Assembly: GCA_012744475.1 (NCBI GenBank)
Contig: JAAYBV010000067.1
Location: forward strand, 1-64,000
Direction: 5' to 3'
Length of the DNA stretch: 64,000 nt
Source: Phycisphaerae bacterium
GTDB lineage: Bacteria > Planctomycetota > Phycisphaerae > Sedimentisphaerales > Anaerobacaceae
The notes under the pieces are model-generated. The model saw only the letters and a list, made by a program, of their open reading frames with translations, was not told the origin of the DNA and searched no databases. The position numbers and the translations under genes are program-made. Below are positions 1 to 64,000 of this stretch, piece after piece (position 1 is the stretch's first letter; every line of letters begins with the position of its first letter).

Positions 1-130
1 GAGCGCCATGTGTGGCAGCGGCAAGCGCAGGCTTGCCGATGGTGGTACGCGCGCCGTCGAAGCCATCGGCAAACTCCGCCTTGCTCCGTTTGCCGCTGCC
101 ACACGCCTGCCAGGATATTTTCACAGACAC
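1..130. repeat. MITE-like inverted-repeat element, copy 1 (left end off window)
   Basis: A 94-nt core (11-104) recurs at 42576-42669 with only four substitutions that I count by eye. The core is bounded by inner inverted repeats (TGTGGCAGCGGCAA at its left, TTGCCGCTGCCACA at its right). The right arm ends in CACAGACAC at 122-130, the same terminus as the second copy. Core orientation matches copy 2, but the arms match the opposite arms of copy 2 in reverse complement. The element stops two bases before the stop codon of the radical SAM gene. The left terminus and any target duplication lie outside the window. Confidence 0.75.
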
Positions 131-132
131 AC

Positions 133-1563
133 TTACGCCGAGCGGAGGCGGTGGAGGATGTCCCAGTAGGCGCCGCGTGCGCCTTGTGCGATGGCATCGA
201 CCAGTTCGGAGTTGTCGTTGTAGTTGTGGTCGGTTGCGCCGGCGACGGGATTCTCTTGCGTCGGCTCAAAGAATCGCTGGTCCCCGGCTATCAGATCCTT
301 GACCAGCCGGGCCGGCTCAGGACCGAGGGACGGGGCGATATAGAACGTCGGCCGGAACAGATCGCACGGCCCGGAGTATTTGCGGCGGATCGCGGGATTG
401 GTCTGGAGGGGTCCTTCCTTCGCCACCATCTCCATCATCCCGGTTCCGGGATAGAGGCGAATCCCCAGAGACGCCCCAGCACAGTCGGGATCGATCTTCT
501 TGACGAAATCAATCGTCGTGGAGACCGTCTCGGGCGTCTCCCCCGGGCCACCCAACAGCAGATCGATCATCACCTTGATCCGGTTGTCGCGGCACAGTTG
601 CACCGCCTGGGCCAGATCGGCGGCGCGGTGCGGCTGGCGGTACGTTCGCAGCATCGCCTCGCTGGCCGAGTCGCCCGTGAAGTTGATCCCGACACAGCCC
701 GCCCGTTTCATGGCGCCGGCCAACTCTGCGTCGAACGGCGTCACCGCCAGATACGTGTACCATTGCACCTTCCGGCCCAAGCCGCGACGAATGAACTCCT
801 CGCAGACCGCCAGTGCGTGGCTTCGAGGGATATTGAACTCCGCGTCGCAGGTGTGCAAGACGTCGATCCCCTGGGCCAGCAGTGACTCGACCTCGTCGGC
901 CACCTCCTTCGGCGCCCGCATCCGGCTGTGCGTGCCCTTGGCCAGTGGATCGGCGCAGTAGAGGCAGCGCCGGTCGCAGCCCCGCTTGGTCTCCAGGCCG
1001 CACTGGCCACCCCTGGCGAAATATGCGACGTTGTCCACCGCGCGCCGACGCGTCGGTATGGTCAGCTGCGCAGGCCAGGCAGGCTGATTGCATACGATCT
1101 GACCATCGTGTCGCCAGAGCAATCCATCGACTGTCTCGAACGCCCTGCCATTGCGCAACTGACGGTACAGCGCAACCATCGCCTGTTCCCCATCGCCATG
1201 GACGCCAAAATCGGCCGCGGTGGCCTCGACGACACGCCGGGCGAAGGTGCTGAATCCCACCCCGCCGATGACGATGGGGGCGTCGCTGAGCGAACGCAAG
1301 CGCTCCACGAGACTTGCCAGACCCGGGACGAACCACTGGGCGCTGGGCCAGAAGCAGTCGTCCACGTTGCGAAACGACAGTCCGATAAGAGCAGCAGCAT
1401 GACTCGAAAAGTAGCCCGCCAAGGCTGCCTCCGGATCGCTGCACAGGCACAGATCCAGCACATCGACGTCGAGCCCCTGGTCCTGGGCGGCTTCGGCCAC
1501 ATATTCCAGGCCGATCGGCCCGATCGGGGGCATCATCCGGTTCGTGTTGATCAAGGTCAGCAT
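133..1563 (-). CDS. B12-binding/radical SAM protein
   Basis: A 476-aa protein that combines a cobalamin-binding-like N-terminal domain (about residues 1-150, opening with the INTNRMMPPIGPIGLEYV-type strand-loop-helix) with a radical SAM domain. The [4Fe-4S] ligands are C196, C200 and C203 in KRGCDRRCLYCADP. The later stretch FTGDSASEAMLRTYRQ and LLLGGPGETPETV are typical of SAM-barrel strands. Such class B enzymes usually do methylations or rearrangements, but the substrate is not evident here. I chose the ATG at 1563 because homology-like sequence starts there; the open frame extends 111 codons upstream without recognisable sequence and into the divergent promoter. It is divergent from the CotH gene, and the repeat element abuts its 3' end. 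Confidence 0.85.
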   Translation of the reverse strand: MLTLINTNRMMPPIGPIGLEYVAEAAQDQGLDVDVLDLCLCSDPEAALAGYFSSHAAALIGLSFRNVDDCFWPSAQWFVPGLASLVERLRSLSDAPIVIGGVGFSTFARRVVEATAADFGVHGDGEQAMVALYRQLRNGRAFETVDGLLWRHDGQIVCNQPAWPAQLTIPTRRRAVDNVAYFARGGQCGLETKRGCDRRCLYCADPLAKGTHSRMRAPKEVADEVESLLAQGIDVLHTCDAEFNIPRSHALAVCEEFIRRGLGRKVQWYTYLAVTPFDAELAGAMKRAGCVGINFTGDSASEAMLRTYRQPHRAADLAQAVQLCRDNRIKVMIDLLLGGPGETPETVSTTIDFVKKIDPDCAGASLGIRLYPGTGMMEMVAKEGPLQTNPAIRRKYSGPCDLFRPTFYIAPSLGPEPARLVKDLIAGDQRFFEPTQENPVAGATDHNYNDNSELVDAIAQGARGAYWDILHRLRSA

Positions 1564-1600
1564 GGACGGACAGGATACCGCCGGAGCGCCACGCGGGCAA

Positions 1601-1629
1601 TTGATCCGTCCGACCTTTTCTGCTATACT
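1601..1629 (+). promoter_or_regulatory. Putative sigma70-type promoter for the CotH gene
   Basis: TTGATC at 1601-1606 and TATACT at 1624-1629 are separated by 17 nt. They lie in the 174-bp gap between divergent genes, about 110 bp before the CotH-family start. The assignment is by consensus only. Confidence 0.4.
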
Positions 1630-1665
1630 GGAGTCGTGGTCCACACGCCCCTCTGGCGTCGATCT

Positions 1666-1693
1666 GCAGGGGCAAGTGATTATTCGCCCCTGC
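1666..1693. repeat. Palindromic repeat, copy A
   Basis: A palindrome with arms GCAGGGGC (1666-1673) and GCCCCTGC (1686-1693). Its reverse complement matches the palindromic repeats at 58888 and 59376 at about 20 of 22 core positions. It sits in the 5' leader between the putative promoter and the CotH start, so it would form a hairpin in that transcript. Confidence 0.6.
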
Positions 1694-1737
1694 AAACGGG
1701 GTCTGCCGATCCGGATTCTCATAGGGTGATTCATCGC

Positions 1738-4698
1738 ATGACGCACAGGCTGGTTCTGACCGCAGCATTGCTCGCCCTGGGTTCGGCCACGTTTCTGCCC
1801 GCGCAGGACCTGGTGCGAATCAGCGAGTTCATGGCGGTCAACGACCGTGGTCTCGACGATGAGGACCGCAACGAGGAAGACTGGATCGAGATTCACAACG
1901 CCGAGGCCGGCGATGTGAACCTTGAAGGCTGGTTTCTGACCGATGATCCGGAGAACCTGACTCGATGGTCATTTCCGGCGGTGACGCTGGGCGCCGACCA
2001 GTACCTGGTGGTCTTCGCATCCGGCAAGGACCGCCATGACCCCACGGGCGAACTGCACACGAACTTCAGGCTCAGCGGAGACGGGGAGTACCTGGCCCTG
2101 GTTGGCCCCGACGGCGTCACTGTGACATCGGAATTCCTCCCCGCCTACCCCATCCAGGCACCCGACATCTCCTACGGACTGTCCGCCGTCACGTCCGAGA
2201 AAACGCTGCTGCCACAGCGATCGCCCGCCCGCGCCCTGGTGCCGCTGGACAACACACTGGAGGGCGGACCGCTGTTCGACGACAGGCGCCTCTGGACGCT
2301 CGAGGACCTTGACGATTCCGCCTGGCAGCCCGGCATAACCGGGGTGGGCTACGGCTACGGGCCAATGATCGGGACGGACGTCTCGGCGATGAACGGCGTT
2401 AACGAGACGGTGTACGTCCGTATCCCTTTCTTCGTGGACAACCTCGGGGAGATCAGGGGCCTGACGCTCCGCGTGTGGTTCGACGATGGGATCATCGCCT
2501 ACATCAACGGGCACGAGGTGGGCCGGCACAACGCGCCGGCGCCGGGGGCAGAGACCTGGAGCTCGGGGGCGGCGGATAGCTGGCCGAGGAACCGCACACC
2601 CGATGCCGTCGACTTCGATATCCCGCAGTTCGAATTTCTCCACGAGGGCACGAACCTGTTGGCGATCCAGGGCCTGAATCACGGCCTGTCCAATCCGGAC
2701 CTGCTGGTGATGCCGGAGCTGCTGGCCCGCGTCGTCGAGGTCGATGCGCCGCTGCGCTACTTCCCGACGCCCACGCCGGGCATGCCGAATGGTGTCGGCG
2801 TCGATGCGATCGGGCCGGTCATCACCAACGTCGAGCATCTTCCGACGACGCCATCGATCCGCCAACCCCTGCGCATCAGCGCACGAATCGCCCAGAGTCG
2901 CGATGCAATCGTTTCCACGACACTGCACTATCGTGTGATGTTCGGCCAGGAAATCTCGATCCCGCTTGTCGACGATGGGACCGGTCACGATGTCACCGCC
3001 GGCGACGGCATCTTCACCTCGCTGATTTCCGCCAGAGCACTGGGCGCAGGAGAGATGATCCGCTGGTACATCACGGCCACCGACGCCGCCGGACGCGTAT
3101 CGCGCTGGCCGCGATTTGCCGACCCGCAGAACTCTCCGCAGTATTGCGGGACGGTGGCCGCAGACCACAGCCTCAGGACCGCCCTGCCGGTGCTGCACTG
3201 GTTCATCGAGAACCCGCAGGCGGCCAACACGGACGCCGGCACACACTGCGCGCTCTTCTACGACGGGCAGTTCTACGACAACGTCCGGGTCTACCTCCAT
3301 GGCCAGTCCAGCCGGGGCTTTCCCAAGAAGAGCTACAACATCGATCTGCATCCGGGCCACAACTTCAAATGGGCCGAGGGCCAGCCGCGAGCCGACGACA
3401 TCAATCTCATGACGACCTACCCGGACAAGGCGCAGATGCGCAACATCCTGGCCTACGAGACCTATCGCGACACCGACTGCGCCTATCACTGGGTCTTCCC
3501 GGTGCGCGTGCAGCAGAACGGCCAGTTCTGGGGCACCGCCCATTTGATGGAAAACGGCGACGAGGACTGGCTGGTTCGCATGGGACTGAACGCGCAGGGC
3601 GCCCTGTACAAGATGTACAACTCGTTCAGCGCCCCGGGCGACGTCACATATGGCGCCGAAAAGAAAACCCGCAAGGATGAGAATAACGACGACCTCCGGG
3701 CCCTCTATAACGGTCTGAGCGCTTCCAGAGAATTACGCCAGCGGTATGTGTACGATCACGTGGACGTCGCGCAGGTCGTCAACTTCCTGGCGGCCCGCGC
3801 CGTCACCGGAGACACCGACTGCTGCCACAAGAACTACTATCTCTACTGCGACACCGGGCGAACCGATCTCTGGCAGATGTGGCCGTGGGATGTGGATCTG
3901 AGCTTCGGACGCCGATGGATCAGCCACCTGACGTACTGGGACCAGAACCTGATCGCCAATACGCCCCTGTTCATCGGAAGCGGCAATCGACTGCCTCAGG
4001 CGATCTTCGACATCCCGGAAACGCGTCAGATGTACCTTCGCCGCGTGCGTACGCTCATGGACGAGCTGCTCAAACCACCGGGCACGCCGCCCGAGGAGCT
4101 GCACTACGAGCCGCGCATCGACGAACTGGCGGCGCTGCTGGCCCCCGACGCGGCGCTCGATGCCGCCAGGTGGGGCTCCGATTCCTGGGGCAACGGCTCG
4201 ACGGCGCCGTGTTGCCCGCAATCCCTGCCGGAGGCGGTGGCCGAACTGAAGGACTCCTATCTGCCCGAACGCAGACGTCTATTGTACGAAGGACTGGTCT
4301 CCGGCGCGCGGGAACTGCCGGATGCGCAGCCCGCTGAGACCATCATCTCATTCGGAGTCGTCGACAACGCCCCCGTCAGCGGGAATCCCGATGAAGGCTG
4401 GATTCAGCTGCTCAACCCGAATCGCTACGCGGTCGACATCTCGGGCTGGACGCTGTGCGACGACGCCGACGCGGAGCCTGTCCTCTTCACGTTCCGCGGA
4501 GGCACTGTCATCCCGGCCGACGGCGCGCTTTATGTGGCCGTCAGCCGAATCGGCTTCGATAATCGCCGCCAGTGGCCTACCAAGGGTCGGTCGCTGTTCG
4601 TCTTGGGCGACTGCGCGCGCAGCCTCCCAGCCTCCGGCACGATCCTCGAACTGCTCGACCGCAGGGGCATGCCTGTCGACCGGATCGTCCTGCCGTAG
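1738..4698 (+). CDS. Secreted CotH-kinase-family protein with two lamin-tail domains
   Basis: A 986-aa exported protein. A signal peptide occupies about residues 1-22 (TAALLALGSATFLPAQ). A lamin-tail domain follows at about 23-140 (VRISEFMAVNDRG, WIEIHNAE, LEGWFLTDD). A CotH-like kinase domain lies at about 470-860, with LHGQSSRGFPKKSYNIDL, the downstream NGQFWGTAHLMENGDEDW and MWPWDVDLSFGR. A second lamin-tail domain closes the protein at about 870-985 (EGWIQLLNPNRYAVDISGW). CotH proteins are atypical protein kinases, known from spore coats but widespread as exoproteins in Planctomycetota; their substrates there are unknown. The ATG at 1738 directly precedes the signal peptide and is preceded by TAGGGTG; the frame is open much further upstream without meaning. 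Confidence 0.85.
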   Translation: MTHRLVLTAALLALGSATFLPAQDLVRISEFMAVNDRGLDDEDRNEEDWIEIHNAEAGDVNLEGWFLTDDPENLTRWSFPAVTLGADQYLVVFASGKDRHDPTGELHTNFRLSGDGEYLALVGPDGVTVTSEFLPAYPIQAPDISYGLSAVTSEKTLLPQRSPARALVPLDNTLEGGPLFDDRRLWTLEDLDDSAWQPGITGVGYGYGPMIGTDVSAMNGVNETVYVRIPFFVDNLGEIRGLTLRVWFDDGIIAYINGHEVGRHNAPAPGAETWSSGAADSWPRNRTPDAVDFDIPQFEFLHEGTNLLAIQGLNHGLSNPDLLVMPELLARVVEVDAPLRYFPTPTPGMPNGVGVDAIGPVITNVEHLPTTPSIRQPLRISARIAQSRDAIVSTTLHYRVMFGQEISIPLVDDGTGHDVTAGDGIFTSLISARALGAGEMIRWYITATDAAGRVSRWPRFADPQNSPQYCGTVAADHSLRTALPVLHWFIENPQAANTDAGTHCALFYDGQFYDNVRVYLHGQSSRGFPKKSYNIDLHPGHNFKWAEGQPRADDINLMTTYPDKAQMRNILAYETYRDTDCAYHWVFPVRVQQNGQFWGTAHLMENGDEDWLVRMGLNAQGALYKMYNSFSAPGDVTYGAEKKTRKDENNDDLRALYNGLSASRELRQRYVYDHVDVAQVVNFLAARAVTGDTDCCHKNYYLYCDTGRTDLWQMWPWDVDLSFGRRWISHLTYWDQNLIANTPLFIGSGNRLPQAIFDIPETRQMYLRRVRTLMDELLKPPGTPPEELHYEPRIDELAALLAPDAALDAARWGSDSWGNGSTAPCCPQSLPEAVAELKDSYLPERRRLLYEGLVSGARELPDAQPAETIISFGVVDNAPVSGNPDEGWIQLLNPNRYAVDISGWTLCDDADAEPVLFTFRGGTVIPADGALYVAVSRIGFDNRRQWPTKGRSLFVLGDCARSLPASGTILELLDRRGMPVDRIVLP

Positions 4699-4743
4699 CA
4701 GGCCACGAGCCGTACAGTCGAGCCGGGGTGACGCGAACCAAGT

Positions 4744-6270
4744 CTACGTCAGCTCCCAACCCGGTCGGCATTCGCGATCCAGGTACTTGTTCGCCTCCGG
4801 CACGTTCGTGACCTTCATGTTCGCGGCGTCCCAGAGCAGGCGCTTGCCTCCGAGCCTCAGTGAAACCGCCCCAAGATTGAAGGCTTCGGAGATCGGTCCG
4901 GCCAGCAGGAAATCGCCGTAGGAAGGCTTGCCCGTCTGGAACGCTTCGATCCAGGCGGCGGAGCGGCGGCGCCGGTCGCGTCCGCGTGCATCCGATGCCG
5001 CGGTGTTTCGCGACGCCTGGAAGGCGCGGGCCTTCCGCTGCGGGATGATCTGGGGGTCTTCACAGAGGAAACCGCCAAGGATCTTGCCCTTGTCGCCGAC
5101 AAACATCATGCCCTCGGCGGCCAGCTCGCGGTTGTCTTCTTCGGCCTCGGGCGGCGTCGGCGGCTTGATCCCCCCGTCGTACCAGAACAGATCGAGCGCG
5201 GGCCGGGCCCCCTTGGCCGCAAACTTGAATCGGATCGTGCAGGCGAACGGGAAGGCGTAGTCGTTGTGGATCTTCCTGCTGACACAATCCTCGATGGTGC
5301 AGACGTGGCTCGGCGTCGATTCGACCGCGACCGGAGCGTCCAGGTCGAACTCCTGGAAGACCGGCCAGAGACTGTAGTGCCCCATGTCGGCCACCGGCCC
5401 GCCTCCGAACTCGTACCAGCCCCGGAAGACCGCGTGCGTGTAATGCGGATGGTACGGACGGGGCAGCGACGGTCCAAGCCAGAGGTCCCAGTCGAAACCC
5501 TTTGGGATCGGGGGCCGGTCGGTCGGAATCGTGGCATACTGCGGCCACACCGGCCGGTTCGACCAGTTGTGAATCTCTCGCAGCGTCCCGATGGCGCCGT
5601 CGGCAATCCAGCCGGCGACCATGCGAACGTTCTGCCCCTCGCTGGCCGGCAGGAAATGCGTCGAGACCTTCGTCTGCCGGGCGGTCTCGATGACCAGCCG
5701 GGCCTCCCGAACGCGATTGGCCAGCGGCTTGTGCAGCACGACGTGCTTGCCCTTCCTCATGGCCGCAATCGAGACAATCGCGTGAAGATGGTCGGGTGTC
5801 ATCACCTTGACCGCGTCGATGTCCTTTTCCTTCTCCAGCAGCTCGCGGTAGTCCGCATAGGAAGCACAACCGTGGAATCCGCCGGAAGGGGTCTTGTCCG
5901 AGTAGTACAGCTCGACGACTTCCTTTCCCACGTCGCGGCCGCCGGGCACCCGGCCGGCGCCCTTCCTCCAGTCAGGCCGCCCCAGGCCTGCCGCGATGGT
6001 GCTCCGGACGCTGTCGGTGCCCCACTCCACGTAGTCGCTGCTGTCCTTGTTCGGATCGCAGACCGCGACCACCTGCACCTGCGGCGCGGCCAGCAACTGC
6101 ACCATTTCGGTGAGGCCCTGCGTGCCGCAGCCGATGTTGGCCACGGTCAGCTTCTCGCTCGGAGCGACGTAGCGGGCCCCTCCCAGCACGTGACGCGGTA
6201 CGATGGTGACGGCGCCCGCCGAGGCAGCCGCGTATCTCAGGAATTTGCGACGGTTCATGTCAGATGCCAT
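4744..6270 (-). CDS. Tat-exported Gfo/Idh/MocA-family oxidoreductase
   Basis: A 508-aa NAD(P)-dependent oxidoreductase. The N-terminus NRRKFLRYAAASAGAVTIV is a twin-arginine signal. The Rossmann fold begins at about residue 37 with KLTVANIGCGTQG, and the family hallmark EKxxxxxKPLANRV-type segment appears as HVVLHKPLANRVREARLV. The start at 6270 is set by AAGGAG five bases upstream; the ATG at 6258 is an alternative. The protein presumably folds with its nucleotide in the cytoplasm and is then exported, as is common for this family in Planctomycetota. It lies convergent to the CotH gene and divergent to the GH28-like enzyme, so a role in uronate or deoxysugar oxidation is plausible but unproven. 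Confidence 0.88.
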   Translation of the reverse strand: MASDMNRRKFLRYAAASAGAVTIVPRHVLGGARYVAPSEKLTVANIGCGTQGLTEMVQLLAAPQVQVVAVCDPNKDSSDYVEWGTDSVRSTIAAGLGRPDWRKGAGRVPGGRDVGKEVVELYYSDKTPSGGFHGCASYADYRELLEKEKDIDAVKVMTPDHLHAIVSIAAMRKGKHVVLHKPLANRVREARLVIETARQTKVSTHFLPASEGQNVRMVAGWIADGAIGTLREIHNWSNRPVWPQYATIPTDRPPIPKGFDWDLWLGPSLPRPYHPHYTHAVFRGWYEFGGGPVADMGHYSLWPVFQEFDLDAPVAVESTPSHVCTIEDCVSRKIHNDYAFPFACTIRFKFAAKGARPALDLFWYDGGIKPPTPPEAEEDNRELAAEGMMFVGDKGKILGGFLCEDPQIIPQRKARAFQASRNTAASDARGRDRRRRSAAWIEAFQTGKPSYGDFLLAGPISEAFNLGAVSLRLGGKRLLWDAANMKVTNVPEANKYLDRECRPGWELT

Positions 6271-6402
6271 TGCTTGTCTCCTTGACCGGGTGGATTGACG
6301 GATCGTCCAAGCACGGAACGTAAAACGGCCCTCGTAAGACCGTGCCCTTATGTTAACCCCCGTACCCGGAATGCACAAGAAGCCGTCGCGGGTTATGGGA
6401 AC

Positions 6403-6430
6403 TTGAGGTCCTGCGAATCCGTGCTATGAT
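6403..6430 (+). promoter_or_regulatory. Putative promoter of the GH28-esterase unit
   Basis: TTGAGG (6403-6408) and TATGAT (6425-6430) are spaced by 16 nt, about 76 bp before the GH28-like start. Called on consensus only. Confidence 0.4.
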
Positions 6431-6506
6431 GGCACGGGCTCGGGCGCATGATGCGGCTGACGGGCAAGTACAAGGACCCGCTTCTCTGTGACACAAGGAG
6501 TCTCTG

Positions 6507-7955
6507 ATGCGAAAGACCACGATCATCGCGTTCCTGCTTGTTCTGCAGCGACTTGACTCGATTCCTGCTCCAGACGCAAGCGCTGCCGGCGAGGCGCCGG
6601 CTGCGATTCGGGCTACGGCACCGAATGTCGTCGTGTATCCTGCTCCGGCGGGCGAGACGTTGTCCACCGATTACGAAGTGCGGGTGGAGGGCTTGAAGGT
6701 CGACTTGTACCGCGCCCGCGTGCTCGATCCTCCTTTCGCGGGCAAGGAGTGGGACTATGGCGGGCCGTACTCCTTCGCGAATTTCGACATGTCGGGCCCT
6801 GTTACGGTTCGCATCACATCCCCACGCTCTCTTCGGAACGTGGTGATCCGGCCGCAATCGTCCGGCGTCCGGCCTGTCATCGTAGACGATCACACGATCA
6901 CGTTGCCGCTGGAGCGACCGTGCAAGCTCAGCATCGAACCGGACGGCAGGCGAGGCCCCCTGCTGCTGTTCGCCAACCCGCCGGAGACCGATGCCCCCGA
7001 AGCCGGCGACGAAGGCGTAATGTACTTCGGGCCGGGCGTACATAAGCCCGAGAGAATCGTCCTCGGCAGCGGCCAGACCCTCTATCTGGCCGGCGGGGCG
7101 GTCGTAAAGGCGGAAGTGCTGGTGCAGGGATCGAACATTCGGATCTGCGGTCGCGGTATCCTCGACGGCTCCGATTGGGAGTGGCGCAAGGGCCCGGTGG
7201 GCAATCTGATCGCGATTCGCAACAGCAGCAACGTCGAGATTCGCGACATCACGCTGCGCGGCTCCTCGCACTGGACCATCGTCCCCAAGAGCAGCCGGCA
7301 CGTGACGATCCGAAACGTCAAGCTCTGCAATTCCCGCGTCCAGAACGACGACGGCATCAACCCGTGCAACTCCCAAGATGTGCTGATTACCGACTGCTTC
7401 ATCCGGAGCGACGACGACTGCGTCGCGCTGAAGGGTCTCGATTTCGAGGGAACGAACAGCAACGTGGAGCGGATCACCGTGGAAAATTCGATCCTCTGGT
7501 GCGACCGCGCCCGCATCTTCCTGCTCGGGCACGAGAGCCGTGCCGCCTTCATGCGCGACATCACGCTGCGGAATCTCGACATCATCCACTTCACCATGAC
7601 GCCGTTCCTGTTCGAGCCGGGCGAGGACATGCGGCTGGAGAACGTCACGGTGGAAAACATTCGGATGCACGGCGAAGGCCAGCGGGAGTTCATTCGTCTG
7701 CGCCCGGTGGTGAACCAGTACATGCGAAAGAAGGTCTCCGGATTCATCCGCAACATCCGGTTCCGCAACGTCACGATCGAAGGTCGAAGCGGCGAGTATC
7801 TCGTGCAGGTCATGGGAGCAGACGCCGAGCACGATGTTCGCGACGTGACGTTCGAAAACGTCTCGATCAACGGGCAGAAGCTGACCCGCCAATCCGAACG
7901 GGTCCAGGTCGGCGAACACACTGACGACCTGCGCTTCGATTCTGATGCACCATAG
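6507..7955 (+). CDS. Secreted GH28-like right-handed beta-helix glycosidase
   Basis: A 482-aa protein with a signal peptide at about residues 1-28 and a parallel beta-helix body. Motifs match the polygalacturonase family GH28: NDDG at about 280 (usual NTDG), SDDDC at about 301 (usual GDDC), and LLGHESR at about 338-344 (usual GHG). These would be catalytic acids and the substrate-binding His of a pectin- or rhamnogalacturonan-type glycosidase. The N-terminal ~120 residues are an accessory beta domain. The start is supported by AAGGAG at 6497-6502. It lies 23 bp ahead of the esterase and probably shares its transcript, which suggests joint attack on an esterified polyuronide. The exact substrate cannot be read from sequence. 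Confidence 0.8.
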   Translation: MRKTTIIAFLLVLQRLDSIPAPDASAAGEAPAAIRATAPNVVVYPAPAGETLSTDYEVRVEGLKVDLYRARVLDPPFAGKEWDYGGPYSFANFDMSGPVTVRITSPRSLRNVVIRPQSSGVRPVIVDDHTITLPLERPCKLSIEPDGRRGPLLLFANPPETDAPEAGDEGVMYFGPGVHKPERIVLGSGQTLYLAGGAVVKAEVLVQGSNIRICGRGILDGSDWEWRKGPVGNLIAIRNSSNVEIRDITLRGSSHWTIVPKSSRHVTIRNVKLCNSRVQNDDGINPCNSQDVLITDCFIRSDDDCVALKGLDFEGTNSNVERITVENSILWCDRARIFLLGHESRAAFMRDITLRNLDIIHFTMTPFLFEPGEDMRLENVTVENIRMHGEGQREFIRLRPVVNQYMRKKVSGFIRNIRFRNVTIEGRSGEYLVQVMGADAEHDVRDVTFENVSINGQKLTRQSERVQVGEHTDDLRFDSDAP

Positions 7956-7978
7956 CAACGATTCAAGGAGAAAACGAC

Positions 7979-10507
7979 ATGCGCAGTCCCCTCGTCATCT
8001 GGCTCTGTTCCGCAAGCCTGCTACTGGGCATCCTCTTTGACGTGCCGGCATATGCCGCCGATGAGCCGGAGGCGTTTTCGCCGCCCTTCGGGCTATTGCT
8101 GAGCCGGAGCGAGACTTCGGCCGGTCGCGGGCGACGCGGATTTGGCCTGGACGCCGGTGATCCCGTTCGGCAGCGGCTGGTCCAAGGGACACTCTCGGAA
8201 TTTGCGCCCGAGGAAGGCTCTTCACCGCAAGGCCAGGAAGGATGGCAATGGAAGCGCGTCCAGTTCGACAAGAACGGCGCGGTCCAGGATCGCGGAACGT
8301 ATCTCTATGCGCCCGTTGCGTCGGATGTATCCAAAGTGCTGATCCTCAACGCCTCTGGCCAGAGCGAGACGTACGTGAACGGCGTGCCTCGCGGCGGGGA
8401 CATCTACAACTACGGCTATGTGCATCTGCCGGTCCTTCTGCACGAGGGCACAAATCACCTGCTCTTTCGGGGTGGACGTGGTTCATTCAAGGTCCGCCTC
8501 TATGAGCCTCCGGCAGCGGTCTTTCTCCAGGAGCAGGACACCACGCTGCCCGACCTCATCAGCGGACAAACGGTCGACACGTGGGGCGCCGTTGTGGTCA
8601 TCAATGCGACCTCCGATCCGGCCGAAGGATTCACACTGTCCGTAGACGGCACCGAACTGAGCGATGAGGTGACGCCTGTTCCCACCCTGCCTCCCCTGAC
8701 CGTGCGAAAGGTGGGGTATCGAATCCACGCGACAACCCCTGTGAAAGGCCAGCGGATCGAAGGAACACTCCGGCTGCTGACGCGGGATGGGGTATCCTGC
8801 CACGAGATGCCTCTGAATCTCGAGGTCGTCCAACCCGACCAGCGTCGCCGGATCACATTTGCCAGCGGCATCGACGGCACCGTGCAGTATTTCAGCCTGC
8901 TGCCCGCCACAGCCGGCCCGCCGGACGATCCGCTGCCCGCTGTCGTCTTGTCGTGCCACGGAGCCGGCGTGGAGGCTCACGGCCAGGCCGGAGCGTACTC
9001 GCCCAAGCGGTGGTTCCATATCGTCGCCCCGACTAACCGCCGGCCGTACGGGTTCGACTGGGAGGACTTCGGACGGATGGACGCCATGGAAGTGCTCGAT
9101 GTCGCACAGAAGACACTGGCACACGACCCATCCCGCATCTATCTGACGGGCCACTCCATGGGCGGGCACGGGGCCTGGCATCTTGGCGTCACCTACCCCG
9201 ACCGTTTCGCCGCAGTCGGGCCCAGCGCCGGCTGGCTCAGCCGCTCCTCCTATGGCGGGCGTCGCAATCAAACCACCGACGAGTCTCCGATGGAGGTTCT
9301 GCTGAGCCGGGGCCAGAAGTCCGGCGACACCGTCGCTCTGGCCGCCAACTTGAAGCAGCAGGCGGTGTACATCCTGCACGGCGGAAACGACGACAACGTG
9401 CCCCCTGCCCAGGCCCGAACGATGGCCGAAGTGCTCGAAGGGCTCCACCACGACTGGGTCTATCACGAAGAACCCAACCAGGGGCACTGGTGGGGCAACG
9501 AATACAACGATGGCGGCTCGGCCTGCGTGGACTGGCCTTTCATGTTCGATCGGTTCGCACGCCATGCCCTGGCGCCCTCGTCGGCGATCCGCGAAGTCGA
9601 TTTCACCACAGCCAATCCGGGCGTGTCGAGCCGCTGCCACTGGCTGGCGATCGAAGGGCAGATCCGACACATGGACCTGAGCAAGGCCCACGTGGAGAAC
9701 TGGCCCCACAAGTGCCTGTTCAAGGGCGTCACAGACAACGTCGCCATCCTGAGGCTGGATGTCGGCCACCTGCCCGCCCGCGAGCCCGTCACAGTGGAGC
9801 TCGACGGCCAGACGATTGCCGGAATTCCTTATCCCGACCGGGCCGACTCCATCTGGCTCGAACGGAAGGACAGCCGCTGGCAGAGCGTGGAGAGGCCCCC
9901 GCTACGAAACAAAGGTCCCCACCGCTACGGCAGCGTCAAAGAGGAGCTGCGCCATCGCTTCCTGCTTGTCTACGGGACATGCGGGACGGTAGAGGAGAAC
10001 ACGTGGTCCTTCGCCAAGGCACGGTACGACACCGAAACGTTTCTGTATCGCGGCAACGCCTCGCCGGAGATGGTGCCGGACACGGCGTTCGAGCCGGCCC
10101 GCTATCACGACCGCACGGTGGTCCTCTACGGCAACGCACAGACGAACTCCGCCTGGTCCGCCCTTTTGAGCGACAGTCCGGTGCAGGTCCACCGAGATCG
10201 AATCCAACTCGGAGACCGCACCTTCGAAGGGGACGACCTCAGCGCGGTCTTCGTCCGACCTCGGCCGGACAGCGACATCGCGTCAGTCGTGGTCATCGGC
10301 GGCGCCGGGCCGGTCGGCATGCGGTCCACGTATTCGCTGTCGCTCTTCACGCCGTTCGTTCGCTATCCGGACTGCGTGATCAGACGCATCGACCGGGATG
10401 GCGCCCGAGACCCACATCCTATCGCGGCCGGCTACTTCGGACTGGACTGGTCGATCGAAAACGGAGAGTTCCTCTTCTCCGACCAGAAAGGAACGGCGCA
10501 GCGATAG
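7979..10507 (+). CDS. Secreted prolyl-oligopeptidase-like alpha/beta-hydrolase (putative esterase)
   Basis: An 842-aa exported hydrolase with a signal peptide at about 1-26. A beta-rich N-terminal half, with a jelly-roll-like segment at about 90-180 (GDIYNYGYVHLPVLLHEGTN), precedes an alpha/beta-hydrolase domain starting near 305. The nucleophile elbow is GHSMGG with Ser at about 393. The acid is in HGGNDDNVPP near 470, and the His is in NQGHWWG near 502. A further ~300-residue C-terminal region has no assigned function. The family includes peptidases and carbohydrate esterases; the GH28 neighbour 23 bp upstream favours a carbohydrate esterase. AAGGAG lies upstream of the ATG. Confidence 0.8.
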   Translation: MRSPLVIWLCSASLLLGILFDVPAYAADEPEAFSPPFGLLLSRSETSAGRGRRGFGLDAGDPVRQRLVQGTLSEFAPEEGSSPQGQEGWQWKRVQFDKNGAVQDRGTYLYAPVASDVSKVLILNASGQSETYVNGVPRGGDIYNYGYVHLPVLLHEGTNHLLFRGGRGSFKVRLYEPPAAVFLQEQDTTLPDLISGQTVDTWGAVVVINATSDPAEGFTLSVDGTELSDEVTPVPTLPPLTVRKVGYRIHATTPVKGQRIEGTLRLLTRDGVSCHEMPLNLEVVQPDQRRRITFASGIDGTVQYFSLLPATAGPPDDPLPAVVLSCHGAGVEAHGQAGAYSPKRWFHIVAPTNRRPYGFDWEDFGRMDAMEVLDVAQKTLAHDPSRIYLTGHSMGGHGAWHLGVTYPDRFAAVGPSAGWLSRSSYGGRRNQTTDESPMEVLLSRGQKSGDTVALAANLKQQAVYILHGGNDDNVPPAQARTMAEVLEGLHHDWVYHEEPNQGHWWGNEYNDGGSACVDWPFMFDRFARHALAPSSAIREVDFTTANPGVSSRCHWLAIEGQIRHMDLSKAHVENWPHKCLFKGVTDNVAILRLDVGHLPAREPVTVELDGQTIAGIPYPDRADSIWLERKDSRWQSVERPPLRNKGPHRYGSVKEELRHRFLLVYGTCGTVEENTWSFAKARYDTETFLYRGNASPEMVPDTAFEPARYHDRTVVLYGNAQTNSAWSALLSDSPVQVHRDRIQLGDRTFEGDDLSAVFVRPRPDSDIASVVVIGGAGPVGMRSTYSLSLFTPFVRYPDCVIRRIDRDGARDPHPIAAGYFGLDWSIENGEFLFSDQKGTAQR

Positions 10508-11148
10508 ACCGCTCCCGGCTTCACTCCCCGCCAGAGGAAGGCAAAATGTCTGCACACACTCGGCGATTTGCACCAAACGTCTCGCGAGCAAAGGGCCAAT
10601 GCCTCCCGCAAAGTTGGAGGCTTGGAATGTGAACGCTCACAGCAGGTTGTTTGAGGGCCGCCTGCGGCCGAGGTCAATCGAACATCTGCATCTGATCCAA
10701 GCAGCGATCCTCGACTTTCCGTCAGCGGACGTACTCGCGGATCGCTTTCCCGCTCCGCGCCCACCATCAGCAGGACAGGTCAAGGGCTGGTGGCAGTGCC
10801 TTCGGACTCGTGGCAGTGCTGCCGGGCATCGTGCCGGAAGAACCATCACCGCATGGTCGCCGATTCGCACGGAATCCCGCTGCATCTGTCAGAAATCCGA
10901 GCGAGACATGAGAGAGTTCCCCCGTTTCCGGGCTCCGGCAGCGGCAACATCGGCGATGGCGGCGAGCGAGTAGACCCCGTTGACGGCAGCCACGTGGTCG
11001 AATATACTGCCGGACATGTTGCCGGGTGAGTCAGGATGCTCTTGCACCAGGCGATGTGCGCCTCTGCGCCCGGCTGACACCGATCCTCTACCAGACACGA
11101 AAGTGTGGTCCTATGCATTGCAGGAGTGAACCAGATGCGCGCGACGCC
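10508..11148. other. Intergenic stretch, no supported gene
   Basis: About 640 bp between the esterase and the C_GCAxxG_C_C gene. Open frames here are short and lack ribosome-binding sites or recognisable motifs. One minus-strand frame (11098 to 10637) would continue through a single in-frame stop near 10889, which could be a decayed gene, but I cannot identify it. Confidence 0.5.
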
Positions 11149-11763
11149 ATGCGGCAGACGCCAGCGGACCAGCGAGTCGATGCAAACAGGCGAGGCATGT
11201 TACACTGGGCGGGAATGCTGATCCTCGGCGGATTTGCGGCGCGAACGGCCCAGAGCGAGCAGAAGAACGAAGCCACGTTTGCTGGTCTCACCGAGAAGGA
11301 CCACGTCGATATCGACAAGCCCTGTGCCGATATCATCCAAATGGCATATCAACTGGGACATGACTACGAGTCACGGCATGGAGGCTGCTGCCGGTGCACG
11401 GTGGCGGCGTTGCAGAAGGCCATCGGTTTTGTTCCCGGCGACAGAGGACTTTTCCGGGCAGCGAGCTGCCTCGATGGCGGCGCAACGCCAAACGGGATAC
11501 AGAATTGCGGGGCCTTCACGGGCGCGGGGATGTTTATCGGCTGGACGTGCGGTCTCGAGACGTTCGGAAACACGGGCTTGTCTCACCGGCTGATGCGCGA
11601 AGTCTTTCAGCGCTTCCAACAAGAATATGGGAGCGTCTTGTGCAAAGACGTTCGCGAACGCGCCGGCCGAGACTGTCCGGAGGTCGTCGGCAGAGCGGCC
11701 AGGTGGACGGCCGAAGTGTTGCTGCGTCAATTCGCCAAGGCCGGCCCAGAGCAGCACCTCTGA
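11149..11763 (+). CDS. C_GCAxxG_C_C family protein, probably Tat-exported
   Basis: About 204 aa. The Cys pattern CCRCTVAALQKAIGF followed by NCGAFTGAGMFIGWTCG matches the C_GCAxxG_C_C family, whose conserved cysteines are thought to bind a redox centre or metal; related domains occur in split-Soret cytochromes. The N-terminus has NRRGMLHWAGMLILGG, a plausible twin-arginine signal. The start is uncertain: the ATG at 11149 gives a normal Tat n-region, while an in-frame ATG at 11113 is possible and neither has a strong Shine-Dalgarno. It stands alone between long gaps, so no partner is indicated. Confidence 0.7.
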   Translation: MRQTPADQRVDANRRGMLHWAGMLILGGFAARTAQSEQKNEATFAGLTEKDHVDIDKPCADIIQMAYQLGHDYESRHGGCCRCTVAALQKAIGFVPGDRGLFRAASCLDGGATPNGIQNCGAFTGAGMFIGWTCGLETFGNTGLSHRLMREVFQRFQQEYGSVLCKDVRERAGRDCPEVVGRAARWTAEVLLRQFAKAGPEQHL

Positions 11764-11819
11764 AGGGCGTAGCGAGAGTGTAGCGCAGGTCTTGCCGAGG
11801 AGGCTGACACGGGCATGAT

Positions 11820-11856
11820 TTGCCGCAAACGCTTGGCTGACAAGGGTTTGCGGCAA
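11820..11856. other. 11-bp inverted repeat directly 3' of tRNA-Val
   Basis: TTGCCGCAAAC (11820-11830) and GTTTGCGGCAA (11846-11856) form a perfect 11-bp stem with a 15-nt loop. On the minus strand it begins at the base after the tRNA discriminator. There is no T-run after it, so it may be a processing signal or a weak bidirectional terminator for the convergent genes. Confidence 0.45.
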
Positions 11857-11930
11857 TGGGCGGTATTGGACTTGAACCAACGACCTCCTGCGTGTCGAGC
11901 AGGCGCTCTAGCCATCTGAGCTAACCGCCC
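11857..11930 (-). tRNA. tRNA-Val(GAC)
   Basis: The 74-nt minus-strand cloverleaf has acceptor stem GGGCGGT/ACCGCCC, D-loop TAGCTCAG, anticodon stem CCTGC/GCAGG and T-loop GTTCAAGTC. The anticodon loop reads TCGACAC, giving GAC at positions 34-36 and C rather than the near-universal T at position 33. The discriminator is A and CCA is not encoded. Confidence 0.92.
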
Positions 11931-12061
11931 TCAATTGGCGACGGGCGTATCGTAGGATCAGCGCAGGGAAAAAGCAAGGAATTTTGCCGAAGTTCTGAGA
12001 ATTGTCCGTCCCGGCGCGGAGGTGCACCCTGCAGACCCCCGACAGCCTAGTTGCCCGTCGA

Positions 12062-12562
12062 TCAGAGTTCCAGATTCCGCCGGACGACAGCCGCCGCCGA
12101 GAGAGTACGTGTGCTGCTGCCACACTGGACGGTCAGCGAGATCAGGACGCTCTTGGGCTCGCCATTCGTTGCCAACGTCCGCGTGAAGCTGGCGGCCGTG
12201 ACGTTGTCGCAGAGCACGTATTCCTTGTCGTCGCTGTTGGTGATAAGATACAGCTTCTTGTCCGCTGCACGGAACTCGTAGGTGATGTCTTCACCGGTCG
12301 GTGTCACCAAGCTGCATTCCGTTGCAGGCCCGGCCGCAGCAACGCCGTCAGCCGTCCGAAGCTGGGTGGTCATTCGAGTCAGCGCCTGGCGGGCGTTGTT
12401 GATCGACTGGAACATCTCCTCGTTCTCGCGGAAGTTGATGAGCGAAGCGTTGAAGGCCACCGCGACCGCCGTCATCAGAATGGCGCAGATGGCCAGGCTG
12501 ATCAGGCACTCCGCGATCGTGAAGCCGGCGGCGCTTCGATGAAAACTCTGCTTGCGTTGCAT
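12062..12562 (-). CDS. Type IV prepilin-like (pseudopilin) protein
   Basis: A 166-aa protein with a class III signal: basic leader MQRKQSFHRSAAG, cleavage after G, then FTIAECLISLAI with Glu at +5 and a hydrophobic helix. The globular part is predicted to sit outside the membrane and has two Cys (in ATECSL and VQCGSS) that could pair. The ATG at 12562 is preferred to an upstream frame start because it begins the basic leader. It is the last gene of the pilMNO-type operon and lies 52 bp downstream of another prepilin. It is probably a minor, GspI/GspJ-like tip subunit; which one is not clear. Confidence 0.8.
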   Translation of the reverse strand: MQRKQSFHRSAAGFTIAECLISLAICAILMTAVAVAFNASLINFRENEEMFQSINNARQALTRMTTQLRTADGVAAAGPATECSLVTPTGEDITYEFRAADKKLYLITNSDDKEYVLCDNVTAASFTRTLATNGEPKSVLISLTVQCGSSTRTLSAAAVVRRNLEL

Positions 12563-12614
12563 ATGGTCGTCCCCCCGGGGCGCAGTGAGCGTCCAGAACC
12601 AACTCCTGGCCCGA

Positions 12615-13121
12615 TCAGTATCGGGCACGGATCCAACTGGCCGAACTGACTTCTCGCCCGTTCAGGAACACCTGAACCGTGACCCGCGCGAATGGCGTGT
12701 CAAAATCGTCGTCCTTGACTTCGTTGAAGTCCGTTTTGCTGACCTTCTTCACGGTGACGCGCTGACTGAAATGGGCCAACGCGTTCAGCGGGTTCCGGTG
12801 GGCGTCGATCGGCGCGCCGAGCGCGGCGCTGTCGAAGTCGTCAAAATCATCCACGTCATCATACACGGTGACCGTCGCTTCCCCATTGAGGCCCAGAGCA
12901 GTCCAGGTCGTCTCGTCCGGGTCCGCCACCGGCAGCATCGCTGTGAGCTCGCGGATCTGTTCGACGAGGAACTCGGCGGTCGAGATGTCGGCCCCGGTCG
13001 CGTTGGCCTGCGTGAACGAGTTGCTGGCGACCACGAGCGCCGTGATGGACAGCCCCACCAGGATGATCGAGATCAGGATCTCTACGAACGAGAATCCCTT
13101 CGAACGTCTGGACTCCTTCAT
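12615..13121 (-). CDS. Type IV prepilin-like (pseudopilin) protein
   Basis: A 168-aa protein with leader MKESRRSKG and processed N-terminus FSFVEILISIILVGLS, Glu at +5, followed by an acidic globular domain (DDVDDFDDFD). This is a class III signal recognised by a prepilin peptidase. The start at 13121 is 28 bp after the PilC-like gene. Its length and single prepilin helix suit a minor pseudopilin such as GspI. No major GspG- or PilA-type subunit follows in this operon. Confidence 0.8.
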   Translation of the reverse strand: MKESRRSKGFSFVEILISIILVGLSITALVVASNSFTQANATGADISTAEFLVEQIRELTAMLPVADPDETTWTALGLNGEATVTVYDDVDDFDDFDSAALGAPIDAHRNPLNALAHFSQRVTVKKVSKTDFNEVKDDDFDTPFARVTVQVFLNGREVSSASWIRARY

Positions 13122-13149
13122 ATCACACCCCCTCGCCTGCCGGAGCCGT

Positions 13150-14361
13150 CTATTTGCCGGAAACCAGGCTCGACATCTTGAAGATCGGAAGGATGATGCT
13201 CATGGCGATGAATCCGACCAGAACACCCATGAGGCAGATCATGATCGGCTCGATCATTGATGTCACCGCCTTGATCACGGCCTTCAGCTCGCGGGCATAG
13301 AAACCCGATACGTCTCGCAGGACCTCCGCCATGTTGCCGGAGTCCTCACCACTTCGAATCATCTGCACGACGCTGCTGGGCATCAACGTATAGCGGGCCA
13401 GACTGGCGGCAATCTTCTTGCCCTGTCGCACCTCCTCATAGACCCCCAGCCACATGTCCTTGAAGAGGACGTTGCCGGAGATATGGGCGGTGATGGACAA
13501 GGTGTTGAGAATCGGCACGCCCGCCCGCGTCAGCACACCCATGGTGTGAAGACTCCGCGTGATATAGAGGCTGCGGCACAAGGTGCGGATCAGAGGCAGC
13601 ACCAGCTTGGCCTTGTCCCACCAGAGGCGGCCGGTCGGAGTGTTGATGAAGTAGTGCAGGGCCCAGAAGGCCGCACCAATCACTGGGATGATCAGATACC
13701 ACCGCGTCCGCAGAAAATGACTGGTCGCCATCAGAGCGATCGTCGGCGCCGGAAGAAGATGCTCCTTGCCCTGGAAGATGGCGGTGAAACGCGGCAGCAC
13801 GAAGCACAGCAGAAATGTCGTGACGCCTATGGCCATGGCGGCAATGATGACCGGATACACCATGGCCCCTTTGACCTGCGAGCGTGTCTCCGCTTCCTGG
13901 TCCAAGTACTCGGCCAGCTTCTGGAGCATGTCGCTGAGGGAGCCGGAGGCCTCCGCCGCCGCCACCATGTTCACGTACAGATTCGTGAAGACCTGCGGGT
14001 GCTCGGCCAGGGCCTGCGAGAAGCTGTTGCCCTCTTCGATGCGCAACTTCAGATCGCGGAGGACGCCCCGGAATTTGGCGTTGTCCGACTGCTCGCAGAT
14101 TCCCTCCAGCGCATCCTGGAGGCTGATACCGGCCCGGACCATGACGGCCAACTGGCTGGTGAAATGCAGGATGTCCTTGCGGCTGGGTCCGAACTCGATC
14201 CGGAACCCCTTCATCTTCCCGACGAGCGAATTCGGAGCGGCGGAACTCTCGGCCTGGCTGTGGCTGCGTCGGCTGCTCCCGGTCGCCTGGGATTTTGTAC
14301 TCTGCCAGTCCTCGGACGCGGCCGCGTGGTTCTCGTGCTCTTGGACGGTTTGTAGCGCCAT
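13150..14361 (-). CDS. Type II secretion/type IV pilus inner-membrane platform protein (GspF/PilC family)
   Basis: About 403 aa with the two repeated T2SSF domains of the family: about residues 75-195 (FTSQLAVMVRAGISLQDALE) and about 275-395 (LHTMGVLTRAGVPILNTL). Three hydrophobic segments occur (VIIAAMAIGVTTFLLCFV, the stretch near WYLIIPVIGAAFWAL, and the C-terminal IMICLMGVLVGFIAMSIIL). The protein anchors pilus assembly and contacts the ATPases. The ATG at 14361 has GAGG upstream. A GTG at 14376 overlapping the pilT stop is the alternative. The N-terminal ~50 residues are low-complexity. Confidence 0.9.
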   Translation of the reverse strand: MALQTVQEHENHAAASEDWQSTKSQATGSSRRSHSQAESSAAPNSLVGKMKGFRIEFGPSRKDILHFTSQLAVMVRAGISLQDALEGICEQSDNAKFRGVLRDLKLRIEEGNSFSQALAEHPQVFTNLYVNMVAAAEASGSLSDMLQKLAEYLDQEAETRSQVKGAMVYPVIIAAMAIGVTTFLLCFVLPRFTAIFQGKEHLLPAPTIALMATSHFLRTRWYLIIPVIGAAFWALHYFINTPTGRLWWDKAKLVLPLIRTLCRSLYITRSLHTMGVLTRAGVPILNTLSITAHISGNVLFKDMWLGVYEEVRQGKKIAASLARYTLMPSSVVQMIRSGEDSGNMAEVLRDVSGFYARELKAVIKAVTSMIEPIMICLMGVLVGFIAMSIILPIFKMSSLVSGK

Positions 14362-14372
14362 GTCAACCTCAC

Positions 14373-15482
14373 TCACTTGTCTGCGGCGGCCTTCACCAAC
14401 TGGGGAGAATTGTCCATCTTTCCCGCCGTGACCAGAATCTTCTCCATCTTTCCCGGGTTGCTCGAACGGACGATCGCCTCATCCCGATCGATGAACCCTT
14501 TGAAGTACATCTCGGCAATGCCGTGGTCCATGCTCTGCATGCCCAACCGACGAGAGGTTTCGATGATATTGGGAATCTCGTAGATTCGGTTTTCCCGGAT
14601 GCAGTTGCGCGTGGCCGAAGTGCACAGCAGGATCTCGGTGCAAGGCACCATACCCGGCTCGTCGATTCGGCGGAACAGGGTCTGCGAGATGACAGCCTGC
14701 AACGTGTTGGCCAGCATGGTCCGGATCTGGTTCTGCTGGCCGGCCGGATAGATGTCGATGATCCGCTCGATGCTCTGCGGCGCGTTGATCGTGTGTAGCG
14801 TGCTGAAGACCAGGTGGCCGGTCTCGGCGGCGGTGATCGTGAAGCTCGTGGTCTCCAGGTCTCGCATTTCACCGACCATGATGATGTCCGGGTCCTGACG
14901 CAGGGCGTGCCGAAGCCCGGAGGCGAAGTTCGGACAGTCCGATCCAATCTCGCGCTGCTCGACCATGCACCGGTCGTTCTCAATCAGATACTCGACGGGA
15001 TCCTCCAGCGTGATGATGCGCTTGCTGTATCGCGAGTTGATCAGGCCGATCATGGCCGCCAGCGTCGTGCTCTTTCCCGAGCCGGTATGGCCGGTCACCA
15101 GGACCAGTCCTCGTGGCAGGTCCGTCAACTCCTTGACGATGGGCGCCAGATGCAGATCGTCGATGTTGTGCACCTGATTGGGAATTACGCGGAAGCTGAT
15201 GGCCACTGTATCCCGCTGGAAATGGGCGTTGACGCGGAAGCGATGGCCGCCGGTGATCTCCGTCGAGAAATCCAGGTCGCGGAGTTCCTCGAACTTCTTC
15301 ATCTTCTCCGGGCCCACCATGGCCAGCACCATGGCGCGTGCGTCCTGATCGGTGACCGGCGGAGCCTCCATGTCGATCAGCTCCGTGTCCCGTCGCAGCA
15401 CCGGAGGCATCCCCACGTTGATATGCACGTCACTGGCGCGATTCTCGATGGCCAGCGCGAGAATGTTCTTGATGTCAATCAT
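14373..15482 (-). CDS. pilT: PilT-type retraction ATPase
   Basis: A 369-aa hexameric secretion ATPase of the twitching-motility type. Walker A is GHTGSGKSTT at 131-140, the Asp box is ITLEDPVEYL, Walker B is DPDIIMVGEMRD, and the His box is HLVFSTLHT. A C-terminal segment AIVRSSNP occupies the position of the PilT AIRNLI motif. PilT depolymerises pili in the cytoplasm. Here it is encoded between the extension ATPase and the platform protein, so the operon can both build and retract a filament. Confidence 0.92.
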   Translation of the reverse strand: MIDIKNILALAIENRASDVHINVGMPPVLRRDTELIDMEAPPVTDQDARAMVLAMVGPEKMKKFEELRDLDFSTEITGGHRFRVNAHFQRDTVAISFRVIPNQVHNIDDLHLAPIVKELTDLPRGLVLVTGHTGSGKSTTLAAMIGLINSRYSKRIITLEDPVEYLIENDRCMVEQREIGSDCPNFASGLRHALRQDPDIIMVGEMRDLETTSFTITAAETGHLVFSTLHTINAPQSIERIIDIYPAGQQNQIRTMLANTLQAVISQTLFRRIDEPGMVPCTEILLCTSATRNCIRENRIYEIPNIIETSRRLGMQSMDHGIAEMYFKGFIDRDEAIVRSSNPGKMEKILVTAGKMDNSPQLVKAAADK

Positions 15483-15512
15483 AACCGCATCCTGTCCTGA
15501 GACTCGAAACGT

Positions 15513-17393
15513 TTAGTCCAGATTCTCCACGAACACCTCTTCCTCGGTTTGTCCGTAGACCTCGGTCACGCGAAGCACTTCCTCGACGGTGGTCAGGCCC
15601 TTCTTGACCTTCTGCATTCCGTCTTCGAACAGCGATGGCTGGCCGCTGGCGTGGAACGCACGGCGCATGCTCGCGACGGAGGCATCCTGGTTGATGATGT
15701 CGCGGAATTTGTCGTCGATGACCAGCATCTCGAAAATACCCACGCGTCCGGAGTAGCCGGACCCTCGGCAGGCCTCGCAACCGGCGCCGTGGACGAGCTC
15801 GTTCGGGTTGGCGCCGACTCGCTCGACGTATCGACGCCAGCGGTCCGGGATCTTATAGGTTTCCTTGCACTTGGGGCAGATCCTTCGCACCAGTCGCTGG
15901 GCCACGGCGGCATTCAGCGAGGCGGCGATCAGGTACGCGTCGATGCCGATGTTGACCAATCGCGTGACACTGCTGGCCGCATCGTTCGTATGCAGGGTGG
16001 AGAGCACCAGGTGGCCTGTCAGCGCCGCCTGCACGGCGATCCGCGCCGTCTCATTGTCGCGAATCTCGCCGATCATGATGACATCGGGGTCCTGGCGGAG
16101 CAGACTCCGCAGGGCCGCCGCAAACGTCAGTCCGGCACGTTCATTGACGTGAACCTGGTTGCAGAAGTCCAGTTCGTACTCGACCGGGTCTTCCACCGTG
16201 GAGATGTTCAGCCGCTCGCCATCCATCTGGCACAGCGCCGAGTACAGCGTGGTGCTCTTGCCCGATCCGGTCGGACCGGTCACCAACAGAATCCCGTGCG
16301 GCATCGCCACCTGTTGGGCGAATGCCTGACACACGTCCGCCTCCATGCCGACGTGTTCGAGCCCCCGGACGATCGACTGACTGTCGAGGACACGAATCAC
16401 GGTCTTCTCGCCGCGGTTGGTCGGCAACGTGGAGATACGCAGGTCGATGGCTCGCCCTCCGACGATGGCGGACACCTTGCCATCCTGAGGAACCCGGCGC
16501 TCGGAGATGTCGAGATTCGCCATGATCTTGATGCGTGAGACAATGGCCGGATGCATCTTGATGGGAGCCTGCATCGCCTCGAACAGCACGCCGTCGATGC
16601 GATAGCGAATCCGGGTCTTGGTCTCTTTCGGCTCGATATGAATGTCGCTGGCGCCTTCGCGGATGGCGTTGCTGATGAGGTAGTTGACGAATTTGATGAC
16701 GGGCGATTGTCCCGCCATCGACTCGAGGTCTTCCGAATCGTCCTGCTGATCCTGAACCACCTCGACTTCCGTCATGTCGTTGATGATGTCGTCCAGGTTG
16801 GTGTCGGCTTCCTCCTGCACCTTGAACGACTCACAGATGGCGTTGATGTCGTCGGCGCTGCACACCACGACCCGGACGTTCATTCCGGTCTGGCGCTTGA
16901 CATCCTCAATGGCAAAGACGTTCGCCGGCTCACTGGTGGCCACCAGCAGGGAATCCTCCTCGACGGCAACCGGCACGACACTGCTTCGCTGAATGAAGGC
17001 GATGTCCAGCTTCTCGAAGGCGCCCTTCTCCACCTCCTCCGGAAGGATGTGGCGGAATTCCAGTCCGCCCAGCTTCGCCTTGGCGTGCAGCACGTCATCC
17101 GTCTTGACCCAGCCTTCCTTGAGCAACCACATGGCGGCATCCACACCGGGGCGGTTCATCAGTTCCCTGCGCAGTCGGCCGTACTGTTCGTCCGTGATCT
17201 TGCCCATCTCCAGCAGGATGTCTGCGGCATCGCGCACGTGCGCATGACTGGTCGGCTCCGGAGAGTACAGGTCGCTGAGACCGCGCACTTCCTCGTCGTC
17301 GGAAAAGACCGTCGCCGCCGGACGAGGTTCCGGTTTGGAACTCGACGCCGGCGGAGCACTCGCTTTTGAATTGGATAGGAAACGTAGCATCAT
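15513..17393 (-). CDS. GspE/PilB-type assembly ATPase
   Basis: A 626-aa extension ATPase. An N-terminal extension of about 60 residues and a GspE/MshE-type N-terminal domain (LLKEGWVKTDDVLHAKAKLGG) precede the motor. Walker A is GPTGSGKSTTLYSAL near 370-384, Asp box STVEDPVEYEL, Walker B QDPDVIMIGEIRD, His box HLVLSTLHTND. A zinc-binding tetracysteine motif (CPKC and CEAC) lies near 502 and 536, as in PilB/GspE. Its start overlaps the stop of the upstream GspB/PilP-like gene in ATGA, implying translational coupling. Confidence 0.93.
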   Translation of the reverse strand: MMLRFLSNSKASAPPASSSKPEPRPAATVFSDDEEVRGLSDLYSPEPTSHAHVRDAADILLEMGKITDEQYGRLRRELMNRPGVDAAMWLLKEGWVKTDDVLHAKAKLGGLEFRHILPEEVEKGAFEKLDIAFIQRSSVVPVAVEEDSLLVATSEPANVFAIEDVKRQTGMNVRVVVCSADDINAICESFKVQEEADTNLDDIINDMTEVEVVQDQQDDSEDLESMAGQSPVIKFVNYLISNAIREGASDIHIEPKETKTRIRYRIDGVLFEAMQAPIKMHPAIVSRIKIMANLDISERRVPQDGKVSAIVGGRAIDLRISTLPTNRGEKTVIRVLDSQSIVRGLEHVGMEADVCQAFAQQVAMPHGILLVTGPTGSGKSTTLYSALCQMDGERLNISTVEDPVEYELDFCNQVHVNERAGLTFAAALRSLLRQDPDVIMIGEIRDNETARIAVQAALTGHLVLSTLHTNDAASSVTRLVNIGIDAYLIAASLNAAVAQRLVRRICPKCKETYKIPDRWRRYVERVGANPNELVHGAGCEACRGSGYSGRVGIFEMLVIDDKFRDIINQDASVASMRRAFHASGQPSLFEDGMQKVKKGLTTVEEVLRVTEVYGQTEEEVFVENLD

Positions 17394-18103
17394 TGCGCCA
17401 AGTTCAATTGGATGGTCAGATCTTCGGTTCCCACGTCAAGGCCCGCCTCATCGCCTTTCCAGGTCAGTTCAACGGAGTTGGCGGCAATCTGGGTGACGAC
17501 GAACCCTTCGATGAGATCGCCCTGCCGGAGAATCCGGTCGTTGATCATGCAGGCGTTCCCCTCGTCGGATCGCATCACGCTGAGCAGAGCCAGGTTCGCG
17601 ACCTTCTTCTTGATCATCTCGCGTCGAATCAGTGCGGCCTTCGCCCGATCGTCCTGCACCGGGACCGCCTCGTCCTTGGCCGCTCCCATGAGCGCCTCGA
17701 CCTCGAAGGGGTTCTTCGCAAGCTCGGCTACGCCGATCTGAAAGACATCGGAGAACTCATAGAACTTGTTGACGATCTCGTCCATCCGGCTGACCATTTC
17801 CGTACTGACTCCCGTCAACCGGCTGATGGCCGCCTCAATCTTGGCTTCCTCATCCTTGTTGGGCCGGGCCGAGGCCGATTGAGGCCGGCTCTTGTGAATC
17901 ATGTATCCCAGACACAGCAGGCCGATCGCGACCAGAATCGCCACGAGAATCGTGCTCTTGCGGAGGTTCTTGCTGTTGGCCGCAACGGTCAGGAACTCCT
18001 GCGTATCGCCCTTGTTGCGGGCGCTCGTTTCTCCGTGGCCCGGACTTCCGGTCTCATTTCCCGGCATCTCTCCGGGGCTCTGTTCATGCAGAAAAGACAA
18101 CAT
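17390..18103 (-). CDS. GspB/PilP-like inner-membrane assembly protein
   Basis: A 237-aa single-pass protein: cytoplasmic N-terminus of about 60 residues, transmembrane segment TILVAILVAIGLLCLGYMI, then a periplasmic helix-rich region. The C-terminus ends in INDRILRQGDLIEGFVV, which resembles the small beta domain of GspB/GspC/PilP proteins that bridges the inner-membrane complex to the secretin. The position after pilO fits PilP. The assignment is by motif and gene order. GGAG lies seven bases before the ATG. Confidence 0.6.
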   Translation of the reverse strand: MLSFLHEQSPGEMPGNETGSPGHGETSARNKGDTQEFLTVAANSKNLRKSTILVAILVAIGLLCLGYMIHKSRPQSASARPNKDEEAKIEAAISRLTGVSTEMVSRMDEIVNKFYEFSDVFQIGVAELAKNPFEVEALMGAAKDEAVPVQDDRAKAALIRREMIKKKVANLALLSVMRSDEGNACMINDRILRQGDLIEGFVVTQIAANSVELTWKGDEAGLDVGTEDLTIQLNLAQ

Positions 18104-18171
18104 ATGCCAACTCCATCAATCCCCGATCTCGACTACACCTGCGTGCGCTCCTCATGGAACACCCGCCCGGG

Positions 18172-18708
18172 TCACACTGTTTTGTTCTGGAAGAAGATGC
18201 TCAGAATGAACTCGGCGCCAATTTCACCTTGCCCGTCCTTGTTCTTCTCCAGATTGAGTTCCCGAAGCTTCATGATGCGCGGCAGCTTCTCAATCTCCAG
18301 CAGGAACGAATAAAACGCATTGAAGTTGCCGACCAGCTTCATGGTCAGAGGCTGCTCCACGTACCCGTTGTTGTCCTTGCGGACCAGAGTGCGAATGGTC
18401 TTGGGCTGCAACCCCTGTTTCTGGGCGATCACCGTGACCTGTTCGAGAACCTTGTGGATCTCGCTGGTGGGGGGCAGCTTGCTTTCGAAGAAGCGGATCG
18501 CCTCCTCCAGTTGGCTGAGCTGCTTGTTGAGGTCTTCCGCCTTGTTGGTGGCTTCCTCGAACTCGATGAGCTTGGCCCGCTTGCCGTCGACGCGCTGCCG
18601 CGCCACGGCCAAGTGCTGATTGGCGGGTTTAATCATGAATTGGTAGCCCGCCGCCGCCACACCGAGCAACAACACGAAGAAAATGGCTTTTCTAAGGCCG
18701 CTGGTCAT
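18172..18708 (-). CDS. pilO: PilO-like inner-membrane protein
   Basis: A 178-aa bitopic protein: transmembrane segment AIFFVLLLGVAAAGYQFMI, a coiled coil (about residues 40-80) and a ferredoxin-like periplasmic domain containing FNAFYSFLLEIEKLPRIM, a PilO signature. It pairs with PilN to form the alignment subcomplex. I place the start at 18708 because AGGAG is seven bases upstream. The in-frame ATG at 18714 would be only one base from that site. Confidence 0.85.
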   Translation of the reverse strand: MTSGLRKAIFFVLLLGVAAAGYQFMIKPANQHLAVARQRVDGKRAKLIEFEEATNKAEDLNKQLSQLEEAIRFFESKLPPTSEIHKVLEQVTVIAQKQGLQPKTIRTLVRKDNNGYVEQPLTMKLVGNFNAFYSFLLEIEKLPRIMKLRELNLEKNKDGQGEIGAEFILSIFFQNKTV

Positions 18709-18774
18709 AGTCATACTCCTGTCGCCGAGAACCCGTGACGCCGGGTTCTCCGGGTTTGCTGGACCCAATCGAAA

Positions 18775-19494
18775 TTAGAACTGGTAGATGGAGTGTTCGG
18801 CGCGGGATCGAATCTCGTCCACGTCTTCCTTGGTCAGGTGCACTTCGCCGGCCAGCATCGCCTTGAGCTTGAAGTGCCGGAACGAGGTTCCTTCCACCTT
18901 CTTTTCCGCCGACTCCACCAGAACGACATTGTCCAGGAGAAGGGAATTGCCCAGACGCCGGATGTATTCGGCCACCTGAATATCGCTGGGCGCCATGCCC
19001 TCGATGTCCATGTGCGTATCCAGTTTCTCCTCGGCCGAAAGCCTTGCCGCCGACTCATTCCCCTTCCTGCTCTGCGCGGCTTCATATCTGTTCTGGGAAG
19101 ACTTGCCGCGAGCGCTCCCCTTCGACTCCTCCGCCTGACGGACGTCCAGCTTGACCAGAGAAACGCCGACCGGCAGAGTATTCGTCAAGGAGGCCAGAAG
19201 AACGCTGCGCGGCACCGGCTCGATCAGCTCAGCGGTCGTCAGCGCCGTCTTCATCATCTCCTTGCGTTTGGTCTGCAACTCCTCGAACTTCTTGATCGAT
19301 TCCTGCATTCGGGCCATCCTCGCGTTCACCAGCGATTCTTCGGTGCCGCAGGCCCGCTGCCGGATTTTGATCGTGACAAAGGAGCCCCCGAGGGCCGCCA
19401 TCACTACAGAGAACAGCACGAGGCACATCAGATTGGCTCTGCGTGACTCGTTGCTCTGCACATAGTCATCCGGTACGAAATTTATGTTCGGCAT
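18775..19494 (-). CDS. pilN: PilN-like inner-membrane protein
   Basis: A 239-aa protein that begins PNINFVPDDY, the PilN motif that docks to PilM, followed by transmembrane segment MCLVLFSVVMAALGGSFV. The periplasmic domain is interrupted at about residues 125-160 by a charged, low-complexity insert (EESKGSARGKSSQNRYEAAQ) that the typical family member lacks. It lies between pilM and pilO with 45-66 bp spacing, in the standard order. Confidence 0.85.
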   Translation of the reverse strand: MPNINFVPDDYVQSNESRRANLMCLVLFSVVMAALGGSFVTIKIRQRACGTEESLVNARMARMQESIKKFEELQTKRKEMMKTALTTAELIEPVPRSVLLASLTNTLPVGVSLVKLDVRQAEESKGSARGKSSQNRYEAAQSRKGNESAARLSAEEKLDTHMDIEGMAPSDIQVAEYIRRLGNSLLLDNVVLVESAEKKVEGTSFRHFKLKAMLAGEVHLTKEDVDEIRSRAEHSIYQF

Positions 19495-19539
19495 TGCTTC
19501 TCTCCGTCTGCGGAGTCCCTATTGGTTGTCAAACCCCGT

Positions 19540-20478
19540 TCAACACAGGCTCAGACCGAACGCCAGGGCCCAACTGACCTTGTCGCTTCTGCGGTCCAAG
19601 CCGAATCGATCGGGGTCGCTCACAGTCGTGGCCGCCATGCAGTCTCCCATCTGCGCCTGGACCTCCAACTGCCGGGCCACGGTGCGATAGATGTCCGGTT
19701 CCACCGCCAGCCCCGACAGGAAGATCAGACGCTCGATCTGCACATTCTTGTAGGTCGCAAGAAACTGCCGTCGGCCAGCGGTCAGCTCCATCACCAACCG
19801 GCCCACCATGGGCTCTTCCTTGAGCAGCTTGGCCCCGATCGGAACCGAACAGGCGTACAGCGGATTCTTGTGCCGGCTGATCACCATGTTCGTGCAGTCC
19901 GGCTGGATGTCCAACAGCATGACGATGGCATCCAGATCGGTCTTGCGACGACCGAAGAAATGGGCATAGCACGTCGCCAATGCCACCGGCCAGACGCCGA
20001 TGGAGCTGAGGGCAAGACCGGCCCGTTCATAGATCGCCAGGTGGCGGTCGATCACGGCCCGCTCCGTCGCCAACACCATGACGTTGTCCTGCTCCGTGGG
20101 AATGTACTTGATCATGGTGTTCTTCTGAATCGGTTCGAACGGCAGCTTCTGCTTGATCTTGGCAAAGATGGCATCTTCGATCTTGCCGTCGAACTTCTTG
20201 GGCCAGCGAAGGTGATCTACATAGACCTCGTTGGCCGGCAGGGCCGCCACGACCTCTTTGCCCTTGAAGTGTCCGTTTGCGGTCGCCTCGCGCATGACGT
20301 CCACGGCCCAACGCTGCCAGCGGGCCGTCCCGGCGACGATCTCCGCCGGACGATTGACGTACTGACCGGCAAGCAGCAAGGCTTCCTCTGTCCCGTTCGT
20401 CAGTTGCGCGAGCTTCAGGCAGTCATTGCCCAAGTCGACCCCGATAAGATGCGAGCGTTTTTTCAGGAGTCCAAACAT
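19540..20478 (-). CDS. pilM: PilM-like actin-fold assembly protein
   Basis: A 312-aa cytoplasmic ATPase-fold protein. Actin-like signatures are LIGVDLGNDCLKLAQL at the N-terminus and LLDIQPDCTNMVI and IFLSGLAVEPDI further on. PilM binds PilN and nucleates the inner-membrane platform. It is the first gene of the nine-gene minus-strand operon that ends near 12062. It is slightly shorter than many PilM proteins of about 350 aa. Confidence 0.88.
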   Translation of the reverse strand: MFGLLKKRSHLIGVDLGNDCLKLAQLTNGTEEALLLAGQYVNRPAEIVAGTARWQRWAVDVMREATANGHFKGKEVVAALPANEVYVDHLRWPKKFDGKIEDAIFAKIKQKLPFEPIQKNTMIKYIPTEQDNVMVLATERAVIDRHLAIYERAGLALSSIGVWPVALATCYAHFFGRRKTDLDAIVMLLDIQPDCTNMVISRHKNPLYACSVPIGAKLLKEEPMVGRLVMELTAGRRQFLATYKNVQIERLIFLSGLAVEPDIYRTVARQLEVQAQMGDCMAATTVSDPDRFGLDRRSDKVSWALAFGLSLC

Positions 20479-20924
20479 ACCTGTCCGACCTACCTCAATA
20501 CGGGTTGATAGTGCTTACTCTTGTCTCGACTGCCGGCATGTGTTTCAGACTGGCTTCTCATGAACCCCCTCTTTCCCTTTCTTATAGCGCGGCGTTGGTC
20601 CTGGAACTCGATCTTTCGGCAGTGCTACTTCGACCATCCGTGCCGCGCCACTTAAAATATATCAACCGAACACCACGGGACAAAAGGCGGCACGGGAGAT
20701 TGGACCGTTGGAGCGCATTCACAGTCTCCCTTCCGCCGGCGGACATCCGATAACACGGTGAGATGATATCCGCGCCGCCGGAGGCCCTGCGCAGGTCGGT
20801 GGGGACACAGGAACGCGGCATGACTACAAAAAGGGACCTGCCGTTTCGTGGCAGGGCTGGGGGGATGAATTGTTTCGGTGTCTGTCGGTCGGTTCTGGCA
20901 CGCCGCACCCCGACCGGAGCGGCC
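20479..20924. other. Intergenic region upstream of the pil operon
   Basis: About 445 bp between pilM and gpsA on the minus strand. No gene is supported. The stretch near 20650-20690 is locally AT-richer (minus strand TTGATATATTTTAAG) and is the likeliest place for the pil promoter, but no clean -35/-10 pair close to pilM stands out. Confidence 0.4.
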
Positions 20925-21932
20925 TCATTCAGCTTTGAGACGCCGCGTCATCAGGTCCTCAATGGCGGATCGCACCGGTTTGTTCTCGAAAAGGACCTCG
21001 TAAACCGCTCTGGCAATCGGCATTTCCACGTTATATTTGGACGCCAGGGAGGCAACCGACTCGCAGGTCGCGATGCCCTCGACCACGGAATCCGTGGCGC
21101 TCTGGGCTTCGGCCAGAGTCTGCCCCCGGCCGATTCGCTCGCCAAAGGAACGGTTGCGCCCGGACGGCGAAATGCACGTGGTCACCAGATCGCCCAGGCC
21201 CGTCAGCCCGGCGAACGTCTGCTCGGTGGCGCCCATGGCCAGCCCCAGCCGGGTGATCTCCGCCAGTCCACGTGCGAGCAGGGCCGCCTTGGCATTGTCG
21301 CCGGCGCGAACGCCATCGATAATACCCGCGGCGATGGCAATCACATTTTTCATTGCGCCGGCGAGCTCGACTCCCACAACGTCCGGATTTGTATAGACGC
21401 GAAGCCACGGACAGGTGAACGTGCGCTGGACGCGAACGGCCAGCGACGTGTCCACGGAGGCGGCGCACGCCGTCGCCGGCAACCGCCGCGCCAGCTCGTC
21501 GGCGATGGTCGGCCCACTCAGAACCGCGGTGGACACATCTCCGCCCAGCACGTCTGCGAGGACTTGCGTGGGACGCAGCAGCGTGCCGTTCTCGATCCCC
21601 TTGGCCACCGACACAATCGGCACGCCGGAAGGGACATGGGCCTTCAGACGGTTCCAGACGCGGCGCATGTATTGGCATGGCACCGCCGAGACGATCAGGT
21701 CCGCGCCGGTCATGGCATGATCGTCTCGCGCCTCAAAGACGAGCACAACCGGAAGCCTGTAGCCCGGCAGAAACTTCGTGTTCTCGCGTTGGCGTTCGAT
21801 CTCGGCAAGCTGTCCGGCGTCATAGCCCCACATGCGCGTCGGCACGGCCTTCTCGCACAGCAGCATGGCCAGCACGGTTCCCATGCCGCCGTCGCCAACG
21901 ATCGAGACGTTTCGGAATTCTCTCTGTGGCAT
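20925..21932 (-). CDS. gpsA: Glycerol-3-phosphate dehydrogenase [NAD(P)+]
   Basis: A 335-aa cytoplasmic enzyme that reduces dihydroxyacetone phosphate to sn-glycerol 3-phosphate for phospholipids. The N-terminal dinucleotide fold has GDGGMG in place of the more usual GxGxWG. Other signatures are AVPCQYMR, VSVAKGIE, SGPTIADELA and the catalytic-Lys segment ELAGAMKNVIAIAAG, followed by LTGLGDLVTTCISPSGRNR. Length fits the family. It is a single gene on its strand, 140 bp from the next upstream gene. Confidence 0.95.
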   Translation of the reverse strand: MPQREFRNVSIVGDGGMGTVLAMLLCEKAVPTRMWGYDAGQLAEIERQRENTKFLPGYRLPVVLVFEARDDHAMTGADLIVSAVPCQYMRRVWNRLKAHVPSGVPIVSVAKGIENGTLLRPTQVLADVLGGDVSTAVLSGPTIADELARRLPATACAASVDTSLAVRVQRTFTCPWLRVYTNPDVVGVELAGAMKNVIAIAAGIIDGVRAGDNAKAALLARGLAEITRLGLAMGATEQTFAGLTGLGDLVTTCISPSGRNRSFGERIGRGQTLAEAQSATDSVVEGIATCESVASLASKYNVEMPIARAVYEVLFENKPVRSAIEDLMTRRLKAE

Positions 21933-22072
21933 CGCAAAATCCCATTCATGAGGATGGTGACCGATTCATTCGCGACGCATTAGAACCCCGAACGCCTCGC
22001 CTGTCAATTCCAGCGAGGTCACAGCGGAATGGCGAACACGGAGATTCTCCGTATCAGTCGGAGAGCCGTGTG

Positions 22073-22897
22073 TCACTCGCGATACTTCCACGTGAAATTG
22101 CAGACGTCGTCGGTGGTGCCATACAGCCCATCGTACCCGGCGCTGAGGAGGATGAAGGAATCCGGCCGGCAGGGTCGGCTCTGCCCGGGGCTCTTGTCGC
22201 CCATGGTGTTCAGGTAGAACCGCCTGGGATCGGATAGGGGATGCAAGGCGTTGGGCTCGCCCGGCACGCCCAGACCGACGAGCACATGATTGTCCCGGTA
22301 GTCGTAGATGTTCGCCGGATTGTCGGGATCATTCACATCGTGGGCCGTTCCTTCTCGGTCGGCTCGGTAGTAGAGAATTGGCATCCCGGTCTTCTTCCCG
22401 GAGGGGCGCTTCTGCGGATAGGTATCGCAGAGAATGAGAAGACCCTCGTCGAATGGCCCTGTGTTGCCCTTCCCATAGACATCGACCAATCGAAAGGCGT
22501 TGGCGTTCTCGGCCTGGAGGTAGGGTCCCTTCCGCGCCGTCAGGTTGTCCGTATCCGGGTTCCCGGGATAGAGTCGTGCCGCGCCGTTAGGGTCAAGACC
22601 ATCGGCCCGAAAGCCTGACCTGGAATGGAAACCGATCAGGTCTCTGCCCATCACCGCCTCCGCCAGCTTCATCGCTCCGCAGTAGGGTGCACCGGTCGGG
22701 TCATTCGCATCCGAAGGCGGAAAACCCCCGGACTCGTTCGAGAAAAGCTCCAGCGCCGTTTCTATCGAACGCAACTGCGCCAGATGACGGACATCCACGC
22801 TGTGGATAATGATCCGCGACGATATAAGCCAATACACCAACACTGGCACAAGGACCAGTATGAGTATCAGCAAGAGCAACCCTGTATGGTTCCGCAT
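22073..22897 (-). CDS. Membrane-anchored GspG-like protein
   Basis: A 274-aa protein with an N-terminal hydrophobic segment (LLLLILILVLVPVLVYWLI) but no prepilin G|xxxxE cleavage site. The following ~60 residues (LRSIETALELFSNESGGFPP) resemble the post-helix region of GspG pseudopilins. The C-terminus has LNTMGDKSPGQ and ILLSAGYDGLYGTTDDVCNF, which recalls the GspG calcium-loop segment. The frame opens 26 codons earlier, but the ATG at 22897 gives a simple basic leader. Probably an exported, non-polymerising relative of pseudopilins; function unknown. Confidence 0.6.
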   Translation of the reverse strand: MRNHTGLLLLILILVLVPVLVYWLISSRIIIHSVDVRHLAQLRSIETALELFSNESGGFPPSDANDPTGAPYCGAMKLAEAVMGRDLIGFHSRSGFRADGLDPNGAARLYPGNPDTDNLTARKGPYLQAENANAFRLVDVYGKGNTGPFDEGLLILCDTYPQKRPSGKKTGMPILYYRADREGTAHDVNDPDNPANIYDYRDNHVLVGLGVPGEPNALHPLSDPRRFYLNTMGDKSPGQSRPCRPDSFILLSAGYDGLYGTTDDVCNFTWKYRE

Positions 22898-23352
22898 CGC
22901 ATGGCCCTTTCCCAATCGGTCGTTCGCACGCAAACAATCATGCCTTCTGCAAACGACGACGTCAAGTGGAAACAACGCAAAAGAGACCGAGGGCGGACGG
23001 ACGGCAAATGGTGGCGGAATCGAGCCGCGGCTCCTGATCGCTGCTCCTGGGCCCGTCCTGCCCTCTCCGCCTTCGGCGGATCATCTCGACCGCGCTGTCC
23101 TTCTTGTCACCCTGAGCGGAACGAAGTGGAGTCGAAGGGTCTGGCTGCGAAGACGTCAGTCCCTCGGCCCAGGTATGGGACCTTCGAATTGCCGGCAAAT
23201 TGCCACATCCCGGACACCTCCGGGAAGCGCAGACTACAGCCCCTTCGATGCTGGATTCCTCTATGGCGCTTCGCTCCAGTCGGAATGACAATGTGGATGC
23301 GGCAGAGTCACGTGCCCCATATTCCGATCGCGCCCGACGGAGGGCCGTGCCG
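22898..23352. repeat. Intergenic region with REP-like dispersed repeat
   Basis: The 455-bp gap before hflX contains TCACCCTGAGCGGAACGAAG (about 23106-23125) continuing into a GTCGAAGGGTCT segment, and further on CTTCGCTCCAGTCGGAATGA (about 23270-23289). These two motifs are typical halves of REP-like non-coding repeats I know from many environmental bacteria. They are inverted with respect to transcripts and non-coding. No gene is supported here. Confidence 0.5.
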
Positions 23353-24669
23353 TCAGTGTCCGACCGTATCCATGGCGTCGGGTTTGAGGCGGCGCAGTTC
23401 GGGCAACTGGTTTCGCCCCATGCGGACTTCGATGACCACGGAACTTTCGCCGTACTGCTCATCGAGGATCTGTCCGTGCTTGCGGAGAAAGCTGTGGATC
23501 TTGCCGTCGGCCGGACGACTGCGGACGCGCAGCACAACGTCTCCGCCGCGGTAAGACTCCATGACCTTACGGGCCAGCGCATCGAGCCCCCGTCCGCCCC
23601 GCGCGGAGATCGATACGGCATCCGGATAGACCGTCTCAAGCATCTCCAGCGAGCCGATGTCTTTGATGGCATCGATCTTGTTGAGCACAGGCAGCGTAGG
23701 CTTGCCTGCGCAGCCGATCGCATCGAGAACGGCGTGGACCGATTCCATCTGCCCCAGCACATCCTCGTTCGACACGTCGATCACGTGAAGCAGCAGGTCC
23801 GCGTTGACCGCTTCCTCCAGCGTCGCCTTGAACGAGGCCACGAGCTGATGCGGCAGCTTCCGGACAAACCCCACCGTATCGCTGAGGAGTACTTCCACTC
23901 CCTTGGCGGGCGACCACTTCCGCGTGCGCGTGTCCAACGTGGCGAACAGGCGATCCTCGACGAACGCACCCGCATCGGTCAGCGCGTTGAGCAGCGTGCT
24001 CTTGCCCGCGTTGGTGTACCCGACCAGGCAGATCTTGAAGAGGCCGTGTCGGCCCTCGATCTCGCGCAGTCTGCGATCGTCGATCTCCTCCAGTTCCCGC
24101 TTCAGTTCGCTGATCCGCTTGCTGACCAGGCGTCGGTCGATTTCGAGCTGCTGCTCGCCGGGACCGCGCGTACCGATGCCGCCGACGGCGCCGGCCGCCG
24201 TAGCACCTCCGGCGCCCGCAACCGTGTCGAGGTGCGACCACATCTGCGTCAGCCTCGGATACGTGTACTCCAGTTGGGCCAGCTCCACCTGGAGCTTGGC
24301 CTGCTTGGTCTTGGCCCGCGTGGCGAAGATGTCGAGAATCAGCTCGCTGCGGTCCAGCACCTTGGTCTCGGTGATCTTCTCCAGCTCGCGGATCTGGGCC
24401 GGGGACAGGTCGTTGTCAAAGATGATCACGTCGGCCTTGAACCGTCGGACCCGCTGGCCAAGCTGAAGGGCCTTGCCCTTGCCGATATAGGTGGAGGGGT
24501 TGATCGTACGGATTCGCTGCTGAAACCGGTCCGCGACAACCGCTCCGGCACTCTCAGCCAGGGCGGTCAACTCGGCCAGACCATCCGATCCGTTCGATTT
24601 GTACAGGTTCGCGGCCACCAGGATGGCCCGCTCTTTTCTGACTCTCAGCGTCTGACGCAACTTTTCCAA
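23353..24669 (-). CDS. hflX: GTPase HflX
   Basis: About 438 aa. An N-terminal HflX domain (residues ~10-180 with STYIGKGKALQLGQ, VIIFDNDLSPAQ and GIGTRGPGEQQLEIDRRLV) is followed by the GTPase domain: G1 GYTNAGKST, G3 DTVGFV, G4 NKID. HflX binds the 50S subunit and rescues stalled or stressed ribosomes. Start choice: a TTG at 24669 lies 10 bases behind a strong GGGAGGT. A GTG at 24708 is possible but has no comparable site. The gene runs toward gpsA and is divergent from rpsU. Confidence 0.93.
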   Translation of the reverse strand: MEKLRQTLRVRKERAILVAANLYKSNGSDGLAELTALAESAGAVVADRFQQRIRTINPSTYIGKGKALQLGQRVRRFKADVIIFDNDLSPAQIRELEKITETKVLDRSELILDIFATRAKTKQAKLQVELAQLEYTYPRLTQMWSHLDTVAGAGGATAAGAVGGIGTRGPGEQQLEIDRRLVSKRISELKRELEEIDDRRLREIEGRHGLFKICLVGYTNAGKSTLLNALTDAGAFVEDRLFATLDTRTRKWSPAKGVEVLLSDTVGFVRKLPHQLVASFKATLEEAVNADLLLHVIDVSNEDVLGQMESVHAVLDAIGCAGKPTLPVLNKIDAIKDIGSLEMLETVYPDAVSISARGGRGLDALARKVMESYRGGDVVLRVRSRPADGKIHSFLRKHGQILDEQYGESSVVIEVRMGRNQLPELRRLKPDAMDTVGH

Positions 24670-24836
24670 GTATAGGCATACCTCCCAAGAATACAGGCAG
24701 AATAGCACGTTTTCGGTGGTTTTTCAAGCCTGGCCGAGGCCCAGAGAGGCGAATTCCGCGTTGCGGGCGCGTCCGACCAGGCCCCACGCCAGGCCTATAA
24801 TCTGCCGAAAAAGCGACCCGGCTCGCGATTTTGGCC

Positions 24837-24865
24837 TTGCAAACGCGTGACCGACCGATTAGGTT
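24837..24865 (+). promoter_or_regulatory. Putative rpsU promoter
   Basis: TTGCAA (24837-24842) and TAGGTT (24860-24865) are spaced by 17 nt, leaving a leader of about 85 nt before rpsU. Called on consensus only. Confidence 0.35.
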
Positions 24866-24956
24866 AACTGGTTCACGCGTTGTGTCGAAGTTGGGAGTAC
24901 GTGCTCCCGCAAGTTCGGGTTTGTGGCTGGATAGCCGTTGTTAAGGAGTCCCCTGA

Positions 24957-25133
24957 GTGTTGAAAGTCAAGGTGCGTACAGGCGAGTCGGTACAGCAAAT
25001 GATCAGGCGCTTCAAGAAGCTCTGCGAGAAAGAGGGCCTGATTCGTGACATGAAACGCAACGCGTATTACGAGAAGCCCTCCGAGCGCGAACGCCGACGC
25101 ATGCGAAAAGCCCAACGGGCGGCAAGACGCTAA
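24957..25133 (+). CDS. rpsU: 30S ribosomal protein S21
   Basis: A 58-aa basic protein with a GTG start. The sequence contains LKVKVRTGESVQQMIRRFKK and ends in KPSERERRRMRKAQRAARR, the S21 pattern. AAGGAG at 24943-24948 lies eight bases upstream of the GTG. S21 binds the 30S platform near the anti-Shine-Dalgarno of 16S rRNA and aids initiation. The gene is short enough to be missed by length cut-offs. Confidence 0.95.
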   Translation: MLKVKVRTGESVQQMIRRFKKLCEKEGLIRDMKRNAYYEKPSERERRRMRKAQRAARR

Positions 25134-25258
25134 CCCACCGCGTCTTTGCTATCTCCCCCCCGAAGTCCATCCGAGCAGATACGAGTTTCCCCTCGCTCTG
25201 CTCGGTTTCTGTTTGTTCCGATGGCAGGCTCCGCAACCGCCCAGTCTCTGCGCCGATG

Positions 25259-26197
25259 TCACCTGCATGATTCCTGCTCGACCGCTTGAGGGTGGTCGTC
25301 CGAGACCGCACCGAGATCGGCGGCACGAGCGTTGGAGACCACCTGTTCGACGGTCTTGCAGCCCGGTATGACACACGAGACCGCCGGATGTTGCAGGCAC
25401 CATGCCAAGGCCCACTGCGCCATGGGAACGCCCTCGGGGACCTCCTTGCGAACCTCTTCGACCTGCTCGGCCATGTTGCGCCGCTGCTCGTCACTCTGCC
25501 AGACGGCCCGGACATCCGTCCGGCCGAACCGGGCGTCTTTGCCGTACTTGCCGCTCAGAAAGCCGCTGGCCAGAGGGACGCGAGCCAATACGCCAAGCCC
25601 CTGTGAGAGCGCTGCATCGAAGAACTGTCCTTCCGCCTTCCGTTGGAGTCGATTGTAGACGACCTGGATAGCGCCGGCCCCCATATCGGAAGCCTGGTCC
25701 ACCTGATGTGTCCCCCGATAGCTGCTGCTGATCGATACGCCGAGATGCCGCACGACGCCCGATTCGACCTGCTCTCGCAACATCTCCCACAATCCCGGCG
25801 TGCCGAACATCGCATCGGTCCCGCTGTGGAACTGGTACAGGTCGATGTAGTCCGTCTGTAGCGCCTCGAGCGAAGCCTCCAATTGCCCTCGAACGAGCGC
25901 GGGTTCATAGACGTCGTCCCGCTCGAACCGCCGCTTGAACCGGTGGCCGAACTTGGTCGCCACAATCCACTGGTCACGCCGGCCCTTGATTGCCTGCCCG
26001 ATGAGCCGCTCGGAGAGGTGATCGCCGTAGCACTCGGCGGTGTCGATCAGGTTGATGCCCAACTCGGCGGCCTTGTCCACCATCGCGTCGACCTCGGCCT
26101 GTTCGAAGGTCTTGCCCCACTCGCCACCAAGCTGCCATGTCCCTAAGCCCACGACCGATACCTTCAACCCTGTCTTGCCCAAGCGTCGATACTTCAT
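25259..26197 (-). CDS. Aldo/keto reductase
   Basis: A 312-aa NADPH-dependent TIM-barrel oxidoreductase. It begins MKYRRLGKTGLKVSVVGLG, and the catalytic Asp and Tyr are in NLIDTAECYGDHLSE. Lys follows in WIVATKFG, and His is probably in YIDLYQFHS. The C-terminal GCKTVEQVVSNARA is the cofactor-binding end. An upstream frame extension lacks an ATG. It lies 26 bp after the exported isomerase-fold protein and is probably co-transcribed with it, which points to sugar metabolism. Substrate unknown. Confidence 0.9.
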   Translation of the reverse strand: MKYRRLGKTGLKVSVVGLGTWQLGGEWGKTFEQAEVDAMVDKAAELGINLIDTAECYGDHLSERLIGQAIKGRRDQWIVATKFGHRFKRRFERDDVYEPALVRGQLEASLEALQTDYIDLYQFHSGTDAMFGTPGLWEMLREQVESGVVRHLGVSISSSYRGTHQVDQASDMGAGAIQVVYNRLQRKAEGQFFDAALSQGLGVLARVPLASGFLSGKYGKDARFGRTDVRAVWQSDEQRRNMAEQVEEVRKEVPEGVPMAQWALAWCLQHPAVSCVIPGCKTVEQVVSNARAADLGAVSDDHPQAVEQESCR

Positions 26198-26223
26198 AGC
26201 ATCGAGTCTCTTTCGAAGGCCGC

Positions 26224-27699
26224 TCAAGCGATCTGGGCGGTGAAGCCACAGAGCTGACAGAAATCTCTCACCTGCCGGCCGTAATCACCGTAGAAGAAGA
26301 TCTGATGGAAACCAGCGAAGCTGAGCACCGGATGGCTGCCGTCGAACTTGACCTTGACGGAGACGACGCAGCCGCCGCTGGGAGGCACCTCCATGTTGTC
26401 CGTCACGGTGCCGACCGAGACGAGGACGGTTGAGGGCTTGTCCTGGCTGCCGGGCAGTAGATCGATGCTCGTGACGCGTTGCCCCTTTCGCCAGAGCGTG
26501 CGCGGAACCGCGTCACGGTTGCCGTGATGGTGCTTGATGTCGAACGGCTCCGGTCGCTGGTCGAAGCCGTTCAGCCGGGTCGGGCACGAGCAATGCGCGC
26601 CGATCACCGTGTCGTCGATCGTGTCCGCGACCGGGTCCTGCTGGAATCCAGGGCGGTCGAACAGGTAGTGGGTCATCACGAGGGACGCCACCGCGCCGAG
26701 GTCGGCCTCGCAGGCGGCGGGAATGCGGTCGTCGTTCATGCGCGACCATGCGATGCAGGGCAGGCTGACCTCGATGCCGCCAAGTGCCCCAAGGCAGTCC
26801 ATCGTAATGGCGTCGGCGCCCTCTCGTTCGAGAATCCGGCCTGCGACGTAGTAGCTCTTGAGCCCGTTGACCACATCCTGGCGCGTCGCATCGATCCGGC
26901 GGCGCGCCCGGCGCATGTACTCGTCGGCCATGGCCAGAATCACTTCGCTGTCCGGCGTGCGACGGTACTCCTCGATGAAAGACGACGCCGGAATGTGCCG
27001 CAGCGAGATGCCCGTGTCGGCCAGGGGCGCATCGAACCGCCGGTCGCCCTTGATGACCACGCAGCGGGTCTGCGCCATCTTCGCCCTGGCGCAGAGCATC
27101 TTCATGCCGTAGGCGGGCTGGCTGAAATCGTTCGTCGCATACACCACGCAGCCCGGCGTATCGGCTACGTTGACGGTGTTCGTCGTGAACGACGTTCCCA
27201 ACGGAGAGAAGATGATCGAGGGGACGGCACTGGCCGCGACCTTCTGCGCCGTGGGCCAGGAATGCTGCTGGCGGTCCATCATCACGAGCATCAGGCCATC
27301 GACCTTGGCGGCCTCCGCCTCGGCGATCCAGGCCTGCCCTTCTTCGAGGCTGTAGATGGGCTCCGGGCGCAATTCACACTTGGCCTTAAGCTGTGAAGCC
27401 GTCCGAGCCAGCTCCGCCGCATATTTCTGCCTCGCTGCCTCGCCGTCGTAGACCGCGCCGGGCCAGAGCATGCCATATTCCTCCCTGCGCCGGACGAACG
27501 CTGCCCGGATCGTCGGCACGTAACTGGAGGCCGGGCCGCACTGGCGGATCGGCTGCTGCGTAGTCTTCTTCGATCCCGGCGACGAACAGCCGGCCAGCAC
27601 CGACGAACCCGCCAGCACAACCGTCGAACCCTTGAGAAAATCCCGACGCGAGACCGAATGACAGGAGTGACAATGCAGAGGACATCTTCCCGAACCCAT
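26224..27699 (-). CDS. Tat-exported L-fucose/arabinose isomerase-fold protein
   Basis: A 491-aa protein with a twin-arginine signal, SVSRRDFLKGSTVVLAGSSV, followed by the lipobox-like LAGC. The body resembles the L-fucose isomerase C-terminal region: TMDCLGALGGIEVSLPCIAW and IPAACEADLGAVASL, where Glu and Asp would bind the metal ion. The family usually acts in the cytoplasm, so an exported member may act on extracellular sugars or may have lost isomerase activity. GGGAGG lies before the ATG at 27699. It is the upstream partner of an aldo/keto reductase. Confidence 0.7.
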   Translation of the reverse strand: MGSGRCPLHCHSCHSVSRRDFLKGSTVVLAGSSVLAGCSSPGSKKTTQQPIRQCGPASSYVPTIRAAFVRRREEYGMLWPGAVYDGEAARQKYAAELARTASQLKAKCELRPEPIYSLEEGQAWIAEAEAAKVDGLMLVMMDRQQHSWPTAQKVAASAVPSIIFSPLGTSFTTNTVNVADTPGCVVYATNDFSQPAYGMKMLCARAKMAQTRCVVIKGDRRFDAPLADTGISLRHIPASSFIEEYRRTPDSEVILAMADEYMRRARRRIDATRQDVVNGLKSYYVAGRILEREGADAITMDCLGALGGIEVSLPCIAWSRMNDDRIPAACEADLGAVASLVMTHYLFDRPGFQQDPVADTIDDTVIGAHCSCPTRLNGFDQRPEPFDIKHHHGNRDAVPRTLWRKGQRVTSIDLLPGSQDKPSTVLVSVGTVTDNMEVPPSGGCVVSVKVKFDGSHPVLSFAGFHQIFFYGDYGRQVRDFCQLCGFTAQIA

Positions 27700-27848
27700 G
27701 GCAGCCTCCCAGATTCCAGATCAGAAGTCGCAGCGTGCGCCGTGCGCATCCCGCCGGACTATCCGGAAAGCTATCCTATGGCCCTGACCTGCCAATTGCA
27801 ACGATTTGCGCGTCTCCGATCTGACGGGGCTTATCCCAACAGTCCCTG

Positions 27849-29546
27849 TCACGGCCAGAAGACCATGTCGCCGTTGTCGGCCCAAGCTTTCGTCTGGCCG
27901 TCGTCATCCGCGCCGCGCGTACCTCCGTCATCGACGAAGTCCGGCCCCACGCTGTACAGCAGGAATTCGTCGCCGACGCGTTTGTAGATCAAGGGACCGC
28001 CACTGTACGGATCCGCCGGGATGCTGCGAGCATAGCCAGCGTCTACCAGGCTCTGCAGGTCTGGCGGGTGCACTCCCGTTTCCATGCTGTAACGCTTGAG
28101 GGCCAGAACCGTCAGCGTCGCCTCATGCCCAGCGCGAAGCCGAAACGCCAACTCGGATACCCGGCTTTCATTGGGCAATAGGATCCGGACCAGACCGTAT
28201 CTGTGCTTGCTCATAGACGCGGCCAGCTCCTCCCAACCGCCCATGTTGCGCGCTCGGCGCTCATAGGGGGAAAGCCGGCTTCGTTTGTCTATTTCGTCGT
28301 GGACTTCGTTGATCTTGGCGGTTGTTCTGTCCCGCCGGGCGTGGATCATGCTTGCTCCGACATCTATCGGCCAAAGCAGTACCCTCTGGAAGGTCCTCGT
28401 CCGCCTCCCTCTCGGCAGTTCCAACGCCGTGGTAACAAGACCGGTGTACTGGCCCGGAATCATGTGTCCACCTCCCAAGCCACCCTTGGTGAAGCTGTGC
28501 TGGACGGAATCCAAGACCGCCAGATGCTCGCCCTCGAAGTTCGCCAAGGGACACTGTGCAACATAGAGGCCGGCTAACGCGATCTGAACATCTCGCAGGA
28601 CCGTCGCAGAGAGGTCATAGTCCGCAACGATCCGCGGTAGTTCCAGCTGTGCCATCGCGCCCAGGCTTATCCCCACAAGCTGGTTGACAATGCAGGGGCT
28701 GCTCTGGAAATGAGCACCTGTACGCGCAACAGCCAGGCAGTTGTCGAGTGCGTCGTCCAGGCGTCCCTCCTCAGCAGCCAGACGCGACTTCCATATCCCC
28801 ACTTCGGACAGACGCCGCAGTTGAACCAATGAGGGGTTGCTGGTGACCTCTATGAGACACGGCACTCTTGGCTGAGTCCGGTCGTAGCGAAATTCCTTGC
28901 GGTATGTCCTGCAGCGGCTGGCCGTTTCGTAGTGAGCCCAAGCCGGCTCGTTCTCCGCGACCCCGGCGACGAGGTCTTCTCGCTCACTCTCATTCATCGC
29001 TGCCATGCCCTGAAACCTGAGCGGACCGTGGCTGCGGAAGGCTGACATCTTCTTCAGTTCTCCATCGGCCTCGACGAAGAGGGCACAGGCCTTCTCGTAG
29101 TGCGGCCACGCGTTGTCCAACGCCGTCAGTGGTGTCTGACCGAGTTGATTCAGCTTCACGAGATACTCGTCAGTGACAACTGGCCTTCCGCTGACGAACC
29201 AGGCCGTGTACGAACCGACCGCTGCCACCAGCAGGAAGACCGCCATGCGTACGCCACCGATAGCCTTGAGCCAGAGCGGGCGGCCGCGTTTCTTGGCACG
29301 ACGACACAAGATCGCCATCAGATGAGGGTCGCCGAACTCCACGACCAGTCGCTCGGCCCTTGCCTGTCGTTCTTCAGGCGAAGCACAATCGCGATGCGCA
29401 TCGGTGAAGTGTCCAAGCAACTCCGCCTGTACCTCCCGGCGTACCTTCCTGCGATAGCCGATCATCCTGGCGATGCGCCCGACATAGTCGATCGCGCAGA
29501 CGGGCAGTTCCTTGAACTCCTCGTCGACTCTCTTGCGTCTTGACAT
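27849..29546 (-). CDS. HAAS-like membrane protein, paralogue 1
   Basis: A 565-aa protein closely related to the one at 31544-33181. The N-terminal ~85 residues (VRREVQAELLGHFTDAHRDC, LVVEFGDPHLMAILCRRAKK) resemble the cytoplasmic HAAS/DUF1700 domain often encoded beside PadR regulators. A transmembrane segment follows at about 95-115. The extracytoplasmic part of ~440 residues is helical and closes with DPYSGGPLIYKRVGDEFLLY and a DDGG/WADNGDMVFWP terminus. The start at 29546 begins the HAAS-like domain. An upstream ATG at 29588 is possible. Function unknown. Confidence 0.7.
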   Translation of the reverse strand: MSRRKRVDEEFKELPVCAIDYVGRIARMIGYRRKVRREVQAELLGHFTDAHRDCASPEERQARAERLVVEFGDPHLMAILCRRAKKRGRPLWLKAIGGVRMAVFLLVAAVGSYTAWFVSGRPVVTDEYLVKLNQLGQTPLTALDNAWPHYEKACALFVEADGELKKMSAFRSHGPLRFQGMAAMNESEREDLVAGVAENEPAWAHYETASRCRTYRKEFRYDRTQPRVPCLIEVTSNPSLVQLRRLSEVGIWKSRLAAEEGRLDDALDNCLAVARTGAHFQSSPCIVNQLVGISLGAMAQLELPRIVADYDLSATVLRDVQIALAGLYVAQCPLANFEGEHLAVLDSVQHSFTKGGLGGGHMIPGQYTGLVTTALELPRGRRTRTFQRVLLWPIDVGASMIHARRDRTTAKINEVHDEIDKRSRLSPYERRARNMGGWEELAASMSKHRYGLVRILLPNESRVSELAFRLRAGHEATLTVLALKRYSMETGVHPPDLQSLVDAGYARSIPADPYSGGPLIYKRVGDEFLLYSVGPDFVDDGGTRGADDDGQTKAWADNGDMVFWP

Positions 29547-29683
29547 TGCGATGCAAAGCCTCTGGAACTCGATCCCATTCCGTGCCATGAAGCAGGATAC
29601 CACATTGGGCACGTCGCGACAAGTGTCGGATGGAGTCCGTAGGAACGCCAGTGGAAATGTCACACAGCCCTCGGCCGTCCAAT

Positions 29684-31456
29684 TCAGTTCCGGCCGGGCA
29701 ACGGGTCGGTTCGGGTGATGTACAGGCCCATGACGCGGTCGTTCATCAGGAAGATGCGGACTCCCTGGTCGGCGCGGGCGTAGTAACCTTGACCTTTCAC
29801 TCCGTCGATGTCCCGGTAGAGAATTCCGTCCTGCCATCCGATCTTCTGTCCCGCAACTGTCTCCGTCGGCGGTCCGAGAACCTTCAGGACATCATCGAGC
29901 GTCGAGCCGATGCGGATCGCGTTGCGGAAGGCATAACCGACATCCACACTGTCGAAGCGGACTTCCACGACATGATCACGCATAATGAAAACGTTGAATG
30001 CATCGGAGTAGCTCATGATATAGCGGCCCGGCAAATCGTTTGGGCCGTAGGTCTCCGAGTCCCACGCGTAATTCCGTGGAGGTCCGAAGAGCGCAACCAC
30101 ATCCTGATGCGTCGCGTTGTTGACGTCCAGTTGCTCCATCTTCCCGGGGATATCGGTTCGTCGTGCAGTGGTCGGGCCGTACTTCTTCAGCTCGGCCTTG
30201 ACAGTGTCGGGGTCGGTCAGCTCCCCTGCCTTCAACGCGGCGATCAGCGTAACAGGGTCCAGAATCGGCCCCAACGCCCCCCCCTTGTACTGGACCATGC
30301 GACCGGTCTTCATCGCCAAGGCCCAGAACTGGTCGGGCGCGACGTTGGGGTCCACCTGTGCCGCGAGGGCGTACACGCCGGCGATGTAGGGGATGGACCA
30401 ACTCCACCCGCCCTGCCCATAGAACACGTACTCATCCTTGCCTGTAGGGCTGGCAGTGGTCCTCACGTCCATCGGAACCAGAAGCCGGTTGCGCCCGGCG
30501 TACATATGCTGACCCCAGCAGGCGGGCCGGTATGCGTTGAAGTCGTCGCGGTCTCCGGTCGGATCGCATCCCAACCCATGGAATCGGAATCCATGGACCG
30601 CCTCCACGGACGAGCAGATCACAAGCATTCCAGCGGCTTTGGCCTCTGCTGCCGCCTCGGCGATCTCCTGATAACCCGTTTGGGAACTGCTCCAGCCGAT
30701 GGAGATGGAGATGACGCGAATCTTGCGGTCTTCGGGAAGCTGTTCGTTGACCTCCAGCATCCGGTGGATCGCTCGGGCGCCATACGTGAAGTTCATCGCG
30801 CGCTCCTTGCCGAACACGGCTCCGAACAGGTCTATCGGCCAGTGTCCGATGTAATAAAGGTCTGCCTCGGGGGCAACGCCAACGGTCCTACCGACGGCAA
30901 TCGAAGCGACCGCCGGACCGTGCATTTGAGCGGCCTGCCATGGCAGTACGTTGATCTCTTCGTAGAATCGCAGGCGATCAGCATACTCTCGGTGCTCGAC
31001 CAGCAGTGGTTGGTCGATGATCGCGATTCCGACGCCTCTTCCCGTAATGCCCTGCGCGTGGAGGGACCGGACGCCAAGACCCGGATTCTTGCCTGTCTCC
31101 GTGATCCCGTTCGGATCAAAGCCCTTTGGCAGGCGGTCCGCCGCAGGCCAGACCGTTCGATCGTCGAAGCTCGAAAACGCCAGATCGGCCGCAGCGGAGG
31201 TCATGTCAAGTTCAGATAGATCGTAGCCCCGCAGATCGACCTCGAACGGGTCCGTGCTGTTCGCCTGGTGCTTCGGCAGCGATCGCAGGACTCCGCGTTT
31301 GAAATCCGCCGACTTGGGTCGTCGGTCGATCTTCGGCAGAACCAGCGGCGTCGCCTGGTCGTTGCCTTTCACCTCAGCACAGCCAACAAAGAAGGCAATC
31401 AGAACGACGACGCACACGCCAAATCCAAATGCAAACTTCCCTCGTTCAGCTCTCAT
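29684..31456 (-). CDS. Lipoprotein subtilisin-like protease (S8) with tandem BamE-like repeats
   Basis: A 590-aa predicted lipoprotein (lipobox FVGC after VVVLIAFF). The S8 triad can be placed: Asp in GVGIAIIDQP, His in QMHGPAVASIAVG, and Ser in GWSWSIPYIAGV, where the usual GTSMATPHVAG is strongly modified. The C-terminal ~150 residues contain two similar units, DVVALFGPPRNY and DDVLKVLGPPTETV, like BamE/SmpA folds. GGAGG is six bases before the ATG at 31456. It sits between two HAAS-like paralogues in the same orientation downstream of padR, so it may be their effector or regulator. Confidence 0.75.
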   Translation of the reverse strand: MRAERGKFAFGFGVCVVVLIAFFVGCAEVKGNDQATPLVLPKIDRRPKSADFKRGVLRSLPKHQANSTDPFEVDLRGYDLSELDMTSAAADLAFSSFDDRTVWPAADRLPKGFDPNGITETGKNPGLGVRSLHAQGITGRGVGIAIIDQPLLVEHREYADRLRFYEEINVLPWQAAQMHGPAVASIAVGRTVGVAPEADLYYIGHWPIDLFGAVFGKERAMNFTYGARAIHRMLEVNEQLPEDRKIRVISISIGWSSSQTGYQEIAEAAAEAKAAGMLVICSSVEAVHGFRFHGLGCDPTGDRDDFNAYRPACWGQHMYAGRNRLLVPMDVRTTASPTGKDEYVFYGQGGWSWSIPYIAGVYALAAQVDPNVAPDQFWALAMKTGRMVQYKGGALGPILDPVTLIAALKAGELTDPDTVKAELKKYGPTTARRTDIPGKMEQLDVNNATHQDVVALFGPPRNYAWDSETYGPNDLPGRYIMSYSDAFNVFIMRDHVVEVRFDSVDVGYAFRNAIRIGSTLDDVLKVLGPPTETVAGQKIGWQDGILYRDIDGVKGQGYYARADQGVRIFLMNDRVMGLYITRTDPLPGRN

Positions 31457-31543
31457 GGCAAACCTCCGCAGAAGCCAGGAACCGTAACTCGCCCGCAGAT
31501 CGCACCTGCGCAGCATGAGCATACCACGGCCGCGCAGGGGTCG

Positions 31544-33181
31544 CTACCGTTTTGTCTCAGCCTCCGTCACGGGCCAGAAGACCCAGTCGCCGTTGTCAGC
31601 CCACAGGCCCGGCTTGCCGCCCTGTCGGAGGCCCTGCACCCCTCCGTCATCGGTCAGGTTCTCGCCCCAACTGTAGAGGAGGAAGCCGTCGCTCGTCTTG
31701 CGGTAGGACAACGGACCGGCGCCGAAGGGATCTTCCGGCAGCGCGTCCAGGTAGCCCCTCTGCACAAGTTCGTCGAGGCTCTCCGGGAGATTGCCGCGTT
31801 CCGCAGCATGACGAAGTACTGCCACGACTGTAATCGTTGCCAGTTCACCGGTCTTCAATGCCCACGTTTGCCGATCCACTTGCTCAAACGCCGCGGGAAG
31901 AATAGACAGTCGCATGTTGCCGAATGGGATCCCCTCTTCTTCATCTGACATGAGATATGGACGCCCCTCGGCGGGTGGGGCTTTCAGCAAGGACTGGGCC
32001 CGCTCGAAGAACTGTTCGACCATAGCCATCGTCTCACGGCGGTCAGGATAGTCGAATGCGAATACTCCGAGCAGGTTGCCCCGCCAATCGCCAGCGGCGA
32101 ACGGGAATCCCTGGCGCAGAGCATGACCTCCCCCCTTGCCATCATCAGTAAAGGTTCGCTGAATGTTGTCATACCAGAGGGCTTTCTCCCCATCGAAGCT
32201 GACAACACACCGATCCTCGTCGTGGAGGGCGCGCAACCCATTCTGCACTCGCTCCAGCACCGGTCCTGGCACATCCGGCTGATCGTGGAGGATATCGAGC
32301 ATCCGAGCGCAGGCCAGGCCTTCAATCGCCATCCCGACCAACTGCTCAATAAGGAGACCCCGGCCCTGCCAGTGTCGGCCGACGCGCCGTATGACAAGAC
32401 AGTCATCAAGACCATCTTGCAGCCGGCCACGGTGAACCTCATAGGCAGCCTCGTTAGCAAGAGCGACCACAAGATACCTGTACTTGGGCAGCGCATCCAT
32501 GAGTTTGTCCATGAAGTTCGGGTCTCTCAGACTGGATTCATTGGTGTCGTAGATCGGCCAATAGTCGGGCGTGTCCGCCCCCTGCCTGAGCTTAGCCAAC
32601 GCCGGTGCGTTTTCATCCAACCACGTCGCAAGCAGCCCAAGTTCAACGTCGTTGTAGTCCTCCAGTTCAGGCCGTGCCGTTTCCACGTTCTGCTGGAGTT
32701 CCTGCGGTGGTTTGACGTAGAGTCCGGCCGCTTGCTCGTAATAGACTGCGGCGTTTGCGGCCTGGTGGTCTTGCGGCCTCCAACGCTCGTTGAGCCATTC
32801 GACGTAGTTGACACGGATCGTCGGCCGGCCGAGAAACAGAGGCAGCGAACACAAAACCGTGTAGGCCAGGACCACCAGAATCCCCTGTCCGCTTCGCACC
32901 AAGGCTTTCTGCCACAGGGGCCGGCAGCGTTTCTTGGCTCGGCGGCACAGGGCCGCCAGGAGTTTCGCGTCGCCAAACTGCTCGATCAGCTTGCGGGCCC
33001 GGGCTTCGCGCTGCTGGGCATCCGCACAATCTCTCAGGTCGTCCTCGAAATGCGCTCGCAGCTCCTCGTGCACCTCCGCGCGCACGCGCTTGCGACAGCG
33101 TACTTGTCGGACGACCTGATCGATGTACTCCGCCGCACAGCGAGGAAGCTCCGCCGGCCCTCTGTCAGGATTAGGTTCCAT
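31544..33181 (-). CDS. HAAS-like membrane protein, paralogue 2
   Basis: A 545-aa protein, 26 bp after padR and certainly in its operon. The N-terminal domain (VRAEVHEELRAHFEDDLRDC, FGDAKLLAALCRRAKK) is nearly superimposable on that of the 27849 paralogue and fits a HAAS/DUF1700-like cytoplasmic domain. A transmembrane segment lies at about 92-112. The exported part has DDCLVIRRVGRHWQGRGLLI and EDPFGAGPLSYRKTSDGFLL, ending WADNGDWVFWP. The start at 33181 has GGAG upstream. In better-known PadR/HAAS pairs the membrane protein transmits envelope signals. That role is inferred here. Confidence 0.75.
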   Translation of the reverse strand: MEPNPDRGPAELPRCAAEYIDQVVRQVRCRKRVRAEVHEELRAHFEDDLRDCADAQQREARARKLIEQFGDAKLLAALCRRAKKRCRPLWQKALVRSGQGILVVLAYTVLCSLPLFLGRPTIRVNYVEWLNERWRPQDHQAANAAVYYEQAAGLYVKPPQELQQNVETARPELEDYNDVELGLLATWLDENAPALAKLRQGADTPDYWPIYDTNESSLRDPNFMDKLMDALPKYRYLVVALANEAAYEVHRGRLQDGLDDCLVIRRVGRHWQGRGLLIEQLVGMAIEGLACARMLDILHDQPDVPGPVLERVQNGLRALHDEDRCVVSFDGEKALWYDNIQRTFTDDGKGGGHALRQGFPFAAGDWRGNLLGVFAFDYPDRRETMAMVEQFFERAQSLLKAPPAEGRPYLMSDEEEGIPFGNMRLSILPAAFEQVDRQTWALKTGELATITVVAVLRHAAERGNLPESLDELVQRGYLDALPEDPFGAGPLSYRKTSDGFLLYSWGENLTDDGGVQGLRQGGKPGLWADNGDWVFWPVTEAETKR

Positions 33182-33207
33182 GACTGGCTCTCCGTTCTCG
33201 CAAGGAT

Positions 33208-33552
33208 TCAGAACGCCGCTTTCAGGGCGCCGCCCAGGAGCAGATCGACACCTTTGGCCAGTTCCACGAGTTGGGCCTTGCGGCCGGCCAATTCGGCCTC
33301 GCCCGTGCCGGTGATCGAGTAGTAGCGCCGCTTGCGTCCCGAGTCGGTCGTCTCCCATTTGCCCTTGATCAGTTTCTTGGCTTCGAGATTGTAGAGCAGC
33401 GGGTAGAGCGTGCCCTTGCCCAGCGTCAGGATCTCGGCGCTTCGGCGCTCGATGGCCTGGCTCAGCTCGTAGCCGTACATCGGGCCCCGCGACAGAATCT
33501 CCAGCACTACCACCGGTGCGATGCCCTTCAGCAGTTGGCTCTCGAATTTCAT
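33208..33552 (-). CDS. PadR-family transcriptional regulator
   Basis: A 114-aa winged-helix repressor with the PadR pattern: LEILSRGPMYGYELSQAI, LGKGTLYPLLYNLE, then the wing GRKRRYYSITGTGEAEL. It probably represses its own operon, since a perfect 6-bp inverted repeat overlaps its promoter. The ATG at 33552 is preceded by GGAGG. The downstream gene starts 26 bp after its stop. A frame extension upstream is spurious because it would cover the promoter. Confidence 0.93.
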   Translation of the reverse strand: MKFESQLLKGIAPVVVLEILSRGPMYGYELSQAIERRSAEILTLGKGTLYPLLYNLEAKKLIKGKWETTDSGRKRRYYSITGTGEAELAGRKAQLVELAKGVDLLLGGALKAAF

Positions 33553-33593
33553 AGAAACCTCCATAGTCATCCACAGCAAGCCTGTTATGTAAC

Positions 33594-33625
33594 GCATAGT
33601 ATGCTATGCATACCATTCATGTCAA
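33594..33625 (-). promoter_or_regulatory. padR promoter with overlapping inverted-repeat operator
   Basis: On the minus strand TTGACA (33620-33625) and TACTAT (33596-33601) are separated by 18 nt, a near-consensus promoter about 44 bp before padR. The perfect inverted repeat GCATAG-TATG-CTATGC (33594-33609) covers the -10 and part of the spacer, the position expected for an autorepressing operator. PadR sites are often ATGT-N8-ACAT-like. This one is not an exact match. Confidence 0.6.
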
Positions 33626-33757
33626 GTTCAAATTTGCTTTTTTTTTCGAACTGAGCCGGCCACGTCGTACCCATCGGCATCCTGACCCCGCCAGGGGCTT
33701 GCAATCGCCGCCCGGACGCATAGAATGTCCCCTGAGCGGGCTCCGGTGTCCGCTCCT

Positions 33758-33842
33758 GGAGCAGTGGCCGAGCGGCTTAAGGCGACGGTCTTGAAAACCG
33801 TTTTACCGAAAGGTAACGGGGGTTCGAATCCCTCCTGCTCCG
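33758..33842 (+). tRNA. tRNA-Ser(TGA)
   Basis: An 85-nt tRNA with acceptor GGAGCAG/CTGCTCC and a long variable arm (TTTACCGAAAGGTAA), typical of tRNA-Ser. The anticodon loop CTTGAAA gives TGA at 33792-33794. The T-loop is GTTCGAATC and the discriminator is G. CCA is not encoded. Confidence 0.97.
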
Positions 33843-34515
33843 TTGGTCCAGCGGTTTCCCTTTTCGGTCGTCCGACGGTGCTGCTCTGCGCGGATACGGC
33901 GTCTCCTCAACGCAGGCCGTGCGTACAAGCCGCTTGCCGTTGCATGGGAGAAGCATCGGACAGGCAATCTCTGCCGGATCATCGAGCCTTTCCCCACAGA
34001 TTATGCTCTATTGTATAGCTATGTTATCCGTTAATGATTTCGCTCCCTGTGCATCATCATCCCTTTTGGATTCGACTGGTGGATCGTCGGCATCAAAAGA
34101 ATCCCCGTCCCATATCGGTGCGGTACGCTCAGAACAGGTACGCATGCGCGAAGAAGAAACAGCCGTCTCCGATGCACCATCCGAGGACACGGCATGCCTT
34201 GCGCCGTGTCACGGTCACTGAAAAAAAAGACGCGAAATACGTAGTTGCCACAATTGACCGCTTTCGGACGATGGATAGTTTTGTTGCAGCGTCACGGAAC
34301 AGACCGGAGGCCTCCGTTCCGGACAACACCGGCGCTCCGAGGAATGGTGCAATCTTGGGTCACGGACGGCCCAACGCGGGGGAGTTGTAGGCGCGCTCTA
34401 TAGACTCCATCGCAGCGGTTTACGTCCGAAGCAGTTTGTCACCCCTTGTGATGGCAGAACGGCAGGGTTCTGCGCACGGATGCGTATCAGAGAGTGAGAG
34501 AAAGGAGTTTCCAAC
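33843..34515. other. Intergenic stretch, no supported gene
   Basis: About 670 bp between tRNA-Ser and the small Gly/Ser-rich secreted protein. Open frames are short, contradictory between strands, and lack ribosome-binding sites. The base composition is locally more AT-rich than the coding surroundings. I see nothing recognisable. Confidence 0.5.
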
Positions 34516-34884
34516 ATGAAGAAGATCCTATTCATTGCTGTCGTGCTAATGCTCGTGTCAACCGTGGCCTTCGCCAAGCCGCCGGGCCCTGGCGGCCCCG
34601 GTGGCGGCAAGAGTGTCAGCATCACCACCATCAACCAATACCAGAGCGGCGGTCTGACGGTAAGTGGCAGCGTATGGGGTTGGGGCACCAGCCACGCCAC
34701 AACGGGCGGCACTCTTGCTTTGAATCAGCAGGCGGGCGCCGGGAAAGGCATCGGTGCCTCACAAAGCGCGTATGGCAACATCAGTTCCACCGGTTCGAGT
34801 TTCGGCTGGGGATCATCTTTCGTAAGTCGGGTATGCGGGTTCTTTGGCTTCACCCAAGGCCAGTCCGTCACTCAAATAGACTGA
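34516..34884 (+). CDS. Small secreted Gly/Ser-rich protein
   Basis: A 122-aa protein with a clear signal peptide (MKKILFIAVVLMLVSTVAFA) and a mature part rich in Gly, Ser and Thr. It contains a repeated pattern of the type SGSVWGWGTS and GSSFGWGSS, each with a Trp-Gly core, about 65 residues apart. AGGAG lies upstream of the ATG, and a strong terminator follows 42 bp after the stop. No enzymatic family is apparent. It could be a matrix or structural surface protein. Confidence 0.75.
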   Translation: MKKILFIAVVLMLVSTVAFAKPPGPGGPGGGKSVSITTINQYQSGGLTVSGSVWGWGTSHATTGGTLALNQQAGAGKGIGASQSAYGNISSTGSSFGWGSSFVSRVCGFFGFTQGQSVTQID

Positions 34885-34925
34885 GTTCTCTATCCGGTCG
34901 CCGTCGAACAGAACCCTGCGATCCC

Positions 34926-34968
34926 GGGCGGCTGCGGTGAGCGCTCCGCAGCCGCCCTGCTTTGTTCT
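34926..34968 (+). terminator. Rho-independent terminator after the small secreted protein
   Basis: A perfect 12-bp stem GGGCGGCTGCGG (34926-34937) / CCGCAGCCGCCC (34946-34957) with an 8-nt loop is followed by a T-rich tract TGCTTTGTTCTT. Confidence 0.8.
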
Positions 34969-35292
34969 TCCTCTGGCGCCCTGTTGGCCACTCCACCCAG
35001 ATACCACGGCATCCTCTTGCCCCAGTTTCTCATGGAAGGAGCTTGAATCCGCCGAGGGGATCGTCTATCATTGATTCAGGGCAGTCGCCGGCAAGGTCAT
35101 GATGACCGAAACGGCAAGGAGGAGGATGTGCGGATGCCGGGTGGTGCGAAGTCAAAACCAGCACATCGTTTTGAGCGATGTGTGCGCGGCTTTCCTCCTC
35201 ATTTCGACACCCTTCTCGGTGTTCTTCACGTCTATGTCGCTGTCCATTGACGGTGAGCCAGCCAGGTGCGTTCTCATTGAAAGGGTACGAAG
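34969..35292. other. Leader region of the beta-helix protein gene
   Basis: About 320 bp between a terminator and the next start. No gene is supported. It should hold the promoter of the 35293 gene, but I could not place a convincing -35/-10 pair. Confidence 0.4.
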
Positions 35293-37251
35293 ATGGCAAG
35301 GGGCAAGATTGTCGCGTGCGTAACCGTGATGGCGCTCATGTGCGGTACGGTCTCAGGCGCAACCGTGTCCTGGACCAAGGGCCAGTCGCCTCCGGCGTCC
35401 TGGACACTGTCTCCGGCCAACCCGACTTCGTCGAGCGTCATCTCCTTCAGCGGACCTCTGGACGAGCCTGTCTACGGCAACAGTTGCGTGGCCGAATCCA
35501 ATCTGGGCGGAACGCCTCAACTGACAATCAACACGCTGACCCGAACGGTCAGCCTGTGGTTCCAAGGCCCAGCGCCCACCATCTGCACCCTGATTTGGAT
35601 GCCGGTCTGCGGCCTGGAGGGAACCTTCGGACCGTTGTCGGACGGCAAGTGGACGTTCCGCTGTCAGACGCTCGATATCGAGATCGAGTTCACGGTAGGC
35701 GGCGGTGGGAGTGGTGGACAGGTAGTCTACGTGGATCGCTCTGCGACCGGGCCATCGCCCAACGGATCGACGTGGTATCGCGCCTATCGAAACGTGCAGG
35801 ATGCGCTGGCCGCCGCTGCGGCCGGGGACGAGATCCGCATCGCCGACGGAACCTACGAGCCCGACCAGGGCACGGGACAGACCGCCGGCGACCGGGAGGC
35901 ATCGTTCGTTGTCCCGGACGGCGTCATCCTGCGAGGCAGCTACGCCGGCTACGGAGCGTCCAACCCCGACGCCCGGGACCCGGCGGCCCACCCGACGGTT
36001 CTCAGTGGCGATCTCAACAGCGATGATCTCTGGGGCATCCTCAACCGGGACGACAACAGCTACCATGTCGTCACCCTGGAGGGCAGCGCCACACTCGATG
36101 GTCTGACCATTGCGGACGGCCAGGCCGATGGCCCCTATCCGAACCACTATGGCGGTGGAATCCTGATCCAGGCGGGCGAGCCTGCCGTTGCGAATTGCAC
36201 CATCCGAGGCAATACGGGCGTGTACGGAGGAGGCGTTGCCGCGTTTGGGGCTTCGCCGTACCTGGCCAACTGCCAGTTGTCGGGCAATCGCGCCCTGCTC
36301 TACGGCGGCGCCCTGTACAATCACGACAGCACGACCACGCTGGCAAGCTGCCTGCTGACGGGCAACTCCGCCGGCAGCAGCAGCGTCGGCGGCGGTTCGG
36401 CCATCTGCAACATGGGAGGCGGCGCCGCCCACGTGACCGTCAGCAACTGCACTTTGGCCGACAACGTGGGGCCCTGGCCCAACGAGATCGTCCTGTTCAA
36501 CTTCAGCTACTCCGGTTCGCCAAGCGAGGCGGTGAGGATCAACAACAGCATCCTGTACAACGACGGCGGCGCGTCTCTGATCTGGAGCGACGACCCAGCC
36601 ACGGTCGTGGCCTCCTACAGCATCATCCAGGGAGGTTGGGCCGGCACAGGCAACCTGAATGTCGACCCCCGTTTCATCAGCCGAGGACTGTGGAGCATCG
36701 AGGGCGAATGGATCGACCTCGACAGCGATTATCACCTTCAGGCCACCTCACAAGGGCTCAATCACGGCAACAACAGCCTGATTCTGACCGACCATGCCGA
36801 TGTCGACGGCGACGGCAACACCAGTGAGAACCACCCGCTGGATCTGGCCGGTGCGGACCGCGTGCAGAGCAGCAAGGTTGACTCGGGCGCCTACGAGGGC
36901 TCTGCCGCCGAACCGCACCCGGAGTATGTCTGGGAAGAGCTCAGGACCTTCGAGATCACGTTCGACGTGCCGACGGGAATCACCTATCCGGTCACCCTGA
37001 ACGGATCTTACTCGCACCAGGTCGAAACCAACTTCCGTGCCGAGCTGAAGCTGGAAGTGGCGGCGGCGTCGGCCGCCGGAGGGACCTGGACCGCCTGGTT
37101 CGACCCCGAGCCGGGCCACGTCGGACCGGGAATCACAACGGTGACCTGGCGCGTCAGGGGAGAGAACGTGGACATCGGCGAGTTGACGCCCGGAGCAACG
37201 GACGTAACCGTGGCCGAGGTCACCCTGTACGTCCGGCCCGCCGCACCGTAG
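35293..37251 (+). CDS. Secreted right-handed beta-helix (choice-of-anchor-type) protein
   Basis: A 652-aa exported protein with a signal peptide at about 1-24. A 115-residue N-terminal beta domain is unassigned. From about residue 140 VYVDRSATGPSPNGSTW begins a parallel beta-helix of the polymorphic outer-membrane/choice-of-anchor type, with repeated GGxxxxxxxxxxLxNCxxxGN rungs (YGGGVAAFGASPYLANCQ). The helix closes with SENHPLDLAGADRVQ...VDSGAYEG. A beta-sandwich of about 110 residues ends the protein. AAAGGG is upstream of the ATG, and a terminator follows. Adhesion or polysaccharide binding is likely; no catalytic motif is visible. Confidence 0.75.
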   Translation: MARGKIVACVTVMALMCGTVSGATVSWTKGQSPPASWTLSPANPTSSSVISFSGPLDEPVYGNSCVAESNLGGTPQLTINTLTRTVSLWFQGPAPTICTLIWMPVCGLEGTFGPLSDGKWTFRCQTLDIEIEFTVGGGGSGGQVVYVDRSATGPSPNGSTWYRAYRNVQDALAAAAAGDEIRIADGTYEPDQGTGQTAGDREASFVVPDGVILRGSYAGYGASNPDARDPAAHPTVLSGDLNSDDLWGILNRDDNSYHVVTLEGSATLDGLTIADGQADGPYPNHYGGGILIQAGEPAVANCTIRGNTGVYGGGVAAFGASPYLANCQLSGNRALLYGGALYNHDSTTTLASCLLTGNSAGSSSVGGGSAICNMGGGAAHVTVSNCTLADNVGPWPNEIVLFNFSYSGSPSEAVRINNSILYNDGGASLIWSDDPATVVASYSIIQGGWAGTGNLNVDPRFISRGLWSIEGEWIDLDSDYHLQATSQGLNHGNNSLILTDHADVDGDGNTSENHPLDLAGADRVQSSKVDSGAYEGSAAEPHPEYVWEELRTFEITFDVPTGITYPVTLNGSYSHQVETNFRAELKLEVAAASAAGGTWTAWFDPEPGHVGPGITTVTWRVRGENVDIGELTPGATDVTVAEVTLYVRPAAP

Positions 37252-37296
37252 CGGGCACAGACGCGACACAAGCGTCGGTATCATCGCGGCCTTCCC

Positions 37297-37331
37297 AAGG
37301 GCTGTGGGCACCGCTCACAGCCCTTTTGTCT
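37297..37331 (+). terminator. Rho-independent terminator after the beta-helix gene
   Basis: AAGGGCTGTG (37297-37306) pairs with CACAGCCCTT (37316-37325) in a 10-bp stem. The 3' arm runs into TTTTGTCTT. Confidence 0.8.
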
Positions 37332-37532
37332 TGCCCCAGAATCGCCGTTTTGGTCTAATGCAACTGTCTGGGAGCGGTCGCGCCGAGCCAGTCCCAGCGA
37401 CGGCATCGCGGGAAGGCATGCCGTCGCAAAGTGGGCCGGCGGGACCCGGGATCGCCAAGTCAGGGAGGCGTTAGCGGATCGATTCAAGAAACGCATGCAA
37501 TCATGAGAGTCTTCTCGGGAAGGAGGATCGTC

Positions 37533-40427
37533 ATGTGCAGGAAATCACTTCTGGTGCTTCTGGTGGCAGTGTTGATTCTACTGGCCGTGGGCATCGCCCA
37601 AGGCCGCTTCGACCCTGCCAGAGACCCTGCCCTTCTCGGCTGGTGGTCGTTCGATGAGGGATCGGGCGCGATCGCCGCCGATGGCTCGGGCAATGGCAAC
37701 GACGGCACCCTCAACGGCGACCCACTGTGGGTCCCCGGGGTCCATGGCACCGCCCTGCAATTCGACGGGCAGAACGCCTACGTCGGCACCGGCAAGAGCC
37801 TGCTCAACAATCTGACCGGCTTCACCATGGCCGGTTGGGTCAGCGCCGGCAACACGGGTGTCTACTCGAGCCTGTTCGGCCAGAATGACCTGATCGAGTT
37901 CGGGTTCACAACGGAGAGCGGCGGACAGCTTGGAACCTGGATGGCGGGAAACGGCTGGGCATTCGTCGGCGCCAACTATGGCTTCACCTATCCGTCGTGG
38001 CATCATCTTGTGCTGGCAGGAGACGAGACACGAATCGCCCTCTATATCGACGGCCAGGAACAGGCCAGCGATGAAGGCGGCATGTCGAGCGGCACCTCCT
38101 CCTACTTCTTCAGCATCGGGGGCAACGTCTTCAACGCGACCGGTGACTGGTTCCAGGGCGAGATCGACGACGTCTGGCTCTTTGGCCGAGCGTTGACCGT
38201 GGCGGAGATTCGGACCCTGATGAAAGGTCCGGGCGGGCCCGGCCTGGCAACGGGTCCGCGCCCGGCCGACGAGGCCGTAGACGTGCCTCGCGATGTCGTG
38301 CTGGGCTGGACGCCCGGGGAATACGCCGCGACGCATGACGTCTACTTCGGGACCGCATTCGATGACGTGAATCTGGCCAGCCGGGGCGGTCCTTCCGGCG
38401 TGCTGGTCAGTCAGAACCAGACAGCGGCGGCATACGATCCGGCGGGCCTCCTCGACTTCGGGCAGACGTACTACTGGCGAATCGACGAAGTCAACGCGCC
38501 ACCCGACAGCACCATCCTGAAAGGCAACGTCTGGAGCTTCACGACCGAGCCATTCGCATATCCGGCCCGCAACATCACTGCGACGACCAACGGCGCCTCG
38601 GACGAAGGGGCCGGCCCGGAGAACACCGTCAATGGCTCCGGGCTCGACGGCGACGACCGCCACTCCATCGAGACCACTGACATGTGGCTCGCAACACCCG
38701 CCACTGAAGACCCTCTGTGGATTCAGTACGAGTTCGAAAGAGTCCTCAAACTGCATGAACTGCACGTCTGGAACTACAACGTCCAGTTCGAGAAGGCCCT
38801 TGGTTTCGGAATCAAGAATGCCACGATCGAGTACTCCACCGACGGCGCAACGTGGGCGGTGCTGGGCGATTTCGAATTCGCCCAGGCAACAGCCAAGGCA
38901 GGCTATGCCAGCAACACGACCGTCGATCTTGCCGGGGTGGCCGCCAGGTACGTCCGGCTCGTCGTCAACACCGGCTTCGGCCCGATGGGCCAGTACGGCC
39001 TCAGCGAGGTCCGTTTCACCTACATTCCCGTCCAGCCGCAAGAGCCGCAGCCGGCCGATGGAGCGACCGGGATCGCCCCGGACGTCACTCTCACCTGGCG
39101 CGCTGGCCGAGAGGCCTCCTCGCACGAGGTATATCTTGGCGCCGCTCCGGACGCGATGACCCTGGCGGGCACCGTCGCCACAGCCGGCTTCACACCCACG
39201 GATCTGGAGTTCGCAAGCACCTATTACTGGCAGATTGTGGAGGTCAACGACGCCGAGGCGATCCCCTCGTGGACAGGCGATCTCTGGAGCTTTTCGACGC
39301 AGGACTACGCCGTCATCGACGATTTCGAGAGCTACACCGACGATCTCGATGCCGGCCAAGCCATCTTCGACACCTGGGTCGACGGCTGGGTCAACAGCAG
39401 CGGTTCGACCGTCGGCTACATCGAGGCCCCGTTCGCCGAGCAGCGCATCGTTCACGGCGGCCAGCAATCCATGCCGCTGCAATACGACAATACGGCTTCC
39501 CCCTGGTATTCCGAGGCCGGGCGGACGTGGGACGCGCCTCAGGACTGGACCATCCACGGGGCCGATACTCTCGTACTGCACATCCAGGGCAGAGCGCCGG
39601 CGTTTCTGGAGACCGCCGACGGTCAGATCCTCATGAACGCCATCGGATCGGACATCTGGGACAGCGCCGATGAATTTCGCTTCGCCTGCATGAGACTGAG
39701 CGGCAACGGTTCCATCGTCGCGCGCGTCGACAGCGTACTGAACTCCAATGCTTGGGCCAAGGCCGGCGTGATGATCCGCGAAGGCCTGGAGGCCGGCTCC
39801 AAGCACGCGATGGTGGTCGTCACGCCGAGCAGCGGCATCTCCTTCCAGCGACGGCCCACCGCGAATGCGGCCAGCGAGAATTCTGACGCCGCCGGCCTGG
39901 CGGTTCCGTACTGGGTCAAACTGACGCGAACAGGCAACGTGTTCTCCGCGCAGCGGTCGGCGGATGGCGTCACGTGGGTAGACATCGCGGCCACCGCCCC
40001 GGTCAGCATCCCGATGGCGGCCGACGTCTACATCGGCCTGGCCCTGACCAGCCACGACACCGCCATCTCGACGGGCGCCGAGTTCTCCAACGTCTCCACG
40101 ACCGGGAATGTCACCGGCCCCTGGCAAATCGCGGAGATCGGCATGACGCAGCCGGCAGGCAATTCGGCCGAGCCGCTCTACATCGCCGTCGAGGACAGCG
40201 CCGGCAAGGTCAAGGTAATCCCGCATCCGGATGCCATCGCCACCGCCAGACCCGGCTGGCGCGCGTGGCAGATTCCGCTGAGCGATCTCGAATCGGCCGG
40301 CCTGAAGACCGACAGCATTCGGGCCATCTCCATCGGAGTAGGCAACCGTGAAAGTCCGATCGCCGGCGGCAGTGGTCTGGTCTTCGTCGATGACATCGGA
40401 TTCGGAAGGCCGGCGGAGACAGACTGA
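37533..40427 (+). CDS. Modular secreted LamG/discoidin protein
   Basis: A 964-aa exported protein. The signal peptide is at about 1-22. A LamG-like concanavalin fold lies at about 28-215 (LLGWWSFDEGSGAIAADGSG, GEIDDVWLFGRALTVAEI). Two similar Ig/FN3-like units start with RPADEAVDVPRDVVLGWTPG (about 235-340) and QPADGATGIAPDVTLTWRAG (about 510-600). A discoidin/F5-8-like domain lies between them (LDGDDRHSIETTDMW, ARYVRLVVNTGF). The C-terminal ~340 residues are a further lectin-like beta region ending VFVDDIGFGRP. AGGAGG six bases upstream fixes the ATG at 37533 rather than 37503. Probably a carbohydrate-binding exoprotein. Confidence 0.85.
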   Translation: MCRKSLLVLLVAVLILLAVGIAQGRFDPARDPALLGWWSFDEGSGAIAADGSGNGNDGTLNGDPLWVPGVHGTALQFDGQNAYVGTGKSLLNNLTGFTMAGWVSAGNTGVYSSLFGQNDLIEFGFTTESGGQLGTWMAGNGWAFVGANYGFTYPSWHHLVLAGDETRIALYIDGQEQASDEGGMSSGTSSYFFSIGGNVFNATGDWFQGEIDDVWLFGRALTVAEIRTLMKGPGGPGLATGPRPADEAVDVPRDVVLGWTPGEYAATHDVYFGTAFDDVNLASRGGPSGVLVSQNQTAAAYDPAGLLDFGQTYYWRIDEVNAPPDSTILKGNVWSFTTEPFAYPARNITATTNGASDEGAGPENTVNGSGLDGDDRHSIETTDMWLATPATEDPLWIQYEFERVLKLHELHVWNYNVQFEKALGFGIKNATIEYSTDGATWAVLGDFEFAQATAKAGYASNTTVDLAGVAARYVRLVVNTGFGPMGQYGLSEVRFTYIPVQPQEPQPADGATGIAPDVTLTWRAGREASSHEVYLGAAPDAMTLAGTVATAGFTPTDLEFASTYYWQIVEVNDAEAIPSWTGDLWSFSTQDYAVIDDFESYTDDLDAGQAIFDTWVDGWVNSSGSTVGYIEAPFAEQRIVHGGQQSMPLQYDNTASPWYSEAGRTWDAPQDWTIHGADTLVLHIQGRAPAFLETADGQILMNAIGSDIWDSADEFRFACMRLSGNGSIVARVDSVLNSNAWAKAGVMIREGLEAGSKHAMVVVTPSSGISFQRRPTANAASENSDAAGLAVPYWVKLTRTGNVFSAQRSADGVTWVDIAATAPVSIPMAADVYIGLALTSHDTAISTGAEFSNVSTTGNVTGPWQIAEIGMTQPAGNSAEPLYIAVEDSAGKVKVIPHPDAIATARPGWRAWQIPLSDLESAGLKTDSIRAISIGVGNRESPIAGGSGLVFVDDIGFGRPAETD

Positions 40428-40616
40428 TCCATGATCCGCCGAGGCAACCGGCGCATCGGCCCGAGAGTCACGACGGGGGCCGTGGGCCGATTACACTCTG
40501 TGGCGGTGACAGCGCGGCCTGCCTCAAGGGAAATGTTGTTGCCTCGCACGGGCGGACAGGTAAGATAGCAGGCCGATGGATGGTGACAACGACACGAAGA
40601 AGGATCATGCAGATCG

Positions 40617-41486
40617 ATGAAGTTCGGCATCATCGCCAATCCCAAGTCCGGCGCGACCAGCGTCGCACGCAAGGCGGAGACCTTGCGAAAGGCCTCGCAG
40701 ATTCTCGGCGGCGATACCGTGCTGGCGGGTCTGGACACCACCTCACGAGAGGAGTTTCTGCTCTGCGCTCAGGACCTGGCGGAGAAGGTCGATGTCATGA
40801 TCGTCGCGGGCGGTGATGGAACGTTCTCGGACATCATCAACGCGGTCGGCTCCGATGTGACTCTCTCGTACATACCGCTCGGCTCCGGCTGCGCCCTGCG
40901 ATACGCGCTGGACCTGCCCCCGCAGGTGACGCGCATCGCCAGACAGATTCGCGACGGACGGCTTCACGAACTCGACCTGATCCTGTGCGATGAGTCCGTC
41001 AAGGCCTTCATGGCCAGCGTGGGACTGGAAGCCGACATCCTGCACCGCCGGGAGACCCTTCAGGCCGGCGGGGTGCGCGGTCCCCACGCCTATGCGATGG
41101 CCACGTTCGGCTCGTTCTTCGCCGATCTGGAGCGCACCGACATGACGATTACGGTCGATGATCGCACGTTCGTCGTGCCGGGCGCCGTCACCGCCATCGT
41201 GACCAAGATCGCCTATTACGGATACAACATGAAGATCGTGCCGGATGCGGTCTTTGACGACCGGCACCTTCATCTGCTGGCGATCAACTCCGGCTGGGCC
41301 GAACTCGTTCAGAGCCTGGCCACATCCTTTATGGAAGGCAACCGGTTCGGCCGACACGAGAAGGGTCGCCAGATCCGAATCGCCATGTCACAACCCAGGC
41401 ATGCCCAAACCGACGGCAACCTCTATCGTCAAGGGACGGAGTTCAACTTCCGCGTCCTGCCCAAAGCATTGAAGATGTGGTACTGA
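40617..41486 (+). CDS. Diacylglycerol/sphingosine-kinase-family lipid kinase
   Basis: A 289-aa protein of the DAGK/LCB5 catalytic family. It starts MKFGIIANPKSGATSV (NPKSG nucleotide-fold loop). The signature VIVAGGDGTFSDIINAV carries GGDGT, and IPLGSGCALRYAL replaces the usual PLGTGND. The enzyme presumably phosphorylates a lipid head group at the cytoplasmic membrane face. The glycine-rich LGSGCALRYAL variant may shift substrate specificity. The gene stands alone, 190 bp after the LamG gene. Confidence 0.85.
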   Translation: MKFGIIANPKSGATSVARKAETLRKASQILGGDTVLAGLDTTSREEFLLCAQDLAEKVDVMIVAGGDGTFSDIINAVGSDVTLSYIPLGSGCALRYALDLPPQVTRIARQIRDGRLHELDLILCDESVKAFMASVGLEADILHRRETLQAGGVRGPHAYAMATFGSFFADLERTDMTITVDDRTFVVPGAVTAIVTKIAYYGYNMKIVPDAVFDDRHLHLLAINSGWAELVQSLATSFMEGNRFGRHEKGRQIRIAMSQPRHAQTDGNLYRQGTEFNFRVLPKALKMWY

Positions 41487-41551
41487 TCTGCGCGCTTGAC
41501 ACGGTACGAACTCGCGACTGCGCTCATGCTGCGCGGCTGGGGGACGAGCTA

Positions 41552-42412
41552 TTACGGCTTCTGGACCTGGCCCGTCATGGGCACAAACCGGACGGGCATG
41601 ACCTCCCGCCGGTCCAGTTGCCCCTTGGCGTCTTTTGTGATCAGGATCAGGTACTGAAAACCGATCTCGTTGCTGACGGGCAGGATCATCCTGCCCCCAG
41701 GCTTGAGCTGCTCGATCAGCGGAGGCGGAACACGGTCGGCGGCGGCGGTGCCGATGATCGCGTCGAAAGGCCCCTTCTCCGGCCAGCCGTAGAATCCATC
41801 CCCTGCTCGGACGAAAACGTTCAAGTATCCCAAGTCCTTCAGACGTACTCTCGCTGTCTCGGCGAGCGTCTCGACGATCTCGACGGTGTAGACACGGCGA
41901 GCGATCTCGGCGCACACGGCAGCCTGGTAGCCGGACCCCGTCCCAATCTCCAGGACGACGGCGTTCGGGTCGAGCTTCAGGGCCTCCGTCATGAACGCCA
42001 CGATGTAGGGCTGGCTGATGGTTTGACCTTCTCCGATAGCCAGCGGATTGTCGTCGTACGCATTCCGTTGCTGGGCCGTCGGAACAAACGCGTGCCGGGG
42101 CACGACCTGCATCGCCTTGAGCACGTTCGGGTCTTTGACTTCGCGGCGACGAATCTGCAGATCCACCATCCTCTGGCGATCCGCAACCCGCTCGCCGAAG
42201 GCCCTGTGACTGTGGTCGGGGCGGCTCGATTGCGTCTCATTCGGTTCGGAAGCCCCCTCCTGCTCTTCGGTGCCCTGGTGTTCGGTAACGGAAAGCGAGA
42301 CCGGTTCCCTTGCCGTGTGGCGACTGAACCAGAGAGACAACAGCAGCACCACGGCGAAGAGGAGTCCAAAGTGCTCGCGTGGGCCTATCTTCCTGCGATT
42401 CGTAGCAGCCAT
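41552..42412 (-). CDS. Membrane-anchored protein-L-isoaspartate O-methyltransferase
   Basis: A 286-aa protein. An N-terminal extension of about 75 residues has a basic start, a transmembrane segment (HFGLLFAVVLLLSLWF) and a charged linker. It is followed by a PCMT domain with motif I VLEIGTGSGYQAAV, RHAFVP and LKPGGRMILPVS. PCMT repairs isoaspartyl residues using S-adenosylmethionine. Positive-inside topology would put the catalytic domain outside the cytoplasm. The ATG at 42412 is nine bases behind a G-run. An in-frame ATG at 42418 is possible. The cofactor supply outside the cell is the open question. Confidence 0.85.
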   Translation of the reverse strand: MAATNRRKIGPREHFGLLFAVVLLLSLWFSRHTAREPVSLSVTEHQGTEEQEGASEPNETQSSRPDHSHRAFGERVADRQRMVDLQIRRREVKDPNVLKAMQVVPRHAFVPTAQQRNAYDDNPLAIGEGQTISQPYIVAFMTEALKLDPNAVVLEIGTGSGYQAAVCAEIARRVYTVEIVETLAETARVRLKDLGYLNVFVRAGDGFYGWPEKGPFDAIIGTAAADRVPPPLIEQLKPGGRMILPVSNEIGFQYLILITKDAKGQLDRREVMPVRFVPMTGQVQKP

Positions 42413-42548
42413 GGCCATATCCCCCTGCGACAATCCTGCGTATCTAATGGATACGATGATCGCTACGACTTTGTGCCCCTATTGTATGTTCGGGCCGAAT
42501 GAATTGCACGTCCAAATCCTGCGTTGGGCCATCGATACTTGCGGCCAT

Positions 42549-42720
42549 GTGTCTGTGAAACTAACCTGGCAGCCGTGTGGCAGCGGCAAGCGCAGGCTTG
42601 CCGATGGTGATACGCATGCCATCGAAGCCATCGGCAAACTCCGCCTTGCTCCGTTTGCCGCTGCCACACAGGGCGCTCCGTGGTGGAAAACGGGCCTTGC
42701 CGCGAAATTCGCACAGACAC
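42549..42720. mobile_element. 172-bp MITE-like inverted-repeat element, copy 2
   Basis: Termini GTGTCTGTG (42549-42557) and CACAGACAC (42712-42720) are 9-bp inverted repeats. The element is flanked by direct repeats GCGGCCAT at 42541-42548 and 42721-42728, an 8-bp target-site duplication. It holds the 94-nt core (42576-42669) shared with copy 1 at the start of the window. The core is an imperfect palindrome with 14-bp inner inverted repeats. It has no coding capacity, so mobility would depend on a transposase elsewhere. Confidence 0.75.
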
Positions 42721-42872
42721 GCGGCCATCCTACCGGGACTTTTTTGATGAAAAGGCGGGGGCGGACGTCTATAGTTGAGACAGGCTTCGGTGCGGCCGGA
42801 GTCCGACGTCGCGGTCGCGTCCGTGCGGCCGCGATGCCCCATGCGGGTTTCCGACAAGAGGAGATCGACGTC

Positions 42873-43913
42873 ATGACGTGGTCCACAGTCCTTTCTCTGC
42901 TCGTCGCGACCGTGGTTCTTCTGCCGAGCGCCCAGCCGAGCAGACCGGTGGCGCCCGATTCAGGATCACCCCGCGTGGTCCGCCTGGCAATTACCCCAGC
43001 GCAACTCGGCGCCGCCAAGTCGCTGTCGCTGCTTCCCAGGTCCGAGGAACTGACCGATGGCGACGGAGCAGAGTTATACGCCAAGGCGGTACAGGCCCTT
43101 CCGCAAGGGCTGAAGACCGATCAGGTGCAGCAATGGCTCGGCGCGCCGCTGGATGAACTGCCGGCGGCGGACGTGCAGGCGATTCTCCAGCAGGCGAAGA
43201 CCTCCCTGGAGTTGGCAAGCCAGGGCGCCAAGTGCAAAAGCTGCGAGTGGCCCCCCTTCCAGTCGGGAACGATGCCCGCCGGCCTCAGCGGATACCGCGA
43301 TTTGGCGCGTCTGCTCTGTCTCCGCGCGCGTCTCCAGATCGCGCAGAGGCAATATGACGATGCGGTCGGCACGATACGGACCGGTCTGGCGATGGCCCGC
43401 CACGTGGGACAAGGCCCGACCGTCGTGCAGGGATTGGTCGGCGTCGCGATCGCAGCGATGGTGCTTCGCTGCGCCGAGGACGTGGCCCAGGCGCCGGGCA
43501 GTCCGAACCTCTACCATGCCATACAGGCGCTGCCGCGTCCCCTGATCGACCTGAACCAGCCGATCTCGACCGAGCTGAAGAGCCTCGACGCGAACTCACA
43601 ATACAGCGAGGCGACGCGCAACATGATGCGAAGACAGATGGAATCCTCCTTCGACCGGGTCCGCCAACTGATGAACCGGCTCGACGGGACGGTCGCAGCA
43701 ACCCAGCGCATCGAGGCGCTGCGTCACCACGTCGCCATGCACGATGGCTCGCTTCCCGCCCGGCTTGCCGACATCGCGGACGTGGAGCTTCCCGCCGACG
43801 AGAAACCGTTTGTGTACCGCCTCGACGAATCGAAGGCCGTGCTGGAGGTCTCGCCTCCCAAGGGCGGCCGATCCAAGGACGCGATCCGCTACGAAATCAC
43901 GGTCGCCCGTTAG
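42873..43913 (+). CDS. Exported helical protein related to the HAAS-like paralogues
   Basis: A 346-aa protein with a signal peptide (about 1-24). It lacks the HAAS-like domain but shares the pattern of the exported part of the 27849 and 31544 proteins: ELYAKAVQALP, a short helical-repeat section (IAQRQYDDAVGTIRTGLAMA, then VVQGLVGVAIAAMVLRCAEDV), and a C-terminal RIEALRHHVAMHDGSLPARL. AGGAG precedes the ATG by nine bases. It is convergent with no regulator nearby. Function unknown. Confidence 0.65.
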   Translation: MTWSTVLSLLVATVVLLPSAQPSRPVAPDSGSPRVVRLAITPAQLGAAKSLSLLPRSEELTDGDGAELYAKAVQALPQGLKTDQVQQWLGAPLDELPAADVQAILQQAKTSLELASQGAKCKSCEWPPFQSGTMPAGLSGYRDLARLLCLRARLQIAQRQYDDAVGTIRTGLAMARHVGQGPTVVQGLVGVAIAAMVLRCAEDVAQAPGSPNLYHAIQALPRPLIDLNQPISTELKSLDANSQYSEATRNMMRRQMESSFDRVRQLMNRLDGTVAATQRIEALRHHVAMHDGSLPARLADIADVELPADEKPFVYRLDESKAVLEVSPPKGGRSKDAIRYEITVAR

Positions 43914-43942
43914 CAGCGGCCGGCACGGCACAGGTGTACTGC

Positions 43943-45283
43943 ATGACGACCATGGCCAATCACACCGTCACGACCCTTCTGACAGCCGTATTGCTTCAAA
44001 TATCCGTCGCGCAGCTCTCTGCGGCTGCGCCGGAGTTCACGGCATTCAACGATAATGGAGGCTGGTGCTGGTTCCAGGATGAACGCGCAATCGTGTCTGG
44101 CGACAGGCTCGTCTTCGCCTCGGTTGCCAATACCCTCGGAGCGGACGGCGTACGTCGGGGCGGCAATATCGAAGTGACCGCCGTCGACCTGACCGGCAAA
44201 GTGCCGAGCGTCACCACGGTGCTTCACGCCCAACTGCAAAACGACGACCACGCCGCCCCTGCCTTGCTGGTGCTGGACGACGGACGCATCCTGGCCATGT
44301 ACTGCCGGCACGGTTCCGATCAGCTCATTCGCTTTCGGATTTCGGTCCATCCGGGCGACGCGACATCATGGCAGCCGGAAAGACATTTCCCGCGCGAAGC
44401 ATCCGTGACCTACTCGAATCTCCTCCTGCTCCGCAACGGAGCAGGCGGCAACACTCAGATCTGTAACTTCTATCGTGGCGAGCACTGGAACCCCAACTGG
44501 CTCACCTCGGATGACAGGGGACAGACCTGGCGATACGGCGGTCGGCTGATCGCCTTCGACGGCCGGCCCTACGTCAAGTATGCCTCCAACGGCCTCGACA
44601 CGATTCACTTCGTCACGACCGAGCACCACCCGCATAACTACGCCAACAGCCTCTACCACGGCTATACGAAGGCCGGCTCGCTCTATCGTTCGGATGGGAC
44701 TCTCATCTGCGATGCGAACGACGACCCGATCGAGCCGGCGCAGGCGACGACGGTCTTCGCGGGCGATGTGAACCACGTCGCGTGGCCCTGCGACATGCAT
44801 CTGGACGCCTCCGGAAATCCGTGCATCGTCTACAGCGTCCAGAAACAACTGGACCCAAATCACATTCGCTATCGCTACGCGCGATGGGACGCGCACATCT
44901 GGGACGATCACTTCCTCGCCCACGCCGGCACGGCGCTCGATGCCGGCGAGGAGCATTACTCGGGCCTGGCTGCTCTCGATCCGGCCGACCCCAACCGGCT
45001 CTACATCTCGACCGATGCCGATCCGGTCACGGGCGAACCTCTGCTCAGCCGCAGCGACAATCGACGTCATTACGAAATCTTCGAAGGCCGAACGGAGGAT
45101 CGCGGCGCCACGTGGAGCTGGACACCGATCACCCGCGACTCGACCGCGGACAACATCCGTCCGATCGTGCCGGCCCGAGAAGGTGGCCCGAGCGTCCTGC
45201 TGTGGCTGCGCGGAACCTACACGAGCTACACGAAGTACGATCTCGACGTTGTCGGAATCATCAGGCCAACAGAGCCACTGTAA
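43943..45283 (+). CDS. Secreted BNR-repeat (sialidase-like propeller) protein
   Basis: A 446-aa exported protein, signal peptide about 1-28. The mature N-terminus NDNGGWCWFQDERAI and the following DDHAAPALLVLDDGRIL and NLLLLRNGAGG-type blades match the BNR_4 propeller family, which includes some polysaccharide lyases. Asp-box-like motifs are SDDRGQTWR and TEDRGATWSW. It could bind or cleave an acidic polysaccharide; the catalytic residues are not assigned. The ATG at 43943 is one of three close in-frame starts (43934 GTG, 43952 ATG). Confidence 0.75.
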   Translation: MTTMANHTVTTLLTAVLLQISVAQLSAAAPEFTAFNDNGGWCWFQDERAIVSGDRLVFASVANTLGADGVRRGGNIEVTAVDLTGKVPSVTTVLHAQLQNDDHAAPALLVLDDGRILAMYCRHGSDQLIRFRISVHPGDATSWQPERHFPREASVTYSNLLLLRNGAGGNTQICNFYRGEHWNPNWLTSDDRGQTWRYGGRLIAFDGRPYVKYASNGLDTIHFVTTEHHPHNYANSLYHGYTKAGSLYRSDGTLICDANDDPIEPAQATTVFAGDVNHVAWPCDMHLDASGNPCIVYSVQKQLDPNHIRYRYARWDAHIWDDHFLAHAGTALDAGEEHYSGLAALDPADPNRLYISTDADPVTGEPLLSRSDNRRHYEIFEGRTEDRGATWSWTPITRDSTADNIRPIVPAREGGPSVLLWLRGTYTSYTKYDLDVVGIIRPTEPL

Positions 45284-45370
45284 AACAGTTGGCTTGCGAC
45301 GAGTAGAACGTGTACCATGTCCCGCGTGAAGGATCGCAGATCGAGGTCGAAACGCAAAGAGGGTCGGATC

Positions 45371-46447
45371 ATGCCGTCGAAACGATGGATCACCACAATG
45401 TCCTTCCTTGTGGCAGCGATGTGGCTTGTCGCGAGCTGCAACACGCCTTCGGGCGACATGCCGAAGGCCAGGTTCGAGAGAACGATTGAATTGGAGCAGG
45501 CGCTTGGGTCCGGGTCGGCCTTGGCGGTCTCGACGACCAGCGGCTCGATCGAGGTGGCCGGCCAGGAGACGGACCGCGTCCACGTCGTCGCCACCGTCGT
45601 GGCCCGCGCCGCAACCAAGGAACAGGCCCGCGACCTCGCCGAGCAGGTCAGCCTTCGGTTGGAGCAGACCGCCGACGGACTGGGGATCAGGATCGACAAG
45701 CCCGATCCTGCAAGGCGGCGGTTCATCAGCATCAGCTACGAGGTCACGGTGCCCAGGCAGACCGGAATCGACTGCTCCAGCGCCTCCGGCTCGGTCAATT
45801 TGGCCGACCTGACCGGCGAGGTCAGCGCGCGGACGGCCAGCGGCTCCGTCGAGGCGACTGGAATCGCCGGCACGATTCACCTGCATTCCTCCAGCGGCTC
45901 GATCACCTGCGACCGGGTCGACAGCGCAGAGGTCCATCTCGAAAGCGCCAGCGGCGCGGTTCGCCTGACCAACGGCTCGGCTCTGCGGGTCTGTCAGTTG
46001 CTTGCCGCCTCCGGGCCCGTAACCGCACGGCGCATCGAAGCCGATTCTCTCCGGATGGCCTCGTCCAGCTCGCGCGTGACCCTCAACGACGCACAGGCGG
46101 AGGCGATCAACCTCCACGCCGGCAGCGGCTCCGTCACCGCCGGCCAGGTCTCCTGTGAACGGCTCCAGGCCGAATCGACCAGCGGAGATATCTCGGTGGC
46201 ATTCCGCCCCGATGCCCCGGGCGACGTCGCCGCCAACGTGAAATCCAGCACGGGCAGCGTCCGCGTCGTTGTGCCCCGGGATTTCGCCGGCCAAGTCGAC
46301 CTGCGGGCCAGCAGCGGCACTGTCCGCATGAGCAAGCCCGTCGCAGTGACCAGCAAGCCGGGCAGGAACTACGTCCGCGGGACAGTCGGCGACGGTGCCG
46401 GAAGCCTTCTCGTCCGCTCCGGCAGCGGCGCCATTCGCATAAGATAG
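45371..46447 (+). CDS. DUF4097-like beta-helical lipoprotein
   Basis: A 358-aa predicted lipoprotein (lipobox VASC, residues ~17-20). The body consists of short repeated units ending SGS, e.g. TTSGSIEVAG, ASGSVNLADLTG, TASGSVEATGIAG and SGSITCDRVDS, which build a beta-helix as in DUF4097 putative adhesins. GAGGG lies upstream of the ATG at 45371. It follows the BNR gene by 87 bp in the same direction, so they may be co-transcribed. A structural surface role is likely. Confidence 0.75.
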   Translation: MPSKRWITTMSFLVAAMWLVASCNTPSGDMPKARFERTIELEQALGSGSALAVSTTSGSIEVAGQETDRVHVVATVVARAATKEQARDLAEQVSLRLEQTADGLGIRIDKPDPARRRFISISYEVTVPRQTGIDCSSASGSVNLADLTGEVSARTASGSVEATGIAGTIHLHSSSGSITCDRVDSAEVHLESASGAVRLTNGSALRVCQLLAASGPVTARRIEADSLRMASSSSRVTLNDAQAEAINLHAGSGSVTAGQVSCERLQAESTSGDISVAFRPDAPGDVAANVKSSTGSVRVVVPRDFAGQVDLRASSGTVRMSKPVAVTSKPGRNYVRGTVGDGAGSLLVRSGSGAIRIR

Positions 46448-46488
46448 ACCGAATACGCAGCCTTCAAGACAGCTCTGGAGAGACGACT

Positions 46489-47472
46489 ATGACCAATCCA
46501 GGAAGAGAATCATCGGCGACCTTCTCGCGACGTGCCTTCTGCCGGTCGGCCGTCGCCGCCGCAGCCCTCGGCGTAGTGAGCGTCCCGGCTCAGGCGTCTC
46601 AGAACAACGCCAAGATCAGGTTCTACAAGAACCTCGGGCACGGTCATATCGGCGTCCGCGCCGATCAGCGACAGGCACTGGAGTACGCGGTGAAGTTCGG
46701 ATTCGACGGGATCACGCCGAACCCGAGCGAATTCGAGAACCGTTCCAGCTCCGAGATTCGCGAATGGGTCGATACGATGAAGAGCAAGGGCGTTCGCTAC
46801 GGCGCCGCCGGATTGTCCGTTGAGTTCCGTCGGGACCAGGACAGCTTCCAACGTGGCATGGAAAAGCTGCCCAAGGAAGCGTCTATCCTGCAACAGCTCG
46901 GCGTCACACGCGTGGCGACCTGGATCATGCCCGGCCACGGCGAGTTGACCTATCTGGAGAACTTCGAGCAGCACAAGACGCGGCTATCTGAAGCAGCCAA
47001 GGTACTGAATGACCACGGCCTCCGCCTGGGCCTGGAATTCGTCGGTCCGCGCACCAGCCGGGCGAGAAACCGCTTCCCCTTCATCTGCGCGCAGCGTGAC
47101 ATGATGGAGCTGGTGGACGCCATCGGCACGCCCAACGTCGGGCTATTGATGGACAGTTGGCACTGGTACACTTCGCACGGGACCGTGGAGGAACTGCTGA
47201 CCCTGTCGAACAGGGACATCGTTCACGTCCACGTCAACGACGCCCCGGCCGGTGTCCCGGTCGACCAGCAGGTGGACAACCGGCGGGCGCTCCCGGCGGC
47301 CACCGGCGTGATCGACATGAAGGGATTCATCAACGCCCTGGTCACCATCGGCTACGATGGCCCCATCGAATGCGAACCGTTCGACCAGCAGTTGCGCCAG
47401 ATGGATGCCGAGGCGGCCCTACAGAAGACCTCCGACGCCCTGAAGCGCATCTGGGCCCTGATCGACGCCTGA
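46489..47472 (+). CDS. Tat-exported sugar-phosphate isomerase/epimerase-like TIM barrel
   Basis: A 327-aa protein with Tat signal TFSRRAFCRSAVAAAALGVV. It is of the AP-endonuclease-2/xylose-isomerase-like TIM-barrel family. Likely metal ligands are in GLEFVGP (Glu), LLMDSWHWYTS (Asp, His), VHVNDAPAG (His, Asp) and PIECEPFD (Glu). Such proteins isomerise or cleave keto-sugars. GGAGAG precedes the ATG. Neighbouring exported proteins suggest it handles an extracellular sugar, but the reaction is undetermined. Confidence 0.8.
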   Translation: MTNPGRESSATFSRRAFCRSAVAAAALGVVSVPAQASQNNAKIRFYKNLGHGHIGVRADQRQALEYAVKFGFDGITPNPSEFENRSSSEIREWVDTMKSKGVRYGAAGLSVEFRRDQDSFQRGMEKLPKEASILQQLGVTRVATWIMPGHGELTYLENFEQHKTRLSEAAKVLNDHGLRLGLEFVGPRTSRARNRFPFICAQRDMMELVDAIGTPNVGLLMDSWHWYTSHGTVEELLTLSNRDIVHVHVNDAPAGVPVDQQVDNRRALPAATGVIDMKGFINALVTIGYDGPIECEPFDQQLRQMDAEAALQKTSDALKRIWALIDA

Positions 47473-47519
47473 TCGCATCGGACCACAGCGAAACAACGGC
47501 CGCTGGCCTGGCACCCCAT

Positions 47520-48326
47520 CTAAAAGACCGGGACTTCGCCGCCGGCGGGCCAGCTCAGAACAAAGCTGTTGTGCGGGGGTACGTCGGCCGGATAGGCCGA
47601 GGCATTCTCGACGTGGCCGTCTACGAAACTCGCATTGACGACCCCTTGGTTGAGATCGCCCTGGGGGGCCATATGGAAAGTACCGAGACTGTCGGCCGCA
47701 TTGTCCGGCCTGGCACGCGTGTTGTTGTCGTTGATCCCGGCGACGTTCAGCTCTGGAATCACCCAGGGATTCTCCTCCGCGAAGTAGAATACCTTCGAAG
47801 GATTCTTCACCATGGTCTCTTTCTTGAATTTGCTGATGCCCGCCTTGAACTGGGCCGGCACAGAGTCCCAGGCGTCGCCGTTGAGATGAGAGTTCATCGT
47901 ATAGCTATACTGCGGCTCAAGGGGAATGCTGCACTTGGTACCGTTATCGTAGGTACCACCGCAGCCATGCGATCGAGCTATGACGTCAAAATCGGGACAC
48001 AGGTGAATGCCCAGCCCTTTGAGATACGGCCACATGCAGCCGGCCAGTTCCGGGTGCAGATCGAGATTGGTGCTGGCATCGTGCCAGTTGTGGTTGACGC
48101 CGCCCTTGTTGTAGAGCCACGTAAACGAATAGGGGAAATCGTAGTCCCAATCGTTGGAATACAGCTTGGCGGCCACGGCGTACTGACGCAGATTGGACTT
48201 GCACCTCATCATGCGCGCCTGTCGTCTGGCCCTGCCCAGCGCAGGCATCAGAATGCCCATCAGCACCGCGATCACTGCAATAACGACCAATAGTTCAATA
48301 AGTGTGAACCCCGCTTTTCGCTTCAT
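47520..48326 (-). CDS. DUF1559-type prepilin with C-terminal DGH motif
   Basis: A 268-aa prepilin: leader MKRKAG, then [20 protein letters not shown] with Glu at +5. It continues [20 protein letters not shown], the planctomycete type II secretion/DUF1559 signature, and ends with [11 protein letters not shown], the H-X9-DG-like end. AAGGAG eight bases upstream fixes the ATG at 48326. Many paralogues usually occur per planctomycete genome. It would be processed by a prepilin peptidase and is a candidate major subunit for a pseudopilus, but lies far from the pil operon. Confidence 0.9.
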
Positions 48327-48601
48327 GATGGCACTCCTTATCGTGACCATAGCATTGCCGTTCGAGATCAAAGATGCACACCAGACCGCCTGTGTTCCCA
48401 GATATAACCTAAATTATCCGCCTTTTCTGCGGACATGTCAAGGCCATTCCAACGTACGGTACGGCGTATTTGCCAGATCTGCCGCCTGGGGGCACGAAGT
48501 GGTCGCAAGCCCCCCAAAAAGGGCAGATCGCCCGAAATCTTCACTGGCCTGCAGCGACTAACCAGACAAGTGTGAAAAGACCCTATGAAGGAGTATTCGA
48601 T

Positions 48602-49267
48602 ATGAGCATGGACCATTCTCACATCACGGTACGGAAGCATTCGTTCCTGTCCAGCGCGGCCTTCGGCCTCAGCGCCATCGTCATCACGGTGGTGGTCAGC
48701 CTGACCGTCCTGGTGCTCTACGGGGTCCATTTGGCCAGCGAGAAGTCCGATCAGGTCATTTCCCTGGCCCAGGGGGCTATCCACGGCCTGCCCCAGTTCC
48801 GCCAGGCGCTGCCGCCGGCCCTGTCGGACATGCTCGACGACCGCCGGGACCCCGACTACTGCCGTGAGCTGGGCATCGACGCCAGGGTCGTTACCCGCCC
48901 CGGATCGCACGGACGGGCCCAAACCGCCGTCGAGATCACCAACAATGGCACAGAGGTCGTCTCGCTGCTGTCGCTCCGCGTAGTCCTGCTGGACGAGAAC
49001 GGGGGCCTGCTGACCGAATCCCAGGAGTGGGCGGCCACGCCCTTCGCCGCCGACCACGACTGGCGGGGCCCGATCATGCCCGGCTCGCGCCGGCGGTTCC
49101 TGTGCTCCGGCGGCCACCTGTACGACGTTGGCCCTCTGGACGAGATCAAGGCCGAGATCGAGATCACCGAGTTGCGGGTCTGGAACGGTCCGGAAACGCA
49201 GCAGGGCCTGCCTGGTGAACCGGCCGTGTCCGTTTCGGCCAGCGCCCTGCCGTCTGAAGCGAGATAG
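48602..49267 (+). CDS. Single-pass membrane protein with Ig-like exterior
   Basis: A 221-aa protein: N-terminal cytoplasmic stretch, transmembrane segment (GLSAIVITVVVSLTVLVLY) and an exterior region of about 170 residues. The latter resembles an FxLYD/DUF3426-like beta-sandwich, with the pattern AQTAVEITNNGTEVVSLLSL and VVLLDENGGLL. No catalytic residues. AAGGAG lies eight bases before the ATG at 48602. An unrelated frame upstream is spurious. Function unknown. Confidence 0.6.
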   Translation: MSMDHSHITVRKHSFLSSAAFGLSAIVITVVVSLTVLVLYGVHLASEKSDQVISLAQGAIHGLPQFRQALPPALSDMLDDRRDPDYCRELGIDARVVTRPGSHGRAQTAVEITNNGTEVVSLLSLRVVLLDENGGLLTESQEWAATPFAADHDWRGPIMPGSRRRFLCSGGHLYDVGPLDEIKAEIEITELRVWNGPETQQGLPGEPAVSVSASALPSEAR

Positions 49268-49451
49268 ACAGCAGCGACCGTGCCGCTGGGCGAAACAACC
49301 TGGATTCGCGATTTGGCGGTATTTTTCACTCATCCGACCCCTGATTCCTGCCGATACTGCCGGACAGCAGGCGGACTATGCCCTGGCGATCCAGGGCGGC
49401 CGCGTTCGAGGATAGAGGGCCGCAGATTCGGCCCCAGGAGAAGGGTGAAAG

Positions 49452-50339
49452 ATGACCAGACACATCGGTACCAGGACTATCCACATCGCGTTCGTCGTTC
49501 TCACGCTGATTCTTATCGCCGTCGGCGCATCGTGCGTCGAGAAAAAGGCGGCAAACACCTCCGCAGACCCGTTGAGCCTGTGCGTGGTATTTGAGAACAA
49601 CGACGCGCTCGACCCGGACGTGGAAACCGAATTCGAAGCTACCTATGCCGATTACGCCCACCTGTTGGGCGAGACCCTCGGCCCGGAACACATCCTGCGC
49701 CACCGATGCCAGCACCTCGACTCACTGGACCAGGTGCAGCAGCACTATATCGAGACCTCGATCCAGGAGTTGCCGGAACTGGTCAAGGACACATTCGCGC
49801 CCGACTGGAACACTTGGGCCGAATGGCAAGTCTTCAGCGAGAAGTACCGCCAAGGCGACGAGTTGTGGTATTTCGCCTGTCCACGCTCGCCGGCTGGCAG
49901 ACACAACCTCGCACGCGGGTACGTGATCACCCGCGACGGCAGGCTCGCCGCGATGATCCTGAATCGGACGGTGACCTTCCACGCCAGCTACGCCGACTAT
50001 GAATCGCTGCTGCGTGGCGTGGCGACGGAAGAGAAGATCATGGCCTGGAAACGGCTTGCCTTGAAGTCTCCTGAAGAGCTCCGGCAGCACTACTGCTCTC
50101 ACTTCGGTCCGGATTCGTCTCGCATCCTTCTGGAAGAGCAATGCAGCCTGGACGAGGCGGGCATCGGACGCACGAAATGGGACCACTGGCACGTATTCGG
50201 ACGCAAGTATGGCGACGGCGATCAACTGTGGTATTTCGAGTCGCCAGCCGAGACCTGGAACGGCCCGCACGGACGCTGCGGCTACCTGATCACGCGCAAC
50301 GGCCGTCTCCACGCAATTCTCGTGGTGGCCATCAGTTGA
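49452..50339 (+). CDS. Lipoprotein with an internally duplicated, unassigned domain
   Basis: A 295-aa predicted lipoprotein (VGASC lipobox). Two copies of one module occur: residues about 45-165 and 175-295, each with a (Y/W)ADYxxLLxG-type start and a conserved end W-x2-W-x-V-F-x2-K-Y-x2-GD-x-LWYF, then RGYVITRDGRLAAM or CGYLITRNGRLHAI. I do not recognise the domain. The GGAGAAGGG upstream suits translation. It lies between a membrane protein and the mini-prepilin. Confidence 0.7.
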   Translation: MTRHIGTRTIHIAFVVLTLILIAVGASCVEKKAANTSADPLSLCVVFENNDALDPDVETEFEATYADYAHLLGETLGPEHILRHRCQHLDSLDQVQQHYIETSIQELPELVKDTFAPDWNTWAEWQVFSEKYRQGDELWYFACPRSPAGRHNLARGYVITRDGRLAAMILNRTVTFHASYADYESLLRGVATEEKIMAWKRLALKSPEELRQHYCSHFGPDSSRILLEEQCSLDEAGIGRTKWDHWHVFGRKYGDGDQLWYFESPAETWNGPHGRCGYLITRNGRLHAILVVAIS

Positions 50340-50491
50340 ACGCGTCCACCGGCACAGCGCACAAAGACGCTGTCCGCCGGACAGAGGATTTCCGTCCGGC
50401 AACCCGTAAACGAAACAGCGGATCTGCTTCAGTGGCTTGCGTTTCGTGTCGATAGAACCGGCATGGAAATCGGGCTTCGAAGGAGGGCCAG

Positions 50492-50590
50492 ATGACGGAG
50501 AGAGCCGGAGGCATTTCGGCAATCGAACTGGCGATTGTCCTGCTGATTCTCGCGGCGGCAGCGCTCTCAGGGCCAGCCCCCGCATTCTGA
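50492..50590 (+). CDS. 32-aa prepilin-like peptide
   Basis: A short frame with a strong site, AAGGAGGG (50480-50487), four bases before the ATG. The peptide has basic leader MTERAGG, then ISAIELAIVLLILAAAALSG and ends within six more residues. G at -1 and E at +5 fit a type IV prepilin signal exactly, and a hydrophobic helix follows, but there is no globular domain. It could be a mini-pilin, a decoy substrate or the stump of a lost pilin gene. Confidence 0.5.
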   Translation: MTERAGGISAIELAIVLLILAAAALSGPAPAF

Positions 50591-50638
50591 CGGCCCGGTT
50601 CCGGCTGGAAACGCCAGATTTTTTTGCCGAAAATGCAC

Positions 50639-50667
50639 TTGCCAGGGAGAAACCTCGCTACTATACT
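50639..50667 (+). promoter_or_regulatory. tRNA-Gly promoter
   Basis: TTGCCA (50639-50644) and TATACT (50662-50667) are spaced by 17 nt, and the tRNA starts 14 nt after the -10. Confidence 0.6.
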
Positions 50668-50681
50668 CTACTCGTTATATC

Positions 50682-50753
50682 GCGGGCGTAGCTCAGTGGT
50701 AGAGCGTCACGTTGCCAACGTGAATGTCGTGAGTTCAAGTCTCATCGCCCGCT
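50682..50753 (+). tRNA. tRNA-Gly(GCC)
   Basis: A 72-nt tRNA with acceptor GCGGGCG/CGCCCGC, D-loop TAGCTCAGTGG, anticodon stem-loop TCACG-TTGCCAA-CGTGA (GCC at 50714-50716) and T-loop GTTCAAGTC. Discriminator T, no CCA encoded. A T-tract follows. Confidence 0.97.
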
Positions 50754-50914
50754 TTTTGGGGCGTTTTTCCCATGGATGGGACCCTTCAGACGCGCGTTCG
50801 CGTCGGGGAACCATATAGTATCGGCGAGTTACCGGCTAACGGGTAGTTTGGCGTTGGTCGCCGATATGCTAAGCCTGGTCGCCTGTGGCGGCCGGGCCGG
50901 ACATGGCATCATCG

Positions 50915-50948
50915 GGCTAAGGGAGGTGTTTTCCCTGAGGCCTTTTTT
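50915..50948 (+). terminator. Rho-independent terminator in the tig leader
   Basis: GGCTAAGGGA (50915-50924) pairs with TCCCTGAGGCC (50932-50942) with one bulge and one mismatch, followed by TTTTTT (50943-50948). It lies 47 bp before the trigger factor start, between tRNA-Gly and tig, and could end a tRNA-downstream transcript or act as an attenuator. Confidence 0.65.
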
Positions 50949-50995
50949 GTTTATGGGAATCAAGCAGAACTCACCATCTGTCTGGGAGCACTACG

Positions 50996-52528
50996 ATGGA
51001 GGAAGAAACGAAGGACTCGACCGCTTCGACGAACCAGGAGCAGGAGAAGCCGCCTCGCACCGCCAGAAACATCGTAACGGTTGAGGACGCCGGGCCCTGC
51101 AAGAAGAAGGTAGTCATCGAGGTCCCCGAAGAGAGCATCAAGGAAGCCATCGACGAGCAGTACAAGGAGTTGAGCCGCGAGGCGGTGCTGCCGGGCTTCC
51201 GCAAGGGTCGGGCCCCCCGCCGTCTTCTGGAAAAACGCTTCGGCAAAGAGACGAACGAGCAGATCAAGCTCAAGCTCCTGGCGGAAGCCAGCGAAGCAGC
51301 CATCAAGGACAAAGAGCTGGACATCCTGGGCGATCCCGATATCGACTTCGAGAAGGTCGAACTTCCGGCGGCCGGGGCGATGAAATTCGAGTTCGAGGCT
51401 GAAGTCCGGCCGGAGTTCGAACTGCCCAAACTTGAGAAGATCCCGGTCAAGCGGGACAAGCTGGCGGTCACCGAGGAGCAGATCGACCGCGAAATCGAGC
51501 AGTTACGTCGCTGGTCCGGCGTCTGGACCCCACGTGAGGGCGGCCAGGTCGAACTCGACGACCAGATTATTGCCGACGTGCTGCTGCGGCCCGAGCTGAC
51601 CGAGGAAGAGAAAGCCAAACAGGCGGAAGCGGCCGAGAAGGCGGAAAAGGGCGAAGAGCCGGAAGAGGGCCAGACCCTCGAAGCGGAAACCAAGCTGGAC
51701 AACACCGAGGTCTACGTCCGTGCCAGCGGTTTTGTCGGGGCCGTCCCGGTCGAGAAGCTCGACGAGCTGCTCGTCGGCGCCAAGATCACCGACATCAAGA
51801 CAACGACTGTCGAGGTCCCCAAGACCTACTTCCGGGAGGAATATCGGGGCCGCAAGGTCGATGTCTCCATTGAGGTCAAGGAGATCAAGTACCTCAAGCC
51901 GGCTGAGATCAACGAGCAATTCCTCCAGCGCTACAACGTCGAGAGCGAGGCGGATCTGCGCGAACGCGTCCGGGACAACCTGCAAGAGCGGCAGGAAGAC
52001 CGCGTCCGCAACGACATGAGCGAGCAGATCTACCAGTACCTGCTGGGCAACACCAGTTTCGACCTGCCGCTGGACATCGTGGCTCGGCAGGCCGGCACGA
52101 TCCTGCAGCGACAGTACATCAACCTCCTCCAGCGAGGCTTGTCCCGCCAGCAAATCGAGGAGCAGATGGAACAACTCCGTGCCGGCAGCGAAGAGCAGGC
52201 CAAGGAGCAGCTCAAGACCTTCTTCATCATGGACAAAGTGGCCGATAAACTCGAAATCGAGGTCACCGAGGAAGAGATTAACGGGCATATCGCTCAGATT
52301 GCCATCCAGCGCGGGCAGCGGCCGGAGAAGATGAAGGAGCAGATGGAGCGGGACGGCTCCCTGGCCCAGTTCCGGATGGACGTTCGGCAGAACAAATGTA
52401 TAAACAGACTCCTCGAAACAGCCGATATCACGGAACAAGAGTCTCCAGGGGCAGAAGCCAAGCCCAAGAGGACCAGAAAGACCGCCAAGAAATCGGCGGA
52501 GGATAAGGCTGAGAAGAAGGATCAGTAG
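50996..52528 (+). CDS. tig: Trigger factor
   Basis: A 510-aa ribosome-associated chaperone and peptidyl-prolyl isomerase. The ribosome-binding signature is LPGFRKGRAPRRLLEKRFG near 63-81. The C-terminal domain is followed by a Lys-rich tail (KPKRTRKTAKKSAEDKAEKK). It is longer than the usual 430-450 aa, mainly because of an acidic insert at about 200-230 (EEEKAKQAEAAEKAEKGEEP) in place of the compact FKBP-like PPIase domain sequence, and the tail. GGGAG precedes the ATG. clpP follows 11 bp later, in the classic tig-clpP order but without clpX. Confidence 0.95.
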   Translation: MEEETKDSTASTNQEQEKPPRTARNIVTVEDAGPCKKKVVIEVPEESIKEAIDEQYKELSREAVLPGFRKGRAPRRLLEKRFGKETNEQIKLKLLAEASEAAIKDKELDILGDPDIDFEKVELPAAGAMKFEFEAEVRPEFELPKLEKIPVKRDKLAVTEEQIDREIEQLRRWSGVWTPREGGQVELDDQIIADVLLRPELTEEEKAKQAEAAEKAEKGEEPEEGQTLEAETKLDNTEVYVRASGFVGAVPVEKLDELLVGAKITDIKTTTVEVPKTYFREEYRGRKVDVSIEVKEIKYLKPAEINEQFLQRYNVESEADLRERVRDNLQERQEDRVRNDMSEQIYQYLLGNTSFDLPLDIVARQAGTILQRQYINLLQRGLSRQQIEEQMEQLRAGSEEQAKEQLKTFFIMDKVADKLEIEVTEEEINGHIAQIAIQRGQRPEKMKEQMERDGSLAQFRMDVRQNKCINRLLETADITEQESPGAEAKPKRTRKTAKKSAEDKAEKKDQ

Positions 52529-52539
52529 AGAGGTATCGC

Positions 52540-53247
52540 ATGTCCTTAGAACACCCGGTGCGGGTCATCGACAGCTACAACGACGCGTACAGCCAGTACG
52601 GCGGCGGCCAATATCAGCGGTTTCGCCAGATGAGTCTGGACGACATGCTGCTGGAGAACCGGATCGTGTTTCTCATCGGCGAGATCAACTATGCCCGGGC
52701 GGCCGAAGTCATCATGAAGATGCTGTACCTGGACAATCTCAAGCGGGGACGTGAGATCAGTCTCTATATCAACTCCCCGGGCGGGACGGTCGACGACACG
52801 ATGGCGATCTACGACACGATCCGATTCGTGGGCTCGCCGGTGGCGACGTACTGCATCGGCCGGGCCCAGTCGGGCGGCGCGCTGATCCTCGCGGCCGGGA
52901 CCAAGGGCAGCCGCTACGCCCTGCCCCATGCCAAGATCATGCTTCACCAGCCCTGGGGCGGCGTCACAGGGCAGGCTTCGGACATCAAGATCCAGGCCGA
53001 GGAGATCCTGAAGTCCAAGAGGGTGCTCGCGGAAATCTTCGCCAAGCATACCGGCCAGCCTGTCGCAAAGATCACTGAGGAGACCGAGCGCGACCGCTAC
53101 ATGAGCGCGCAGGAAGCCAAGGACTATGGCCTGATCGATGAAGTGCTCCAGGAAGACCAGAAGAAAGACCAGCCTGCGAGTGCCGAGGACAAGGGCGCCA
53201 AGGACGAGCATAAGACAGACACGACGTCGTCGGATAACAAGGGCTGA
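52540..53247 (+). CDS. clpP: ATP-dependent Clp protease proteolytic subunit 1
   Basis: A 235-aa serine peptidase subunit. The nucleophile Ser is in [14 protein letters not shown] (usual form AASMG or AQSAA), His in [13 protein letters not shown], and Asp in [12 protein letters not shown]. It forms two-ring tetradecamers that degrade unfolded substrates delivered by ClpX or ClpA. A ~35-residue charged Lys/Asp-rich tail ([20 protein letters not shown]) is unusual for ClpP. Close spacing (11 bp to tig, 49 bp to the second clpP) indicates an operon. Confidence 0.95.
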
Positions 53248-53296
53248 TCGATTACCCCCTGTCCAGCCGACTCTGACCAGCGAAGGAAAGACACAG

Positions 53297-53941
53297 ATGG
53301 TTGTGAATGAACAGTTAGTGCCTATCGTGATCGAGAAGACCGGCCGCGGAGAGCGGGCGTACGACATTTTCTCCCGTCTCCTGAAGGACCGGATCATCTT
53401 TCTGGGCGGTCCCGTCAACGACGCCGTGGCCAACCTGATGATCGCACAGATGCTGTTCCTCAGCAACGAGGACAGCAAGAGCGACATCCATTTCTACATC
53501 AATTCGCCGGGCGGCTCGATCACCGCCGGTCTGGCGATCTACGACACGATGCAGTTCCTTCGTTGCGATGTCGCGACCTACTGTGTGGGACAGGCCGCCA
53601 GCATGGGCGCCGTCCTGCTGGCGGGAGGCCACGCGGGCAAGCGGTTCCTGCTCAGCAACAACCGCATCCTGCTGCACCAGCCGCATATCATGGGCGTCAT
53701 GGAAGGTCCGGCCACCGACCTCGACATCGAGGCCCAGGAGATCCTTCGCCTGCGCGGCCGCCTCTATGACATCCTCGCCAAACACACCGGACAAAGCCCG
53801 GAGAAGATCGAGAAGGACTGCGATCGAAACCTCTGGCTCGGCGCCGAGGAGTCCATCGAGTACGGACTGGCCGACCGGATTCTCCAGAAAGCCCCGGAGA
53901 TTGTGAAAGACCGTGAGAAGGAAGACGACAACCAGAAGTAG
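53297..53941 (+). CDS. clpP: ATP-dependent Clp protease proteolytic subunit 2
   Basis: A 214-aa ClpP paralogue with standard triad: Ser in [15 protein letters not shown], His in [11 protein letters not shown], Asp in [13 protein letters not shown]. The first 15 residues are a likely propeptide. The ATG at 53297 has GAAGGAAAG upstream. Two unequal ClpPs in one operon suggest mixed or alternate proteolytic rings, as known for actinobacterial ClpP1P2. Whether that applies here is untested. Confidence 0.95.
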
Positions 53942-54596
53942 CGGCGGGATCACGTACGGCTGTGGCGCTCTCGCTTGGGGGCATGGCGCCGCCCTGGCCG
54001 GCGGCCTGATGCTCGTTGCGGCGCTTGCGACGGGCTGCGGCATCGGCAGCGAGAGGAAGGCCCCTGCGGAGATCAAGGTCCAGCAAATCGCCCGGGAGAA
54101 GACGGAACTGATGCGGGATCTTCAGCAGGCCAAGGCCGAGAACCAGCAGTTGGCCGAGCAGATCAAGGCCCTGTCGGTCTTTCCCGAAGACAAGCCCCTC
54201 AATCCGTACAGACTCCAACGGGTCAAGATCACCCGGTACAGCAACTTCTACGACAAGGACAACGACGGCAAGCGAGAGAAGCTCATCGTCTACGTCGAGC
54301 CTGTGGACCTCGACGGGGACGCCGTCAAGGCCGCCGGCACGGTGGACGTGCAACTGTGGAACCTGAACAATCTCAACGGCCAGGCGATGCTGGGCCAGTG
54401 GCAGGTCGACCCGAACGACCTGCGGAAGCTCTGGTATGACACGCTGGTCTCGGCCAACTACCGTCTGACATTCGACGCGCCGCCGGAACTGGACGTGCTG
54501 GCCGAGCCGCTCACCGTCAAGGTGACGTTCACTGACTACCTGACCGGCGAGATATTCCGAGATCAGTACGCCATCAACCCCCGCCTCGACCAGTAG
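53913..54596 (+). CDS. Lipoprotein with coiled coil, overlapping clpP
   Basis: A 227-aa predicted lipoprotein with basic start MRRKTTTR, hydrophobic segment and lipobox LATGC near 42. A coiled coil follows ([20 protein letters not shown], continuing to ~85). The C-terminal domain has a C2-like pattern, [19 protein letters not shown], with an EF-hand-like DKDNDGK. The GTG start overlaps the end of clpP by 29 bp, so it is translationally linked. Function unknown. Confidence 0.65.
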
Positions 54597-54599
54597 CCC

Positions 54600-55403
54600 T
54601 CATCGGGAAGGCAGCATCCCGATCACGGCGGCGAATCGTCCGGCACTCTGGCCCTCCCGGCGATGGCTGGGAAACACGTCGTTGCGGCACAGCGTGCAGA
54701 CTCCAGCGGTGTGAACAGACAGAGAGGGAACGCCCGCACGCGCGAGGGCATCCCGGTTGGCCGCCCACAGATCGAAGCGATCCTTGCCGTTGGGACCGGG
54801 ATGGAAGAAAGCTCCCGCACGGAGACCAAGCCGCTCGACCGCCGCCATGCGAACCTCCTGGTCGACCTCATAACATTCCGGCCCGGCCGACGGACAGATG
54901 CAGGCGACCAGATCCGCCGCGATGCAACCGCATTCGATCATCCGGCGTACCACGGCCGATGTGATCCCAGCCACCGTGGCCCGCCATGAGGCGTGCGCGA
55001 AACCGGCGGCACGCCCCCGGCGATCGGCGATCAGCACGATGGGGCAGTCCGCGCTCTTGCCGAGCAGAGCCAGCGACCTGCCGGCTGTCACCAGTCCATC
55101 GGCCCGCCCGACCCGACCTGGTCCGTCGCAGGTCAGGACATCGCCGCCGTGGACCTGTTCGAGGAACGCCGCATCGTGCAGACCGAGGAACTGCGCGATC
55201 TGGCGACCTGCGGCGTCTGTGTCATGCCGAACCCGCTCGACGTCCGGCCCCTGGCGCGTCGTGACCAGATGCGGAACGCCGATCTCCTCCAGCGCCGCAA
55301 ACCGGCCCACCAGCCAGCCATTGGGGGACATCTCCAGTCGGAAGCCTCCGTTTTGCGCCCGTCGAAGCTCAGGACTCGGACTCTGTTCCTTCGCCGCCAT
55401 CAT
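54600..55403 (-). CDS. pgeF: Polyphenol oxidase/laccase-domain purine nucleoside-type enzyme (YfiH/PgeF)
   Basis: About 267 aa of the YfiH/LACC1-like family. Signature LVTTRQGPDVERV, a Cu/Zn-type metal site probably from HGGDVLTC and CPSAGPECYEVDQEV, GKDRFDLWAANRDAL, and the cysteine motif GVCTLCRNDVFPSHRREG. Members are purine nucleoside hydrolases/phosphorylases or peptidoglycan-editing factors. The ATG at 55403 (or 55400) lies inside the 3' end of the hidden 55-aa gene upstream. It is convergent with the lipoprotein gene, leaving a three-base gap. Confidence 0.9.
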   Translation of the reverse strand: MMAAKEQSPSPELRRAQNGGFRLEMSPNGWLVGRFAALEEIGVPHLVTTRQGPDVERVRHDTDAAGRQIAQFLGLHDAAFLEQVHGGDVLTCDGPGRVGRADGLVTAGRSLALLGKSADCPIVLIADRRGRAAGFAHASWRATVAGITSAVVRRMIECGCIAADLVACICPSAGPECYEVDQEVRMAAVERLGLRAGAFFHPGPNGKDRFDLWAANRDALARAGVPSLSVHTAGVCTLCRNDVFPSHRREGQSAGRFAAVIGMLPSR

Positions 55404-55536
55404 CCTGCGCCAACTCCGGATTCTCGCTGGTCTCGGGGTTGCTCTTGGCCAGCTTGCGCTGGAGCTTCTCTTCCTGTTTCTTCTTCTTGGCGATTTCCCT
55501 GCCACGCTTTGCGAACTTGTAGTTGTCTCTCGCCAA
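55369..55536 (-). CDS. Small Lys-rich cytoplasmic protein
   Basis: A 55-aa protein with TTG start at 55536 and AAGGAG six bases upstream. The sequence begins MARDNYKFAKRGREIAKKKK and continues in KQEEKLQRKLAKSN with an acidic C-terminus. It matches a small, widely conserved Lys-rich protein that I recall from delta-proteobacteria and planctomycetes, whose function is not known to me. Its 3' end overlaps pgeF by about 35 bp. Confidence 0.7.
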   Translation of the reverse strand: MARDNYKFAKRGREIAKKKKQEEKLQRKLAKSNPETSENPELAQDDGGEGTESES

Positions 55537-55724
55537 CACGATCTCCTTGCTTCGGCGACGCCGATTTCAAGAGCATAGCAGGGCTTTCGAACCTGGCCCA
55601 TGAACAGGCAATCGCTTCGTTCATACTGCATATCGGGCCGGAAGTCATGGCATTTGTGCCGATTATTCCCCGGCCTGCCTCTGAAGGGCGTTGCCCCATG
55701 CCGGACAAGTCGCTTCCAGGCAGA

Positions 55725-58181
55725 TCACAAACGCTGGTCGTCTGCGACCAATTGCCCTCGGAGACCACTATCGTCCACATCCTGGACGGCACAACCGGCG
55801 TCGATGGCGTGAACGGCTGCGGTGGCAGCGCTCTGGCCGAGGATCATGAATACTGGCTCCATGCGAATCGAGCCGTAGGCGATGTGTGAACTGGACACAC
55901 AGACAGGAACCAGGAGATTCTCACACTCGGCCTTCTTCGGGCACAGCGCGCCGTAGGCAATCCGATAAGGCTCGGGAGGACTGACGCCGATATCCCCTTC
56001 GTTCTGCACAAGGCCGTCGGCAGTGACGTATCGCTGGACGTTGTGCGAGTCCATCGCATACGAGCCCATCCCCACCGGCTGCGGAACGACCCGTTTGCAG
56101 AGCACGTCGTTCTCGGTCATCACGTACACGCCGATCATCCGACGCGATTCGCGGACATAGAGCTGGTGTGGCCAATGGCCGTTGTCGGTGAACTCGTCTT
56201 TGGCCAGACCCCACTGCCGCATCTGCTCCCGCACGTCGGCAGGCACACGTGGATCGTTGGCGATGAAGTACATCAGCCCTTTCTGGTAGGTCTCGTGCTC
56301 GGCGAGGATGTCTCTGCGACGCTCATACGCCGCCTCCGGGTAGTCGTGGTTCATGCCGATGTTGTCGGTGCTGAACGGACCATGGTTGTTCGTGTCGGTC
56401 TTGTGGTTCGGGATCGGGTCGAACTTGGCGAACGTCTCCCGCCAGCCGGTGTCGAAGACTCGCAGCAGCAGTTCGTACTGCGTCGGATCGTAGTCATCGG
56501 GTCTCGGAAACGGCACACGGTTCTCCGGAACGTTCGTCAGGCACATGCGAAAGCAATAGGCCTGGATGCGGTCGTCGCCCTGCCCTTTGGTCCCGATGGG
56601 GTCGCGGCTGATGCGAGGCAGCAGTCTGCTGTTGGGATCACCGGGCGTCACGTAAGGGTCTACGGGCTTCTTGAAGTAGTGTCCGTGATGCCTCGCGTCG
56701 GGTTGCACCCCGTTCCATGTTTCGCCATATCTACTGTTGGATTCCCGCCCGACATGGTAGGACACGCCGGCCGAGGCCATTAGATCGCCTTCATACGTCG
56801 CGTCGATGAACACCTTGCCGTAAAACGTCTTGCCGCTGAGCATCGATATCGAGTGAATCCGGCCACCGACCTTCTGGACGCCCCGCTCGCGGTCCAGCCA
56901 CTCGTCGCGATGGACCGGAATATGGTGTTCGGCAACGAGATCCTCGAAGACCCTCTCGGCGACGTGGGGCTCGAAGATCCACATCGTGCGTTCGGCTCCG
57001 TCGATCGCGGGCGTACCCTGCCCGCGATTGCCGTATTCGGACCGATCCTGCCACTTCCAGGCGTCGTCCCGCTGATAATGCTGCCAGATGCGGTGGTAGA
57101 ACTGACGGGCGAGACCACCGATGACCTCCTTGCGACCGGTGTCGGTCCAGCCGAGGCCGCCGGACGAGAGGCCGCCGAGATGCTTGTCTGGGCAGACGAG
57201 GACGACCGATTTGCTCATCCGCGCCGCCTGCACGGCAGCAATCACGCCGGCCGAGGTTCCGCCATATACAACGATATCGGTCTCACATGCCATGGGGCCG
57301 ATGTACTGCTTTGCGACAACGACGTTGTCGATGAAGAGATGGTCGTCGCTCGACGCCGACCATGTACCCCCGTGGTAGACGTTGAGCCAGATGGATTCGA
57401 TCTTCAGATCGGGAACATCACGCATGCGGACGTCGGTCCGCTCGAATGCGAGCTTGCCATCGATCCAGCCGCGCAAGGTGCCGTCGTTCTGTCCCGGCGT
57501 ATTGAGCCTGGCGTACTGCTCTATGCAATACCAGCGGTTGTTTTCGAGATAGCCCAGGCCACCCTTCTCCCAGATCCAACTGCTGCCATACCGGCCTTTC
57601 ATATCGGCATGATAGCAGTAGAACCCGATGGGGGTCTTGCCGCCCTTCTGCCCGTCGAACTGCCCGCGCGCGGACCATCCGTTGCGGCCGTCGCTGGGCC
57701 GGCCACCCCAGCCGCCCCGGCCATACGTGCCGCCGATGCCGGGCAGCTTGCCCCCGCGAGCGGGATCCCAGTCGCTGCCGAACCGCAGGTAGTAGCGGAA
57801 GTATATCTCCTCCGGCTCGTACCCAAGTCTTCTCTTGAAGTCGTACTCGATGCTTGCGCCGTAGTGTTCGCCTCGGGACACCTTGATGCGGAGGGCCTTG
57901 CCCAGCAGTGGCTGGAACGTTCGTTCCCGGTCTTCGGCAACCACGCTCACCGTCGGCCGATTGCCGCCGGAGAACTTCCGACGCCAGGCATCCGACTCGA
58001 AATCCGCCGCGACGATTACGTTCGGATCGCTCGCAAGCTGCTGGTCGTGCGGATAGCGGCCCGCTATACCGAATCCGCTCGGGACCTGGGCCTGGACGTT
58101 TTGGGCAACCGCCATCAAACAGACCGCCAGCCACAGCGGTAGGATCGTCCATCGTCGTTCGTCGTAGCACCTTCTCATCAT
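55725..58181 (-). CDS. Polysaccharide-lyase-14-like/FAD-dependent oxidoreductase fusion
   Basis: An 818-aa exported protein, signal peptide about 1-32. Residues ~45-290 resemble polysaccharide lyase family 14: FRYYLRFGSDWDPARGGKLP, GGTYGRGGWGG, GWSARGQFD and LNTPGQNDGTLRGWIDGKL. From ~298 an FAD-dependent oxidoreductase domain begins with ETDIVVYGGTSAGVIAA, then PDKHLGGLSSGGLGWTD and GKVFIDATYEGDLMASAG. A Cys-poor C-terminus ends SAATAAVHAIDAG. The two parts are usually separate proteins. Substrate unknown, but oxidation of unsaturated lyase products is conceivable. Confidence 0.8.
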   Translation of the reverse strand: MMRRCYDERRWTILPLWLAVCLMAVAQNVQAQVPSGFGIAGRYPHDQQLASDPNVIVAADFESDAWRRKFSGGNRPTVSVVAEDRERTFQPLLGKALRIKVSRGEHYGASIEYDFKRRLGYEPEEIYFRYYLRFGSDWDPARGGKLPGIGGTYGRGGWGGRPSDGRNGWSARGQFDGQKGGKTPIGFYCYHADMKGRYGSSWIWEKGGLGYLENNRWYCIEQYARLNTPGQNDGTLRGWIDGKLAFERTDVRMRDVPDLKIESIWLNVYHGGTWSASSDDHLFIDNVVVAKQYIGPMACETDIVVYGGTSAGVIAAVQAARMSKSVVLVCPDKHLGGLSSGGLGWTDTGRKEVIGGLARQFYHRIWQHYQRDDAWKWQDRSEYGNRGQGTPAIDGAERTMWIFEPHVAERVFEDLVAEHHIPVHRDEWLDRERGVQKVGGRIHSISMLSGKTFYGKVFIDATYEGDLMASAGVSYHVGRESNSRYGETWNGVQPDARHHGHYFKKPVDPYVTPGDPNSRLLPRISRDPIGTKGQGDDRIQAYCFRMCLTNVPENRVPFPRPDDYDPTQYELLLRVFDTGWRETFAKFDPIPNHKTDTNNHGPFSTDNIGMNHDYPEAAYERRRDILAEHETYQKGLMYFIANDPRVPADVREQMRQWGLAKDEFTDNGHWPHQLYVRESRRMIGVYVMTENDVLCKRVVPQPVGMGSYAMDSHNVQRYVTADGLVQNEGDIGVSPPEPYRIAYGALCPKKAECENLLVPVCVSSSHIAYGSIRMEPVFMILGQSAATAAVHAIDAGCAVQDVDDSGLRGQLVADDQRL

Positions 58182-58293
58182 GGTCCTTTCTTCCCCCGGC
58201 GACGCGCCGTCTGTCAGAGGTCAATAGAATTGCTTGCCGTATGTCTGGCGCGTAGTATTATCGCGAAGATCGGTCTTGAGGCAAGGAGCAGCA

Positions 58294-58902
58294 ATGACGC
58301 CCAGCAAACGACCTGACGAGGTAGTTCTACGATTGCCGCAGTGGCTGCGCCAGTTCGCCATCGATAGGCAGGTGAGATTCGACACCAGGGAGGCGAGGAT
58401 GCAGTTCGTCATCGATCTGGCCCGCCGGAACATCGAGCACAAGACCGGCGGACCGTTCGGTGCGGCGGTGTTCGAGGCCGGCAGCGGGCGGCTCCTTGCG
58501 CCGGGCGTCAATCTGGTCGAGCCTTTGAACTGCTCGATCGCCCATGCCGAGATGGTCGCGATCGCGATGGCGCAGCAGGCGATTGGCTCATACGACCTCG
58601 GCGCAGGCGGGGTGTTCTGCGAGCTTGTCACCAGCACTGAACCTTGCGCGATGTGCCTGGGCGCGATCCCGTGGTCGGGCGTCCGACGCGTCCTCTGCGG
58701 CGCGCGAGGCGAAGACGCCTGCGCCATTGGATTCGACGAGGGAGCCAAGCCCGGCGATTGGGTCGGCGCTCTGCGAGATCGGGGAATCGAGGTGGTCCGA
58801 GACCTCTGCCGCGACGAGGCCCGAGCCGTCCTCCAGCACTACCTCACCGCCGGCGGACGCATCTACAACGCCCGGGGCGAGGGCCCGGGTACGGGTGAAT
58901 AA
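58294..58902 (+). CDS. Zinc-dependent nucleoside/guanine-type deaminase
   Basis: A 202-aa cytidine-deaminase-superfamily enzyme. The zinc site is CSIAHAEMVAIAMA (His-Ala-Glu) with TSTEPCAMCLGAIPWSGV (PCxxC). The pattern and length are nearest to guanine deaminase and tRNA adenosine deaminase (GuaD/TadA). The start at 58294 is fixed by AAGGAG five bases upstream. Its last codons and TAA stop lie inside palindromic repeat copy B. Confidence 0.85.
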   Translation: MTPSKRPDEVVLRLPQWLRQFAIDRQVRFDTREARMQFVIDLARRNIEHKTGGPFGAAVFEAGSGRLLAPGVNLVEPLNCSIAHAEMVAIAMAQQAIGSYDLGAGGVFCELVTSTEPCAMCLGAIPWSGVRRVLCGARGEDACAIGFDEGAKPGDWVGALRDRGIEVVRDLCRDEARAVLQHYLTAGGRIYNARGEGPGTGE

Positions 58903-58915
58903 TCATTCGCCCCTA
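58888..58915. repeat. Palindromic repeat, copy B
   Basis: The 28-bp unit has a core GGGTGAATAATCATTCGCCC, one mismatch from copy C at 59376. It supplies the last three codons and the TAA stop of the deaminase and can form a terminator-like hairpin. Confidence 0.7.
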
Positions 58916-58932
58916 TGTGCCCTGGAGGAGGG

Positions 58933-59358
58933 CTACTGGCCGCCGTATCGGCGAGGCGCGGGCGATGACAGGGGGGCAGGAGCCGGAGGTAGCGGCGCGT
59001 TGGGGTCGGGCATCGGCGGCGGAGGCGGCAGAATGCCGAGGTGGCGTTCGATGCGTTCCAGACGCTCATCGAGCTTTGCCAGCCTGGCATCGATAGCTTC
59101 CAGTCTGGCGGCCACAGCGCCGAGATCGGCCCCAATTCCTGCGAAGCCCTGTTCGGTCGCATCCATATACCGTTCCATGACGCGTTCGTAAGCATCGATA
59201 GCCCGGCTTGCGTCCGTGCGGTACTCCGGCGTCGTGTAGACCTGGGCCTCCACGTCGTAATTCCTGCGATTCTGGCCCACCGACGTTGACAGCGCCAGGA
59301 TGATGGTGCCGATAACCACAGCCGCGATAGCGGCATGCGTTCGTCTTTTCGATCTCAT
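58933..59358 (-). CDS. Small exported coiled-coil, Pro-rich protein
   Basis: A 141-aa protein with an N-terminal hydrophobic segment (AAIAAVVIGTIILALSTSVG), a helical coiled-coil stretch (LEAIDARLAKLDERLERIER) and a Pro-rich C-terminus (PPPPPMPDPNAPLPPAPAPL). The ATG at 59358 has GGAG seven bases upstream. An upstream extension of the frame only reads through repeat copy C. Copies of the palindromic repeat lie on both sides. Function unknown. Confidence 0.65.
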   Translation of the reverse strand: MRSKRRTHAAIAAVVIGTIILALSTSVGQNRRNYDVEAQVYTTPEYRTDASRAIDAYERVMERYMDATEQGFAGIGADLGAVAARLEAIDARLAKLDERLERIERHLGILPPPPPMPDPNAPLPPAPAPLSSPAPRRYGGQ

Positions 59359-59375
59359 CGGATCACTCCAATCGA

Positions 59376-59403
59376 GGTACGGGCGAATAATCATTCGCCC
59401 CTA
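59376..59403. repeat. Palindromic repeat, copy C
   Basis: A 28-bp unit whose core, GGGCGAATAATCATTCGCCC, is an imperfect palindrome. It is one mismatch from copy B, in the same orientation, and lies immediately upstream of the small coiled-coil gene. Confidence 0.7.
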
Positions 59404-59471
59404 CGGGTGCGGGCGCAGGCGGATGGCCCGCGGCAATCTACGGGTTTTATCGGCAGAAAGACGTGGGACGA

Positions 59472-61178
59472 TTAGCAGGTTTTCGGACGGCGCTGAGCTG
59501 GTAGGGGCGTGTCGGAATCGGGCACGATCGGTTCCCACTGGATGCGGGCCGCTCCCAGCACGGTCCCGGTGGCGTAGGCCAAGTCCACCAGGGCGATCTG
59601 GTACTCCGCCAACGCGGCGATCTCGGAACTCTGGGCGTCGGCGAACTTCGTCTGGGCGTCGAGCACGTCGGTGCTGGTGCGGGCCCCCAGCTCAAACTGG
59701 CGCCGCTCGGCCTCGTACAGCCGGCCGTTCAGAATGCTGTTCTGCCGGGCCGCCAGAATCCGCTGCCAGTTGGCCTCAACCTGGTCGATGGCGTTGAGCA
59801 CCTCCAGCTCGATCATGCGTTCGCGATCATTGCGGGTGGCCATCCGCTGTCGGCGCTGGTAGACCGCCTGCCGAATCCGGCTCTTGGCCGCCTTGTTCCC
59901 GATGGGAACCACCATCTGGGCATTCAGCCGATGGCCCGTGAAATCGCTGTCGTAGAGCAGGTCGAAGGAATCGTCTCTGGCAAACCCGGTGCCGTTGATG
60001 TTGTAGCTGTACTCCAGCGTCGCCAGAGGCAACGCCAGATTACGCATGTAGTCTACCGTGCTGGCGTCGTTGAGGAGCTGGAGTTGGAGCTCGAGCAGCT
60101 CCGTTCGGGAATCCATGGCCATCCGGACCAGTTCCGAGCGGCGCATCGCGTAGAAAACGGGATCGGGTTCCGTCAGAGGAACGAGAACCGTCAGCGTCTG
60201 CAGGTCGAGGGCGGCTCTGTTGATGACGCGTTTCAGCTCGCGTTCGCGGTCGCGGAGGTTGTTCTCCGCGACGATGATGGCCTCCAACTGCTGGGCCACG
60301 CCGGCCTCGGCGCGGATGACCTCGACCTGGGAGCGCTCCCCCAGCTCGACGAAGCGGCGCGCCTGTTGCAGTTGGGCCTGCGCCAGATCGTACTGCTGCT
60401 TGCGGACGTCGAGTTCCCTGCGGGCGGCGTACAAACGCCAGTAGACGCGGTCTACCGCCGCCAGGACGGTGATCACCTCCAGTTTGGCGCGGGCATCCGC
60501 CGCCTGACGGTTGTACCCGGCGACTCGAATGGAGTGCATGTTGGCCCACTTGCCGGCGTTACGCAGCAGAGGCTGGCTGATCGATACAGAGAATCGGTTC
60601 TCAAAAGACGGGTTGTAGTTGGGGTCTCCGTTGAGGTCATTACGGCGGCTATCGGCCAGATCGAACGTGACGTTTCCACCGGTTCGCAGAGGGACCCGTA
60701 CACCGAGATCGGCATTCGTCTGTTCCGTCTGAGAGGCGTCCACGACGGAAATGAAGGTGCCGTCCCCAATATCGACGACCCTGCCGCTGGGCTGTTCCCA
60801 CTTCGTTGCACTCGCGTTGGCAAAGAAGGAGGATTCGAACTTGGCTTCTTCCTCGCTGAGCCGTTCGGCAGCGATGGCCGGGTCGATCAACGCCGCCTTG
60901 AGTTCGAGGTTGTTGCTCAGCGCCAGGGCCCGGCATTGCTCCAGAGACAGCTCCAGCTCTGCCGGAGGCGTTTCATTGGCACCGGCGGTCTTAACCTGAT
61001 TGGGCTCGGCTTCCTCCAGTTCCAACGTCTCGATGTGACGGAGCTTCTCCTCGGGAATCGTGACGTCCTCGTAGCTCGGGCCGGGCAAGTAAGCGTCGCA
61101 ACCGCTCAGCAAACCTGTCAGAAGAACTGCCACCGTTGCACGACGGAGCGAATTCGAAGGATACCGTCTTCTATTCAT
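59472..61178 (-). CDS. TolC-family outer-membrane efflux lipoprotein
   Basis: A 568-aa protein. The lipobox LLSGC lies near residue 26. Paired TolC repeats are visible (LSLEQCRALALSNNLELKAA; later FELGARTSTDVLDAQ and AEYQIALVDLAYATGTVLG). Barrel-type strands such as PLRTGGNVTFDLADSRRND and FSVSISQPLLRNAG are in place. It would form the outer-membrane exit duct of the efflux pump encoded upstream. The start at 61178 overlaps the permease stop by 8 bp, implying coupling. Confidence 0.88.
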   Translation of the reverse strand: MNRRRYPSNSLRRATVAVLLTGLLSGCDAYLPGPSYEDVTIPEEKLRHIETLELEEAEPNQVKTAGANETPPAELELSLEQCRALALSNNLELKAALIDPAIAAERLSEEEAKFESSFFANASATKWEQPSGRVVDIGDGTFISVVDASQTEQTNADLGVRVPLRTGGNVTFDLADSRRNDLNGDPNYNPSFENRFSVSISQPLLRNAGKWANMHSIRVAGYNRQAADARAKLEVITVLAAVDRVYWRLYAARRELDVRKQQYDLAQAQLQQARRFVELGERSQVEVIRAEAGVAQQLEAIIVAENNLRDRERELKRVINRAALDLQTLTVLVPLTEPDPVFYAMRRSELVRMAMDSRTELLELQLQLLNDASTVDYMRNLALPLATLEYSYNINGTGFARDDSFDLLYDSDFTGHRLNAQMVVPIGNKAAKSRIRQAVYQRRQRMATRNDRERMIELEVLNAIDQVEANWQRILAARQNSILNGRLYEAERRQFELGARTSTDVLDAQTKFADAQSSEIAALAEYQIALVDLAYATGTVLGAARIQWEPIVPDSDTPLPAQRRPKTC

Positions 61179-62439
61179 GTCTGAGCGCCTCAATGGGGTC
61201 CAAGCGGGCGGCCTTGATGGCCGGGAACATGCCGAAGAACACACCGGTCGCTGCGGCGAAGCCAAACGAAAGGCCGAGCGCCCATAGCGGGATGTAGGCC
61301 TTGTCCAAGGCCGCGCCGGGAATCTTGGCGATCAGCTCCGTCAGCAACTGCCCGCAACCGGCGCCGATCAGGCCGCCAAACAGGCACAACACCACCGATT
61401 CGACCAGGAACTGAAACAGGATCGCCGCCGGTCGAGCCCCCACCGCTTTGCGCAGGCCGATCTCGCGCGTGCGCTCGGAAACAGAAACGAGCATGATGTT
61501 CATGATGCCGATCCCGCCGACCAGCAGGGAGATGCCCACGACCCCGCCGGCGATGGCCGTGGTGGTCTTGGCCACGGTGTTGAACTGCTTGAGGTACTCT
61601 TCAATGACCTCCAGACGGAACGTGTCGGGGTCACCCGGCCCCAGACGCCGGGTCTGTCTCAGGAAGAATCGCAATTCCGCCTGCGCCTCGGCGGACAGCT
61701 CCGGCTTGCGGCAACTGGCGATGGCGTACATCCATGTCCAGGGGCCCCACAGCTTCCACGCGGTCGGGAAGGGAATAAACACCTCCTGCGAGGAACCCAT
61801 TCCGCCAAACATGGAGGACTCGACGCGCTGTTCGACCACTCCCACGATGGTGAAGCTGCGCTGCCCGACGACGATCCGCTTGCCGATGCAATTGCGATCC
61901 ATCCGCAGCTCGTCGCGCACCTTGGGCGTAATCAGACAGACCTGCCAGCCGTTCTCCTCGTCCATCAGCGTGAACGGACGGCCCATCACTACGGAACGAT
62001 TCTCGATGCGGTGCCACGACGGGTTGATCCCGTAGACGCGGGCGCTGTCGATGCTCTCGACGCCATAGTGAACGGCCTCGCTGCCCTCGGCCATCAACGT
62101 ATGATCGTCGATCGACGGACAGCGCTCCTTCAGCCCCTCGAAAATCTCGGGGCGGAACCGAATCAAACGCCACGAAGCACTCTTAAATCGGCCTTCTCTG
62201 GGCCGGTGCGGACTGATGAAAATCTTGTTCGTTCCGAGGGACTCGAAGTTACTCAACACGTTCGCCTTCAGGCCCGTCAGAGCCGCGATCACCGAGGTGA
62301 CCGAAGCCACGCCGATCACGATGCCGGTCGTGGTCAGGATCGAACGCGCCTTGTTCGCCCAGATCTGACCGAGCGCCAGATAAATGCTCTGATAGAACAG
62401 CTTCAGGAAGGCCATTGGAATGCCCAGGATCGCTTTCAT
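61171..62439 (-). CDS. MacB-like ABC transporter permease
   Basis: A 422-aa FtsX/MacB-fold permease. Four membrane segments are visible: one N-terminal (SILTTTGIVIGVASVTSVIA) and three C-terminal (GGVVGISLLVGGIGIMNIML, then AILFQFLVESVVLCLFGGLI, then LSFGFAAATGVFFGMFP). A large periplasmic domain intervenes, and the signature SERTREIGLRKAVGARPAAI is present. It overlaps the ATPase gene in ATGA and the TolC-like gene by 8 bp. Confidence 0.9.
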   Translation of the reverse strand: MKAILGIPMAFLKLFYQSIYLALGQIWANKARSILTTTGIVIGVASVTSVIAALTGLKANVLSNFESLGTNKIFISPHRPREGRFKSASWRLIRFRPEIFEGLKERCPSIDDHTLMAEGSEAVHYGVESIDSARVYGINPSWHRIENRSVVMGRPFTLMDEENGWQVCLITPKVRDELRMDRNCIGKRIVVGQRSFTIVGVVEQRVESSMFGGMGSSQEVFIPFPTAWKLWGPWTWMYAIASCRKPELSAEAQAELRFFLRQTRRLGPGDPDTFRLEVIEEYLKQFNTVAKTTTAIAGGVVGISLLVGGIGIMNIMLVSVSERTREIGLRKAVGARPAAILFQFLVESVVLCLFGGLIGAGCGQLLTELIAKIPGAALDKAYIPLWALGLSFGFAAATGVFFGMFPAIKAARLDPIEALRHE

Positions 62440-63218
62440 TTCAGCACCTCCCCGAAGTGCTCGGCCATGGCGGCTCGCTGGGCCTGGTCCTCCTCGCTGG
62501 ATAGGTCCGTAAAGATGCGACCGTCCATCATGCGGATCACGCGCTTGGCGTGACGCGCCACGCTCTCTTCGTGTGTCACCAGCACGATGGTCTGACCTTC
62601 GGCATGGAGCTGATCGAACAGCCGGAGGATGTCTTCGCTGGTCTTGCTGTCGAGATTACCGGTGGGTTCATCGGCCAGCAGAATGCTCGGGTTGCAGACG
62701 AGCGCTCGGGCGATGGCGACGCGCTGCTTTTCTCCGCCGGAAAGCTGATTCGGCCGGTGCTTGACGCGGTCGGCCAGTCCGACCCGTTCGAGCATCTGCC
62801 TGGCCCTTTTGTGCCGGCTCCACCAGCCGTCCCGCGAGTAGATCAGAGGCATCTCGACGTTCTTCAACGCACTGGATCGGCCCATCAGCTCGAACGACTG
62901 GAACACGAATCCGATACGCGTATTGCGGATGTGCGCCAGACCGCCGGCCCCCAGACGGGTCGTGTCGTAGCCGTCCAGCTCGTAGACGCCGCTCGTGCAG
63001 CGGTCCAGGCATCCCAACAGGTTCATCAGCGTGCTCTTACCCGAGCCGGAGGGACCCATCACAGCGACGTATTCGTTCTGACGCAGTTCGAGAGTCACCC
63101 CGTCGAGCGCGTGGATGCGCTCCACGCCCACCTTGTATACACGCGTGACGTTGTCGAGCCGGATGACGATCCTGCTATGCGGCGTTGGCGTCGCTGGGGC
63201 GTTGGACGTCGTTGACAT
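62436..63218 (-). CDS. MacB/LolD-like ABC transporter ATPase
   Basis: A 260-aa ATP-binding subunit. Walker A is [15 protein letters not shown], signature [15 protein letters not shown], Walker [14 protein letters not shown], switch His [10 protein letters not shown]. The ATG at 63218 gives a normal start. It overlaps the end of the adaptor gene by 44 bp. It energises export of an unidentified drug, lipid or peptide via the linked permease. Confidence 0.9.
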
Positions 63219-64000
63219 CGTTGAAGTCACTGGCTTGGGCCTTTTCCGCTTTCTTCTTGGCATCGTCTTCGACCTTGGCTTCCCGTTCATCTTTGATCGC
63301 CTGGTCGTGCGCGAGCTTCTCGAGCTCCTTGAACGGTCCGACCACGATCTTCTCGCCGGGCGCGATTCCGGACTCGACGATCGTATGCGTGGCATTGCTG
63401 GCGCCGATCCGGACCGGGGTGATCACCGCCTTACCGTCGATATAGCGGTAAACCACCGTCGCGAACGTCTTGCTCCTGTCCTCTTCGCTGAGCCGGTCGC
63501 GGATCTCGATAGGCAGCGAGTCGACTTCCCGCCCGAGCACCGCCTGGCTCGGCAGCACCAGGACGTCCCTGTGCTCGGCGACCTCGATATCGACGTCGGC
63601 CGTCATGCCGGTGAAGATCTGCTCGCTCGGATCGACCAGCAGAACCTCCGTCTCGTAGTACTTCGCTCCCTGGGTTCCCACGTCCTGGCTCAGCGCGATG
63701 GCCCGGACCTTGCCGGGAAAGACTTTGTCCGGCCAGGCCTGAATATGTACCTGCGCCTTCTGGCCCACCCGCAGCTTGCCTACGTCCGACTCATCGACCT
63801 GCGCGACCACCAACATCTCCGAGAGATCACCGACTTCGAGGATCTTCGTGCCGGGATTGTTCATCATGCCCGTGACGACCATCTCGCCGACCTCGGCGTT
63901 GATTCGTGTGACCACGCCGTCGATGGGCGAGGTAATCGTCGTATAGCTGAGCGCCTCCTTGGCCTGTGCGATCCCTTCGTCGGCCACTTCAAGATTGTGT
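63175..64000 (-). CDS. HlyD/MacA-type periplasmic adaptor (5' end off window)
   Basis: Residues of the C-terminal ~270 aa are visible, beginning within the lipoyl/hairpin part (YTTITSPIDGVVTRINAEVG) and continuing through the beta-barrel (MLVVAQVDESDVGKLRVG, FTGMTADVDIEVAEHRDVLV) to a Lys/Glu-rich tail. The N-terminus lies beyond 64000. It would connect the permease to the TolC-like duct. First gene of the operon as seen here. Confidence 0.9.
   Translation of the reverse strand, partial: HNLEVADEGIAQAKEALSYTTITSPIDGVVTRINAEVGEMVVTGMMNNPGTKILEVGDLSEMLVVAQVDESDVGKLRVGQKAQVHIQAWPDKVFPGKVRAIALSQDVGTQGAKYYETEVLLVDPSEQIFTGMTADVDIEVAEHRDVLVLPSQAVLGREVDSLPIEIRDRLSEEDRSKTFATVVYRYIDGKAVITPVRIGASNATHTIVESGIAPGEKIVVGPFKELEKLAHDQAIKDEREAKVEDDAKKKAEKAQASDFNDVNDVQRPSDANAA

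Follow-up and report, generated by a model that had tools for sequence, protein, structure and literature searches.

Results

The window, by which we mean the whole 64,000-nucleotide stretch analysed here, carries at 42549-42720 a 172-bp element (copy 2) that is intergenic: the gene on one side runs on the minus strand (ORF 41552-42433), and the gene on the other runs on the plus strand and probably starts near 42873. Its 9-bp ends, GTGTCTGTG at 42549-42557 and CACAGACAC at 42712-42720, are flanked on the left (42541-42548) and on the right (42721-42728) by the 8-bp target-site duplication GCGGCCAT. The element is a MITE with ISKra4/ISMich2-like ends and a REPIN inside in the standard orientation, and is read on the plus strand as a left arm (42549-42574), a 95-nt core (42575-42669) and a right arm (42670-42720). 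The core is the REPIN, formed of REP a (GTGTGGCAGCGGCAAGCGCAGGCTTGCCGATGG, 42575-42607, plus strand) and its inverted partner REP b (42628-42669, minus strand). The inner inverted repeats at its borders, 42575-42595 and 42649-42669, pair over 21 nt at 90%, including 15 perfect nt that lie in REP b at 42655-42669. Folded as RNA, the 172 nt form a near-complete hairpin (MFE -90.6 kcal/mol, z -6.9); an Rfam search returned sub-threshold chance hits only.

Copy 1 occupies positions 1-130 on the minus strand, with its left arm at 105-130, the start of its right arm at 1-9 and its REPIN at 10-104, on the plus strand and thus reversed relative to its arms. The window begins at base 1 of contig C46, so copy 1 is truncated where the assembly broke within the repeat. 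Its left arm is 23/26 identical to that of copy 2, against 17/26 for the best match elsewhere in the 64 kb, and the first 9 nt of its right arm are identical at 8/9 positions. With the arms aligned, its core matches that of copy 2 at 91/95 positions when reversed and at 55/95 when read directly, and the match across the arm and the end of the core has a BLAST E value of 4e-11. An earlier note on this DNA had described a MITE-like, possibly mobile element with 9-bp terminal repeats, an 8-bp duplication and a long hairpin fold, and had reported that core and arms are oppositely oriented in the two copies and that the left flank of copy 1 (1-10) matches the reverse complement of the right flank of copy 2. 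The measurements above, together with the many duplicated copies described next, bear out this description, with mobility in the past.

The surrounding genome (5.75 Mb in 118 contigs, 99.6% complete) yielded at least 40 scored MITE copies out of 143 candidates, and 80 stretches were dissected for this survey. The copies fall into two size classes, 172 and 184 bp, and the family is short, non-coding, bounded by terminal inverted repeats and dispersed in many copies. Perfect 8-bp duplications flank many of them (for example CGGACGCC, CACACTAC, GTCCGCCC, GCGAAACC and CACACTCC), and two copies fit a 9-bp duplication better. A pattern search with the left end matched 77 places in this genome; five congeners had 5-19 matches each, and the reversed control pattern gave 0 matches. 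In many copies the contig stops about 125 bp after the repeat begins.

A search with a reversed-core copy recovered six reversed-core sequences (C34:7453, C79:36705, C80:164328, C46:1, C66:1 and C17:1). Copies at contig ends were tallied as separate inverted loci only where their flanks differ; C46:1 and C17:1, whose flanks GGCGTAAGT and GGCGTGAGT agree at 8/9 positions, may be a single copy split in two, and the reversed loci therefore number five or six. The tabulation proposed in the earlier note finds both orientations, with duplicated flanks at many copies.

The outer layer has a plausible source in the same genome, where the search for a transposase with matching ends, also suggested in the earlier note, located a 1516-bp IS through a left-end pattern match at C50:114528 on the minus strand. 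This IS (C50:113013-114528, minus strand; L116:1514-3029) has the same ends as the MITE: its left end, GTGTCTGTGAAGAAATGCTGGCG, matches the family consensus of the left arm, and its right end, AAATCTGCACAGACAC, carries the terminal CACAGACAC of the right arm. It is flanked by the 8-bp duplication CACCTTGC and is the single intact copy in this genome. Orthologues of 1516 bp lie in G005 (duplication CGATCGGC, protein identity 96%) and in G003 (duplication TGCGGCGG, protein identity 77%), and in G001 the IS ends lie on two contigs, both with AAAAAATG, so that matching ends and duplications are found in four species. The best of the NCBIfam models hit by the transposase is ISKra4 (E 3e-46, 158.4 bits); since this score is below the curated 205-bit cut-off, we call the IS ISKra4-like and do not assign it to the family. 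The transposase also matches Pfam UPF0236 (E 1.5e-10). Its coding sequence is split over two overlapping frames, an arrangement that three species have in common, with a frame change of +1 or -2. Movement of the MITE arms by this transposase in trans is most likely, judging from the matching ends and duplications; against it stand the single intact copy of the IS and the sub-cut-off score of its transposase. An IS256-family IS, split over two contigs (C43:21949 and C100:9), was rejected as the MITE partner: its ends, GGATATCTTTCGCACATT, differ. We also observed a second transposase gene on the contig of the window but outside the window itself (C46:97542-98666, L218), whose product is 40% identical to the partner transposase.

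The inner layer belongs to a different class of element. The MITE core has the organisation of a REPIN, two inverted REPs able to form a hairpin, and such REP doublets also occur without arms (L033, L035, L038, L043, L055, L056, L062, L068 and L072). Over the length of the core, L055 is 90% and L038 85% identical to it; arms should remain recognisable at 85-90% identity, and we infer that these armless doublets moved or were gained alone. One RAYT gene (C22:1650-2216, L128) scores 101.9 bits against NCBIfam NF047646 (cut-off 80) and is the sole gene in the genome above the Pfam Y1 transposase cut-off; the RAYT model gives weaker, sub-threshold matches at C77 and C32. REPs of the core type lie on both sides of the C22 gene, one about 70 bases upstream, of the same type as REP a, and one just downstream. 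The congener G002 has two RAYT genes, which adjoin REPs of its own type. RAYT may act on these REPINs, to which it is linked by association only. The REP pattern gave a single match in one uncultured Phycisphaerales contig in one pattern scan of genome contigs. A further doublet, L058 (C25:139359), mixes one class-2 and one class-1 REP, which suggests that REPs can be exchanged between classes.

Arms of the MITE do not always hold the same REPIN. Congener arms carry a second REPIN class (L136, with duplication AAATAGCG, and L132), and in G002 arms of the same MITE type hold a different palindrome, of the GTCATTCCCGC type (L224, with duplication CAAAAACC, L225 and L223). REPIN-less arms of about 75 bp were found in G005 (L181, 75 bp, with the perfect duplication TCGCATGC), in G001 (L188) and at two places in the genome of the window (L229 and L110, the right end of L110 being degraded), and all four have in common the junction CCTG|CC(A/G)CAC. 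Next to a filled relative, the unit missing from these empty arms is asymmetric: it comprises the hairpin and, to the left of it, a few further bases. The empty junction contains CTG micro-repeats, and a simple slippage deletion between them would produce an identical junction, so the empty arms may also have arisen in this way. A bolder reading makes the two layers cooperate: the IS transposase would spread REPINs as cargo while RAYT inserts and excises them, on single-stranded DNA, at a preferred CCTG in the middle of the MITE, so that arms would lose their REPIN again and again, take up REPINs of other classes and now and then be re-oriented. We regard this cooperation as possible but rather doubtful.

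The first MITE family also forms part of a larger structure. In many copies a second family of 229 bp, holding a class-2 REPIN, directly adjoins the first on its left, with GCCGAGCGA as the joint (L088, L091, L101 and about 20 contig ends). When left ends of the second family are compared with right ends of the first family, eight pairs share 8- or 9-bp duplications, where 0.007 would be expected by chance; the composite of about 400 bp has therefore moved as a unit. Composite copies break many contigs, and their matched end pairs could be used to join contigs. In one composite, L099, the left MITE is without its class-2 REPIN, with the junction ATATCGTG|CCACCC.

Both core orientations are found inside near-identical arms, and copy 1 raises the question of whether contigs broken by repeats had arms joined to the wrong cores. 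Copy 1 does lie at a contig end, as do the many other copies that stop within the repeat. However, three complete reversed copies are found in the interior of contigs 47-173 kb long (C34:7453-7624, C79:36705-36876 and C80:164328-164498), that on C79 with the perfect duplication CACACTCC and that on C34 with a 7/8 duplication, and the reversed cores have diagnostic bases of their own. With a perfect duplication around a reversed copy inside a contig, the reversed core is not an assembly artefact in our judgement, and such an origin is exceedingly improbable.

The reversed state could also be a separate RAYT-mediated insertion of the REPIN, in the opposite orientation, into empty arms. REPIN-less arms exist, the same arm position holds different REPIN classes across copies and species, and the CT dinucleotides at which TnpAREP enzymes cleave (PMC8266576) include one in the empty junction CCTG|CC. 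Yet that junction implies an asymmetric unit with its tail on the left-arm side, and the reversed copies retain the left-arm tail there (GGCAGGC or GGCAGCC). Their borders are identical to those of standard copies, exactly as inversion within the repeats, unlike re-insertion, would give, and standard cores share 95-99% identity with the reversed core. We consider a separate insertion unlikely.

The history of the inversion was read from core and arm trees built on 77-95 columns. In the core tree all reversed cores fall in one branch (support 87/87), and orientation is tied to a core allele, with 29/30 standard against 0/5 reversed copies (Fisher p 1.8e-5); the allele of the reversed cores is otherwise found in only one standard-orientation copy. 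In the arm tree the reversed copies are spread over more than one branch (three changes), although the AU test does not reject a single branch (p-AU 0.17), and L092 has older arms than the remaining reversed copies. As the arms do not form one branch, a second inversion or an exchange between copies is possible.

The earlier note had gone further and suggested that the element could be internally invertible. In an active switch of this kind the core, bounded by the inner inverted repeats, would keep flipping in place and perhaps alter the expression of neighbouring genes. The 15 perfect bp of inverted repeat at both core borders, the presence of both orientations in the genome and the scatter of the reversed copies in the arm tree are what such a switch might leave. 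Frequent flipping would, however, mix the alleles of the two orientations, whereas the reversed cores form one branch and orientation follows the core allele, and we hold an active switch to be very unlikely. Since the reversed cores are one branch tied to one core allele, one old inversion followed by amplification suffices. A single old inversion, after which both forms would have been amplified, fits these trees and alleles, and a live switch is unlikely. Of the claim of the earlier note, the inner inverted repeats as breakpoints stand, in that reversed cores share the standard borders, with a perfect length of 15 nt in place of the 14 given there; a continuing inversion is not supported.

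Discussion

A unifying model based on these data is a two-layer non-autonomous mobile element, with a MITE outside and a REPIN inside, to which we give a probability of about 0.83. The outer layer would be a MITE moved in trans by the 1516-bp ISKra4/ISMich2-like DDE IS, which makes 8-bp target duplications. The inner layer would be a REPIN of the REP type that flanks the RAYT gene of the genome, RAYT having presumably put in or removed REPINs. The core would have inverted once, through exchange between the 15-bp inner inverted repeats, and ordinary MITE transposition would then have spread both core orientations. Mobility in this model is read from its apparent products in the sequence, namely the copies, their duplications and the filled and empty arms.

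MITEs, REPINs, the IS and inversion are each known. What is new is their nesting together with both candidate enzymes, the empty and filled carriers and the inverted sub-lineage. A literature search, with most subscription papers outside its reach, found no work on MITEs of the ISKra4 type with REPs inside. In the current view (PMC8049555), REPINs persist alongside a single RAYT that is inherited vertically; here they are carried by a DDE transposon, and a single genus offers candidates for both enzymes, carriers with and without a REPIN, and several REPIN classes. Questions of REPIN movement and insertion site become directly testable on empty versus filled carriers.

As in known REPIN/RAYT systems (PMC3116915; PMC8266576), the core is a hairpin of two inverted REPs, occurs in many copies and is of the type that flanks the RAYT gene on both sides. 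The asymmetric unit missing from the empty arms, which we know from REPIN-less sites, is similar to the 5'-tailed excised REPINs that Bertels and Rainey described (2011; PMC3116915). In contrast to those systems, one set of REPINs here sits inside a transposon of another enzyme class, and the tag before the palindrome is GTGG-like, as opposed to GTAG. The outer layer is like the MITEs of DDE IS of the ISKra4 family, ISMich2 group (PMC3942029), in being short and non-coding, in having ends common with an autonomous IS and in making duplications of one length. The partner IS also resembles the ISMich2 group in that two overlapping frames encode its transposase, but in that group two ORFs are joined by a -1 frameshift (PMC3942029); its own frame change, conserved in three species, is +1 (or -2), and its score is below the curated ISKra4 cut-off. 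Finally, REP dimers in Anabaena variabilis and H. neapolitanus regularly lie inside a longer palindrome (PMC3733652), and the REP doublets described here likewise lie within longer palindromic sequence. That palindrome was given no transposon identity, and none was described without REPs, whereas the host here is a MITE that has duplications and a partner IS and is also found in REP-less forms. This comparison suggests what the unexplained palindromes that surround REP dimers in other bacteria might be.
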